A stretch of DNA of 39,373 bases from an uncultured Thiogranum sp. (GTDB taxonomy: Bacteria; Pseudomonadota; Gammaproteobacteria; DSM-19610), in contig CAJXFW010000006.1 in assembly GCA_913053655.1 (NCBI GenBank), positions 1 to 39,373 of the forward strand. The letters run 5' to 3'. Both the position numbers and the translations under genes were made by a program. Of the stretch, positions 1 to 39,373 are shown piece by piece. Each line of letters starts with the position of its first letter. Positions within the stretch are counted from its first letter, which is position 1. Under the pieces are notes generated by a model that searched no databases, had not been told where the DNA came from, and saw only the letters and a program-made list of their open reading frames with translations.

Positions 1-1
1 G

Positions 2-688
2 TCCGCGTTGGCTGTTTCTGTTTCAGGTCAGGGCACCTGGGAGACCACGCTGCAAGGCCGCGACCTGGACGGCAATGCCACCACGTACGAGGCCTACTAC
101 GACACCACACTGGATATCACCTGGCTGGCGGATGCGAATGCAGCAGGAACCGGAATGACTTGGGCCGATGCTAAAACCTGGGCCAATAATCTGAATGTGA
201 ATGGTGTGACCGGCTGGCGCCTGCCGACACTGAGTCCCATCGACGGGACGGCGTTTAACTTTACCTATGGCTATGACGGTACCACCGACGCCAGTTATAG
301 CGTTAGTGCGCCGGGAACCACATATGCAGGCAGCACAGCGAGCGAGATGGCTCACCTGTATTACAATACACTGGGCAATCTGGCTAGACTCGGCACCAGC
401 GGGGCAGTCCGGTCCGGTTGGGGTCTGACCAACACCGGCCCCTTTAGTAACTTCCAGTCCGGTAGCGTTTTCCCGTCCGGCAGTTATTGGACCGGGTTGG
501 ACTGTGCGCCTTACGCGTGTGCATTCAGCTTCTACAACGGCTTTCAGGGCGTCGAGTATAAGACTAATGCCCTCTTCGCTCTGGCTGTTCGTCCCGGCGA
601 TATCAGCGCAGTGCCGGTACCTGCGGCGCTGTGGTTATTCGGCAGTGGCCTGATGGGCTTGCTGGGTATGGCGAAGCGCACGCGCTGA
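2..688 (+). CDS. DUF1566 (Lcl C-terminal-like) surface protein with VPxPA-CTERM anchor, 5' end missing
   Basis: The reading frame is open through the left edge. The first visible residues, S-A-L-A, look like the end of a signal peptide, so the true start lies outside the window; the TTG at 8 is not a credible start. The mature part has the DUF1566 pattern: D-x-T-W-L-A-D-A-N near the start, WADAKTWA, GWRLPT, and a C-terminal SYW...AFSFYNG...AVRPGD block. It ends with VPVPAALWLF, a hydrophobic stretch and a basic tail KRTR, the tripartite sorting signal recognised by exosortase systems. The product is therefore probably exported, processed and held at the cell surface. Ligand unknown. DUF1566 has a C-type-lectin-like fold, and I recall that such domains occur among targets of diversity-generating retroelements; the Avd-like gene downstream makes this worth testing. 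Confident for family and anchor, not for function. Confidence 0.85.
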   Translation, partial: SALAVSVSGQGTWETTLQGRDLDGNATTYEAYYDTTLDITWLADANAAGTGMTWADAKTWANNLNVNGVTGWRLPTLSPIDGTAFNFTYGYDGTTDASYSVSAPGTTYAGSTASEMAHLYYNTLGNLARLGTSGAVRSGWGLTNTGPFSNFQSGSVFPSGSYWTGLDCAPYACAFSFYNGFQGVEYKTNALFALAVRPGDISAVPVPAALWLFGSGLMGLLGMAKRTR

Positions 689-735
689 TATTTGACCCTT
701 TGGTCATTGGTATGATTTGGCCCTTTTGAGGAGGT

Positions 736-755
736 TTGGGGGAGCCTTCCCCCAA
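736..755 (+). terminator. GC-rich hairpin after the DUF1566 gene (weak terminator or other structure)
   Basis: An 8-bp perfect stem (TTGGGGGA / TCCCCCAA) closes a 4-nt loop GCCT, 48 bases after the stop codon. No T-run follows, so it is not a standard intrinsic terminator. A stem-loop of this size downstream of the variable repeat is also a feature of the Bordetella phage retroelement (recalled), but here the spacing to the DUF1566 C-terminal block is long. Confidence 0.45.
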
Positions 756-792
756 GCGGTTTGAAAGATTTATTCGCGCCACCGATCCACCT

Positions 793-815
793 GTAGGAGC
801 GACCTTGGTCGCGAA
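793..815 (+). repeat. REP-like palindrome (GTAGGAGCG family)
   Basis: GTAGGAGCGACCTTGGTCGC followed by GAA is the classic form of the Pseudomonas/Xanthomonas-type repetitive extragenic palindrome. The hairpin is GCGACC (799-804) with GGTCGC (807-812) and a TT loop. A composite copy lies at 37227-37270 and a half copy at 32133-32145. Such repeats are normally mobilised by a RAYT transposase (TnpA_REP), which is not in this window. Confidence 0.75.
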
Positions 816-844
816 CGGTTCGAGGATAATATTTACCTTAACCC

Positions 845-1372
845 GTGGCGCGTTACGAACACCTGCCGATTTACAAACAGGCCATGGATGTGGCCGTGCA
901 TTTTGAGAAAGTGGTGGCCGGGTTCTCGCGCTATCACAAGTACACATTGGGCACGGAGCTGCGTAATAAAAGCCGCGAAGTGGTGGCGCTGATCATGAAG
1001 GCCAACGCCGTGCGCGACAAGCGCCCGCATCTTTTACACTTGCGCGAATGCCTGGATGAGCTGTTGATCATCGTGCGCATCGCCAAGGAGGCGCGTGCTT
1101 TCAAGAGTTTCAAGTCCTTTCAATACGCCGTTGCGCACCGCGCTCTGGCAGCCGGGCAAGTCACTGCGCATCCTCGATGTAATCCCACGCCAAGACCTGG
1201 AGTCCTGGATCAAGCGACATGGCTGAGGGGCAGTTCAAGCAACTTCAACGGTTCTCATAATAGCGTATATTTCATTGTAAATACAATAGGATATGTATGT
1301 TGTGGCTGTTTTTCGTCAGAATCCCGGCCGACCCTCTATCTATCTTGCGTAAATCAATCTGATTTACTATGA
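845..1372 (+). CDS. Avd-like four-helix-bundle protein with a decayed C-terminal tail
   Basis: The first ~98 residues match the four-helix-bundle/Avd-like family (related to 23S rRNA intervening-sequence proteins and to the accessory protein of diversity-generating retroelements). Signature stretches are LPIYKQAMDVAV, SRYHKYTLGTELRN, VRDKRPHLLHLRECLDEL and ARAFKSFKSFQYAV. In retroelements Avd is a pentameric basic bundle that helps the reverse transcriptase prime on the template RNA. The usual ending after FQxAV (a last helix with a G-G-W-L-type end) is absent. From about 1139 the frame runs into ~77 residues with no resemblance to the family and stops beside the next promoter, so the gene looks truncated by an indel or recombination. 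GTG start at 845, with only a weak ribosome site. No reverse transcriptase is visible. Solitary members of this family exist, so a retroelement role is an inference. Confidence 0.6.
   Translation: MARYEHLPIYKQAMDVAVHFEKVVAGFSRYHKYTLGTELRNKSREVVALIMKANAVRDKRPHLLHLRECLDELLIIVRIAKEARAFKSFKSFQYAVAHRALAAGQVTAHPRCNPTPRPGVLDQATWLRGSSSNFNGSHNSVYFIVNTIGYVCCGCFSSESRPTLYLSCVNQSDLL
1274..1287. promoter_or_regulatory. Inverted repeat ATTGTA-AA-TACAAT
   Basis: A perfect 6-bp inverted repeat with a 2-nt centre lies in an AT-rich stretch upstream of the toxin-antitoxin promoter. It could bind a regulator of the downstream operon or belong to the lost gene. No further support is visible. Confidence 0.3.
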
Positions 1373-1373
1373 T
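1345..1373 (+). promoter_or_regulatory. Sigma-70 promoter of the toxin-antitoxin operon
   Basis: TTGCGT (1345-1350), a 17-bp spacer and TATGAT (1368-1373) form a good sigma-70 promoter 32 bases before the antitoxin ATG. The spacer contains a perfect 7-bp inverted repeat, so repressor bound there would block polymerase. Confidence 0.7.
1350..1366. promoter_or_regulatory. Operator inside the toxin-antitoxin promoter
   Basis: TAAATCA-ATC-TGATTTA is a perfect inverted repeat of 7-bp arms lying between the -35 and -10 boxes. Ribbon-helix-helix antitoxins bind such short palindromes as dimer pairs and repress their own operon. A second, wider inverted repeat, CTCTATCTAT (1334-1343) with ATAGATAGAG (1388-1397), brackets the whole promoter. 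Confidence 0.6.
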
Positions 1374-1405
1374 TGCCAGTGATAGACATAGATAGAGAGT
1401 TCATC

Positions 1406-1669
1406 ATGGAAACCAAAGTTGTCACTGCACACGTTCCTTTACCATTGGCTGATAAGATCGATGACTTGGCACAGCGCCTTGAACGGTCTAAAGCATGGAT
1501 AGTGAAACAGGCGTTAACCGCATGGGTTGAACTGGAGGAGGAACGTCGCCGATTAACATTGGAAGCGCTGGCGGATGTGGATGCCGGAAATGTCATCGAC
1601 CACCAGGCAATTCAAGCGTGGGCGGACAGTCTGGACACCGATAGCTCCCTGCCAATACCGAACAAATGA
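1406..1669 (+). CDS. Ribbon-helix-helix (CopG/ParD-like) antitoxin
   Basis: An 87-residue protein. The N-terminal part, KVVTAHVPLPLADKIDDLA followed by QRLERSKAWIVKQALTAWV, is the beta-strand/helix/helix of a ribbon-helix-helix DNA-binding domain; the serine in RSKAW sits where the family's second helix begins. The C-terminal half (EEERRRLTLEALADVD...) is acidic and probably wraps the toxin. The ATG at 1406 is chosen over an ATG-less upstream extension because GAGAG sits 8 bases before it and the first strand starts right after it. The gene overlaps the toxin by ATGA, the usual coupling of such pairs. It should neutralise the ParE-like partner and autorepress through the nested operator. It lies directly after the truncated Avd-like gene, as expected for mobile accessory DNA. 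Confidence 0.85.
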   Translation: METKVVTAHVPLPLADKIDDLAQRLERSKAWIVKQALTAWVELEEERRRLTLEALADVDAGNVIDHQAIQAWADSLDTDSSLPIPNK

Positions 1670-1941
1670 ATCTGAAATGGGCTAGTAAAGCGTTATCGGA
1701 TTTGGCGAGACTTCATGAATTCCTGGCTCCGGTAAACAAACCGGCCGCAGCACGCACGGTGCAATCGTTAACGGCGGCACCCCGTCGCCTGTTAGAGCAA
1801 CCGCGTATCGGTGAACGGCTTGATGAATTCGAACCGCGTGAAGTTCGCCGTATCCTCGTCGGCCAATATGAAATACGTTACGAGATTCAGAAATCCACAA
1901 TCTACGTGTTGCGACTTTGGCATACGCGAGAAGACAGGTAA
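1666..1941 (+). CDS. RelE/ParE-family toxin
   Basis: A 91-residue protein with the ParE/RelE superfamily layout: an N-terminal strand and helix (LKWASKALSDLARLHEFLA), a central GERLDEFEPREVRRILVGQYEIRYEI block and a C-terminal strand VYVLRLWHTRE-like segment (here IYVLRLWHTRED). The R-R-I-L-V-G-x-Y-x-I-R-Y motif followed by LRLWHTRE is the usual ParE signature. Related toxins poison DNA gyrase (ParE) or cut mRNA (RelE); the sequence is closer to ParE, but the target cannot be settled by reading. It is translated from an ATG overlapping the antitoxin stop, so it depends on the antitoxin for expression. A perfect hairpin follows within 4 bases of the stop. Confidence 0.87.
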   Translation: MNLKWASKALSDLARLHEFLAPVNKPAAARTVQSLTAAPRRLLEQPRIGERLDEFEPREVRRILVGQYEIRYEIQKSTIYVLRLWHTREDR

Positions 1942-1944
1942 TCA

Positions 1945-1961
1945 CCCCAGCAGAGCTGGGG
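1945..1961. terminator. Hairpin between convergent toxin and AmpG-like genes
   Basis: CCCCAGC-AGA-GCTGGGG is a perfect 7-bp stem just after the toxin stop codon, 20 bases from the stop of the convergent gene. It could end transcription from both sides, but neither strand has a clear T-run. Confidence 0.4.
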
Positions 1962-1981
1962 GGTCTCCTATTGACGGGGTA

Positions 1982-3484
1982 CTAGTGCTGGCCGAATTCC
2001 TTTTGCTGCTCGGCATAGGTCATCATCCGCCTTGCCCAGGGTAACAACAGGTACGCGGGAAAAGCGAGAAAGAAGGTCAGTAGAAAATAATCGGCGTAGC
2101 CCATTATCTGCGCGCCAAAGCCCCCGGCCCAGCCGGCCAAAGAGCGGCTGAGTGCAAAAATTGATGAATAAATTGCGTACTCGGTTGCCGAATGCGTTTT
2201 ATTGACGATGGCCATCAGAAAAGCCAGAAAGGCTGCTGTGCCGAGTCCCCCGGTAAAGGACTCCAGTGCGCTCGCTGAATACATCAGCCAGCGTTGTGAT
2301 TCGCTGAGCACGGCACCGGACTCGGCCAGTGGCAGCGCAGATGCTGCATAGGCATAGCCCAGATTAGACAGGGCCTGCCACAGTCCCAGCACCCAAAGGG
2401 CTTTGAATATGCCGGATCGGTCGGTGTACCAGCCACCGGTAATACCGCCGGCGATGGAAAGGGCCAGACCGATATTGACCGACACCAGACCGATTTCGCC
2501 GGCCGTAAACCCGACATCGACCCAGAAGGGTTTGATCATAAAGCCCATGGAGCTGTCACCGAGCTTGAAAATCAGCACGAAGATAATGACCGGGATGATA
2601 TAAGGCCGCTGCAACATACCAAACAGTGTGCCGAACATCGGGCCTTCGCTCAGCGGTGTGCGCTGTTCCTGCGCCTTTATCCTGTGCGAGGTTCGGGAGA
2701 AAATCCATCCACCCAGTACCAGTGCGCCTGCGACGATAAATGCAGTGGGCCAGAACATTGCCAATGTCCTTGACCAGTGAACGCTGTTGTCGGCCAGCCA
2801 GAGTGCGCCCAGCAGGAATAGAACAACCAGACCGAATGCGGCGGGGTGGACAAGAAGTGCTTTAAGCTCATGCCGGATGCCGAGGCGGCCACTGCCCGCC
2901 TTGCTGACCTCTCCGGGTGCCAGCAGGCAGGCGATACCGCCGGCAATGAAAATGGCCGAGGCGGCCAGGTAGGTGCCGGTCCAGCCCCATACATCGGACA
3001 GCATCAATGCAAAACCCGATGCCAGCATCCCGACCCGGTAAAAGGCGATGCGCAAACCGTTGGCCAGGCCCAGTTCACGCTTGTTGAGCATTTCGATGGT
3101 GTAGCCGTCGATGGCGATATCATTGGTGGCAGACATCAGCGTAAACAGTCCGATAGCCCACCATACCCAGGGGCCGAAATCAGCGTGCAGGGCAAATACA
3201 GCCATAACCGTGGCCATTACCAGATCCACCAGCAGCATCCAGCGCCGGTGCTGCCGGTAGTGATCTACGGCAGGGGCCCAAAGGAACTTCAGCGTCCAGG
3301 CAAGGCCCAGCAGGCTCATAAAGCCTATTTTCCACAGTTCGACACCCTGGGTTCGGAAATGAACCGGAAATACGTCGTAAAACACGCCCAGCGGGAAGCC
3401 TTCGGCAAAATACAGGATGCCTACCCAGAATAACTTTGAGTGCAGCAGTTTCTGGTCGGCGGTTTCGGTGGCGTTTTTTGTCAT
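1982..3484 (-). CDS. AmpG-like MFS (PAT family) transporter
   Basis: A 500-residue integral membrane protein with about 12-14 hydrophobic segments. The N-terminal part, ILYFAEGFPLGVFYDVFPVHF, then TLKFLWAPAVDHY and SATNDIAIDGYTIEML, is the AmpG/PAT signature (G-x-P, LKFLWxPxxD, and the D-I-x-x-D helix). The family includes the muropeptide permease AmpG, which imports anhydro-muropeptides for wall recycling, and acetyl-CoA transporters. Length agrees with AmpG. The substrate here is inferred, as several AmpG-like paralogues of unknown substrate exist in gammaproteobacteria. The ATG start precedes a soluble 14-residue leader (TKNATETADQ). It is divergent from the TauE/SafE-like gene with 85 bases between, and convergent with the toxin. 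Confidence 0.8.
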   Translation of the reverse strand: MTKNATETADQKLLHSKLFWVGILYFAEGFPLGVFYDVFPVHFRTQGVELWKIGFMSLLGLAWTLKFLWAPAVDHYRQHRRWMLLVDLVMATVMAVFALHADFGPWVWWAIGLFTLMSATNDIAIDGYTIEMLNKRELGLANGLRIAFYRVGMLASGFALMLSDVWGWTGTYLAASAIFIAGGIACLLAPGEVSKAGSGRLGIRHELKALLVHPAAFGLVVLFLLGALWLADNSVHWSRTLAMFWPTAFIVAGALVLGGWIFSRTSHRIKAQEQRTPLSEGPMFGTLFGMLQRPYIIPVIIFVLIFKLGDSSMGFMIKPFWVDVGFTAGEIGLVSVNIGLALSIAGGITGGWYTDRSGIFKALWVLGLWQALSNLGYAYAASALPLAESGAVLSESQRWLMYSASALESFTGGLGTAAFLAFLMAIVNKTHSATEYAIYSSIFALSRSLAGWAGGFGAQIMGYADYFLLTFFLAFPAYLLLPWARRMMTYAEQQKEFGQH

Positions 3485-3527
3485 TGAGGCAGTTATCTGA
3501 ATTCAGGGTATTTAACACGAGATCCGG

Positions 3528-3543
3528 GCAGATTTGAATCTGC
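3528..3543. repeat. Short palindrome GCAGATT-TG-AATCTGC before the TauE-like gene
   Basis: Perfect 7-bp arms around a TG centre in the divergent intergenic region, followed on the plus strand by TTTTATTT. It resembles the core of the larger CAGATTT palindrome at 33709-33733, so it may be a degenerate copy of the same repeat; it could also act as an operator or a weak early terminator. Confidence 0.4.
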
Positions 3544-3569
3544 TTTTATTTCCTTCATGATGACTTTCC

Positions 3570-4250
3570 ATGCCTGTTGATGTTTCGCTGATTTCTGCTT
3601 TTCTCGTTGGATTGCTCGGTGGTGTGCATTGTGTCGCTATGTGTGGCGGGATTGTCACGGCCTTGTCGTTCGGTCTTCCGGAAGCGGAGCGCAGTGGTTT
3701 TGCGCGCTGGCGCTACCTGTTGGCGTACAACACGGCGCGAATTACGAGTTATACACTGGCAGGCGCATTACTGGGTGGCGTTGGCTGGCTGGCGGCCAAC
3801 TGGAGCGGAGTCCACCAGGTGCAGCTGTTTTTGCAGCTTCTCGCCGCCCTGTTTATGGTGGCGCTGGGCCTGTATCTGGGCGGCTGGTGGCAGGGTCTTG
3901 CACGGGTGGAGCGCGTCGGCGGCCGGGTATGGGCCGGACTGGAGCCATTGGGGCGGCGTTTCCTGCCGGCGAAGTCCCCCGGGCAGGCGTTCCTGCTGGG
4001 GCTGATATGGGGCTGGCTGCCCTGCGGACTTGTTTACAGTGTGCTGGTATGGTCAATATCCACGGCCAGTCCATTGTACGGTGCTGCACTATTGCTCAGT
4101 TTCGGTCTGGGAACCTTGCCGAACCTGCTGGCGATGGGCGCAGCCGCAACATGGCTGTCCGCCCGGGTGCGCGACCACCGCACCCGACAACTTGCAGGTC
4201 TGTTGGTCATACTTTTCGGTTTGTATTCCCTGCTAAGGCTTATTCAGTGA
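3570..4250 (+). CDS. Sulfite exporter TauE/SafE-like (DsbD_2) membrane protein
   Basis: A 226-residue protein with about six hydrophobic segments. The first helix carries LLGGVHCVAMCGGIVTAL, the H-C-x-x-M-C-G-G motif of the short TauE/SafE-like, DsbD_2-type family often found near cytochrome oxidase assembly genes. A second cysteine motif, GWLPCGLVYSVL (about residues 148-160), is the matching element in the second half; the two halves are an inverted-repeat pair. These cysteines may bind copper or carry electrons across the membrane, by analogy with DsbD/CcdA, but no oxidase genes are nearby. Its stop overlaps the convergent DUF4426 gene by 11 bases. No strong ribosome site is visible before the chosen ATG. 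Substrate uncertain. Confidence 0.8.
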   Translation: MPVDVSLISAFLVGLLGGVHCVAMCGGIVTALSFGLPEAERSGFARWRYLLAYNTARITSYTLAGALLGGVGWLAANWSGVHQVQLFLQLLAALFMVALGLYLGGWWQGLARVERVGGRVWAGLEPLGRRFLPAKSPGQAFLLGLIWGWLPCGLVYSVLVWSISTASPLYGAALLLSFGLGTLPNLLAMGAAATWLSARVRDHRTRQLAGLLVILFGLYSLLRLIQ

Positions 4251-4686
4251 AGAACTGGTGTGTGAACTTTACCTCGTGGGCCTCACCGCCACCTTCCGGT
4301 TTTACCTGGACGGTAAAACGCAGGGTCTCTTCGTGTGTAATCGGAAAAGTCCCTATGTAGTAAATGGCCGTATCTTCGCGTACTTCGCGCAGTTTGATAT
4401 TACGTTTTTGACCGGGAAGGTTGGTGGCGGACGCGTTAATATCAGCTTCCACGGGTTTACCGGTTGTCCCCAGTACTTTCTGTAATACTGCGATATTGAT
4501 CATGCCGCGGTTCTTGCTGCGCTTGATGTTATATTCGCGCGTGACCGCAGGCGGCAGGTAGTTGGTGTTCAGGGCGTTGAAATGGACGACATAGTCACCA
4601 AAATCCTGGGAGTTTTCCGCATGGGCCGCACCTGTCAGGGTGATCAGGGTGCTGAACAGGAATGGCAACAGATATTTCTTGTACAT
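4240..4686 (-). CDS. DUF4426 periplasmic protein
   Basis: A 148-residue protein with a signal peptide (MYKKYLLPFLFSTLITLTG then AAHA, cleavage likely after A-H-A). The mature part has the DUF4426 pattern: FGDYVVHFNALNTNYLPPAV, YNIKRSKNRGMINIAVL and a C-terminal beta-rich domain. Function unknown. In Pseudomonas the homologue sits near metW/metX, yggT, proC and pilT, and that neighbourhood is kept here except that met genes are missing and a dynamin gene is beside it. AGGAG-like ribosome site (AAGGAGAAA) about 8 bases before the ATG. Convergent overlap of 11 bases with the TauE-like gene. Confidence 0.85.
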   Translation of the reverse strand: MYKKYLLPFLFSTLITLTGAAHAENSQDFGDYVVHFNALNTNYLPPAVTREYNIKRSKNRGMINIAVLQKVLGTTGKPVEADINASATNLPGQKRNIKLREVREDTAIYYIGTFPITHEETLRFTVQVKPEGGGEAHEVKFTHQFFTE

Positions 4687-4760
4687 ATCAATTTTCTCCT
4701 TGCCTGTGAATCCAGGTCTCCAGTCAAACTATAGACCAAACCGGGGAAAATTGCGGCGGA

Positions 4761-4796
4761 AATAAAAAAGCGGGGACGGTTGAACCCGTCCCCGCT
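4761..4796 (-). terminator. Intrinsic terminator of the dynamin gene
   Basis: An 11-bp perfect stem, AGCGGGGACGG (4769-4779) with CCGTCCCCGCT (4786-4796) and a 6-nt loop, is followed on the minus strand by TTTTTATT. It lies 30 bases after the dynamin-like gene's stop and separates it from DUF4426. Confidence 0.92.
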
Positions 4797-4825
4797 GGTG
4801 GACACATTCCACACCCAGGGAAAAT

Positions 4826-6811
4826 CTATACGATGGCTTCTGCTTTTTCCATACGTGCGTCCGCGCCGCTTGTTGTGCCGGGCAGGGGTGTGTTTATGGT
4901 GTGGTTCATCTGTTGCAAAGTGTCAATTTGTTTCCTGGTTTCGCGCAGATTCGCACCGAGTTCCTTGATGCGCACTTCCAGGGTATCGCGGGATTCACTG
5001 ATACGCCGCAAGGTCTCCAGACGCTTCTCCATGGTGGCCTTGTGCTCCTTTATTTGCCGGACCAGGGGATTCATGACTTCCTTAAGCCAGGTGTTGGCGT
5101 CCTGGTTTGCCTTGAAAAACAGGCTGCGGGTGTGGCTGACCAGTGATATGAAGAATCTTTTTGTCACGTAAGACTGTTCCGTCATGGTCGTGACGGGACT
5201 GCGCCGGAATGTTTCAGCTTCCTGGTAGAGGCGTTCGAGCTCTGTCGAAAATCGTGCCACAGAATACTGTTTTGGTGTGATTTGCGGCAGGCCGTGTTCC
5301 TCATGAAATTTCTTGTAGGTTGCACGTATCAGCATGCGGGTCTGTTCGGCATGACTGCTGACCTGTTCCATGCTGTCACGTGCACCGTCGAAAAAAGTTT
5401 CCATACCACGTTTCAGTCCGGCCGTGGTCCAGCTGTTGGTCATACTGTCACGCGTCTTGCTAATAAGCCGGTCCAGCGTATCCATGCTGAGTGACTCCAG
5501 CATATTACGTGCCTGGTTTTGCAGCAGGCGGCGACTGTTCTGGAAACTTTCCACGTTGCGCAGGTAGGTGGCTTGCTCCTCGCGTGATTTGGTCATCAGG
5601 TGCATGATGACGTCGGCATTCTTGCCGCGTAGCGAGCGTAATTCAGTGAGCTGGCCAGTGGTCTTGTTCTTGCGATTTTCCAGCAGGGTCAGGTTGTCGT
5701 CGACCAGTCCACCGATCTGGGAAACCAGGTTGTTTCGCACTATTTCCTGTTTTCCGGGCAGCACCGTTTCCGCCAGGAATTTTTCCAGTTCCGGAAGGCG
5801 GCTTTTTTTCAGCAGCTGCGCGTTATCACGAACTTTTCCAAGCAGGCCCTTCTGTGCTGAAATCGGAAATACCCGGACCGGATCAACCTGCAATTGCTCG
5901 GCACTTGAAAGGCGCTGTGCCTCGATACTTGCATTAATGCTGGAAGAGTCTTTGAGTTCATCCCACAGGGTGTCTATCTTGTTCATGACCACTATCAGGT
6001 TCTGGTCCGGCTGGTCACGAACAGTACGCACATGATGCTCCCACATTTCCATGTCGCTGTGCGTGACGCCGGTATCGGCTGCCAGCAGGAACATGACGGC
6101 CTGGGCGGAGGGCAGCATGTTCAGGGTCAGTTCGGGTTCGTTGCCCATGGCGTTCAGCCCCGGGGTATCCAGGACTACCAGTCCTTTTTTGAGCAGCTCG
6201 TGGGGGAAGCTGATCATTGCATGACGCCAGTGCGGAACCTCAACCTGCTCCGGCTGTTTGCCGTGTGCCCGGAAATAGGGATCACTGCTTTCATCGTACA
6301 GTCCCAGTTCACGCGCCTTGGCAAGCGGTACCTGGCGGGTCTTGATGACTTCGTGCAAAGCTTGTGATACCTGCTTGGGATCGTTAACGTTGAGTTGAAT
6401 CTGCGTCCATCTAATGGGGTCGTGTTTCAGCTCGGCGATACTTTCATCCCGCAGGCGCGTTTCGATGGGCAGCAGCCGGATATAGGCTTCGGCATAATCG
6501 GGATCGTGAAACAGCTCGGTCGGGCACATGGTCGTACGGCCGGCCTCGGAAGGTAGCAGGCGCTGCCCGTAGTTTGCAAAAAACAGCGCATTGATGAGTT
6601 CGGTTTTGCCGCGCGAAAATTCTGCCACAAAAGCGATGGTAAGGCGGTCCTTGCGCAATGCCTCGATGGTTTCAAATATCCTCAATTCCTGTTCCGCTGA
6701 AGCCAGCTCATTGTCCTCCAGCCAGCCCTGAAAATTCTGGATAGTCTGAACCAGTTTCTCACGCCATGCCGTGTAGGACGCCAGGCGTTGATCGAGTCGA
6801 TCCTGCTTCAT
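4826..6811 (-). CDS. Bacterial dynamin-like GTPase
   Basis: A 661-residue protein. An N-terminal helical segment (1-55) leads into the GTPase domain: G1 AEFSRGKT (63-70), G2 GRTTMCPTE (91-99), G3 DTPG (215-218) and G4 NKID (277-280). The remainder is long helices (about 360-640) with heptad-like stretches, fitting the stalk and coiled coil of dynamin-family proteins, and the last ~25 residues are low-complexity. The first P-loop glycine is replaced by alanine (A63), which I believe is common in this subfamily. Bacterial dynamin-like proteins remodel or protect membranes; no membrane-spanning helix is visible, so this one would bind lipid peripherally. Start: ATG at 6811 with AGGAACATG-like upstream sequence. 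A strong terminator follows. It interrupts the DUF4426-yggT order known from Pseudomonas. Confidence 0.85.
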   Translation of the reverse strand: MKQDRLDQRLASYTAWREKLVQTIQNFQGWLEDNELASAEQELRIFETIEALRKDRLTIAFVAEFSRGKTELINALFFANYGQRLLPSEAGRTTMCPTELFHDPDYAEAYIRLLPIETRLRDESIAELKHDPIRWTQIQLNVNDPKQVSQALHEVIKTRQVPLAKARELGLYDESSDPYFRAHGKQPEQVEVPHWRHAMISFPHELLKKGLVVLDTPGLNAMGNEPELTLNMLPSAQAVMFLLAADTGVTHSDMEMWEHHVRTVRDQPDQNLIVVMNKIDTLWDELKDSSSINASIEAQRLSSAEQLQVDPVRVFPISAQKGLLGKVRDNAQLLKKSRLPELEKFLAETVLPGKQEIVRNNLVSQIGGLVDDNLTLLENRKNKTTGQLTELRSLRGKNADVIMHLMTKSREEQATYLRNVESFQNSRRLLQNQARNMLESLSMDTLDRLISKTRDSMTNSWTTAGLKRGMETFFDGARDSMEQVSSHAEQTRMLIRATYKKFHEEHGLPQITPKQYSVARFSTELERLYQEAETFRRSPVTTMTEQSYVTKRFFISLVSHTRSLFFKANQDANTWLKEVMNPLVRQIKEHKATMEKRLETLRRISESRDTLEVRIKELGANLRETRKQIDTLQQMNHTINTPLPGTTSGADARMEKAEAIV

Positions 6812-6983
6812 GCAACATGTTCCTGATAGACGTTTTTAATTGCCGCCAGCCGCCGGCGGTTTTACGCTTTGGGCGCATCCGACACTCCTAGCGGCCGGGT
6901 GGAAGTGGTCTTTAGTCCGGTTTTTAGAGAGTTAGCGGATGTCCAGCGTAAGCCTGGAACGAGCAGGCCGTATGTGAACCGGT

Positions 6984-7280
6984 TCACAGTTCGGGCGCCG
7001 GGACACCCTCCGGAAGTTTTTTGGGAGCGGTAATGCGTACCCGCTTGTTGCGGGCGCCGGCACCTGACAGCAGTTCGACCTGATTTTTGCTCACACCACA
7101 TGTTTTCGCCAGAAATTCCAGCAGGTGTTTATTGGCCTTGCCATCAACAGGCGGGGTGGTGAGGCGGATTTTGAGATGGTCGCCGACGGGACCGGCTATC
7201 TCGTTACAGCTGGCACGAGGCTGAACGCGTATATTGAGGATCAAAACCTTGTTTTGCCAGCGATACCAGGACTCCGGCAT
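6984..7280 (-). CDS. yggU: YggU/DUF167 family protein
   Basis: A 98-residue protein of the DUF167 family, with the signature VQPRASCNEIAG, LKIRLTTPPVDGKANKHLLEFLA and LLSGAGARNKRVRI. Function unknown; the fold is a small alpha/beta domain. The frame is open further upstream into yggT, but the family begins near WYRWQNKVLILNIRVQP, so the ATG at 7280 is chosen. It lies 10 bases after the yggT stop. The last gene of the proC-yggT-yggU series. Only a weak ribosome site is seen, suggesting coupling to yggT translation. Confidence 0.9.
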   Translation of the reverse strand: MPESWYRWQNKVLILNIRVQPRASCNEIAGPVGDHLKIRLTTPPVDGKANKHLLEFLAKTCGVSKNQVELLSGAGARNKRVRITAPKKLPEGVPAPEL

Positions 7281-7290
7281 GCGAGCAAGG

Positions 7291-7860
7291 TCACTGGGCC
7301 AGTTGGTGAAGCGGTGGTAACAGCAGCATTTTTGCCAGTTGTATCGCAATCAACGCCACCAGTGGAGACAGATCCATACCTGACATGGGGGGTATCAGGC
7401 GCCGGCAGGGCCGCAGGACCGGTTCGGTGATGCTGTATAACAGCGAAACAACGGGATTAAAGGCCCCCGGATTTATCCAGCTTATGACGACCTGGATGAA
7501 AATGGAGAACAAAAAGACGTTCAGCAGCAGCCCGATCAGCTCTGCGAACGACAGTATGATCAGTGATACGAGGGGAATGTGTCCGCCGCGCAACAGTGCG
7601 ATCAGGCTGAACGAGGCAATTTGCAGAACCAGCATCAGAACCAGCGAGCTGGTATCTATTTTACCGATGCTCGGGATGAGTTTACGCAGTGGAATCAGTG
7701 GCGGGTTAGTGACTTTTACCAGGAACTGGCTGACAGGATTGTAAAAATCCGCGCGTACCGCAGCCAGTATAAAGCGCAGCATCACTGTCAGTATATAAAG
7801 CCCGAAAAGGGTGTTGATCAGGAATTCGACGGGGTTGGTAACGTAAGTGCTGCCCATCAT
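7291..7860 (-). CDS. yggT: YggT family membrane protein
   Basis: A 189-residue protein made of two YggT repeats, each with hydrophobic helices followed by a P-x-x-P-x-R-x-x-I-P motif (NPPLIPLRKLIPSIG and TEPVLRPCRRLIPPMSG). The family is linked with cell-division and membrane stress phenotypes, and with chloroplast CCB3/YCF19 relatives, but its biochemical role is not settled. The ATG at 7860 overlaps the proC stop (ATGA), so the two are translated together; a second ATG follows at once. This proC-yggT coupling is typical of gammaproteobacteria. Confidence 0.92.
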   Translation of the reverse strand: MMGSTYVTNPVEFLINTLFGLYILTVMLRFILAAVRADFYNPVSQFLVKVTNPPLIPLRKLIPSIGKIDTSSLVLMLVLQIASFSLIALLRGGHIPLVSLIILSFAELIGLLLNVFLFSIFIQVVISWINPGAFNPVVSLLYSITEPVLRPCRRLIPPMSGMDLSPLVALIAIQLAKMLLLPPLHQLAQ

Positions 7861-8684
7861 TTTTCTCCAAGTTGCAGTGCCAGTTCCCGGGAGCGATCCC
7901 GGGCGGCGGTCAAGGCGTCATTAAACAGGGTTTTTATTCCACCCGCTTCCAGTACCGCGAGCGCTTTTTCGGTTGTGCCACCCGGAGAAGTGACACGCCG
8001 ACGTAATACAGCGGCATCTTCGCTGCTTTCCAGCGCCATTTTTGCTGCCCCAAATGCCGTTTGCAGGGCCAGCAGCCGGGCGGTTTTTTCGTTCAGTCCA
8101 AGGGCTGCCCCGGTCTCTTGCAAGGCTTCGATGACCAGGAAGAAGTAGGCGGGCCCGCTGCCCGACAGGGCCGTAACGGCGTCCATCAGCGCCTCGTCTT
8201 CCACCCACAGAGCCAGACCGACAGCGCGCAGGATGGTTTCAGCCTGATCTTTTTGCTCGCTGGAGACCTGTTCGCTGGGATACAGGGCAGTAGCGCCGCT
8301 TTGCACCAGCGCCGGCGTGTTGGGCATGCAGCGCACCAGGGCGCAGTTTCCGCCCAGCCAGCGCTGCAGGTCGGAGCTGCGGATACCTGCGGCGATGGAG
8401 ATCACCAGTGGCGACTGCTTCTGTACAGTGCTGCCAAGATCTTCAGCAACTTCCTGAATAATCTGGGGCTTTACCGCGAGGACTACAACCTCGCTGGCCT
8501 CCACCACCTTATTATTGTCGGTATTGGTATGTACCTGAAAGTGGCTGGTCAGCGTCGCGAGCTGCCGGCTGTCCGGATCGGAAACTGAAATGCTGGCGGG
8601 ATCCCAGCCGTCGGCAATCAGGCCGCCAATCAGGCTGCGCGCCATGTTGCCGGCACCGATAAATGCGAGTCGGGTTGTCTTCAT
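7857..8684 (-). CDS. proC: Pyrroline-5-carboxylate reductase
   Basis: A 275-residue enzyme, normal length. It makes proline from pyrroline-5-carboxylate with NAD(P)H in the cytosol. The N-terminal Rossmann motif FIGAGNMARSLIGGL (8-22) is followed by VVLAVKPQ and the C-terminal dimer/active-site block DAVTALSGSGPAYFF and RRVTSPGGTTEKAL, both family signatures. In most gammaproteobacteria yggS (pyridoxal-phosphate homeostasis) lies directly upstream; here the gene starts a divergent region with pilT and yggS is absent. The stop overlaps yggT. Confidence 0.97.
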   Translation of the reverse strand: MKTTRLAFIGAGNMARSLIGGLIADGWDPASISVSDPDSRQLATLTSHFQVHTNTDNNKVVEASEVVVLAVKPQIIQEVAEDLGSTVQKQSPLVISIAAGIRSSDLQRWLGGNCALVRCMPNTPALVQSGATALYPSEQVSSEQKDQAETILRAVGLALWVEDEALMDAVTALSGSGPAYFFLVIEALQETGAALGLNEKTARLLALQTAFGAAKMALESSEDAAVLRRRVTSPGGTTEKALAVLEAGGIKTLFNDALTAARDRSRELALQLGEK

Positions 8685-8738
8685 GGCGCAGACAATACAG
8701 GATCATAAATGTCTGATACAAGCGCAAATTATCCTCAG

Positions 8739-8755
8739 GCCCCGGTGTCCGGGGC
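8739..8755. other. Hairpin in the proC-pilT divergent region
   Basis: GCCCCGG-TGT-CCGGGGC is a perfect 7-bp stem. TATACT at 8763-8768 on the plus strand could be the pilT -10 box, but no good -35 is found at the right distance, so the promoter may be activator-dependent. Confidence 0.35.
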
Positions 8756-8849
8756 AGCGGGCTATACTTACCTCGATCGGCCATCGGTAAGGTCAAGTTC
8801 TGTGACTGGCTGACGATAAGGAATTCCAGAACCAGCAAAGGAAAAGCAC

Positions 8850-9887
8850 ATGGATATTGCCGAGTTACTCGCCTTCAGCGTAAAAAACAACGCATCTGAC
8901 CTGCACGTTTCTGCGGGTCTGCCGCCGATGATCCGTGTCGACGGCGATATCCGCCGTATCAACGTACCGGCCCTGGATCACAAGACGGTTCACAGCCTGA
9001 TCTACGACATCATGAACGACAAGCAGCGCAAGGACTTCGAGGAATTCTTTGAAACCGATTTCTCTTTCGAAATCCCCAACCTTGCGCGTTTCCGTGTCAA
9101 TGCTTTCAATCATAATCGGGGTGCCGGCGGCGTATTCCGTACCATCCCGTCGACCATCCTGACGCTGGAGGAGCTGGGTTGCCCGGCGACTTTCAAGGAT
9201 ATCGCCGACCAGCCGCGCGGTATCGTGCTGGTGACCGGGCCGACCGGTTCCGGTAAGTCCACCACATTGGCGGCGATGGTGGATCACGTCAATAACGAAC
9301 GCTTCGAACACATCCTGACTATTGAGGATCCAATCGAATTCGTGCACGAAAGCAAAAAGTGTCTGGTCAACCAGCGCGAAGTGCATCGCGATACACACGG
9401 TTTCAACGAAGCGTTGCGCTCGGCACTGCGCGAAGATCCCGACATTATCCTGGTTGGTGAGCTGCGTGACCTGGAAACCATCAGGTTGGCGTTGACTGCC
9501 GCTGAAACCGGTCACCTGGTTTTCGGCACACTGCATACCAGTTCCGCCGCCAAGACCATTGACCGTATTATCGATGTATTCCCCGCCGCAGAAAAAGACA
9601 TGGTGCGCTCCATGCTTTCAGAATCCCTGCGTGCGGTTATTGCACAGACCCTGTTGAAGAAGACAGGTGGTGGTCGAATTGCGGCCCACGAAATTATGAT
9701 TGGTACACCGGCGATTCGTAACCTGATTCGTGAAGGCAAGGTTGCGCAGATGTATTCCTCGATTCAGACCGGACAGTCAGTCGGCATGCAGACCCTTGAT
9801 CAGAATCTGCTGGAGCTCGTTCAGCGTGGCCTGATCAATCGCCTGGATGCCAGGTCCAAAGCCATGAACAAAGACGATTTCCAATAA
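8850..9887 (+). CDS. pilT: Type IV pilus retraction ATPase PilT
   Basis: A 345-residue hexameric secretion-type ATPase that depolymerises the pilus at the inner membrane and so powers twitching. Walker A GPTGSGKST (130-138, K136), Walker B with catalytic glutamate in LVGELRD (E204), and the histidine box HLVFGTLHTSSA are all present; numbering of K136 and E204 equals what I recall for the P. aeruginosa protein. The N-terminal PAS-like domain starts MDIAELLAFSVKNNASDLH. AAAGGA sits 8 bases before the ATG. pilU follows after 23 bases. All catalytic residues intact, so it should be active. Confidence 0.98.
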   Translation: MDIAELLAFSVKNNASDLHVSAGLPPMIRVDGDIRRINVPALDHKTVHSLIYDIMNDKQRKDFEEFFETDFSFEIPNLARFRVNAFNHNRGAGGVFRTIPSTILTLEELGCPATFKDIADQPRGIVLVTGPTGSGKSTTLAAMVDHVNNERFEHILTIEDPIEFVHESKKCLVNQREVHRDTHGFNEALRSALREDPDIILVGELRDLETIRLALTAAETGHLVFGTLHTSSAAKTIDRIIDVFPAAEKDMVRSMLSESLRAVIAQTLLKKTGGGRIAAHEIMIGTPAIRNLIREGKVAQMYSSIQTGQSVGMQTLDQNLLELVQRGLINRLDARSKAMNKDDFQ

Positions 9888-9910
9888 ACCTGTAGCTACC
9901 GGGAAACACG

Positions 9911-11023
9911 ATGGATTTTAATTCTTTACTGAAGCTTTTGGTTCACAAGCGGGGCTCGGACCTGTTTATTACCGCCGGTTTGCCGCCCAGCATGAAAGTT
10001 AACGGCCGCATCAAGCCGGTGTCCCAGTCGACGCTTACGCCGGAGCAGGCGCGTGAAGTGGTCCTTGGCGTGATGACGGTGGAGCAGCGCAAGGACTTCG
10101 ACAAGAACCATGAATGCAACTTTGCCATCAGTGCCAGCGGTGTGGGTCGCTTCCGTGTCAGTGCATTTTATCAGCGTAACCACTGCGGTATGGTGCTGCG
10201 CCGAATCGAGACCAATATTCCAACCATTGAAGACCTGCATCTGCCACCGAGCGTCAAGAACCTGGCCATGACCAAGCGTGGTCTGATTATATTCGTTGGT
10301 GCTACCGGCACCGGCAAATCAACGTCACTGGCTTCCATGATCGGTTACCGTAACCACAACAGTACCGGGCATATCATTACCATCGAAGACCCCATCGAGT
10401 ATATCCACCAGCATGCCGGTTGTATCGTCACCCAGCGCGAAGTCGGTATTGATACCGATTCTTTCGCTGTGGCGCTGAAAAATACCTTGCGCCAGGCCCC
10501 GGACGTTATCCTGATCGGCGAAATCCGTACCCGAGAAACCATGGACCACGCGATTGTCTTCGCCGAAACCGGTCACCTGTGCCTGGCGACGCTGCACGCC
10601 AATAATGCGAACCAGGCGATGGACCGTATTGTCAACTTTTTCCCGGAAGATCGTCGCAATCAGCTGCTGATGGATCTGTCGCTGAATCTGAAGGCCATCC
10701 TGGCCCAGCAGCTGATTCCCACACCCGATGGCAAGGGGCGCTGTGTTGCCGTCGAAATACTGGTCAATACGCCGCTGGCTGCAGACCTGATCCGCAAGGG
10801 TGATGTGCACGAACTCAAGGATCTGATGAAGCGTTCCAACCAGCAGGGGATGAAAACTTTCGACCAGGCCCTGTACGAGTTATATAGAGACGGGGAGATT
10901 ACCCAGGACGATGCCATCCACTATGCCGATTCGGCGAATGAAGTACGCCTGATGATCAAACTGAAAGACAGCGACCTGGATGCCACCAATGCGCTCGAAG
11001 GTGTGACGCTGGTTGAATCCTAG
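9911..11023 (+). CDS. pilU: Type IV pilus retraction ATPase PilU
   Basis: A 370-residue PilT paralogue that assists retraction and depends on PilT in studied species. Walker A GATGTGKST has its lysine at 136 and the Walker B glutamate of LIGEIRT is E204, aligned exactly with PilT. The C-terminal extension (about 350-370, SDLDATNALEGVTLVES) is the usual difference from PilT. Its TAG stop shares the bases CTA with the TAG of the convergent pyrK-like gene, leaving no room for a terminator between them. Confidence 0.97.
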   Translation: MDFNSLLKLLVHKRGSDLFITAGLPPSMKVNGRIKPVSQSTLTPEQAREVVLGVMTVEQRKDFDKNHECNFAISASGVGRFRVSAFYQRNHCGMVLRRIETNIPTIEDLHLPPSVKNLAMTKRGLIIFVGATGTGKSTSLASMIGYRNHNSTGHIITIEDPIEYIHQHAGCIVTQREVGIDTDSFAVALKNTLRQAPDVILIGEIRTRETMDHAIVFAETGHLCLATLHANNANQAMDRIVNFFPEDRRNQLLMDLSLNLKAILAQQLIPTPDGKGRCVAVEILVNTPLAADLIRKGDVHELKDLMKRSNQQGMKTFDQALYELYRDGEITQDDAIHYADSANEVRLMIKLKDSDLDATNALEGVTLVES

Positions 11024-11898
11024 GGATCGAATACCGAGTAAGCGTCAAACACCGGGCCGTCGACGCAGACGCGTTTCATTGCCGGTCCCTGTGTGGTCCG
11101 CACTTCTACAACACAGCCTGCACAACCACCGACTGCACAGGCCATGAACTCTTCCAGTGATACCTGGCAGGGCAGGTCATACTGCTTTGCCAGTCCTGCC
11201 GTGGCCTCCAGCATGGGGTGTGGACCGCAGGCAAAAATCTCAACTTCCGAGCGTTGTTGCTCATCGAGGGCATCCAGCCAGCAGCGCGCCAGCTCGGTAA
11301 TGTAACCGTCGTAGCAGCCGGGGTAACCCTGCTGACTGGCGAGGCGCGAGGCAATGCCCCGATCTTCCAGCAGCGGCATGGTACCAATTACCCCCTCGGG
11401 GATGCCGGGGATCAGTATTTGAGACGGGCGTTGCTTAAACGGAAACGGAACTTCCGATCCCAGCAATACCAGCGGCCGCCAGGTGCCTTCCTGTTTTAGC
11501 TGCTCGGCAAGAAAAATCATGGGTGGCATTCCCACACCACCACCCAGCAGCAGGGTGCGGGGGCGGGACATATCAGGCCTGAACGGTTGGCCGATCGGAC
11601 CCAGCAGGCTGATGGTTTCACCTGCCTTTTTTTGTGCCAGCAGTGCGGTACCTTTCCCGACTACTTTATAGAGAAAATCCACCCAGCCCTGTTGTGGGTC
11701 TGTGCGCATAATGGATAGCGGCCTGCGCATGGCCAGTAGCGGGTCACACCCCAGGTGGACGAACTGCCCGGGTCTGGCGTGTGCGGCGCAGTCCGGCGCC
11801 TGTACGCGCAATACGTACTGTTCTCCGCTGTGGGGTTGCTGTGAAAGTATCTGCGCAGTCTCCAGCCCTATGGTCCCGCGCCGGAATTTGTCGTTCAT
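11020..11898 (-). CDS. pyrK: PyrK-like dihydroorotate dehydrogenase electron-transfer subunit
   Basis: A 292-residue flavo-iron-sulfur protein of the ferredoxin-reductase fold. The FAD-binding motif RRPLSIM, the nucleotide motif LLLGGGVGMPP and a C-terminal [2Fe-2S] ligand set C254-x4-C259-x2-C262-x15-C278 are all visible. PyrK passes electrons from dihydroorotate, through PyrD class 1B, to NAD+. Its place as last gene of a pyrR-pyrB-pyrC' series (ATGA overlap with pyrC') supports a pyrimidine role. The matching pyrD is not in the window. An alternative is the electron subunit of another flavoenzyme, since the family is broad. The gene is absent at this place in Pseudomonas (recalled). Confidence 0.85.
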   Translation of the reverse strand: MNDKFRRGTIGLETAQILSQQPHSGEQYVLRVQAPDCAAHARPGQFVHLGCDPLLAMRRPLSIMRTDPQQGWVDFLYKVVGKGTALLAQKKAGETISLLGPIGQPFRPDMSRPRTLLLGGGVGMPPMIFLAEQLKQEGTWRPLVLLGSEVPFPFKQRPSQILIPGIPEGVIGTMPLLEDRGIASRLASQQGYPGCYDGYITELARCWLDALDEQQRSEVEIFACGPHPMLEATAGLAKQYDLPCQVSLEEFMACAVGGCAGCVVEVRTTQGPAMKRVCVDGPVFDAYSVFDP

Positions 11899-13187
11899 GA
11901 ATCGTCGTTGCTAAAGATGATCTGCCCGTTGCGCAGCGTATAGCGTACCCGGCCGGGCATTTCCCAGCCTCGGAACGGTGTGTTCCTGCCTTGGCTGTGC
12001 ATGCGGGTCTCGTCAAGCTGCCAGGTCGCATTGGGGTCCAGGATGCAGATGTCGGCAGCGCGTCCGACGCTTAGCTCACCATAGGGGATATTGAGAATGC
12101 TGGCGGGGCCACTGGTCACGCGGGCAATGGCATCCGTTAATAACAGGTGATTTTCCTCTACCAGTTTCAGGGTGAGCGACAACAGTGAATCCAGGCCTGA
12201 AGCGCCGGGTTCGGTGGCCGGGAAAGGCGCCAGTTTGGCATCGGCTTCGTGCGGCTGGTGATCTGAACACAGGGCTGACAGGGTGCCGTTTTGCAGGCCT
12301 TTGCGCAGGCTGTCCCGGTCTTCCTGGGTGCGTAACGGAGGAATGAAATGATAGTCGGCACCAAAGTCTACGGTATCCAGTTCGGTCAGGTAGAGGTTTG
12401 GCATGGCAACACCTGCGGTGACGGGAACACCGTCAAACCGTGCGCGCGCTACCATGCGTACCGCCTGTTGCGTTGTCAGGTGACAAAAATGGGCGCGTAC
12501 ACCGGTTTGCTGAATCAATGCCAGGTCGCGGGCGACGGCAACCGTTTCTGCGGCCTCCGGTATCCCGGGCAGGCCGAGACGCGTGGACATATGCCCTTCG
12601 TGCATGCAGCCGTTGGCTGACAGCGCGGCATCGTCAGCGTGTAGAAATACCGTCAGGTCAAAGGTGGCGGCATATTCGAAGGCGCGCCGCTCTATGTAGG
12701 TAGATGCCAGAGGTTTCAGGGCATTGCTGACGCCGACACATCCGGCACGCTGCAAGGCGGCCATTTCACTCAGGTGCTCGCCGTCCAGTCCACGTGTCAG
12801 TGCGCCGAGCGAGACTACGCGTGCAGCACCGGCCTGTCGTGCGCGGTGTCGGATGAGCTCGATGACCGCCGGTGTGTCTATTACCGGGTCGGTGTCCGGT
12901 GGGCAGCACAGGGTGGTGATGCCGCCAGCTGCCGCCGCCCTGCATTCGCTGTCTATGGTCGCTTTGAATTCCTTGCCCGGTTCGCCCAGGCGGGCACTCA
13001 GATCAATCAGGCCCGGAATGACGTACAAGCTGGTGGCATCCAGCTCGATATCCGCGGAAAAACCGTCCGGAGGTTGGTCAACGGCTACCACGCGTCCGTC
13101 AGCAATATAGATATCCAGCAGGTCGTCGATGTCATTGCCAGGATCTATCAGCCGCCCCCCGGCAATACGTATGTTGGGATCAGGCAT
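11895..13187 (-). CDS. pyrC': Non-catalytic dihydroorotase homologue PyrC'
   Basis: A 430-residue amidohydrolase-fold protein. The metal-binding HxH that follows the strand PGLID in active dihydroorotases is replaced: D62-L-S-A-R66 stands where D-x-H-x-H is needed, and the carboxylated-lysine region reads [10 protein letters not shown]. Later motifs survive in part ([14 protein letters not shown]). This is the pattern of the inactive PyrC' of Pseudomonas, which is needed to assemble the aspartate transcarbamoylase dodecamer with PyrB rather than to catalyse. The ATG at 13187 is chosen because the family starts [11 protein letters not shown]; the 43 codons upstream only mirror the pyrB end. 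It overlaps pyrB by 8 bases and pyrK by 4. A working dihydroorotase must be elsewhere. Confidence 0.93.
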
Positions 13188-14160
13188 GGGATTCCTGCGT
13201 CGTGCTTTGTTGCATGACCATCGACATAACCGCCATGCGTACGGCGATACCATACGTGACCTGTTGCAGGATGACCGAGTGGGGACCGTCCGCCACCCTG
13301 GAATCCATTTCGACACCGCGATTGATCGGGCCGGGGTGCATAACAGTGACGTCCGGTTTGGCTATGGACAGTTTCTCTTCGGTCAGGCCGTACAGCTGAT
13401 AATATTCGTGTTCGCTGGGCAGCGATGCACTGAGCATGCGTTCCCGCTGCAGACGCAGCATGATGACGACATCCGCATCACGCAGACCTTCACGCAGATC
13501 GTTGAACACACGTACACCCAGCGTTTCGACGTGGGCCGGTATCAGGGTGCGCGGTGCGACGATACGTACGTCGCCCGTATTCAGCAGGTTGAGGGCGTGA
13601 ATCTGCGAGCGTGCGACACGCGAGTGCGCGACGTCTCCCACAATAGCAACCGTCAGGCGACCAAAATCGGCGCCTTTTTCACGGCGTATGGTGAACATGT
13701 CGAGCATCGCCTGAGTGGGGTGGGCATGCCGGCCATCTCCCGCGTTGATGACGCTGACGTGTGGCTGTACGTGGTGCGCAATAAAATGTGCGGTTCCGCT
13801 ATCGGCGTGCCGGACCACAAACATATCGACGTGCATGGCTTGCAGGTTTCGCAAGGTGTCCAGCAGGGTTTCGCCCTTGACCGCAGAAGACGCCGTGACG
13901 TTGATGTTCAGTACGTCGGCGGACAGGCGTTTGGCTGCCAGCTCGAAGGTGGTGCGGGTGCGGGTACTGGCTTCGAAGAACAGATTAACGATGGTTTTGC
14001 CGCGCAGCAGTGGAACCTTCTTTACCGATTGTTCGGTAACACCGGCAAATGACTCGGCCGTGTCCAGGACTTCGGTCAGGAGATCGCGTGTCAGGCCCTC
14101 AGTCGAAAGAAAGTGGCGCAAGCGCCCATCTGCGCGGATTTGAATATTGGCAGTCGTCAT
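13180..14160 (-). CDS. pyrB: Aspartate carbamoyltransferase catalytic chain
   Basis: A 326-residue enzyme joining carbamoyl phosphate and aspartate, the committed step of pyrimidine synthesis. The carbamoyl-phosphate loop [12 protein letters not shown] (62-73), [10 protein letters not shown] and [11 protein letters not shown] are visible and intact. The N-terminal extension before HFLSTEGLT is slightly longer than in E. coli PyrB, as in class A enzymes that pair with PyrC'. No pyrI is present. It overlaps pyrR by ATGA and pyrC' by 8 bases, so the pyr genes are tightly coupled. Confidence 0.97.
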
Positions 14161-14657
14161 GTGCCTGACCTGACTTCCAGCGCCAAAGGTTCGGGCCCGC
14201 TGAGTTTTACCTGTTCACCGGGAGCGAGTTCCATGGCCAGGCCGACTACGTTGGCTTCGATCGGCAGCTCGCGCCCGCTGCGTTCCACCAGTGTCGCCAG
14301 CAGAATCGAAGCCGGGCGCCCGTAATCGAACAGCTCATTCATGGCGGCGCGTATGGTTCTCCCGGTATGCAGTACGTCATCCACCAGGATAATGTCGCGG
14401 TCGTCGAGTGTGAAAGGGAGCTGCGAGGGCTTGACCTGCGGGTTCATGCCGATACGGGTGAAATCATCGCGGTAGAAGGAAATGTCCAGTACGCCGAGAG
14501 GTTCCTGGATATCGAGTATCCTGTGCAGTCCCTCGGCAATCCAGACACCGCCGGTATGGATACCGACCATCGCGGTTCGATCATCGATGTCGATCTGCTG
14601 CCGCAAGTCAGCGGCCATCTGTTCGATGAGTGCGGCGATGTCGTGCTGTTTAGTCAA
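14157..14657 (-). CDS. pyrR: PyrR bifunctional regulator / uracil phosphoribosyltransferase
   Basis: A 166-residue type I phosphoribosyltransferase. The PRPP-binding motif [14 protein letters not shown] (88-101) is intact, and [13 protein letters not shown] is the first loop of the family. In Bacillus PyrR binds pyr mRNA to cause attenuation; in Pseudomonas the role is regulatory for pyrB in a different way. I see no obvious pyr attenuator hairpin before pyrB since the genes overlap. It starts 2 bases after ruvX stops. Confidence 0.95.
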
Positions 14658-14659
14658 AT

Positions 14660-15085
14660 TCAGGGTTCTTTGTGTTGCAACCAGTCCTGCAGGATAACCT
14701 GTGCGGACAGCGGGTCGATGGTCTGGCCGGTCTTGCCGGAACCCGGAGATCCGGACTCTACGATATAGGAACTCAGGCGTTCTTCCGCCGGGAGTACCGG
14801 TAAGCGGTAGCGGCCTGCCAGCTGTCGGCAGAAACGCTGCGCTGCCAGGGTCATATTTTGTTCACTGCCGTCCATATGATACGGGATTCCGACCACCAGC
14901 GCGTCCGGTTTCCATTCTTCTATCAGCCGGGTGATGGCGGGCCAGTCCGGCTTGCCGTCACGCGCACTGACGGTGGTCAATGCGGTGGCGGATTGTGTAA
15001 TCTGTTGTCCTACGGCAACGCCGATGCGTTTGCGCCCATAGTCGAAACCGAGCAATGTCTGGAAAGTGGTTGGTGACATAGCCAT
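14660..15085 (-). CDS. ruvX: Holliday junction resolvase-like RuvX (YqgF)
   Basis: A 141-residue RNase H-fold nuclease family member needed for 16S rRNA 5' maturation in E. coli. The acidic residues are present: D15 in GFDYGRKRIGVA, a second acid in VVGIPYHMDGSE, AEERLSS, and the last aspartate in IDPLSAQVILQDW. The start ATG shares its A with the algH stop (TGATG); an in-frame ATG two codons on is an alternative. Its order with algH is nearly universal in gammaproteobacteria. Confidence 0.95.
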   Translation of the reverse strand: MAMSPTTFQTLLGFDYGRKRIGVAVGQQITQSATALTTVSARDGKPDWPAITRLIEEWKPDALVVGIPYHMDGSEQNMTLAAQRFCRQLAGRYRLPVLPAEERLSSYIVESGSPGSGKTGQTIDPLSAQVILQDWLQHKEP

Positions 15086-15648
15086 CAGGCGTGGCCGGCT
15101 TCTCCCGACAGTAAATCCAGATTAATTCCGAGCGATGCAGCGGCAGCCTTCCAGCGCTCCGCATCGGGTGTGTTAAACAGGATATCAGGGTGTGCCGGGC
15201 CACTCAGCCACACGTTTTCTGCCATTTCCCGCTCCAGTTGACCCGCCCCCCAGCCCGCGTAACCGAGCGTAATCAGAGCGTGTTCCGGACCGTCATTTCT
15301 GGAGATGGCCTCCAGAATATCCATTGAAGAGGTGATGCCGATCCGGTCGGTGACTCTGAGAGTGGCTTCCCATTCGCCTAACGGCTCATGCAGAACGAAG
15401 CCGCGTTCCTGCTGTACCGGGCCGCCAAGATGAACCTGGATCTGCCTGGCCTCCGGCTCGGCTTGCTCCAGTTGAACATGTTGCAGGATTTCTCCCAGCT
15501 GCATGTCCAGTGGCCGATTGATCACCAGCCCGAGCGCTCCCTCGTCATTGTGTTCGCAGATATAGGTAACGGAATGGAAAAAATTAGGGTCTTCCAGGCC
15601 TGGCATGGCGATGAGGAACTGGTTGGTCAGGTACCGGGTGTCGCTCAT
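15085..15648 (-). CDS. algH: YqgE/AlgH family protein
   Basis: A 187-residue UPF0301 protein, normal length. Signature: YLTNQFLIAMPGLEDPNFFHSV-type N-terminus, then GALGLVINRP, LHLGGPVQ-like VHLGGPVQQERGFVLH and YAGWGAGQLEREM. Function is not settled; it was linked with alginate regulation in Pseudomonas. AGGAT about 9 bases before the ATG. First gene of the tight algH-ruvX-pyrRBC'K run, 68 bases after tonB. Confidence 0.95.
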   Translation of the reverse strand: MSDTRYLTNQFLIAMPGLEDPNFFHSVTYICEHNDEGALGLVINRPLDMQLGEILQHVQLEQAEPEARQIQVHLGGPVQQERGFVLHEPLGEWEATLRVTDRIGITSSMDILEAISRNDGPEHALITLGYAGWGAGQLEREMAENVWLSGPAHPDILFNTPDAERWKAAAASLGINLDLLSGEAGHA

Positions 15649-15716
15649 ATCGCTAGTATCCTGTAGCCGGCGTTCAAGTACAAGCCGACCCTGCTGCTGT
15701 CGTGATACAACGAGGA

Positions 15717-16565
15717 TCAGCGACCCTTCAGCTTGCCGCTGGTAAATACCCAGGTGCGGGTAATGTACAGAACGTCGGTCTCGTTTTTGATGTTGTCCGG
15801 GAACGGTGCAAAAGGTGCGGCCAACGTGACAATCCGCACCGCCGCATCATCCAGAATCTTGTGTCCGGAAGGCTTGCGAATGGTGATCTCACGCACGCTG
15901 CCGTCCGAATAGAGGGCGACCTGGACGATAAGTTTGCCGGACAGGTGCCGGCGGCGTGCACTATCCGGGTAATTCAGCTCGCCAACGCGTTCTACTTTCT
16001 GTACCCAGTCGCGCATATAGCTGGCGTATTTGAATTCCCGGGTACGAGACGAGATGAACTTGCTTTTTGGCGCCTTTGAATAAGCCTGCAGAGACTGGTT
16101 GATTTGCTGGTTGAGTGCCAGCATTTCCATACTGCGGCTAATGAGTTCCGCAGCCCTGGTCTGCTCCGAATCCTGCTCGGGTTCCGGTTCCGACTGCAGG
16201 TCTGTTTTTTGCTGACTGTCATCACTGCTGAGTACACGGGTCGGTGTGGGCTTGCTCTCCGAGCGTGTAACCGGAGGCGCCTGTTCGATCAGTTGCTGCC
16301 GGGGGTGGACTTTTTCCTCGGTGTTACCGGCTCCCTCCTGACTGGATTCCGCCAGGTAGTCGTAATCTTCCGGCGGGGGCGAATCGGTGTGGGTAACAAC
16401 GGTGATATCGAGCGTGGGTGTATCCTGGTCGGGTGGATTGCGATCAAAAGTGTCGAAGCTGATACCGAGAATGATCAGGGCATGGAACGCGGTTGCAATA
16501 AACAGCATCAGCACCAGCCGATCAGTGGTTTGTGGCTCCAGTGAGGATTCCATTGCTATTGTCAC
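15717..16565 (-). CDS. tonB: TonB family energy-transducing protein (TonB3-like)
   Basis: A 282-residue protein with one N-terminal membrane helix (about 18-36, LVLMLFIATAFHALIILGI), a long acidic/glutamine-rich periplasmic linker (38-160) instead of a Pro-Lys-rich one, and a C-terminal TonB domain (about 195-280: YPDSARRRHLSGKLIVQV, YSDGSVREITIRKPSGHKILD). At this locus P. aeruginosa carries tonB3, which is needed for normal pilus assembly and twitching, so a role with the pilus rather than iron uptake is likely. No exbB/exbD here. Start GTG at 16565 or ATG at 16553; neither has a strong ribosome site. Confidence 0.9.
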   Translation of the reverse strand: MTIAMESSLEPQTTDRLVLMLFIATAFHALIILGISFDTFDRNPPDQDTPTLDITVVTHTDSPPPEDYDYLAESSQEGAGNTEEKVHPRQQLIEQAPPVTRSESKPTPTRVLSSDDSQQKTDLQSEPEPEQDSEQTRAAELISRSMEMLALNQQINQSLQAYSKAPKSKFISSRTREFKYASYMRDWVQKVERVGELNYPDSARRRHLSGKLIVQVALYSDGSVREITIRKPSGHKILDDAAVRIVTLAAPFAPFPDNIKNETDVLYITRTWVFTSGKLKGR

Positions 16566-16619
16566 GGTATCAATCCAGGTACGCGCATCTCAAATACTTA
16601 GTGCAGGAATTATACCGCT

Positions 16620-17666
16620 TTACGGGTTTACCTGGACGATTTCAATATCCGCCGGCTGTTGTTCAAAATGAATGCGTTTGGCGAGCGCGGGTGTCAGCCA
16701 GGCACTGTTGTGCTCGTCGATCAGTAGCACATCCTGTATGCCCATCCGGGCGGCGACTGTCTGCCAGTTATCGGGGCCGGCGACAAACAGTGCGGTCGCT
16801 GCGGCGTCTGCCAGTGTTGGATCCTGGGTCAATACGGTTACCGATGCCGTCTTTTCGGCAGGGTAGCCGCTGCGCGGGTCCAGGATATGATGGTAACGCC
16901 GCCCGTTATATTCGAAGTAGCGTTCATAGTTGCCCGAGGTGAAAATGCAGCCGGAACCCTCCAGTTCGATGCTTGCCAGAATCCCGCTTGAGTCGGGCTG
17001 GCGGATGCCTATACGCCAGGGTCTGTCACCTCGCCGGCCGCGAACGCACAGGTCGCCGCCGGCATTTACGATAAGGTTATTGATGCCCCTTTGCTGGAGC
17101 AGTTCTACGGCTTTTCCGACAGAGTAACCTTTGGCGAAGCCGCCAAAATCAAGGCGCACTGCCGGGTTGTTGCTGCTCACGACCTGCCCGTCGATTTGCA
17201 GTTGCAGGCTGCTGGGTGCTGAATCCAGCCAGCGCTGTATGCGCTCGCGTGAAGGGGGTGGGCCTTGTGCGGGATCATCCTGCTGGAAGCCCCACAGCCT
17301 CAGCAGATTTCCGATTGCGGGGTTAAACAGGCCGCCACTGCTGCGTTCGAAACCCTGTCCCAGCTGAATCAACTTTACGATGGAAGGGTCGGTGTGGATG
17401 GATTTACCAGCGGCTATGGCATTGTTCAGGTCCATCAGCAGGCCGCGTTGCCAGGCGTGCCAGTCTCGATGCTGGCGCTGGTACATGGCATCAACAGCCT
17501 GTACGGCCTGTTGAGCCCGCTTTTCCTCGACGCCGTATAGCGTAATGTCTATCACTGTGCCAAAGGCAAATATTTGTTCCTGATAGACATCTTGCACGGG
17601 ACGACTGCAGCCGGCGAGCAGCAGCAGGCCCAGGGCCGTCAGGGAAAGTGCGATGCGTATTATCAC
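16620..17666 (-). CDS. apbE: FAD:protein FMN transferase ApbE, lipoprotein
   Basis: A 348-residue protein with a lipoprotein signal (LLAGC, C20), so it is anchored in the periplasm. ApbE moves FMN from FAD to a threonine of target proteins such as the RnfG/NqrC subunits. Motifs seen: FGTVIDITLYG, LDFGGFAKGYSVG, VNAGGDL and the C-terminal HHILDPRSGYPAE with T/D-rich metal-binding residues (SVTVLTQDPTLADAAATALF). No flavinylation target lies in this window. It overlaps gshB by ATGA and precedes tonB by 53 bases. In Pseudomonas gshB is followed directly by tonB3 (recalled), so apbE is an insertion in the order. Confidence 0.95.
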   Translation of the reverse strand: MIIRIALSLTALGLLLLAGCSRPVQDVYQEQIFAFGTVIDITLYGVEEKRAQQAVQAVDAMYQRQHRDWHAWQRGLLMDLNNAIAAGKSIHTDPSIVKLIQLGQGFERSSGGLFNPAIGNLLRLWGFQQDDPAQGPPPSRERIQRWLDSAPSSLQLQIDGQVVSSNNPAVRLDFGGFAKGYSVGKAVELLQQRGINNLIVNAGGDLCVRGRRGDRPWRIGIRQPDSSGILASIELEGSGCIFTSGNYERYFEYNGRRYHHILDPRSGYPAEKTASVTVLTQDPTLADAAATALFVAGPDNWQTVAARMGIQDVLLIDEHNSAWLTPALAKRIHFEQQPADIEIVQVNP

Positions 17667-18619
17667 TTGCTGGACTGGAGACGGTTCGCGATACGTTCCA
17701 TGAGCCGGCCGGCAATGTCCAGGCCGTACTGTTGATCCAGCTCACGGATACAGGTTGGGCTGGTGACGTTTATCTCAGTCAGATAATCCCCAATAACGTC
17801 GAGGCCGACGAACATCAGCCCGCGCTCACGAAGCTGCGGACCGGTTTGTGCACAGATCCAGCGGTCACGTTCGCTGAGCTCAATACCTTCGCCGCGACCA
17901 CCAGCGGCAAGATTGCCTCGCGTTTCGCCCTTTGCGGGTATACGCGCCAGGGCGAAGGGCACAGGTTCGCCATCTACCATCAGGATGCGTTTATCGCCCT
18001 GGCTGATTTCCGGTATGAATTTCTGCGCCATGGCGGTGCGTTGTCCCAGTTCAGTGAGCGTCTCCAGTATCACGCTGGTATTCGGGTCCTCTTCTCGCAC
18101 CCGGAAGATGGAGGCGCCGCCCATAGCGTCCAGCGGTTTGAGAATGATGTCGTGGTGCTGGTGGAGGAATGCCCGCAGGCGCTGCGGATTACGACTGACG
18201 ACACTGGGTGCGCAGCATTCGGGAAACCAGGAGGTAAACAGTTTTTCGTTGCAATCGCGCAATGCTGAAGGACTGTTGACAATCAGTACCCCTTCCAGTT
18301 CAGCGCGTTCCAGAATATGCGTGGTATAGAGATATTCCATATCAAATGGAGGGTCTTTACGCATCAGCACGACATCAAGGCTGGATAAAGGATGTTCTTC
18401 CGCCGCAGAGTGTTGGTACCAGTCCGCGTTCTGATCCTGTACCCGAAGCTGCCGCATGGACGCCGATGCCCGGCCATCCTGCAGGTACAAATCCGCCTGT
18501 TCCATATAGAAAAGCTGCCAGCCGCGCGCCTGAGCCGCCAGCAGCATGGCGAAGCTGCTGTCTTTGTAGACCTTGATCGCGCTGATCGGGTCCATAACGA
18601 TGCCGAGTTTGAGTGTCAC
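17663..18619 (-). CDS. gshB: Glutathione synthetase
   Basis: A 318-residue ATP-grasp ligase joining gamma-glutamylcysteine and glycine. Motifs: LKLGIVMDPISAIKVYKDSS at the N-terminus, RKDPPFDMEYLYTTHIL, KPLDAMGGASIFRV (ATP-grasp) and NVTSPTCIREL near the end. Start chosen: GTG at 18619, with AGGTGGG 6-12 bases upstream and giving the usual VTLKLGIVMDP beginning; a GTG at 18631 adds four residues. The GTG overlaps the TGA of a small upstream frame. gshA is not in the window. Confidence 0.96.
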   Translation of the reverse strand: MTLKLGIVMDPISAIKVYKDSSFAMLLAAQARGWQLFYMEQADLYLQDGRASASMRQLRVQDQNADWYQHSAAEEHPLSSLDVVLMRKDPPFDMEYLYTTHILERAELEGVLIVNSPSALRDCNEKLFTSWFPECCAPSVVSRNPQRLRAFLHQHHDIILKPLDAMGGASIFRVREEDPNTSVILETLTELGQRTAMAQKFIPEISQGDKRILMVDGEPVPFALARIPAKGETRGNLAAGGRGEGIELSERDRWICAQTGPQLRERGLMFVGLDVIGDYLTEINVTSPTCIRELDQQYGLDIAGRLMERIANRLQSSK

Positions 18620-18819
18620 CGGGTGTCCCACCTGTCTGGTTTATGTTCCGGATTGTGAACGAGTTCATAGTTGTAAAGTTTGCTGGTCACCGGACGATAG
18701 AAGCCAGTAGCCGCCAGTATATCGTAAATTTGTCGGCAAATCGGGCGCTTGGAGTCGTCGCAGGCCAGGCGCGAACACAGGAATTCAACTGGGTCAGGTA
18801 AGAGCCATATGCAAACCAT
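18616..18819 (-). CDS. Possible small protein upstream of gshB
   Basis: A 67-residue frame whose TGA overlaps the gshB GTG start (GTGA), the same coupling seen at several junctions on this strand. The C-terminal two thirds (CDDSKRPICRQIYDILAATG, FYRPVTSKLYNYELVHNPEH) have a protein-like composition with three cysteines. Against it: the only ATG lies inside the start of the divergent pilG, so the pilG promoter and the frame would overlap, and there is no clear ribosome site. I do not recognise a family. Confidence 0.3.
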   Translation of the reverse strand: MVCIWLLPDPVEFLCSRLACDDSKRPICRQIYDILAATGFYRPVTSKLYNYELVHNPEHKPDRWDTR

Positions 18820-19273
18820 TGTAGATCCGACAAAAGCAGAAAAATCGGAATCCCAGGCTGAGGAAATTGCCGATGCAGACGCTACGCCCGATGAAAATCA
18901 TTTTTCCAATATTAAGGTCATGGTCATCGACGATTCCAAGACCATCCGTCGCACCGCGGAAACGCTGTTGAAAAAGGAGGGTTGCGAGGTTGTGACTGCG
19001 ACCGATGGTTTCGAAGCGCTTGCCAAGATTGCCGACGAGAAACCGGACATTATTTTTGTCGATATCATGATGCCGCGTCTCGATGGATACCAGACGTGTG
19101 CGCTGATCAAGAACAACCAGGTATTCAAAAAAACCCCCGTTGTCATGTTATCCAGCAAGGATGGATTGTTTGACCGTGCGCGCGGTCGCATCGTGGGTTC
19201 CGATCAGTACCTGACCAAACCCTTTACCAAAGATGAATTACTGGGAGCGATCCGCGAGCACGTCAAGGCGTAG
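18809..19273 (+). CDS. pilG: Twitching motility response regulator PilG
   Basis: A 154-residue single-domain CheY-like regulator. The receiver runs from residue ~34: VMVIDDSKTIRRTAETLL, phospho-acceptor D85 in IIFVDIMMP, T/S in VVMLSSKDG, and the lysine of YLTKPFTKDEL. The first ~33 residues (acidic, E/A/D-rich) form an extension longer than in P. aeruginosa PilG as I recall. PilG, phosphorylated by ChpA, promotes pilus extension and cAMP signalling. Start at 18809, after GGTAAGAG; the frame is open upstream but without ribosome site. First gene of the Pil-Chp operon. Confidence 0.95.
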   Translation: MQTIVDPTKAEKSESQAEEIADADATPDENHFSNIKVMVIDDSKTIRRTAETLLKKEGCEVVTATDGFEALAKIADEKPDIIFVDIMMPRLDGYQTCALIKNNQVFKKTPVVMLSSKDGLFDRARGRIVGSDQYLTKPFTKDELLGAIREHVKA

Positions 19274-19338
19274 CAGACCGTTCCCGCATGTGAGTGCACA
19301 TGCTCGAAGACGCGGTGATTAACCAAGAGGAAAGACCG

Positions 19339-19707
19339 ATGGCACGAATTCTTATCGTAGACGATTCCCCGACCGAGGCCCATGTCCTTAAAGGCATGCT
19401 CGAAAAAAACGGGTTTGAAGTAGAAACAGCCGAGAACGGCACTGAGGGCATAGAACGCGCCAAAGAGCTGAAGCCGGATCTGATTTTAATGGACGTAGTG
19501 ATGCCCGGCCTGAACGGTTTCCAGGCTACCCGCCAGTTAACCAAAGGATCTGAGACTTCAGACATCCCGGTCATTATCGTGACGACCAAGGACCAGGAGA
19601 CGGATCGCGTATGGGGCATGCGCCAGGGCGCCCGGGATTTTATCTCCAAGCCGGTTGTCGAGAAAACGTTGATGGAAAAAATTAACGCAGTGCTTGAAAC
19701 AGCCTGA
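19339..19707 (+). CDS. pilH: Twitching motility response regulator PilH
   Basis: A 122-residue CheY-like protein, almost the bare receiver: ARILIVDDSPTEAHVL, D52 in LILMDVVMP, and the K of ISKPV. PilH counters PilG and favours retraction. The ATG at 19339 is chosen because AGAGGAAAG lies just upstream and the first strand starts at once; an earlier in-frame ATG at 19294 is unlikely. Confidence 0.96.
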   Translation: MARILIVDDSPTEAHVLKGMLEKNGFEVETAENGTEGIERAKELKPDLILMDVVMPGLNGFQATRQLTKGSETSDIPVIIVTTKDQETDRVWGMRQGARDFISKPVVEKTLMEKINAVLETA

Positions 19708-19718
19708 GGCGCAGAGAT

Positions 19719-20261
19719 ATGTCCGGTTCATCAAAGACACCGCTGGAACACCTGGTTTACCTGCAACAGCTGTGCCTGGAGCATGCCCATGGGCTGCCAC
19801 AACAGGAAGAAGCAGATGAGGAATGGCTGGGTATCGGTTTTCGGCTGGGGAAACTGCAGCTGGTCGCACCACTCGGTGAGGTGGCCGAAATACTGACCCC
19901 GCCAGGTCTTTCCCGGGTTCCGCGCACCAAAAACTGGGTATGTGGAATCGCGAATGTACGCGGAAATCTGATGCCGATTATGGATCTTCAGGGTTACCTG
20001 TACGATCGCACGGCGGTAGTAAAACGGCATAGCCGCATCCTTGTGGTGAACCACGATGGCGTGTACTCGGGCCTGGTAGTCGACGCCGTCATGGGGTTAA
20101 GGCATTTCCGCGATGAGCAGCGTTGCGATGAATTGCCGGGCGACGATGAGCACTTGCACCAATATATGCTGCATGGATTCAAGGTAGGCGCTGAACACTG
20201 GGGTGTATTCAGTTTGCACGCAGTTGCGCAGGCACCGCAGTTTTTAAAAGCGGCGATTTAG
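19719..20261 (+). CDS. pilI: CheW-like coupling protein PilI
   Basis: A 180-residue CheW-domain protein that links the receptor PilJ to the kinase ChpA. After a ~40-residue N-terminal segment the domain shows GFRLGKLQLVAPLGEVAEIL, VPRTKNWVCGIANVRGNLMPIMDLQGYL and the second half RILVVNHDGVYSGLVVDAV. Length and order match Pil-Chp systems. Eleven bases separate it from pilH. Confidence 0.95.
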   Translation: MSGSSKTPLEHLVYLQQLCLEHAHGLPQQEEADEEWLGIGFRLGKLQLVAPLGEVAEILTPPGLSRVPRTKNWVCGIANVRGNLMPIMDLQGYLYDRTAVVKRHSRILVVNHDGVYSGLVVDAVMGLRHFRDEQRCDELPGDDEHLHQYMLHGFKVGAEHWGVFSLHAVAQAPQFLKAAI

Positions 20262-20339
20262 AGTTTAGGGGTTAAGGGTTTTATACGAGTTGTTATTACC
20301 AGGGAATAAAGATCAGCTGATTTGGTCAGGAGACGAAGC

Positions 20340-22358
20340 ATGAGTACAGAGAATCAATCCCACGTCAAGGTGGGTTCACACAAAAGGACGATGTATCTGT
20401 TAGCGGCTTTGCTGCTATCGTTTAGTGTCATGGTTGGCATTTTCTGGTACGTGGAGATCGAGTCCAACTACGACAAGGAATACATCAGTTATGCCAGTGA
20501 ACAGCAGGTGCTTTCGCAACAGATCGCGAAATATGCACTTGAAGCTTCGTCAGGTGTTGAAACAGCGTTCGGGCAGCTGGTTCATTACCGGGACCGTTTT
20601 AATGAGACGCTGGGCCATCAGCGCAACGGAAACGTGGCTACCGGGCTTCCGCCCAGCGGGGAGTCTGTCGACAGCGACCTGGGTACACTGGAAGAAACAT
20701 GGCAGGGTTTCCAGGAGAGTATCGGCTTCGTCCTGGCCGGTAAGGAAGGCGTGACCGTAGTAGCCGAAGCCAGTAAGGTCATCAACGATCTGATGCCTAA
20801 ACTGCAGGCCTATGACGAAGAGATTGTTGATATTCTTCTGGATAAAAAAGCCAGCCGTGAAACTATTAACCTGGCAACACGGCAGTTGATGCTCAGCCAG
20901 CGTATTGCCAACAACGTCAACCATGCCCTGAGCGGCACCGATGTGGACCTGGCTATCGAACGGTTTTCTGAAGATGTAGAAGAGTATGGGTCGGTGCTGG
21001 AAGGCATGGTGCGTGGCAACGATACGATCGCCATGGTCAAGAACGAAGAAGTGCAGGCCAAGCTGTTTGAGACTTCCATGTTGTTTACTATCGTTTCTGA
21101 TTACGTGGAAGAACTTCTTGACCTGTCAGAGGACTTACTGGATATCCAGAACGCCGCTCAAAGCATCTCTACCAAATCTGATGACCTGTTCGCGGCGGCA
21201 CTGCGTCTGCAGAATGGCTACTCGCTGGCGGCGGATTTGCGGCCGGTGCAGCCTGAAATGGCCTATATGTTCGGTGGCATTGGTCTGCTGATACTGTTCC
21301 TGCTGGGTATGCAGGTGTACCGGGATCAGGAGAATCGACGCAAACATGCAGAGGCAGAGAATGCCAACAACCAGGAAGCCATCCTGCGCCTGCTGGACGA
21401 GATGGGCAACCTGGCTGATGGTGACCTGACAACGTATGCGACGGTTACCGAGGATTTCACCGGTGCGATCGCGGATTCGGTTAACTATACCATCGATGCT
21501 CTGCGTGACATGGTTACCACCATTAACGAGACCTCCGGGCAGGTGTCTTCCGCTGCCAGGCAAACGCAGGAAACCGCCCAGCACCTGACTGAAGCCAGTA
21601 CTCATCAGGCAGACGAAATCGCCTCCGCCACAACGTCGATCAACGAAATGGCGGTATCAATCGACGAGGTATCGAAGAACTCTGAAGAGACCAGTGAAAA
21701 AGCAATGAGGTCGGTAGACTTCGCCAAGAAAGGTGGCGAAACGGTACGCCGTAATATTGATGGTATGGACCGTATTCGGGAAACTATCCAGGAGACATCC
21801 AAGCGCATTAAACGCCTTGGTGAAAGCTCCCAGGAAATTGGTGATATCGTTGAGCTGATCAATGACATTGCCGAACAGACCAACATTCTGGCATTGAATG
21901 CAGCCATTCAGGCAGCTATGGCCGGCGAAGCAGGTCGTGGTTTCGCGGTGGTTGCTGACGAAGTTCAGCGACTTGCTGAACGTTCCAGCAATGCAACCAA
22001 ACAGATCGAGGCGCTGGTTAAAACCATCCAGACGGATACCAACGAAGCGGTTATCTCTATGGAACAGAGTACCGCGGGTGTTGTTAACGGTGCACGTCTT
22101 GCGGAGGAATCCGGTGAAGCTCTGGATCAGATTCAGAAGGTTTCTGATGACCTTGCCGGATTGATCCAGAATATATCAGCTTCTGCCCGTCAGCAGTCCA
22201 AGGCGGCCGGCAGCATCTCCGAGACCATGCACGTTATCCAGGAGATCACGACGCAGACCTCGGCCGGTACCAACGAAACCTCAGCCTCTATCGGCAACCT
22301 TGCCGGCCTGGCTGACGATATGGGCCACTCGGTAGCCGGCTTCAAACTGCCTGAGTAA
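20340..22358 (+). CDS. pilJ: Type IV pilus methyl-accepting chemotaxis protein PilJ
   Basis: A 672-residue receptor. Membrane helix 1 at about 18-39, a periplasmic region (40-305) with two PilJ-type helical modules (each containing an L-S-Q-R-I/Q-I-A-type motif: [13 protein letters not shown] and [15 protein letters not shown]), helix 2 at about 307-326, then HAMP-like and cytoplasmic coiled coil. The hairpin tip at about 500-535 reads [21 protein letters not shown], with the I-Q-A-A-M-A-G variation typical of PilJ. Glutamine/glutamate pairs for methylation by PilK lie either side. It senses surface contact, probably through pilin. AGGAG precedes the ATG at 20340; an upstream ATG-less extension is disregarded. 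Confidence 0.96.
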
Positions 22359-22377
22359 CAGAGAGAGGCGCAAGCCC

Positions 22378-23262
22378 GTGGCTGACACGAGTGGACAGGC
22401 ACCAGCCGAGACGGAAACCCGGTCCCATGCCGGGTGTTCGCTGGACATGGATGACCGGCAATTTTCCGACTGGACGAGATTGCTGGAGAGCCGTACCGGG
22501 TTATTCATTGCACCGGAACGCAGGTCCTTTCTGGTGAGTGGAATACGCACGCGTATGCGTAAGACGGGTTACGAGGATTACCGGGAATATTACGATCACC
22601 TGTCTATAGGGTATTTCCAGATACGGGAATGGTCTCTGCTGGTGGATCAGCTTACGGTTCATGAGACCTGTTTCTTCCGACACGAGTCTTCCATGAAGCT
22701 GGTTGAAGAGGTGGTGATCCCGTCCGTATTTGAACGTCAGCGAAGTTTCAATGCATGGAGCGTGGGTTGTGCCACTGGCGAGGAAACGTACAGCCTGGCA
22801 ATGGTAATTGATGACTTTTGCGCTGCCAGGGAGAGCGACCGGTATTTTGGTGTGACAGGCACGGATATAAGTCTGCCCTCACTGCGTCATGCGCGGGAAG
22901 GTTTATACCTTGTTCGACGCTTGCAGGGTATTCGACCGGCGTTCCAGGGTAAATATTGCCAGTCGGAAACTGACACTCGTTTCCGGGTGAATCCGAATTT
23001 GCGTAAGCGAGTATGTTTTACCCAGCTGAATTCGCGAGACGTTGAGAGAGCACCATTTGCAAATCTTGATCTTGTATTCTGTCAGAATTTGTTGATTTAT
23101 TACGATCGTGAGCGGCGGGCGCAACTGGTAAACCAGCTGGCGGGTTGTCTACGCCCCGGAGGGGTGTTGGTTTTGGGGCCAGGAGAAATACTGGACTGGC
23201 AGCATCCGAATATGGAGAAAGTGCGTTATCCGGATACGCTGGCGTATCGGCGCACAGACTAG
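22378..23262 (+). CDS. pilK: CheR-like chemoreceptor methyltransferase PilK
   Basis: A 294-residue SAM-dependent methyltransferase that methylates glutamates of PilJ. The N-terminal helical domain (about 24-95, FSDWTRLLESRTGLFIAPER) is followed by the catalytic domain with WSVGCATGEETYSLAM (SAM binding), GTDISLPSL and LVFCQNLLIYYD. The T-x-H-E-T-x-F-F-R-H motif (TVHETCFFRH) is intact. GTG start at 22378, preceded by GAGAGAGG; 19 bases after pilJ. Its product SAH is removed by AhcY encoded 9 kb downstream. Confidence 0.95.
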   Translation: MADTSGQAPAETETRSHAGCSLDMDDRQFSDWTRLLESRTGLFIAPERRSFLVSGIRTRMRKTGYEDYREYYDHLSIGYFQIREWSLLVDQLTVHETCFFRHESSMKLVEEVVIPSVFERQRSFNAWSVGCATGEETYSLAMVIDDFCAARESDRYFGVTGTDISLPSLRHAREGLYLVRRLQGIRPAFQGKYCQSETDTRFRVNPNLRKRVCFTQLNSRDVERAPFANLDLVFCQNLLIYYDRERRAQLVNQLAGCLRPGGVLVLGPGEILDWQHPNMEKVRYPDTLAYRRTD

Positions 23263-23293
23263 TAGCACCTAGTGCGGGATGAAAGGATAAATA

Positions 23294-26200
23294 ATGAATC
23301 AGGCAATCGACTTCAGCACACTGACGTGGGTTAAGAACGAACTGGATGCAACGCTCAAGGAAGCGCGGCAGTCGCTGGAGGCTCATGTAGAAAACCCGCA
23401 GGATGATGCCCAGCTCGGGTTTCTGACAGCGCACCTGCACCAGGTGTACGGCACGCTGCACATGGTTGAGTTGTACGGTGCCTCGTTGCTGGCAGAGGAA
23501 ATGGAGCAGGTCGCCAGGGGCATTGCGGCCGGGACCGTGAGTCAGCATGACGATGCCTGTGACGTATTGATGCGGGCCATTCTTCAGCTGCCCGACTACC
23601 TGGATCGACTGATTGCGGGTTACCGTGATATTCCACTGGTGTTATTACCGCTGCTCAATGACTTGCGCGCTGTGCGCGGCGAGAATCTGTTATCCGAAAA
23701 TCACATGTTCTCACCGGATCTTGATGCGGCAGTGCCTGAATCGATTATTACACCCGGGACTGATGGCAATGGTGATATTAAGGCGCAGGCACTACGTCAC
23801 CGTTTTCAGCTGGGGTTGCTGGGGTGGTTCAGGGGCAGCGGTACTCAGGACGCGCTTGCTTCGATGTCCGGGGTACTGGAAAGCTTGCAGAACCAGAGCG
23901 GAGATGCCGGTGCAGCGCGCCTTTGGTGGGTTGCTGCCGGAATCGTCGATGCGCTCAGGACAGAGACACTGGAAAGTAGTATAGCCGTCAAACGACTGAT
24001 GGGACAGGTTGACCGCCAGATAAAATCTGTAATGGATCATGGCGAATCCTTCCTGACCCGGAATATGCCGCGCGATTTATTCAAGAATCTGCTGTTTTAC
24101 GCCGGACAGGCACATGGCGCCGGTCCACGCGTAGCCGAAATTCAATCGACCTACAAGCTGCAGGACCTGCTGCCGGGTGACGAAGAGCTGGCCGCGGCCC
24201 GCGAAAGTATGGCCGGACAGAACGCCGACCTGTTCGCCACGGTAGCCGTTGCCGTGAAGGAAGAGTTGGGGCGTCTCAAGGATACGCTTGATATTGTGCT
24301 GCGTAACGGATGCAGGGAAATTAATGAGCTGCAGCCGCTTGCCGATTCGCTGTGTTCACTTGGGGATACCCTGGGTATGTTAAGCCTGGGTGCGGCACGC
24401 GAGGCTGTCACCAGCAAGTCCGCTGATTTGCAGCGCAGTATCGACGCACAGGAAATACCGGCGGATACCTCGCTGATGGATGTGGCCAGTACACTGCTGT
24501 TTGTCGAATCTTCAGTTGACGGAATGGGTTGTGGTCGCGCTGTGGCGGACAGTGGTGGAAAGGTTGAAGAACAGCTCGCCCGGTCAGAATATAACCAGGT
24601 GATGGATGTTGTCATCCAGGAAGCCATCACCGATCTTCTGCGCGCCAAGGAAGCCATCATCGCTTATATTGACTCGGACAATGATACAAGCGCGCTTAGC
24701 GAGGTCCCGCAGTGGTTTAACCAGGTCAAGGGCGGGCTGTTGTTACTGGGCGAGTCAAGACCCGCCGCACTGGTTGGTTCTATCAGCCGGTATATTGAAA
24801 AAGAGCTGGTCGAGTCGAACAAGCAGGCCCCGCAACAGGAGCTGGATTCACTGGCCGATGCTGTCTGCGGGCTGGAGTACTATCTGGAGAGTCGCAAGGA
24901 GCACCGCATGTACGGTAGCTCCGCCATGTCAGTAGCTGAGGAAAGTATCGATAAACTGGGTTACCCGGCCCTGGAGGATGAGAGCGCGGAGACGGTTATG
25001 GAGGTCGAAGCAGCTGCTGCGGCTCCTGATACGACAGAAACCGATCTCGTAGAGTCCGTTGGCGAAGCTGCGGAAAACCTGGCAGAAGAAACAACGTTAT
25101 CCGCACCACCCGCCGAGCCTGCATCACACCAGGCTGATGACCAGGGTGAAGAGCTGTCTGTAATCGGCAAAGAAGTCGATGAAGAAATTCTGGAAATATT
25201 TATTGAAGAAGCTGAAGAAGAATTAGCCAGTATCAACGAGCTGCTTCCGGCCTGGATCAGCGATCACGACAATACCGAAGCCATGAGCAGTATGAGGCGC
25301 TCCTGGCATACCCTGAAAGGCAGTGGCCGGCTGGTCGGTGCGCTACGTATTGGCGAACTTGCCTGGGCGTACGAGAATCTGCTTAACCGTATTATTGATG
25401 GTGTTGTACCGGTAACACCGGAGCTGACCGGCCTTCTCCAGTCCGCAGCAGAGATGCTGCCGCAGCTGGTTCAGGAGGTCAGGGATGGAACACCGGTGCA
25501 GGGGTCGGTTTCCGATTTGATGAGTGGTGCAGCCGCACTAAGTAGCGGTAAATCACCGTCGGCAACCAGCGCGTCTGACACACAGCGAGCCCCGGAAGTT
25601 GAGACACTGGCGCCAGAACCGTTGACAGAACCTGACTTTGTGCCCGAGGCAATCACACCACCTGTCGAAGCAGCAGCGGTTGCTGACGAAGAGCATTCAG
25701 AGGTCGAAGAGGTAGTCTGCAACGGTGTTATGGATTCGATGTTGTACGAAATATTCAACACCGAGGCTCGTGGCCATCTTGAAGTTATTCGAGAATTTCT
25801 CAATCAGGCAGCGCTAGGCGACTCGATGATCAGTGAGCCACTGGCGCGCGCTCTTCATACCCTGCATGGCAGTGCGCATATGGCTGAGGCCGGTATCATT
25901 GCAGATCTGGCGGGAGCGCTGGAACGGTGGGTCAAAGCACTGATGGGTGCAGGGCAACCGCTGGCGGATGACGGGCGTGACGTCCTGACGGAAAGTGTTG
26001 ATATTATTGATCAGATGCTGTCCAGCCTGCCTGGCGCTATCTCCGGACCTGATCGTTACGAGGGACTGCTGCAGCAAATCAATTCGTTGTGGGAAGCGGT
26101 TCCTGTTCCTGCCATGGACGAGATCGTCATGCGGTCTGAAGCAGAGCCGGCTGCCGGGATGGACAACGAACCAGAAGATCTCTATGCCTCGTGTGACGAT

Positions 26201-29008
26201 GAGCTACTGGAAGTCTTTATAGAAGAAAGTGCCGATAATCTGGAAACCGGTGGTGCAGCATTGTTGCGCTGGTGTAAATCACGGGAGGATAGCGAAGCGC
26301 TGGCTGAATTGCAGCGCGCCCTGCATACCGTTAAAGGGGGTGCGCGCATAGCTGATATTACCCCGATGGGCGATCTTGCCCACGCAATGGAATCGCTTGT
26401 CACGGTTATTGCCGAGTGTAAGGCCGATACGGCTGACTCTGCGCTGGACGGTGTGCAAGACGCTCAGGATAGTATGGTGGCGATGCTGGAAAGTGTGCGT
26501 AGCCGCCAATCAGTTGAGTCGGCGTACGCTCTCATAAACCGGTTACAGGAACTGAGTGAGCGGATCCCGGTAGCCGACACCGCTGAGGCAGCAGTGGATG
26601 AGACTATTGAAGAGCCGGCGATGGAAGAAATGGTGCCTGCTGTTGCCGCCGAGGCGGTTCATGCAGCAGATGACCCCTATGCTGAAACAGACCAGGAATT
26701 GCTGGAAGTCTTCCTGGAAGAAGCCAGCGATATAATGGAGAACAGCGAGCAGACCCTGCAGAACTGGAAAAATACACCGGATGACAAGTCCTTCATGACT
26801 GAGTTCCAGCGCGAACTGCATACCTTGAAGGGTGGTGCCCGTATGGCGGATATCACCGAAATTGGTGATCTTGCGCACGCTGTTGAGTCTCTTATGGTCA
26901 AGGTTTCAGAGGGTGCGGTGGCCGCCGGCGAGTCAATGTTTATGGTGCTTCACCAGGCGCACGATTGCCTTTCGGGAATGGTCGACCAGGTGCGAAATCG
27001 ACAGTCGCTGGAACAGGCTACGGCGGTTCTTCACGACCTGGAATTGCTGACTGAAGGTAAGGACGTTGTAGCGCAAACCGCAAATCGGAAAAAGGCCGCA
27101 CGGAAATCAACCCGGTCTGTAGCTCTACAGGGTGAGAAAGAGCTGGAAGATCGTCGCACGCACTCTCGAACCAATCACGAACTGGTCCGTGTCAAGGCGA
27201 CGCTGCTTGATAATATGGTTAACTTTGCCGGCGAGGTCAGTATCTACAGGTCTCGTCTGGAGCAACAGGTTGGCGCCTATCGTTTCAACCTGGCTGAACT
27301 GGATCAAACCGTTTCGCGTGTACGTGAACAGTTGCGCAAACTCGATATAGAAACCGAGGCCCAGGTGCTGTTCCGTTACGAATCGGAAGTCGCGGAAGGT
27401 GCCGACGACGAAGAGTTTGACCCGCTGGAAATGGACCGCTATTCGCATATGCAGCAGCTGTCGCGTTCCCTGGCGGAAAGTGTCAACGACCTGGGCAGCT
27501 TGCAGGGCATGCTGGAAAACATTACGCGCGAATCAGAAACCTTGTTGCTGCAACAGTCTCGTGTAAATACCGAACTGCAGGAAGGATTGATGCGCACGCG
27601 CATGGTCCCGTTCCTCAGTCTTGCTGCCCGTATGCGGCGCATTGTCCGCCAGACTGCCAATGAGCTCGGCAGGAAAGCAGAGCTGGAGCTGTCTGGTGCG
27701 GAAGGTGAAATGGACCGCACCGTGGTAGATCGCATTGTCGCCCCGCTGGAGCACATGTTACGCAATGCCATATCTCACGGAATAGAGTCCCCGGAACAAC
27801 GCAAGAAGGCCGGTAAGAAGGCGTGCGGAACCATAAATATTACACTGCAACGTGAATCCTCCGACGTGGTACTGCGTATTTCCGACGACGGTGCCGGTAT
27901 CAAGATGGACGCTATACGCAGCAAGGCTGTTGAGCGCGGTCTGATGAAGGCAGATTCTGATCTGACAGATAACGAGGTACTCCAGTTTATCCTTGAAACG
28001 GGCTTCAGTACTGCAGAAAAAATAACCCAGGTTGCCGGGCGCGGTGTCGGCATGGACGTCGTCAATAGTGAAGTCAAGCAACTGGGTGGTTCGCTGCATA
28101 TCGATTCGGAACCCCTGAAAGGCACAACGTTTACCATAAGGCTCCCCTTTACACTGGCCCTGAACCAGGCGCTGTTGATAGAAGTCGGGGAGGATCCTTA
28201 CGCGATTCCGCTGTCAAGTATCGAAGGTATCGTGCGCATGAAGCGCGAGGATCTGAAGGCCTATTACACGGACCCGGAGGCCCGGTTCTCTTATGGCGGC
28301 TTCGAGTACGAGGTACGCCATCTGGGCAGCGTGCTGGGTACCGGTAGTCCACATCTGGACAGTGGTCCTTCCCGTGCCCCGGTGTTGCTGTCGCGCGTTG
28401 GTGATCATGGTGTTGCATTTCAGGTTGAGAACCTGATGGGGAGTCGCGAGATTGTCGTCAAATCTGTGGGTCCCCAGATCAGCACGGTGCGGGGTGTTTC
28501 AGGCGCCACAATCCTCGGTGACGGCCGGGTAGTCATGATTCTGGACATTACTGCCATGTTACGCAGTGGCGTAGTGGATGTAATGGACCAGGTCGAAGAT
28601 ATGATTCGACAGCCGAAAGCGGTCGAAACCCTGACTGTCATGGTAGTTGATGATTCGATTACCGTACGCAAGGTTACCACCCGCCTGCTGGAACGGAATG
28701 ACATGAACGTGATTACCGCCAAGGATGGAGTTGACGCCGTTGCCAAACTACAGGAACATGTTCCCGACATTATGCTGCTCGATATAGAAATGCCGCGTAT
28801 GGATGGATTCGAACTGGCAACACACGTTCGCAACGAAGCCCGTTTACGCGATATTCCGATCATTATGATTACATCACGAACTGGTGATAAACATCGGCAG
28901 CGAGCGATGCAGATCGGCGTAAACCGCTACCTGGGTAAACCCTTCCAGGAATCCGAGCTGCTGGAGAATATCAAGGGCTTACTTGAGGAACCGGGCGTAG
29001 ATGGATGA
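23294..29008 (+). CDS. chpA: Hybrid chemosensory histidine kinase ChpA (PilL)
   Basis: A 1904-residue CheA-type kinase, shorter than P. aeruginosa ChpA (about 2470 as I recall). Histidine phosphotransfer motifs in order: degenerate HQVYG at H49, HTLKG at H672, HTLHG at H855, HTVKG at H1011 and HTLKG at H1176; residues ~100-600 hold further helical, motif-poor Hpt-like units. Acidic, alanine-rich linkers separate them. Then come the dimerisation helices, the ATPase (N-box HMLRNAISHG from H1487, ISDDGAGI, GRGVGMDVV), a CheW-like domain and a receiver with phospho-acceptor D1830 in LLDIEMPRMDG. It phosphorylates PilG and PilH. AAAGGA before the ATG; it overlaps chpB by 8 bases. The modules at 1011 and 1176 are near duplicates. 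Confidence 0.96.
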   Translation: MNQAIDFSTLTWVKNELDATLKEARQSLEAHVENPQDDAQLGFLTAHLHQVYGTLHMVELYGASLLAEEMEQVARGIAAGTVSQHDDACDVLMRAILQLPDYLDRLIAGYRDIPLVLLPLLNDLRAVRGENLLSENHMFSPDLDAAVPESIITPGTDGNGDIKAQALRHRFQLGLLGWFRGSGTQDALASMSGVLESLQNQSGDAGAARLWWVAAGIVDALRTETLESSIAVKRLMGQVDRQIKSVMDHGESFLTRNMPRDLFKNLLFYAGQAHGAGPRVAEIQSTYKLQDLLPGDEELAAARESMAGQNADLFATVAVAVKEELGRLKDTLDIVLRNGCREINELQPLADSLCSLGDTLGMLSLGAAREAVTSKSADLQRSIDAQEIPADTSLMDVASTLLFVESSVDGMGCGRAVADSGGKVEEQLARSEYNQVMDVVIQEAITDLLRAKEAIIAYIDSDNDTSALSEVPQWFNQVKGGLLLLGESRPAALVGSISRYIEKELVESNKQAPQQELDSLADAVCGLEYYLESRKEHRMYGSSAMSVAEESIDKLGYPALEDESAETVMEVEAAAAAPDTTETDLVESVGEAAENLAEETTLSAPPAEPASHQADDQGEELSVIGKEVDEEILEIFIEEAEEELASINELLPAWISDHDNTEAMSSMRRSWHTLKGSGRLVGALRIGELAWAYENLLNRIIDGVVPVTPELTGLLQSAAEMLPQLVQEVRDGTPVQGSVSDLMSGAAALSSGKSPSATSASDTQRAPEVETLAPEPLTEPDFVPEAITPPVEAAAVADEEHSEVEEVVCNGVMDSMLYEIFNTEARGHLEVIREFLNQAALGDSMISEPLARALHTLHGSAHMAEAGIIADLAGALERWVKALMGAGQPLADDGRDVLTESVDIIDQMLSSLPGAISGPDRYEGLLQQINSLWEAVPVPAMDEIVMRSEAEPAAGMDNEPEDLYASCDDELLEVFIEESADNLETGGAALLRWCKSREDSEALAELQRALHTVKGGARIADITPMGDLAHAMESLVTVIAECKADTADSALDGVQDAQDSMVAMLESVRSRQSVESAYALINRLQELSERIPVADTAEAAVDETIEEPAMEEMVPAVAAEAVHAADDPYAETDQELLEVFLEEASDIMENSEQTLQNWKNTPDDKSFMTEFQRELHTLKGGARMADITEIGDLAHAVESLMVKVSEGAVAAGESMFMVLHQAHDCLSGMVDQVRNRQSLEQATAVLHDLELLTEGKDVVAQTANRKKAARKSTRSVALQGEKELEDRRTHSRTNHELVRVKATLLDNMVNFAGEVSIYRSRLEQQVGAYRFNLAELDQTVSRVREQLRKLDIETEAQVLFRYESEVAEGADDEEFDPLEMDRYSHMQQLSRSLAESVNDLGSLQGMLENITRESETLLLQQSRVNTELQEGLMRTRMVPFLSLAARMRRIVRQTANELGRKAELELSGAEGEMDRTVVDRIVAPLEHMLRNAISHGIESPEQRKKAGKKACGTINITLQRESSDVVLRISDDGAGIKMDAIRSKAVERGLMKADSDLTDNEVLQFILETGFSTAEKITQVAGRGVGMDVVNSEVKQLGGSLHIDSEPLKGTTFTIRLPFTLALNQALLIEVGEDPYAIPLSSIEGIVRMKREDLKAYYTDPEARFSYGGFEYEVRHLGSVLGTGSPHLDSGPSRAPVLLSRVGDHGVAFQVENLMGSREIVVKSVGPQISTVRGVSGATILGDGRVVMILDITAMLRSGVVDVMDQVEDMIRQPKAVETLTVMVVDDSITVRKVTTRLLERNDMNVITAKDGVDAVAKLQEHVPDIMLLDIEMPRMDGFELATHVRNEARLRDIPIIMITSRTGDKHRQRAMQIGVNRYLGKPFQESELLENIKGLLEEPGVDG

Positions 29009-29981
29009 GGCTTCACAGACTGCATTACGAGTTGCGTTACTGGCAGAGAAATGCGAACGCGAAAAGTTTCGTGCCTTGCTGGAAAGTGAAGGTATGGAAG
29101 TTGTGCTTGACGACAGCTTCGAGCTGCCGCTCCCCGGTATCCTGAACGGCGCAGAGGTCCTGCTGGTCGATATGAGCGGCCGATCGGATCGCTTCCAGGT
29201 ACAGGACGTCCTGGATCAGTCACCGGTTCCGGTGTTGCTTAATCAGGGCGGTATTGGTAGCAGCGCGATCTGGCATCGCAGGTTGGTGGGCAAGCTGCAG
29301 ACATTGGCCGACCGGTCGGTGCCGGAAGCGGGCAGAAACGTGTATCACAGTCGGCCGGATTTGCGTGTGGTGCCTGGTCAGGGTAGCAAAAGTGATGAGG
29401 CTCCGTGGCTGATTGTGCTGGGCGCATCGATGGGCGGACCCGGCGCGGTAGCCCGGTTTTTGCAGGCGCTGCCTGGTGATTTGCCGGTTGTTTTGTTGCT
29501 GGTGCAGCATATTTCCGCGTTGCATCAGGATCTGCTTGTGGAGCAGCTGGATCGGTGCAGTGACTGGCCGGTGGCTCTGCTGGGCGAAGAACAGACCTTT
29601 GCAGCAGGGCAGGTGTGGATGGTGTCCTCCGAGAGCCGTATCGAAATGGACGCAGACGGTGTGGTGCGTCACAGCGGAAAGTCGTGGAATTCTGCGCACC
29701 GGCCGAATATCGATGCAGTTCTGACGAGTGCAGCAGAAACGTTCGGTACACGCTGCGGAGCGATTATATTCAGTGGTCTTGGTCAGGATGGCAGCCTTGG
29801 CTGTGCGACCATTGCAGAACATGGCGGGTTTGTGTGGACACAGAACTCTGAGAGCTGTGCGATAGCGAGTATGCCGGAAGCTGTCCGGCGCTCCTGCAAT
29901 GTAGATTTTAGCGGGACCCCCGAACAACTGGCGCAGGTACTGGTGACGCGCTGTCAATCGGCGTCCGCGAGCATTAACTAG
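29001..29981 (+). CDS. chpB: CheB-like methylesterase ChpB
   Basis: A 326-residue protein that removes methyl groups from PilJ. The C-terminal esterase has the full triad: S143 in GASMGGPG, H170 in VQHIS and D263 in GLGQDGS. The N-terminal ~115 residues have receiver-like size but lack the usual acidic pair and phospho-aspartate motif (VALLAEKCEREKFRAL, then EVLLVDMSGRSD), so activation by phosphorylation is doubtful. The ATG at 29001 lies within the chpA end (8-base overlap). Confidence 0.92.
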   Translation: MDEASQTALRVALLAEKCEREKFRALLESEGMEVVLDDSFELPLPGILNGAEVLLVDMSGRSDRFQVQDVLDQSPVPVLLNQGGIGSSAIWHRRLVGKLQTLADRSVPEAGRNVYHSRPDLRVVPGQGSKSDEAPWLIVLGASMGGPGAVARFLQALPGDLPVVLLLVQHISALHQDLLVEQLDRCSDWPVALLGEEQTFAAGQVWMVSSESRIEMDADGVVRHSGKSWNSAHRPNIDAVLTSAAETFGTRCGAIIFSGLGQDGSLGCATIAEHGGFVWTQNSESCAIASMPEAVRRSCNVDFSGTPEQLAQVLVTRCQSASASIN

Positions 29982-30007
29982 ATGACAGGTACAGGGAGTG
30001 GTAAATA

Positions 30008-30484
30008 ATGAACGCTGTAGTTGAGTCTGTAAGAACGCTGTGGGTCCCTCTGGAAGAGGTGAACCTGCTGGTGCCCAATGTCGCTATTGCTGAAGTCATC
30101 AATTACCAGCCGCTGGATCTCATCCATGACGGACCCGACTGGTTGCTGGGGTGCTTGCGCTGGCGCGAGCAGGAACTGCCGGTAATTTCGGTGGAGCGAC
30201 TATGCGGATTCAACCTGCCTCAGGGTGAACGCGGCTCGCGTATTTCGGTGATCAATTCAACGATTCCCGGTTCAGACCTGTCGTTTTATGCCATTGTCAC
30301 AGCGGGTATCCCGCGCCTGTTCAGTGCAGATGACGATGCCCTGGGCGGTTCCATGCTGGGGGAGAGGGAGCTGCCGGACACCGTTGTGGACTGTGTGAAA
30401 ATCGGTAATGAAGAAGCATTGCTTCCTGATCTCGAGAAGATTCAGGTGATGGTCGGGAAAGCCTGGGCAGCTGTCAGAAAATAA
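30008..30484 (+). CDS. chpC: CheW-like protein ChpC
   Basis: A 158-residue CheW-domain protein, the last gene of the Pil-Chp operon. It starts LWVPLEEVNLLVPNVAIAEVI and continues LLGCLRWREQELPVISVERLCG, both CheW strands. In P. aeruginosa ChpC couples other inputs to ChpA. GGGAG sits about 10 bases before the ATG. It ends 9 bases from the convergent rsmE, with no terminator visible between. Confidence 0.9.
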   Translation: MNAVVESVRTLWVPLEEVNLLVPNVAIAEVINYQPLDLIHDGPDWLLGCLRWREQELPVISVERLCGFNLPQGERGSRISVINSTIPGSDLSFYAIVTAGIPRLFSADDDALGGSMLGERELPDTVVDCVKIGNEEALLPDLEKIQVMVGKAWAAVRK

Positions 30485-30493
30485 ACACGCCGA

Positions 30494-31225
30494 CTAGTTC
30501 GCCAGGTCACCCCATAACGTTTGCAGTGCGCTTATAGCCGCAAGTGCCGCTGTTTCCGTGCGTAACACCCTTGGGCCCAGCCGCACGCGCTGAAAACCCG
30601 CAGATACTGCGAATTCAGTTTCGTCAGCGTCCAGACCTCCCTCCGGTCCTATCAGGATATGAATCCGGTTCGCCGGCGCCAGCGCACCCAGATTGATATC
30701 AGCCCCTGGATCAAGCACCAGCTGGAGTGGCGCCTGCGTTTCCGTACACCAGTCAGATAACGGGCAGGCATTTCCCAGTTCGGGCAGGACGGAGCGGCCT
30801 GATTGCTCACACGCAGATCGTATAACTCCCTGCCAGTGTGCCATACGTTTCTCCAGCCGTTTTCCGTGCAGGTGGACCTGTGACCGATTGGTCCAGACTG
30901 GTGTTATGGTATTGACACCGAGCTCGACTGATTTTTGCAGTACAAAGTCCATGCGCTCACCACGAGAGATTCCCTGTCCCAGGGTAATATCCAGGCTCGA
31001 TTCTCTGGACGTTTGTTCAGCGCGCTGAATGGCTGCGTTTACCAGAGTTTCCCCGACCGTATCCAGAATGGCGTGATAATCGCAGCCGTCGCCGTTGAAC
31101 AGAATAAGCGGGGCGCCGTTCTTCAGGCGCAATACGCGGTAAAGGTAGTGACTTGTTTCTTCGTCCAGTTCGACAGTTTTCCTGTCAGCGAGTTGTTGTC
31201 CGGTATAAAAGCGCGAAATGCGCAT
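30494..31225 (-). CDS. rsmE: 16S rRNA (uracil1498-N3)-methyltransferase RsmE
   Basis: A 243-residue SPOUT methyltransferase. The N-terminal PUA-like part (MRISRFYTG, YLYRVLRLKNGAPLILFNGDG) leads to the knotted domain with the signature LIGPEGGLDADE and LRLGPRVLRTETAALAA-type loop (RLGPRVLRTETAA). It uses SAM and so belongs with the methyl-cycle genes on this strand: metF lies 25 bases upstream. Normal length. Confidence 0.96.
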   Translation of the reverse strand: MRISRFYTGQQLADRKTVELDEETSHYLYRVLRLKNGAPLILFNGDGCDYHAILDTVGETLVNAAIQRAEQTSRESSLDITLGQGISRGERMDFVLQKSVELGVNTITPVWTNRSQVHLHGKRLEKRMAHWQGVIRSACEQSGRSVLPELGNACPLSDWCTETQAPLQLVLDPGADINLGALAPANRIHILIGPEGGLDADETEFAVSAGFQRVRLGPRVLRTETAALAAISALQTLWGDLAN

Positions 31226-31250
31226 CAGCAGCGGGGCAGGTGTGCAGGAC

Positions 31251-32099
31251 TCATAGCCCCAGCTTGTTCCAGATGGCTGTGGTTGGACCGGCCTGGTTCA
31301 TGGTATAGAAATGCAGGCCGGGTGCCCCGGCATCCAGCAGTGCCTGACACATTTGCGTGATAATTTCTTCACCGAAGGCCCGGATGGATGCCTTGTCATC
31401 GCCATAGGTCTCCAGCCGCTTGCGGATCCAGCGCGGGATTTCAGCACCGCACATGTCGGAAAACCGTGCCAGCTGGGTATAGTTTGTGATCGGCATGATG
31501 CCGGGCACTATGGGCAGGTCAATAGCACGCTTTTCACACAGATCAACAAAATTGTAGTAGGCATAGGGATTATAGAAATACTGCGTGATAGCGCTGTCGG
31601 CACCGGCCTCGATCTTGCGTTTGAAATTATCCAGATCAGCGTCGGCGTTGCTCGCCTGGGGGTGGAATTCAGGGTAGGCGGCGACTTCAATATGGAAGTG
31701 ATCACCGGTTTCGGCACGAATGAATTCCACCAGTTCGCTGGCATAGCGGAATTCCCCCGGTTGCCCCATGCCTGATGGCAGGTCACCGCGCAAAGCTACT
31801 ATGTGGTGAATACTGTGCTGTTTGTACAGGTTCAGAATGTCACGAATACTGTCTTTTGTGGAACCCACGCAGGACAGGTGTGGTGACGCCTCAATGCCCG
31901 AGTCACTCTGAATTTCACAAACCGTTTCGAAAGTGCGCTCCCGGGTAGAGCCTCCGGCGCCAAAAGTGACCGAAAAGAAACGCGGCTTGAGTTTCGCCAG
32001 CTCGTCGCGGGTGTTGCGAAGTTTGGCCACACCCTGTTCTGTTTTAGGCGGGAAAAACTCAAAGCTGTAAACGCGTGGGTGTTCTTTTTGTGATTCCAT
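31251..32099 (-). CDS. metF: 5,10-methylenetetrahydrofolate reductase
   Basis: A 282-residue FAD-dependent TIM-barrel enzyme that makes 5-methyltetrahydrofolate for methionine synthesis. Motifs: YSFEFFPPKTEQGVAKL at the start, VTFGAGGSTRERT, HIVALRGDLP and AITQYFYNPYAY. Length is as in E. coli MetF. It lies 50 bases after ahcY, and that gap contains only a REP half-site. With metK and ahcY it completes part of the activated methyl cycle. Confidence 0.97.
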   Translation of the reverse strand: MESQKEHPRVYSFEFFPPKTEQGVAKLRNTRDELAKLKPRFFSVTFGAGGSTRERTFETVCEIQSDSGIEASPHLSCVGSTKDSIRDILNLYKQHSIHHIVALRGDLPSGMGQPGEFRYASELVEFIRAETGDHFHIEVAAYPEFHPQASNADADLDNFKRKIEAGADSAITQYFYNPYAYYNFVDLCEKRAIDLPIVPGIMPITNYTQLARFSDMCGAEIPRWIRKRLETYGDDKASIRAFGEEIITQMCQALLDAGAPGLHFYTMNQAGPTTAIWNKLGL

Positions 32100-32132
32100 G
32101 AGGCTCTATTCCCCGCCGCTTAAAGCGAAAAT

Positions 32133-32145
32133 TGTAGGAGCGGGC
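32133..32145 (+). repeat. REP half-site TGTAGGAGCGGGC
   Basis: Thirteen bases equal to the conserved head of the REP-like elements at 793 and 37270 (minus strand), between ahcY and metF. The palindromic second half is missing, so it is a remnant or a chance match. Confidence 0.45.
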
Positions 32146-32149
32146 AGTA

Positions 32150-33568
32150 TCAGTAACGATAATGATTCGGTTTGTATGGGCCTTCCGTCGGAATGCCAAG
32201 ATACGCTGCCTGTTCCGGCGTCAATTCAGTTAGTTGTGCGCCGATCTTCTGCAAGTGCAGGCGTGCAACTTTTTCGTCCAGCTGTTTCGGCAGCACGAAG
32301 ACTTCATTTTTGTAGCTCTCGCCGTTGCTGAACAGCTCCATCTGTGCCATCACCTGGTTGGTGAAGGACGCCGACATCACAAAGCTCGGGTGACCGGTCG
32401 CACAGCCCAGGTTAACCAGACGACCCTTGGCCAGAATGATGATCTTCTTGCCGTCCGGGAAGATCACATGATCCACCTGTGGTTTGATTTCTTCCCACTG
32501 GTATTTTTCCAGCGAGGCGATATCGATTTCCGAATCGAAATGGCCGATGTTGCAGACAATAGCTTCGTTCTTCATTGCCGCCATGTGGTCATGGGTAATT
32601 ACACTCATGTTGCCAGTAGTGGTGACAAAGATATCACCGACACTGGCAGCTTCGTCCATGGTGACCACGCGATAACCTTCCATTGCTGCCTGCAAAGCAC
32701 AGATCGGATCGATTTCGGTGACCAGCACGGAGGCACCCATGCCACGATAGGCCTGGGCGCAACCTTTGCCTACGTCGCCGTAGCCCAGTACCACGCAGAT
32801 CTTGCCGGCAATCATCACATCGGTGGCGCGTTTGATGCCGTCAAGCAGCGATTCGCGACAACCGTACAGGTTGTCAAACTTGGACTTGGTAACCGAGTCG
32901 TTAACGTTCATGGCAGGGAACAACAGGTCACCGGCTTCCTGCATCTGGTACAGGCGGTGTACACCGGTAGTGGTTTCTTCGGTGACGCCCTTGATGCTGT
33001 CGGCCATTTTCTGCCACATACCCGGATTGTTTTCCAGGTTGCTACGCAGCACGTTGAGAATGGCTTTCCATTCTTCGTTATCGTCGTCCTTTGTAGCCGG
33101 CACGGCGCCGGCCTTTTCGAACTCGACACCCTTGTGGATCAGCAGGGTGGCGTCGCCGCCGTCGTCGAGAATCATGTTGGGCATCTGCCCGTCCGGCCAG
33201 GCCAGGGCCTGCTCGGTGCACCACCAGTATTCCTCAATGGACTCGCCCTTCCAGGCGAACACCGGCACTCCCGTCACGGCGATCGCGGCTGCAGCCTGAT
33301 CCTGGGTGGAGTAAATGTTGCACGAGGCCCAGCGTACGTCGGCACCCAGATCAACCAGCGTTTCAATCAGCACGGCGGTCTGGATAGTCATGTGCAGACT
33401 GCCGGTGATGCGCGCGCCCTTGAGCGGCTTCTGCGCACCAAATTCCTCGCGCAGTGCCATCAGGCCGGGCATTTCGATTTCCGCAATACTGATTTCCTTG
33501 CGGCCCCAGTCGGCCAGCGAAATATCGGCGACTTTGTATTCGTTACTGGAGTTGAGAACAGCGTTCAT
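32150..33568 (-). CDS. ahcY: S-adenosylhomocysteine hydrolase
   Basis: A 472-residue NAD+-dependent enzyme that splits SAH into adenosine and homocysteine. Seen: substrate-domain [29 protein letters not shown], the Rossmann motif [24 protein letters not shown] and the C-terminal KPNHYRY that closes the neighbouring active site. It has the ~40-residue insertion in the catalytic domain (around [20 protein letters not shown]) found in proteobacterial long forms. AAGGGAG precedes the ATG by 7 bases. A SAH riboswitch and strong promoter lie upstream. Confidence 0.98.
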
Positions 33569-33578
33569 AGTGCATCTC

Positions 33579-33597
33579 CCTTAAAGGTCACTTAAGG
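33579..33597 (-). promoter_or_regulatory. Hairpin covering part of the ahcY ribosome site
   Basis: CCTTAA (33597-33592) can pair with TTAAGG (33584-33579), whose last bases are part of the AAGGGAG ribosome site. It directly follows the 3' strand of the riboswitch pseudoknot, so it may be the expression platform that ligand binding opens. Inference from pairing only. Confidence 0.4.
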
Positions 33598-33598
33598 T

Positions 33599-33670
33599 CG
33601 AGCGCAGTTGTTTTGAGATGCTGGTTTCTCCGAGCCTGGCGGGCATCGCCCGCTGCAGCGCCCCTCAGGG
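33599..33670 (-). promoter_or_regulatory. SAH riboswitch of ahcY
   Basis: The element has the SAH riboswitch layout: P1 CTGAG (33668-33664) with CTCGG (33634-33630), conserved GGGCGCTGCA, P2 GCGGGC (33653-33648) with GCCCGC (33644-33639), the conserved CCAGGCTCGG, then the pseudoknot strand GCGCTC (33605-33600) pairing with GGGCGC (33663-33658). It binds S-adenosylhomocysteine and raises ahcY expression in known cases (Rfam SAH_riboswitch). Position directly before ahcY agrees. Confidence 0.94.
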
Positions 33671-33695
33671 AACACAGCTGAATTTAAGGCCTGCG

Positions 33696-33723
33696 ATTAT
33701 AGGGTAGCGGGGACAGATTTCAA
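33696..33723 (-). promoter_or_regulatory. Sigma-70 promoter of ahcY
   Basis: TTGAAA (33723-33718), a 16-bp spacer and a perfect TATAAT (33701-33696). Transcription would start about 33689, just before the riboswitch. The -35 box is the exact centre of a perfect palindrome, so a palindrome-binding protein would control it. Confidence 0.75.
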
Positions 33724-33733
33724 ATCTGTCCCC
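33709..33733. repeat. Perfect 25-bp palindrome GGGGACAGATTT-C-AAATCTGTCCCC
   Basis: Twelve-base perfect arms around one base, 7 bases after the metK stop. Such GGGACAGATTT palindromes occur as dispersed repeats in several gammaproteobacteria (recalled), so it is probably a REP-like unit. It could also stall transcripts leaving metK, though no T-run follows. It supplies the ahcY -35 box. Confidence 0.65.
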
Positions 33734-33739
33734 TGTGTC

Positions 33740-34906
33740 CTAGGCCCCGGCATCCGCCCGCAGGGCTTCGGCCTTGTCGGTATGCTCCCAGGTGAAGCCT
33801 TCGTCCTCACGGCCAAAGTGACCGTAGGCTGCCGTTTTCCGGTACTTGATCTTGTCGGTGTTGAGCAGATCGAGCATGGTGAGAATACCATACGGGCGCA
33901 GGTCAAAATGTTCGCGCACCAGCCCGGTAATGCGTTCATCGCTGATCTTGCCGGTACCGAAAGTCTCGACCATGATCGAGGTCGGATCCGCCACGCCGAT
34001 GGCGTAAGAGATCTGGATCTCGCAGCGTTCCGCCAGCCCGGCGGCAACGATGTTCTTGGCAACGTAACGTCCGGCGTAGGCTGCGGAGCGATCCACTTTG
34101 GACGGATCTTTGCCGGAGAAGGCACCCCCACCGTGACGTGCGGCGCCGCCGTAAGTGTCGACAATGATCTTGCGTCCGGTCAGCCCGGCGTCACCCATCG
34201 GGCCACCGATCACAAAGGCACCGGTGGGATTGATGTGATATTGCGTATCAGCCGTCAGCCATTCACTCGGCAGCACCGGCTTGATGACGTTTTCCATGAT
34301 CGCCTCTTCCAGTTCCTTGTGGTTGATGTCCGGCGCGTGCTGGGTGGACAGCACCACGGCATCGATCGCCACCGGTTTGTTGTCCTGGTAGCGGAAAGTG
34401 ACCTGGCTCTTGGCATCCGGCCGCAGCCAGGCGAGTACACCCGTGCTGCGCATCTCGGACTGGCGGTGTACCAGCCGGTGTGCGTAGGTGATCGGCGCGG
34501 GCATCAGCACGTCGGTTTCGTTGGTGGCGTAGCCAAACATCAGGCCCTGATCGCCGGCGCCCTGATCCTCGGGTCTGGCGCGATCCACACCCTGATTTAT
34601 ATCAGGTGACTGTATGCCAATAGCCGTCATGACCGCGCAGGTTTCGTAGTCAAAGCCCATTTCGGAACTGGTGTAACCGATACCCTTGATAGTATCGCGC
34701 ATGACCTGTTCGTAATCGGGTTTGGCCGTGGTGGTGATTTCGCCGGCGATCATGACCATACCGGTCTTGAACAGGGTTTCGCAGGCCACGCGGGCGTGCG
34801 GGTCTTCGATCAGGATGGCGTCGAGTATGGCATCTGACACCTGGTCAGACATCTTGTCCGGGTGGCCTTCAGACACTGACTCTGATGTAAAAAGATGTCC
34901 ACTCAT
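33740..34906 (-). CDS. metK: S-adenosylmethionine synthetase
   Basis: A 388-residue enzyme making SAM from methionine and ATP. Motifs: [13 protein letters not shown] (H15, K18), the [12 protein letters not shown] hexapeptide region and [19 protein letters not shown]. Start: ATG at 34906, with AGGAGT 8 bases before it; the seven codons upstream overlap the leader. The gene has its own strong promoter and a leader of about 127 bases with an intrinsic terminator. It opens the metK-ahcY-metF-rsmE series; ahcY has a separate promoter. Confidence 0.98.
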
Positions 34907-35033
34907 TTTTTCTACTCCTGAAAACAAAAAACCCGCATGGCGTCAGCTCAAGCGGGTTTTGGAAATTTGTCGTCTTTCCTCGCTTTAGCCGTATTTGTAT
35001 AGCGCCCGCAATCTGAATTTCAAATCGGCGCTT
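34907..35033 (-). promoter_or_regulatory. metK leader RNA, attenuator or riboswitch-like
   Basis: About 127 bases from the predicted start of transcription to the ATG. Stem A: AGCGCC (35032-35027) with GGCGCT (35006-35001), loop of 20. Middle hairpin: GGAAA with TTTCC around 34977-34960. Then the terminator. GCGGG (35009-35005), next to and partly within the stem A region, can pair with CCCGC (34956-34952) of the terminator, so stem A/terminator and an antiterminator exclude each other. It does not match the SAM-I, -II, -III or SAM/SAH consensus I can recall. A SAM- or methionine-linked signal is inferred from the gene. Confidence 0.6.
34925..34960 (-). terminator. Intrinsic terminator inside the metK leader
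   Basis: AACCCGC (34958-34952) pairs with GCGGGTT (34936-34930), followed by TTTTGTTTT, ending about 20 bases before the metK ATG. A terminator placed between a gene's own promoter and its start indicates attenuation. Its 5' arm could instead pair with GCGGG at 35009-35005. Confidence 0.75.
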
Positions 35034-35040
35034 GACGGTG

Positions 35041-35070
35041 ATTATAGAGGGTGTCCCCGGCCGCGGTCAA
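35041..35070 (-). promoter_or_regulatory. Sigma-70 promoter of metK
   Basis: TTGACC (35070-35065), an 18-bp spacer and a perfect TATAAT (35046-35041). Start of transcription expected about 35033-35034, which places the leader's first hairpin at the very 5' end of the RNA. Confidence 0.8.
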
Positions 35071-35189
35071 CTTTGCTGGTAACGGCCAGCTTTTTACCGC
35101 CCGTGCTTCAAACAACAAAATATCAGTTAACCATATGTATTTACTGGTGATTATAGAAGCTACCTGTAACGCAATCTGGCCGATGTTCG

Positions 35190-35708
35190 CTATCTATCGT
35201 AGGTTTGAACACACAACTTGTCCCAAAGCAGATAAAAATTCGGGATGTCACTTTCCAGGTGGGTTGATTGGCCACCAGAGTATATAAATCGCTGATAGTC
35301 ATCGATAATTTCACCATGGGCCTCAAACTGTACCTCGCCACAGGCTACAGCCAGATCCTTGAAACCGCGGTGGAAAAAGGTATTGCTGAAATTTGCCGAA
35401 TCGGCCGTCGGATGATTTTTCAGTACTATGGTCTGTCCGCGGCTTGCCCAGCCTTTCTGGACATCGGGTTTGTCCGCGAACCGTTTGTTTACCGCCCCGG
35501 CCAGTGGATCCAGTTGCTTGGGCGCTGGTTTGGTCGTCTTGGTTGATTGCGGTGACTTCTTCAGTGTGCTCACAGGCTCGGATGCCCTGTTTGACCTCTG
35601 CCCGGACTGTGGCGTCGCGTCTTCATTCACCGTTGTAAAATAATAAACGAGGGCCGGCACGAGGCTCGTTACGATCAGGCCGATGTATAGAGCTTTGCTG
35701 TTTTTCAT
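35190..35708 (-). CDS. Hypothetical membrane-anchored protein
   Basis: A 172-residue protein with one N-terminal membrane helix (about 6-25, LYIGLIVTSLVPALVYYFTT), a serine/lysine/proline-rich linker (30-68) and a ~95-residue C-terminal domain (GWASRGQTIVLKNHPTADSA, FKDLAVACGEVQFEAHGE, DYQRFIYSGG). Orientation predicts the domain outside the inner membrane. Family not recognised. The ATG at 35708 is preferred to an upstream TTG because the helix starts right after it; no clear ribosome site for either. A strong terminator of the upstream gene lies 22 bases before, so it probably has its own promoter or depends on read-through. Confidence 0.7.
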   Translation of the reverse strand: MKNSKALYIGLIVTSLVPALVYYFTTVNEDATPQSGQRSNRASEPVSTLKKSPQSTKTTKPAPKQLDPLAGAVNKRFADKPDVQKGWASRGQTIVLKNHPTADSANFSNTFFHRGFKDLAVACGEVQFEAHGEIIDDYQRFIYSGGQSTHLESDIPNFYLLWDKLCVQTYDR

Positions 35709-35729
35709 TGTCAAAAGCGCCAAATAAAA

Positions 35730-35751
35730 AAGGCCCGCAAATGCGGGCCTT
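35730..35751 (-). terminator. Intrinsic terminator of the 35774-37147 gene
   Basis: AAGGCCCGC (35730-35738) with GCGGGCCTT (35743-35751), 4-nt loop, followed on the minus strand by a run of T (35729-35725 region). It lies 22 bases after the stop of the secreted-protein gene. Confidence 0.92.
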
Positions 35752-35773
35752 CAAGTTTTAGCCGAAGCGGCTG

Positions 35774-37147
35774 TTAGTTGTACTGGTTATCTTCAACGTC
35801 GTCATCTTCCTCGACTTCATCCAGTAACGTGCACGACTTGCTGGAAGTGGAATGCTCAATACCCACCACCTCGAAGTTGGCATCACCGTCACCACAAGTC
35901 AAAGTAGATGTCTTCGATGTGTCGAAGGATGCGTACTGTCCGGATATCGAATCGCTGACCAGGCAGCTCATACCGTAACCACCCTTGGAGCGTTTGTAGG
36001 TGTGGATTCTGCCGGATGCACGGTGGCGAATCTTCAGTTCATGTATATCTGATTCGTCATCCCCGGGCGTTGCAGAACAATCGAGCGGGTTATCGTTATG
36101 GTAGTAGAGCACGTTATTCTGCCCTCTATTCGAGTAGTAATGACCGGTTGCCTGCAGAACAACGTTCCTGGTGGCTGACGAGTCGCCCAGTACCAGCGTG
36201 ACGTCGACGCCGTCACTATTGTCAATCTGGCTGGTATCGGCCTTGGAAGCGCTGAAACTGAATTTCCCTCTATCACAATTAAGTGTCGCATCCAGCGCTG
36301 GGGAGCCTGCAACCCAGGCACGGTACTTATTGGAGCTACCGACCTGCGCAAAGGATCCGACTGGAAAAGCGAAAGTCTCACCGTCCATCGACAGCGAAAT
36401 CAGTGACTGCGTTGGATCAAAGCCAGCGGGGCAGCCAGCCGACAGACTCGCCATGATCTTGGATTTTGAATTGCCATACGAACCCATGTGGCGATAGTGC
36501 TTCTTGCCGTCACGGATTTTTATCTTCTTGACGTCAAAACAGATCGGTGTGGGCGGTACGGCAGATTGGATGAAGCCAATCTTGCCTTTCGCGCCGCCAT
36601 TCCATGCGACGTCGCATGCGCCGGTGAAGTTGTTGCCTTCGACGGTTAATGTCATGCCCACTTCACTTCCGAGCGTATAGTCGCCACTTGTTACAAGCTC
36701 GCCGCCTGTGATGGCAAATCTTGCATCAAATGAAGCTATGGTTGCAGGTGCCGGGCCAACGCCAAACCCCACAATTTCACCGGTAAGCAGTGTTCCCGAG
36801 ATTTCAGGGACGAAATCTGCGTTCAGATCAATATCGCCAGTAACCGTGAGATCATCACCGGCATTTCCTCCCACCAGATTACAGGCTGTATCCAGTGATA
36901 TGTTCAACGACACTGAGGGCGCGGTTTGCAGAAAGAAGATATCCAGTGGGACACCGCCAACCTGGGTGTAGTTTAATGGTGTTGCATTTACCACCAATGA
37001 GCCTGTGACCCCGTCGTAAGTGGTTGTGCCCCCGGAATTATAGTTAAACAGCGGCTCGCCGGGAACCACCCCTATAAGGGGGGCGCCAACCGCATTGCTT
37101 GAAAGGAAAGCAAAAACTGCGAGCGATAGAGTTCTTTGACGTTTCAT
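35774..37147 (-). CDS. Secreted protein of unknown function, PEP-CTERM-neighbour type
   Basis: A 457-residue protein with a signal peptide (MKRQRTLSLAVFAFLSSNAVG, cleavage about residue 22). The N-terminal half (to ~195) is glycine/threonine-rich beta structure of the kind common in exosortase-sorted proteins (PLFNYNSGGTTTYDGVTGSL, TGDIDLNADFVPEISGTLL). The C-terminal half (200-440) has two similar cysteine-containing blocks: ICFDVKKIKIRDGKKHYRHM and DIHELKIRHRASGRIHTYKR, suggesting an internal repeat. It ends in an acidic tail (EVEEDDDVEDN) and lacks a CTERM sorting signal. AGGAG 9 bases before the ATG. No family recognised. Possibly a paralogue, in its N-terminal half, of the next gene. Confidence 0.75.
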   Translation of the reverse strand: MKRQRTLSLAVFAFLSSNAVGAPLIGVVPGEPLFNYNSGGTTTYDGVTGSLVVNATPLNYTQVGGVPLDIFFLQTAPSVSLNISLDTACNLVGGNAGDDLTVTGDIDLNADFVPEISGTLLTGEIVGFGVGPAPATIASFDARFAITGGELVTSGDYTLGSEVGMTLTVEGNNFTGACDVAWNGGAKGKIGFIQSAVPPTPICFDVKKIKIRDGKKHYRHMGSYGNSKSKIMASLSAGCPAGFDPTQSLISLSMDGETFAFPVGSFAQVGSSNKYRAWVAGSPALDATLNCDRGKFSFSASKADTSQIDNSDGVDVTLVLGDSSATRNVVLQATGHYYSNRGQNNVLYYHNDNPLDCSATPGDDESDIHELKIRHRASGRIHTYKRSKGGYGMSCLVSDSISGQYASFDTSKTSTLTCGDGDANFEVVGIEHSTSSKSCTLLDEVEEDDDVEDNQYN

Positions 37148-37226
37148 CTTGGTTGTCTCCTGAGTACTATTATTTTTTCTTAAAGATCTCTAGTGTACTG
37201 TCAAGGTTGTATTGATGGATGCAGGG

Positions 37227-37270
37227 GCCACCTTGGTGGCGAATTTTTCGCGGGCAAAGCCCGCTCCTAC
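37227..37270 (-). repeat. Composite REP element (two hairpins)
   Basis: Read on the minus strand it begins TGTAGGAGCGGGCTTTGCCC and carries a second hairpin. Stems: GCGGGC/GCCCGC (37250-37255 with 37259-37264) and GCCACC/GGTGGC (37227-37232 with 37235-37240). Same head as the copy at 793. It lies between two secreted-protein genes. Confidence 0.75.
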
Positions 37271-37314
37271 AAGTGAATGCATTCGTCATTACAAAAAATT
37301 GGTGGGACACCAGG

Positions 37315-38046
37315 CTATTGCCTGGCCTTTTTTGAAACAGAGAATAATGCGGTTATACCCGACAGAAACAGCCAAAATGCAGCCGGCAAGGGAACGACAA
37401 CATCGAAGCCATTGACTGCTGCCGACCAGCTCTCATTCCATTCGACATTCCCGGTTGAAGACGTGTTGGTTGCCGCATTCAGAGATATAATGCCGCTCAG
37501 TCCGGTGCCGTACCCGGCTATGGAGAGAAGGCTGGTGGGATCTATGCTGCCCGTGAAATCGATGTTGCTATTGTCCCATCCTAACTGGTCAATTGCGCCA
37601 CCAACAATCAAGTTGCCATCCAGCAGTGTGCCGTTAGCTGAAGTAGCGGTTACACTACCTGGAAACCCTACAACTCTGCCATTCATGCTCAAGCTACCGC
37701 TTATCAGGTTGCCGGTACTATCTATTGTCAGGCTCATCAAGAACGCTTTATCGCCGCCTGTAGCTGAGAGTACCGGAATGGAGGTGCTGCCAAACTGGCT
37801 TGAGAATGCAGGATCAAGCTGCCCATCAAGGAAAGACACATTACCCACCGTGCCGCTGAAGGACAGTACACCTGTGCCAGCACCAGTATTGTATGCGTAA
37901 TCAATCGGGTTGGTGCTCGTTACGGCGAAATCCGGTCCGCACCCACTCGCAAATGTGCAGACGGTACCCAATAGTGCCGCGTTCGCCGAACTCACAAAGC
38001 CCAGGAAACCCCACAAACCAACCAGCAAAAATCTGCTTGCTCTCAT
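37315..38046 (-). CDS. VPLPA-CTERM sorted secreted protein
   Basis: A 243-residue protein. Signal peptide 1-23 (ends SSANA), a glycine/serine/threonine-rich beta-strand body without recognised domain, then a C-terminal sorting signal: VPLPA (218-222), hydrophobic AFWLFLSGITALFSV and a basic end SKKARQ. Exosortase/archaeosortase-type enzymes cleave near this motif, and the product then goes to the outer surface or biofilm matrix. GGAGGAGAAA precedes the ATG. Weak similarity to the N-terminal half of the neighbouring secreted protein (GT/GV-rich motifs such as YNTGAGTGVLSFSG) hints at common origin. Confidence 0.85.
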   Translation of the reverse strand: MRASRFLLVGLWGFLGFVSSANAALLGTVCTFASGCGPDFAVTSTNPIDYAYNTGAGTGVLSFSGTVGNVSFLDGQLDPAFSSQFGSTSIPVLSATGGDKAFLMSLTIDSTGNLISGSLSMNGRVVGFPGSVTATSANGTLLDGNLIVGGAIDQLGWDNSNIDFTGSIDPTSLLSIAGYGTGLSGIISLNAATNTSSTGNVEWNESWSAAVNGFDVVVPLPAAFWLFLSGITALFSVSKKARQ

Positions 38047-38494
38047 TGCTTTCTCCTCCAGAATTGCAATGCCAAATCCGTTTTATCCAGCAAAACTTCT
38101 TTTATAAAAAGCGATTTGGTCCGTTTTTTGTCAGGTGTCCGGCGTTTTTCCGCTTTATTGTGGGCACTCTGCCGCTTCATATGAAGCAATATTCGTGCTA
38201 GAAAAAACTATGTGTTACTTTTCAGTCAGTAAGCGGCTATTAGACGAATGGCTAGTCGTAAATTTGTTAATATTTCCGTCAGTGCAGTGCATGTTCACTG
38301 GAGTATTTTTTTCTTATAAATTCAATTGAAACAAGGTGATATGACCATGTGGGGCCGTGAATTTTTCGTGAAACACGCTATGTTAGAAATTTCGACAGGT
38401 TGGGCGACAGCCTGGTCTTTCTCGAACGTTATGTGCCGAAACGAAGCTTGCGCTAAACTCGGGTTCCCTTTTCGGCTGTTGGAGCAAGTAGCGC
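38047..38494. other. 448-base AT-rich intergenic region without a convincing gene
   Basis: Short frames on both strands (for example plus 38326-38523 and minus 38322-38504) lack ribosome sites and family resemblance. The stretch is clearly richer in A/T than its neighbours, especially 38090-38340. It contains the perfect palindrome at 38174-38187 and should hold the promoters of both divergent genes. Confidence 0.6.
38174..38187. promoter_or_regulatory. 14-bp perfect palindrome GCTTCATATGAAGC
   Basis: A perfect palindrome about 130 bases before the VPLPA-CTERM gene start, within AT-rich DNA. Its form suits a dimeric regulator. No other copy seen in the window. Confidence 0.35.
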
Positions 38495-39058
38495 ATGGTT
38501 TCACTGCAAACCCCTGTCTGTGAATTTGGGCTACCCGCCGTAGATTTTTCCCTGCCTGGCGTTGACGGCAAAAACTGGACGCTGGAAGCCTGCCGGGGCA
38601 AAAACGGCTTGCTGGTCATGTTTATCTGCAATCACTGCCCTTACGTCAAAGCGATTCTTGATCGCCTGGTGCGGGATGCCCGGGAACTGGCATCGCTGGG
38701 CCTGAACAGCGTGGCGATCATGTCCAACGATCCGGCCGAGTACACCGAAGATTCATTCGAGAATATGAAAGCCATAGCGCAGCGGGAAGATTTCCCGTTT
38801 CCCTACCTGATGGACGAAACCCAGGAAATAGCCCGGGCCTACGGGGCTGTCTGTACGCCGGATTTCTTCGGTTACAATGCGGGCCTGGAGCTTCAGTATC
38901 GCGGTCGCCTCGATGCCAGCCGCAAGGATACGGCCCCGCCTGATGCGCGCCGTGACCTGTTCGAGGCGATGGCGCAGATAGCTGCCAGCGGCAAAGGGCC
39001 TGAAGAACAGATCCCGGGCATGGGCTGTTCCATTAAATGGAAAGACGGCGCTGGCTGA
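38495..39058 (+). CDS. Thioredoxin-fold (AhpC/TSA-like) protein
   Basis: A 187-residue thioredoxin-family protein. It has F-x-L-P-x-V-D-G-K (FSLPGVDGKNWTLEACRGKN) and the active-site C45-N-H-C48 in FICNHCPYVKA, followed by VAIMSNDPAEYTEDSFENM and the cis-proline region VCTPDFFGY. The family is that of HCPYV-type thioredoxin-like proteins, probably cytosolic as there is no signal peptide; partner unknown. GGAGCAAG precedes the ATG at 38495. Divergent from the VPLPA gene. Confidence 0.87.
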   Translation: MVSLQTPVCEFGLPAVDFSLPGVDGKNWTLEACRGKNGLLVMFICNHCPYVKAILDRLVRDARELASLGLNSVAIMSNDPAEYTEDSFENMKAIAQREDFPFPYLMDETQEIARAYGAVCTPDFFGYNAGLELQYRGRLDASRKDTAPPDARRDLFEAMAQIAASGKGPEEQIPGMGCSIKWKDGAG

Positions 39059-39188
39059 CAAGCAAGGGTTATATTTATACCTTTATAGGGACAGCTTGGC
39101 GAAATTTCGGTTAACCCGTCAACGAACCGTCGCCACCTCAAATCAACAGTTGCCCCGGCCCCCCATCTGATGGAGAATGTCGCGCTCG

Positions 39189-39237
39189 ATCCGACCCAGC
39201 CACTGGGCTGAAGCGCATTAAGCGCCGCGCGTCGGAT
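39189..39237 (+). promoter_or_regulatory. Three-stem leader structure before tkt
   Basis: Outer stem ATCCGAC (39189-39195) with GTCGGAT (39231-39237) encloses hairpin CCCAG (39195-39199)/CTGGG (39203-39207) and a GCGC (39213-39216)/GCGC (39222-39225) hairpin, forming a cloverleaf-like junction about 80 bases upstream of the tkt ATG. It may be an RNA leader element or a REP-like DNA repeat. Confidence 0.4.
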
Positions 39238-39318
39238 GCGACCCCGGTTGCGTATGCAGGTACAGCGCATCGGTTTGGCAGAGAAAACCGATTTCAAGAC
39301 ACTAAACAGGAGACAGCG

Positions 39319-39373
39319 ATGGCCTCGCGTAAAGAACTTGCGAATGCGATTCGTGCACTGAGCATGGACGCCG
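39319..39373 (+). CDS. tkt: Transketolase, 5' end only
   Basis: The first 18 codons, MASRKELANAIRALSMDA, are the usual transketolase N-terminus (a thiamine-diphosphate enzyme of the pentose phosphate pathway); the rest is beyond the window. AGGAGA lies 6 bases before the ATG. tkt near metK also occurs in Pseudomonas (recalled), which supports the call. Confidence 0.9.
   Translation, partial: MASRKELANAIRALSMDA

Follow-up and report, generated by a model that had tools for sequence, protein, structure and literature searches.

The locus

The DNA analysed here is a stretch of 39,373 nt, called the window throughout, from an uncultured Thiogranum sp. (assembly GCA_913053655.1, contig CAJXFW010000006.1). 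Along its minus strand, the end of metK (stop at 33740) is followed by a riboswitch and then by ahcY, metF and rsmE, with the following coordinates:

33696..33723, minus strand: promoter-like site TTGAAA-16-TATAAT, matching at 11/12 positions, between metK and the riboswitch
33593..33672, minus strand: SAH riboswitch aptamer (RF01057 match), present in the own genome and in 16/17 genus genomes
32150..33568, minus strand: ahcY, adenosylhomocysteinase (TIGR00936, 647.6 bits)
31251..32099, minus strand: metF, methylenetetrahydrofolate reductase, downstream of ahcY
30494..31225, minus strand: rsmE

A 25-base palindrome, GGGGACAGATTTGAAATCTGTCCCC (33709-33733), provides TTGAAA, the −35 box of this promoter-like site before ahcY. 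Together with TATAAT, the palindrome occurs as a single copy in four of the 17 genus genomes, the own genome included, always just upstream of the riboswitch; in leader L005 a degenerate copy lies at the same place, and L006 has a copy in which both arms are changed together. With up to three mismatches allowed, the palindrome is found at seven further places in the own genome. A role as an operator of a methionine regulon was considered and dropped, because the other copies inspected (five in the own genome, two in genome G009 and one in G015) adjoin genes that, by eye, are unrelated. The element looks like a dispersed repeat, which we take to be REP-like, that was recruited as part of a promoter.

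The aptamer and its match to RF01057

The initial annotation of this leader had listed the core parts of an SAH riboswitch from the letters alone, and had named a comparison with RF01057 as one way to check them. That covariance model matches the minus strand from 33672 to 33593 at 58.3 bits (E 2.3e-08), with a gathering cut-off of 37 bits, and is covered from end to end (positions 1-78 of 78). The match, which ends 24 bases before the ahcY start, is far beyond chance; it is the sole match above threshold in an Rfam scan of the window and the one RF01057 match reported from the own genome. Identity as an SAH riboswitch is thus supported by the full-length match together with ahcY lying directly downstream, and P1, P2 and the pseudoknot GGGCGC (33663-33658) / GCGCUC (33605-33600) are all in place:

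33664..33671, minus strand: 5' arm of P1, UCCCUGAG, with C33669 opposite A33629 as a mismatch
33658..33663, minus strand: 5' strand of the pseudoknot, GGGCGC, in which G33662 faces U33601 as a G-U pair
33639..33653, minus strand: P2 hairpin, GCGGGC / GCCCGC
33627..33634, minus strand: 3' arm of P1, CUCGGAGA
33606, minus strand: U33606, a position that is G in 111/121 parsed leaders; predicted to form a U-A pair with A33571 in the OFF stem
33600..33605, minus strand: 3' strand of the pseudoknot, GCGCUC, which would also provide the 5' arm of the OFF stem

Spread among relatives

The riboswitch is present in 16 of the 17 genomes of the genus and in 19 of the 20 of the family, the own genome being counted in both, and a search of the order returned the same 20 genomes. 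The single genus genome with no RF01057 match, G008, is 82% complete, and therefore the absence may be a gap. At the level of the class, 154 of the 369 sampled genomes have the riboswitch. Six named records carry the leader motif of the window, three from Thiohalobacter sp. and three from unclassified gammaproteobacterial MAGs, and none of the plasmid records matched the leader.

For comparisons, 127 leader loci were assembled (L001-L019 and L026-L133, two from some genomes), L020-L025 being omitted as duplicate records of genomes already included; the leaders from the class were 112 of the 150 matches listed. All but six (L090, L105, L115, L122, L127 and L130) could be parsed, giving 121 leaders. 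In 14 of these the pseudoknot lies over 45 bases from the start; the other 107 are termed short.

Across the 19 aligned family leaders, P1, P2 and the pseudoknot are paired in 97.4% of cells, a value reached by 0/500 shuffles, with kinship ignored. The covariation score of the aptamer (0.182, against 0.114 shuffled) was likewise reached by 0/500 shuffles, again with kinship ignored, and cells with a change on both sides were more numerous than in any of the 500. Two of the five aptamer measures were not above the shuffles in these 19 leaders, namely pairs with change on both sides (236/500) and further pair types (373/500). The changes on both sides are located in P1 and P2, with none in the pseudoknot, all six positions of which are paired in every family leader.

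The G-U pair that had been pointed out in the pseudoknot is real and is common to all 16 genus leaders. A tally of this second pseudoknot pair over the 121 parsed leaders gave A-U in 88, G-U in 28, G-C in four and A-C in one, and the G-U pair is therefore regarded as a tolerated variant.

Other features of the window copy are less ordinary. One might suppose that it is a weakened or drifting copy whose aptamer binds SAH poorly, as its P1 carries the C-A mismatch, a U replaces the G before GCGCUC, and no other of the 16 genus copies scores as low (58.3 bits, the others ranging from 58.4 to 71.1). Such decay is quite improbable, since the score is still 21 bits over the cut-off, the G at the position of U33606 is missing in 10/121 leaders (C in eight, and U in one other, L074, besides the window), and the same P1 pair is open in four of the 19 family leaders, the window included. 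The own genome is a draft of 268 contigs at 85.2% completeness, and so sequence error is possible for these peculiarities.

A predicted OFF hairpin over the ribosome-binding site

Downstream of the pseudoknot, the leader can form a long hairpin that begins inside the aptamer and ends past the likely Shine-Dalgarno (SD) core:

33571..33606, minus strand: predicted OFF hairpin, UGCG(c)UC / GAUGCA, a tandem G-A mismatch, then CCUUAAG / UUUAAGG with loop UGACC; −12.3 kcal/mol
33579..33597, minus strand: upper hairpin, containing CCTTAA/TTAAGG; −5.3 kcal/mol without the pseudoknot strand
33576..33579, minus strand: likely SD core GGAG, within AAGGGAG

In the predicted lower stem, U33606 pairs with A33571, G33605 with C33572, C33604 with G33573 and G33603 with U33574, C33602 is bulged, and U33601 pairs with A33575 and C33600 with G33576, so that GAUGCA takes in the last G of GGAG. 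Above the tandem G-A mismatch (33599-33598 against 33578-33577), CCUUAAG (33597-33591) pairs with UUUAAGG (33585-33579) around the five-base loop. Since the lower stem uses as its 5' arm the pseudoknot 3' strand extended by a single base, the pseudoknot and the OFF hairpin would be mutually exclusive. As the predicted energy weakens from −12.3 kcal/mol with the pseudoknot strand to −5.3 without it, the upper hairpin should still be foldable with ligand bound, and the lower stem would be the part that switches.

When the 122-base leader is folded for minimum energy, with pseudoknots ignored, the OFF stem appears as well and P1 is rearranged. That fold is unexceptional in stability (z −1.71, with 14/200 shuffles as stable), and the long stem alone is borderline: of 300 shuffled spacers 5% were as stable, and of 2000 it was 8%. 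Ranked in the same way against shuffles, the stem energies of the 107 short leaders gave values of 0.05 or less in 16 and a median of 0.45.

The initial annotation had taken the CCTTAA/TTAAGG hairpin to be the expression platform. The hairpin is indeed there (33597-33592 / 33584-33579) and reaches into the 5' part of AAGGGAG, but of GGAG it takes in the first G alone and, at 6 bp, forms the top of the longer predicted stem. It is kept in eight of the 16 genus leaders, with loops that differ in sequence and length, which would speak for it as a platform in its own right, opened directly by the pseudoknot; the other eight have different sequences there, and yet the pseudoknot strand can pair through its last three bases within or beside the SD core in 99 of the 107 short leaders. 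The hairpin does not overlap the pseudoknot, beginning two bases past it, and folds without its strand, so it does not follow that the pseudoknot would melt it. Control by this hairpin alone is accordingly considered unlikely. What can be retained of the earlier proposal is that the pseudoknot would expose the ribosome site, as predicted by way of the lower stem UGCGcUC/GAUGCA, which the initial annotation had not mentioned, and not by melting of CCTTAA/TTAAGG.

A different anti-SD pairing is offered by the linker between P1 and the pseudoknot, where GCAUCUC (33621-33615) can form seven perfect pairs with GAGAUGC (33578-33572) in the window. This pairing is broken, by eye, in leaders of the same type (GAGAAGC in L002, GAGAGGC in L003) and was rejected on that ground; nothing like it is visible by eye in the other leader types, and it is absent from the minimum-energy fold. 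As an account of the platform it is hardly credible.

Platforms in related leaders

Window-type leaders number eight. Their OFF segment has predicted energies of −11.5 to −15.5 kcal/mol, which weaken to −5.2 to −6.1 once the pseudoknot strand is removed. Seven of the eight form one supported branch (98/97) of an ahcY tree, L013 being unplaced, and conservation of the window-type platform is thus largely a matter of descent. In a covariation test within this lineage, 11 of the 13 OFF-stem pairs were invariant and 266/500 shuffles scored as high; since the stem hardly varies there, covariation is uninformative.

The 19 family leaders show three further types of platform. Seven leaders, termed type B, pair CUCAUCUU with GGAGAUGA, drawing on the final two bases of the pseudoknot; the energies are −6.5 to −7.2 kcal/mol if the pseudoknot strand is included and −2.2 to −3.2 if it is left out. 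L017 and L018 pair CACCU with AGGUG, drawing on the final base. The remaining two, L004 and L009, have CUCGCCUUC before GGGAG, and their minimum-energy folds contain no stem between the pseudoknot strand and the SD.

The complementarity recurs beyond the family. In the 99 distinct short leaders, the half on the pseudoknot side pairs with the SD-side half of its own leader at a mean of −7.55 kcal/mol, compared with −5.77 when the partners are permuted (0/2000) and −6.09 for composition-matched shuffles (0/300), kinship being ignored in both. With the family removed, the 84 distinct leaders that remain gave −7.05, against −5.58 permuted (0/2000) and −6.05 shuffled (0/300), with the same disregard of kinship.

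The cost of opening the SD core GGAG was modelled on the leader tail only, with the pseudoknot 3' strand either free or withdrawn. For the window, it was 8.5 kcal/mol with the strand free and 6.1 with it withdrawn; the means over the 107 short leaders were 4.3 and 3.2 (Wilcoxon p 2.5e-7, kinship ignored). Withdrawal lowered the cost by more than 0.5 kcal/mol in 54/107 leaders and changed it in the wrong direction by more than 0.5 kcal/mol in 15/107, L009, L017 and L018 among them. Compared leader by leader with shuffled spacers, switching had a median rank of 0.49, with 15/107 at 0.05 or less; these unremarkable ranks suggest that much of the effect is the built-in complementarity of GCGCUC and GGAG, not the tuning of spacers. 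The tail-only model replaced a partition-function model of the whole leader, in which the pseudoknot strands were masked and the SD was chosen automatically. Over the 107 leaders the latter gave mixed signs, with changes beyond 0.5 kcal/mol upwards in 45 and downwards in 23 (overall p 0.004), and for the window it gave the opposite sign, 3.1 free against 4.1 masked. It was set aside because it was noisy and because the site chosen for the window type, UAAGG, lies 13 bases from the AUG, which is implausibly far.

Proposed mode of control

Taken with its gene context, the leader very probably contains a genuine SAH riboswitch that raises translation of ahcY, and probably also of metF, through the OFF hairpin when SAH accumulates. 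In the ligand-free state, the 3' strand of the pseudoknot (33606-33600) would pair with 33576-33571, and this lower stem, stacked on the CCUUAAG/UUUAAGG hairpin, would lock GGAG in a long stem. Binding of SAH would stabilise the pseudoknot, which would reclaim its 3' strand and dissolve the lower stem. This would free the stretch ahead of the AUG as well as the 3' part of the SD, giving a two-state translational ON switch in which melting of the upper hairpin may, to some extent, be left to the ribosome. Overall, this is a commonplace and well-conserved SAH riboswitch, set before the gene that clears this waste product, and its platform probably switches translation ON.

Translational control had been suggested from the start, and it is favoured, with SAH as the ON signal, by the predicted SD pairing and by the finding of no terminator-like site in 33540-33800, which includes the stretch between aptamer and gene. 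Control of transcription instead, by a terminator or by access of Rho, might be argued from the 14/121 parsed leaders with 59-119 bases between pseudoknot and start, and from the separate stem far from the SD that the pseudoknot strand can occupy in some of these (e.g., L103). For the window, where no such terminator-like site was seen and only 31 bases separate the pseudoknot from the AUG, it is very improbable.

In addition to the preferred translational switch, a further reading concerns the lineage of the window. U33606 would weaken the end of the pseudoknot, where on a reading of the alignment a U, and not a G, would face a U, and would at the same time supply the new U-A pair of the OFF stem. 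That aptamer and platform have here been fused, the pseudoknot strand serving as the OFF arm, and that U33606 tunes the switch to respond to higher SAH only, is a tentative and rather doubtful extension.

Relation to known riboswitches

Competition of the pseudoknot strand with the SD has reportedly been proposed already for the SAH riboswitch class. The class was reportedly discovered by Wang et al. in 2008, and the structure 3NPQ is said to be that of Edwards et al. from 2010.

The SAH riboswitch regulon in gamma- and beta-proteobacteria is given as ahcY-metF in an excerpt of PMC4239095, and that of PMC7057144 describes ahcY as upregulated by the riboswitch, with an affinity of 32 nM and one 1000-fold lower for SAM; the crystal form of 3NPQ is treated in an excerpt of PMC7357161. 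The element in the window shares with the RF01057 class P1, P2, the pseudoknot, the conserved core and the ahcY-metF context, and differs in the G-U pair of the pseudoknot, the U for G before GCGCUC, the C-A in P1 and the lineage-specific long predicted OFF hairpin with its tandem G-A mismatches. A ligand-stabilised pseudoknot that gates the ribosome site is also found in the SAM/SAH riboswitch (RF01727), SAM-II, SAM-V and preQ1. In those, as translational riboswitches of this kind are portrayed in an excerpt of PMC10907184, the ribosome site lies in or beside the pseudoknot and is blocked by the ligand, whereas in the window the pseudoknot strand is the anti-SD and the ligand is predicted to switch expression ON. 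Excerpts of PMC7266159, PMC3764141, PMC2864571 and PMC5780412 offered nothing of use on this platform.

The analysis yields a collection of recorded SAH riboswitch leaders, drawn from gammaproteobacteria resembling Thiohalobacter and from elsewhere in the class. It also yields a specific model of the platform that can be put to the test, with the anti-SD sequence supplied by the pseudoknot strand. The practical value is modest and lies in annotating ahcY regulation and in designing compensatory mutants.

Leaders of other kinds

Between 77 and 119 bases separate the pseudoknot from the ahcY start in L036, L055, L065, L070, L073, L092, L093, L095, L103 and L131. In several of them (L036, L070 and L103), a strong stem far ahead of the SD takes up the 3' strand of the pseudoknot, which suggests that these long-spacer leaders may use a different platform.

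Lastly, RF01057 matches were found directly upstream of metK at L088 (G093, 59.7 bits), L106 (G322, 58 bits) and L122 (G021, 55 bits). The metK calls there comprise the first 69-93 residues only, with TIGR01034 scores of 100-138 bits that are under the full-length cut-off. Since metK is stated in the excerpt of PMC4239095 not to be under SAH riboswitch control, the regulon may be wider than that part of the survey conveys. In G093, ahcY too is preceded by an SAH riboswitch, the second in that genome (L074).

Follow-up and report, generated by a model that had tools for sequence, protein, structure and literature searches.

The metK leader in the window, as we call the whole analysed stretch of 39,373 nucleotides, is very probably a SAM-II riboswitch joined to a transcription-attenuation platform, in which SAM would trigger termination ahead of the gene. 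Its place as a divergent member of the known SAM-II class (SAM_alpha, RF00521) is well supported by sequence, and the RNA probably senses SAM. An apparent orphan leader becomes, with this assignment, a testable SAM switch.

Architecture and class of the metK leader

The leader spans 35070-34907 on the minus strand, and the physical details given for it by the sequence-only reading, namely a promoter, a 5' hairpin, a second hairpin and an intrinsic terminator, are borne out. The promoter has 11 of 12 consensus matches, and shuffled sequences are expected to give 0.4 promoter-like sites. Transcription is predicted to start at about 35034, which places the beginning of the P1 hairpin at approximately the third transcribed base. 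The features, all on the minus strand, are the following.

35041..35070, minus: sigma-70-type promoter TTGACC-18-TATAAT (TTGACC 35070-35065, TATAAT 35046-35041, 18-nt spacer)
34977..35034, minus: putative SAM-II aptamer core (model R1, 79.2 bits)
35001..35032, minus: P1 hairpin, AGCGCC (35032-35027) paired with GGCGCU (35006-35001)
35026-35021 and 35011-35008, minus: GAUUUG and UUGC of L1, the loop of P1, from fold and alignment
34980..34989, minus: 3' tail GCUAAAGCGA, strand of the P2 pseudoknot (P2b with UUGC of L1, P2a with UC at 35016-35015), with predicted SAM contacts (PMC3764141)
34944..34991, minus: predicted antiterminator, CGGCU-A-AAGCG (34991-34980) with CGCUU-G-AGCUG (34954-34944)
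34961..34979, minus: GGAAA/UUUCC hairpin, enclosed by the predicted antiterminator helix
34926..34960, minus: intrinsic terminator AAAACCCGCUUGAGC...GCCAUGCGGGUUUUUU (dG -16.8)
34915..34919, minus: Shine-Dalgarno sequence AGGAG, read from the sequence
33740..34906, minus: metK, methionine adenosyltransferase, 388 aa (TIGR01034, 611 bits; cut-off 309)
33593..33672, minus: SAH riboswitch before ahcY (RF01057, 58.3 bits; GA 37)

The 5' stem AGCGCC/GGCGCU, the GGAAA/UUUCC hairpin (34979-34975 / 34965-34961) and the terminator CCCGC...GCGGG with its U-run are all part of the MFE fold, and the ATG at 34906 follows the U-run by about 20 nt. The fold of the full leader has an energy of -40.7 kcal/mol, compared with -28.6 (sd 3.3) for shuffled sequences (z -3.6), and none of 200 shuffles is as good.

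Membership in the class, conservation of the pocket, covariation, gene context and the alternative pairings are computational results. In a permissive scan, RF00521 matches the leader end to end (34968-35041, model positions 1-79 of 79) with 26.2 bits and an E-value of 4e-4. This score lies under the gathering cut-off of 36 bits, which is a curated threshold and not a structural feature, and the leader is therefore missed by default Rfam scans; such a scan of the window returns the SAH riboswitch before ahcY as its only match. The leader had been called undescribed and without the consensus of known SAM classes. Neither statement holds, as it carries the SAM-II core with all published pocket nucleotides. 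The distinction that had been drawn from the element before ahcY was correct, the SAH riboswitch being a separate element with another fold and ligand. Matches of the leader to Trp_leader, rimP, isrK, P9 and CRISPR models are weak, well below the respective gathering scores, and were rejected.

Pocket conservation and distribution

In the SAM-II crystal structure 2QWY, the pocket positions described as fully conserved are G8, U10-12, U20-21, G22, C23, G42, C43, U44, and A45-47 (PMC3764141). All of these nucleotides are present in the window leader, and they are kept in 107-108 of 108 aligned copies. The alignment, used for both conservation and covariation, consists of 108 matches to R1, a covariance model built from the core sequences of 39 relatives with P1 as the sole structure included. 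P1 is paired in 96.8% of cells, and the check for covariation of the 5' stem in relatives, which had been proposed earlier, revealed compensatory changes at five of the six pairs across the 108 sequences.

The pseudoknot is likewise retained. P2b pairing is invariant (108/108), whereas P2a has a C-G pair in 107 of 108 copies and outer pairs that covary (UA, UG, AU, CG, GC), a signal found even though P2a is absent from R1. Shuffling never reached the observed values (0/500), and slid controls were 34-57% paired, compared with 94%. P2a is short (2-3 bp), with outer pairs unpaired in 16 and 41 of the 108 copies. A different pseudoknot, AUUUG/CAAAU (35025-35021 with 34997-34993), was dropped because its pairing hardly varies and the arrangement published for SAM-II (UUGC with GC-U-AA, UC with GA) gives the better fit and shows covariation.

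A second RF00521 copy (34.0 bits) is located in the same genome between a purF-like gene and metZ, which encodes O-succinylhomoserine sulfhydrylase. The element lies directly 5' of metK in 12 relatives of the same genus, each time as a sub-threshold RF00521 match, and nearly every genome of the genus has one or two sub-threshold copies, sited before metK or metZ. Most SAM-II elements of the class are missed by default Rfam scans: RF00521 is above its cut-off in two of 56 relatives (the class relatives G033, 42.1 bits, and G027, 40.8 bits), whereas R1 matches 179 of 369 class genomes at an E-value of 0.001 or better, R1 E-values being rough, and does so mostly before metZ and metK. The class is a GTDB class that merges beta and gamma groups, and all counts cover both together; as the sequences are related, the counts are not of independent events. 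R1 recognises all 18 Rfam-positive SAM-II elements, 12 of them at E < 5e-5 and the weakest at E 0.02.

The gene 3' of 145 elements is of the metZ type in 84 cases, metK in 24 and metN in four; inspection of the sequences adds metF, metX and a homocysteine methyltransferase-like gene among the remainder. The elements are thus found where SAM-II is expected, 5' of methionine and SAM genes (metK, metZ, metN, metF, metX). Only four of the 32 named metK loci have the element, and control of metK is therefore patchy.

The search of named plasmids returned only Legionella adelaidensis (before metN) and Paracoccus seriniphilus; on the small plasmid of the former, an unannotated SAM-II element precedes a metN-like gene (L165 2498-2557). 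One genome (G264, loci L263-L268) holds 10 SAM-II-like copies, several of them arranged in tandem pairs. The genes that follow these copies (an HD/RelA-like hydrolase, unknown ORFs) have no obvious link to methionine, and a mobile element has possibly spread the copies. In L120, L137, L138, L192, and L258, SAM-II-like elements likewise occur in tandem, at a spacing of about 100 bp, some of them before non-methionine genes, such as an AAA-ATPase-like gene in L192.

Alternative pairings of the 3' tail

Upon SAM binding, the 3' tail of SAM-II RNAs forms P2 with L1. In the metK leader, the tail GCUAAAGCGA would have two alternative uses once P1 has been transcribed, the P2 pseudoknot or an antiterminator. 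With SAM bound, the tail would pair with L1 (UUGC, UC) to form P2 around the ligand, leaving the terminator 5' arm CCCGCUUGAGC free to pair with the 3' arm GCCAUGCGGG and to stop transcription before metK. Without SAM, CGGCUAAAGCG of the tail would instead pair with CGCUUGAGCUG of the terminator 5' arm, no terminator would form and metK would be made. The antiterminator could coexist with neither P2 nor the terminator. Because one strand is shared by the SAM-bound pseudoknot and the antiterminator, SAM would trigger termination, and the outcome would be end-product feedback on SAM synthetase; the metZ copy would act likewise.

Several results are consistent with such a platform. An intrinsic terminator is located just 3' of the element in 21 of 24 metK and 73 of 84 metZ leaders; in the other three metK leaders, none was detected by the criteria used. 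For transcripts of 91-99 nt, in which the terminator 3' arm is still incomplete, the MFE fold has CGGCUAAAGCG and CGCUUGAGCUG paired, leaving P1 intact and enclosing the GGAAA/UUUCC hairpin, which is absent from a minority of the metK leaders in the genus. The duplex between the tail and the terminator arm has an energy of -14.4 kcal/mol in the window metK leader; mean values are -11.9 kcal/mol for metK and -12.4 for metZ leaders, compared with -5.8 and -5.7 for shuffled arms. In MFE folds, computed with programs that ignore pseudoknots and kinetics, 95 of 111 truncated leaders have the tail paired with the terminator arm, and 6 of 21 truncated metK leaders do not fold into the antiterminator. 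Swapping terminator arms between leaders hardly changed the pairing and gave no clear antiterminator covariation, so that the antiterminator rests on complementarity and not on covariation. With the tail constrained by ligand contacts, covariation of tail and arm is not expected.

In Sinorhizobium, the SAM-II elements of metA and metZ are repressive when SAM is high, at metZ probably through termination; metZ mRNA is then lower and terminated leader RNA higher (PMC9373788). The direction that we infer for the leader, in which high SAM would turn metK off, agrees with Sinorhizobium metZ, and SAM binding and termination in vivo belong to the same inferred scheme.

The sequence-only reading had proposed mutually exclusive terminator and antiterminator forms, built on GCGGG beside the first stem and CCCGC of the terminator. 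The regulatory leader with such forms is supported; the antiterminator proposed for it is disfavoured. In a variant that keeps the SAM-II aptamer, the switch would be operated by the P1 3' strand GCGGG pairing with CCCGC, and P1 itself would thus be opened in the ON state. CCYGC does occur in the terminator arms of 88% of leaders, as opposed to 7% of 95 control terminators taken from retrieved loci, and Leyn et al. (2014) speculate that GC-rich regions 3 and 4 meet a terminator stem (PMC4239095). Against this, five-pair runs between the GCGGG strand and the terminator arm are common by chance, occurring in 97% of leaders and 76% of controls. The complementarity exists, yet it is energetically about 9 kcal/mol worse than tail pairing (-18.7 for the forced GCGGG/CCCGC antiterminator vs -27.9 kcal/mol at 91 nt), and we regard this variant as unlikely.

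Relation to described RNAs

With SAM-II (RF00521; PDB 2QWY), the metK leader has in common the H-type pseudoknot, the pocket letters GAUUU, UUGC and GCUAAA, the met-gene targets and a terminator platform like the one predicted for metZ of Sinorhizobium. It differs in its sub-threshold score, in the GC-rich P1 GCGCC/GGCGC, in UCAG before UUGC in L1, and in P2a, which has 2-3 bp in the leader and is longer and GC-rich in Rfam-positive alpha-proteobacterial copies. SAM-V (RF01826) has the SAM-II ligand core in common (PMC2704228), but it is without the final 3' pairing element and its stems differ in length; its model gave no match to the metK leader up to E 10. The SAH riboswitch (RF01057), found in the same gene cluster before ahcY-metF, differs in fold and ligand.

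Leyn et al. (2014) report SAM_alpha from Rhizobiales and Rhodobacterales only, with metK not among its targets (PMC4239095). No paper naming metK as a SAM-II target was found in the open literature searched, the coverage of which is incomplete. The same study describes a separate, novel metXZ RNA of beta-proteobacteria, located before metX or metZ, with no ligand given and no tie to SAM-II; it consists of six conserved blocks that pair into a stem and a pseudoknot, with a terminator behind them (PMC4239095). This description fits the metK leader RNA, and metZ and one metX target were found in our census. On the basis of the text description and of RF02424, the metXZ element is probably the same RNA, which offers a candidate ligand for it.

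RF02424 (Bp2_287, annotated as a Burkholderia sRNA) matches the plus strand at 34926-35068 of the window, opposite to the SAM-II core. The reverse complement of its consensus reads GCGUC-GAUUUGAU..CAGCUUGC-GGACGC..AGCUAAAGCG, which corresponds to the SAM-II core, with C-G replaced by U-A in P1. Of the 33 RF02424 matches listed for the class, 32 are antisense to R1 matches. From its sequence, RF02424 looks like a wrong-strand model of the SAM-II/metXZ element. We find it fairly likely that a large beta/gamma-proteobacterial SAM-II branch, nearly all of it below the Rfam threshold, accounts for the metXZ orphan as well as for the misoriented Bp2_287 family, brings metK under SAM-II and uses the SAM-binding strand as the antiterminator.

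The readings that depart from a SAM-sensing leader fare poorly. A SAM-II-like fold with a changed ligand (SAH, methionine or other) could explain why letters beyond the published pocket, UCAG in L1 and C/A before UUGC, are near-invariant and specific to this group; we consider it very improbable, as all published SAM-contact nucleotides are retained, the element precedes genes for the synthesis of SAM and methionine, and SAH has its own riboswitch at ahcY. Slightly less probable still is a constitutive terminator, or an attenuator worked by an RNA-binding protein, with no metabolite ligand. The strong terminator hairpin would suit it, but the deeply conserved pocket sequence and the covarying pseudoknot recur in many families and before several unrelated methionine genes. 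The lowest probability falls to an antisense sRNA encoded independently on the plus strand in place of a cis leader: the RF02424 match there reaches 33.8 bits against a gathering score of 70, the minus strand is the one that suits the promoter, the U-run of the terminator, the pocket motifs and the order of the genes, and the RF02424 consensus is the SAM-II core in reverse complement.

In the window, metK, the SAH riboswitch, ahcY and metF lie in a row (31251-34906), a single SAM-cycle cluster that contains both a SAM-II and an SAH riboswitch. This suggests that the SAM synthetase and SAM-cycle genes of the cluster are under two different riboswitches. An SAH riboswitch 3' of metK is also present in L010, L037, L038, L039, and L167. 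Elsewhere in the window, the product of an ORF at 37315-38046 (minus strand) ends in a C-terminal VPLPAAFWLFLSG...KKARQ tail that resembles a PEP-CTERM sorting signal.
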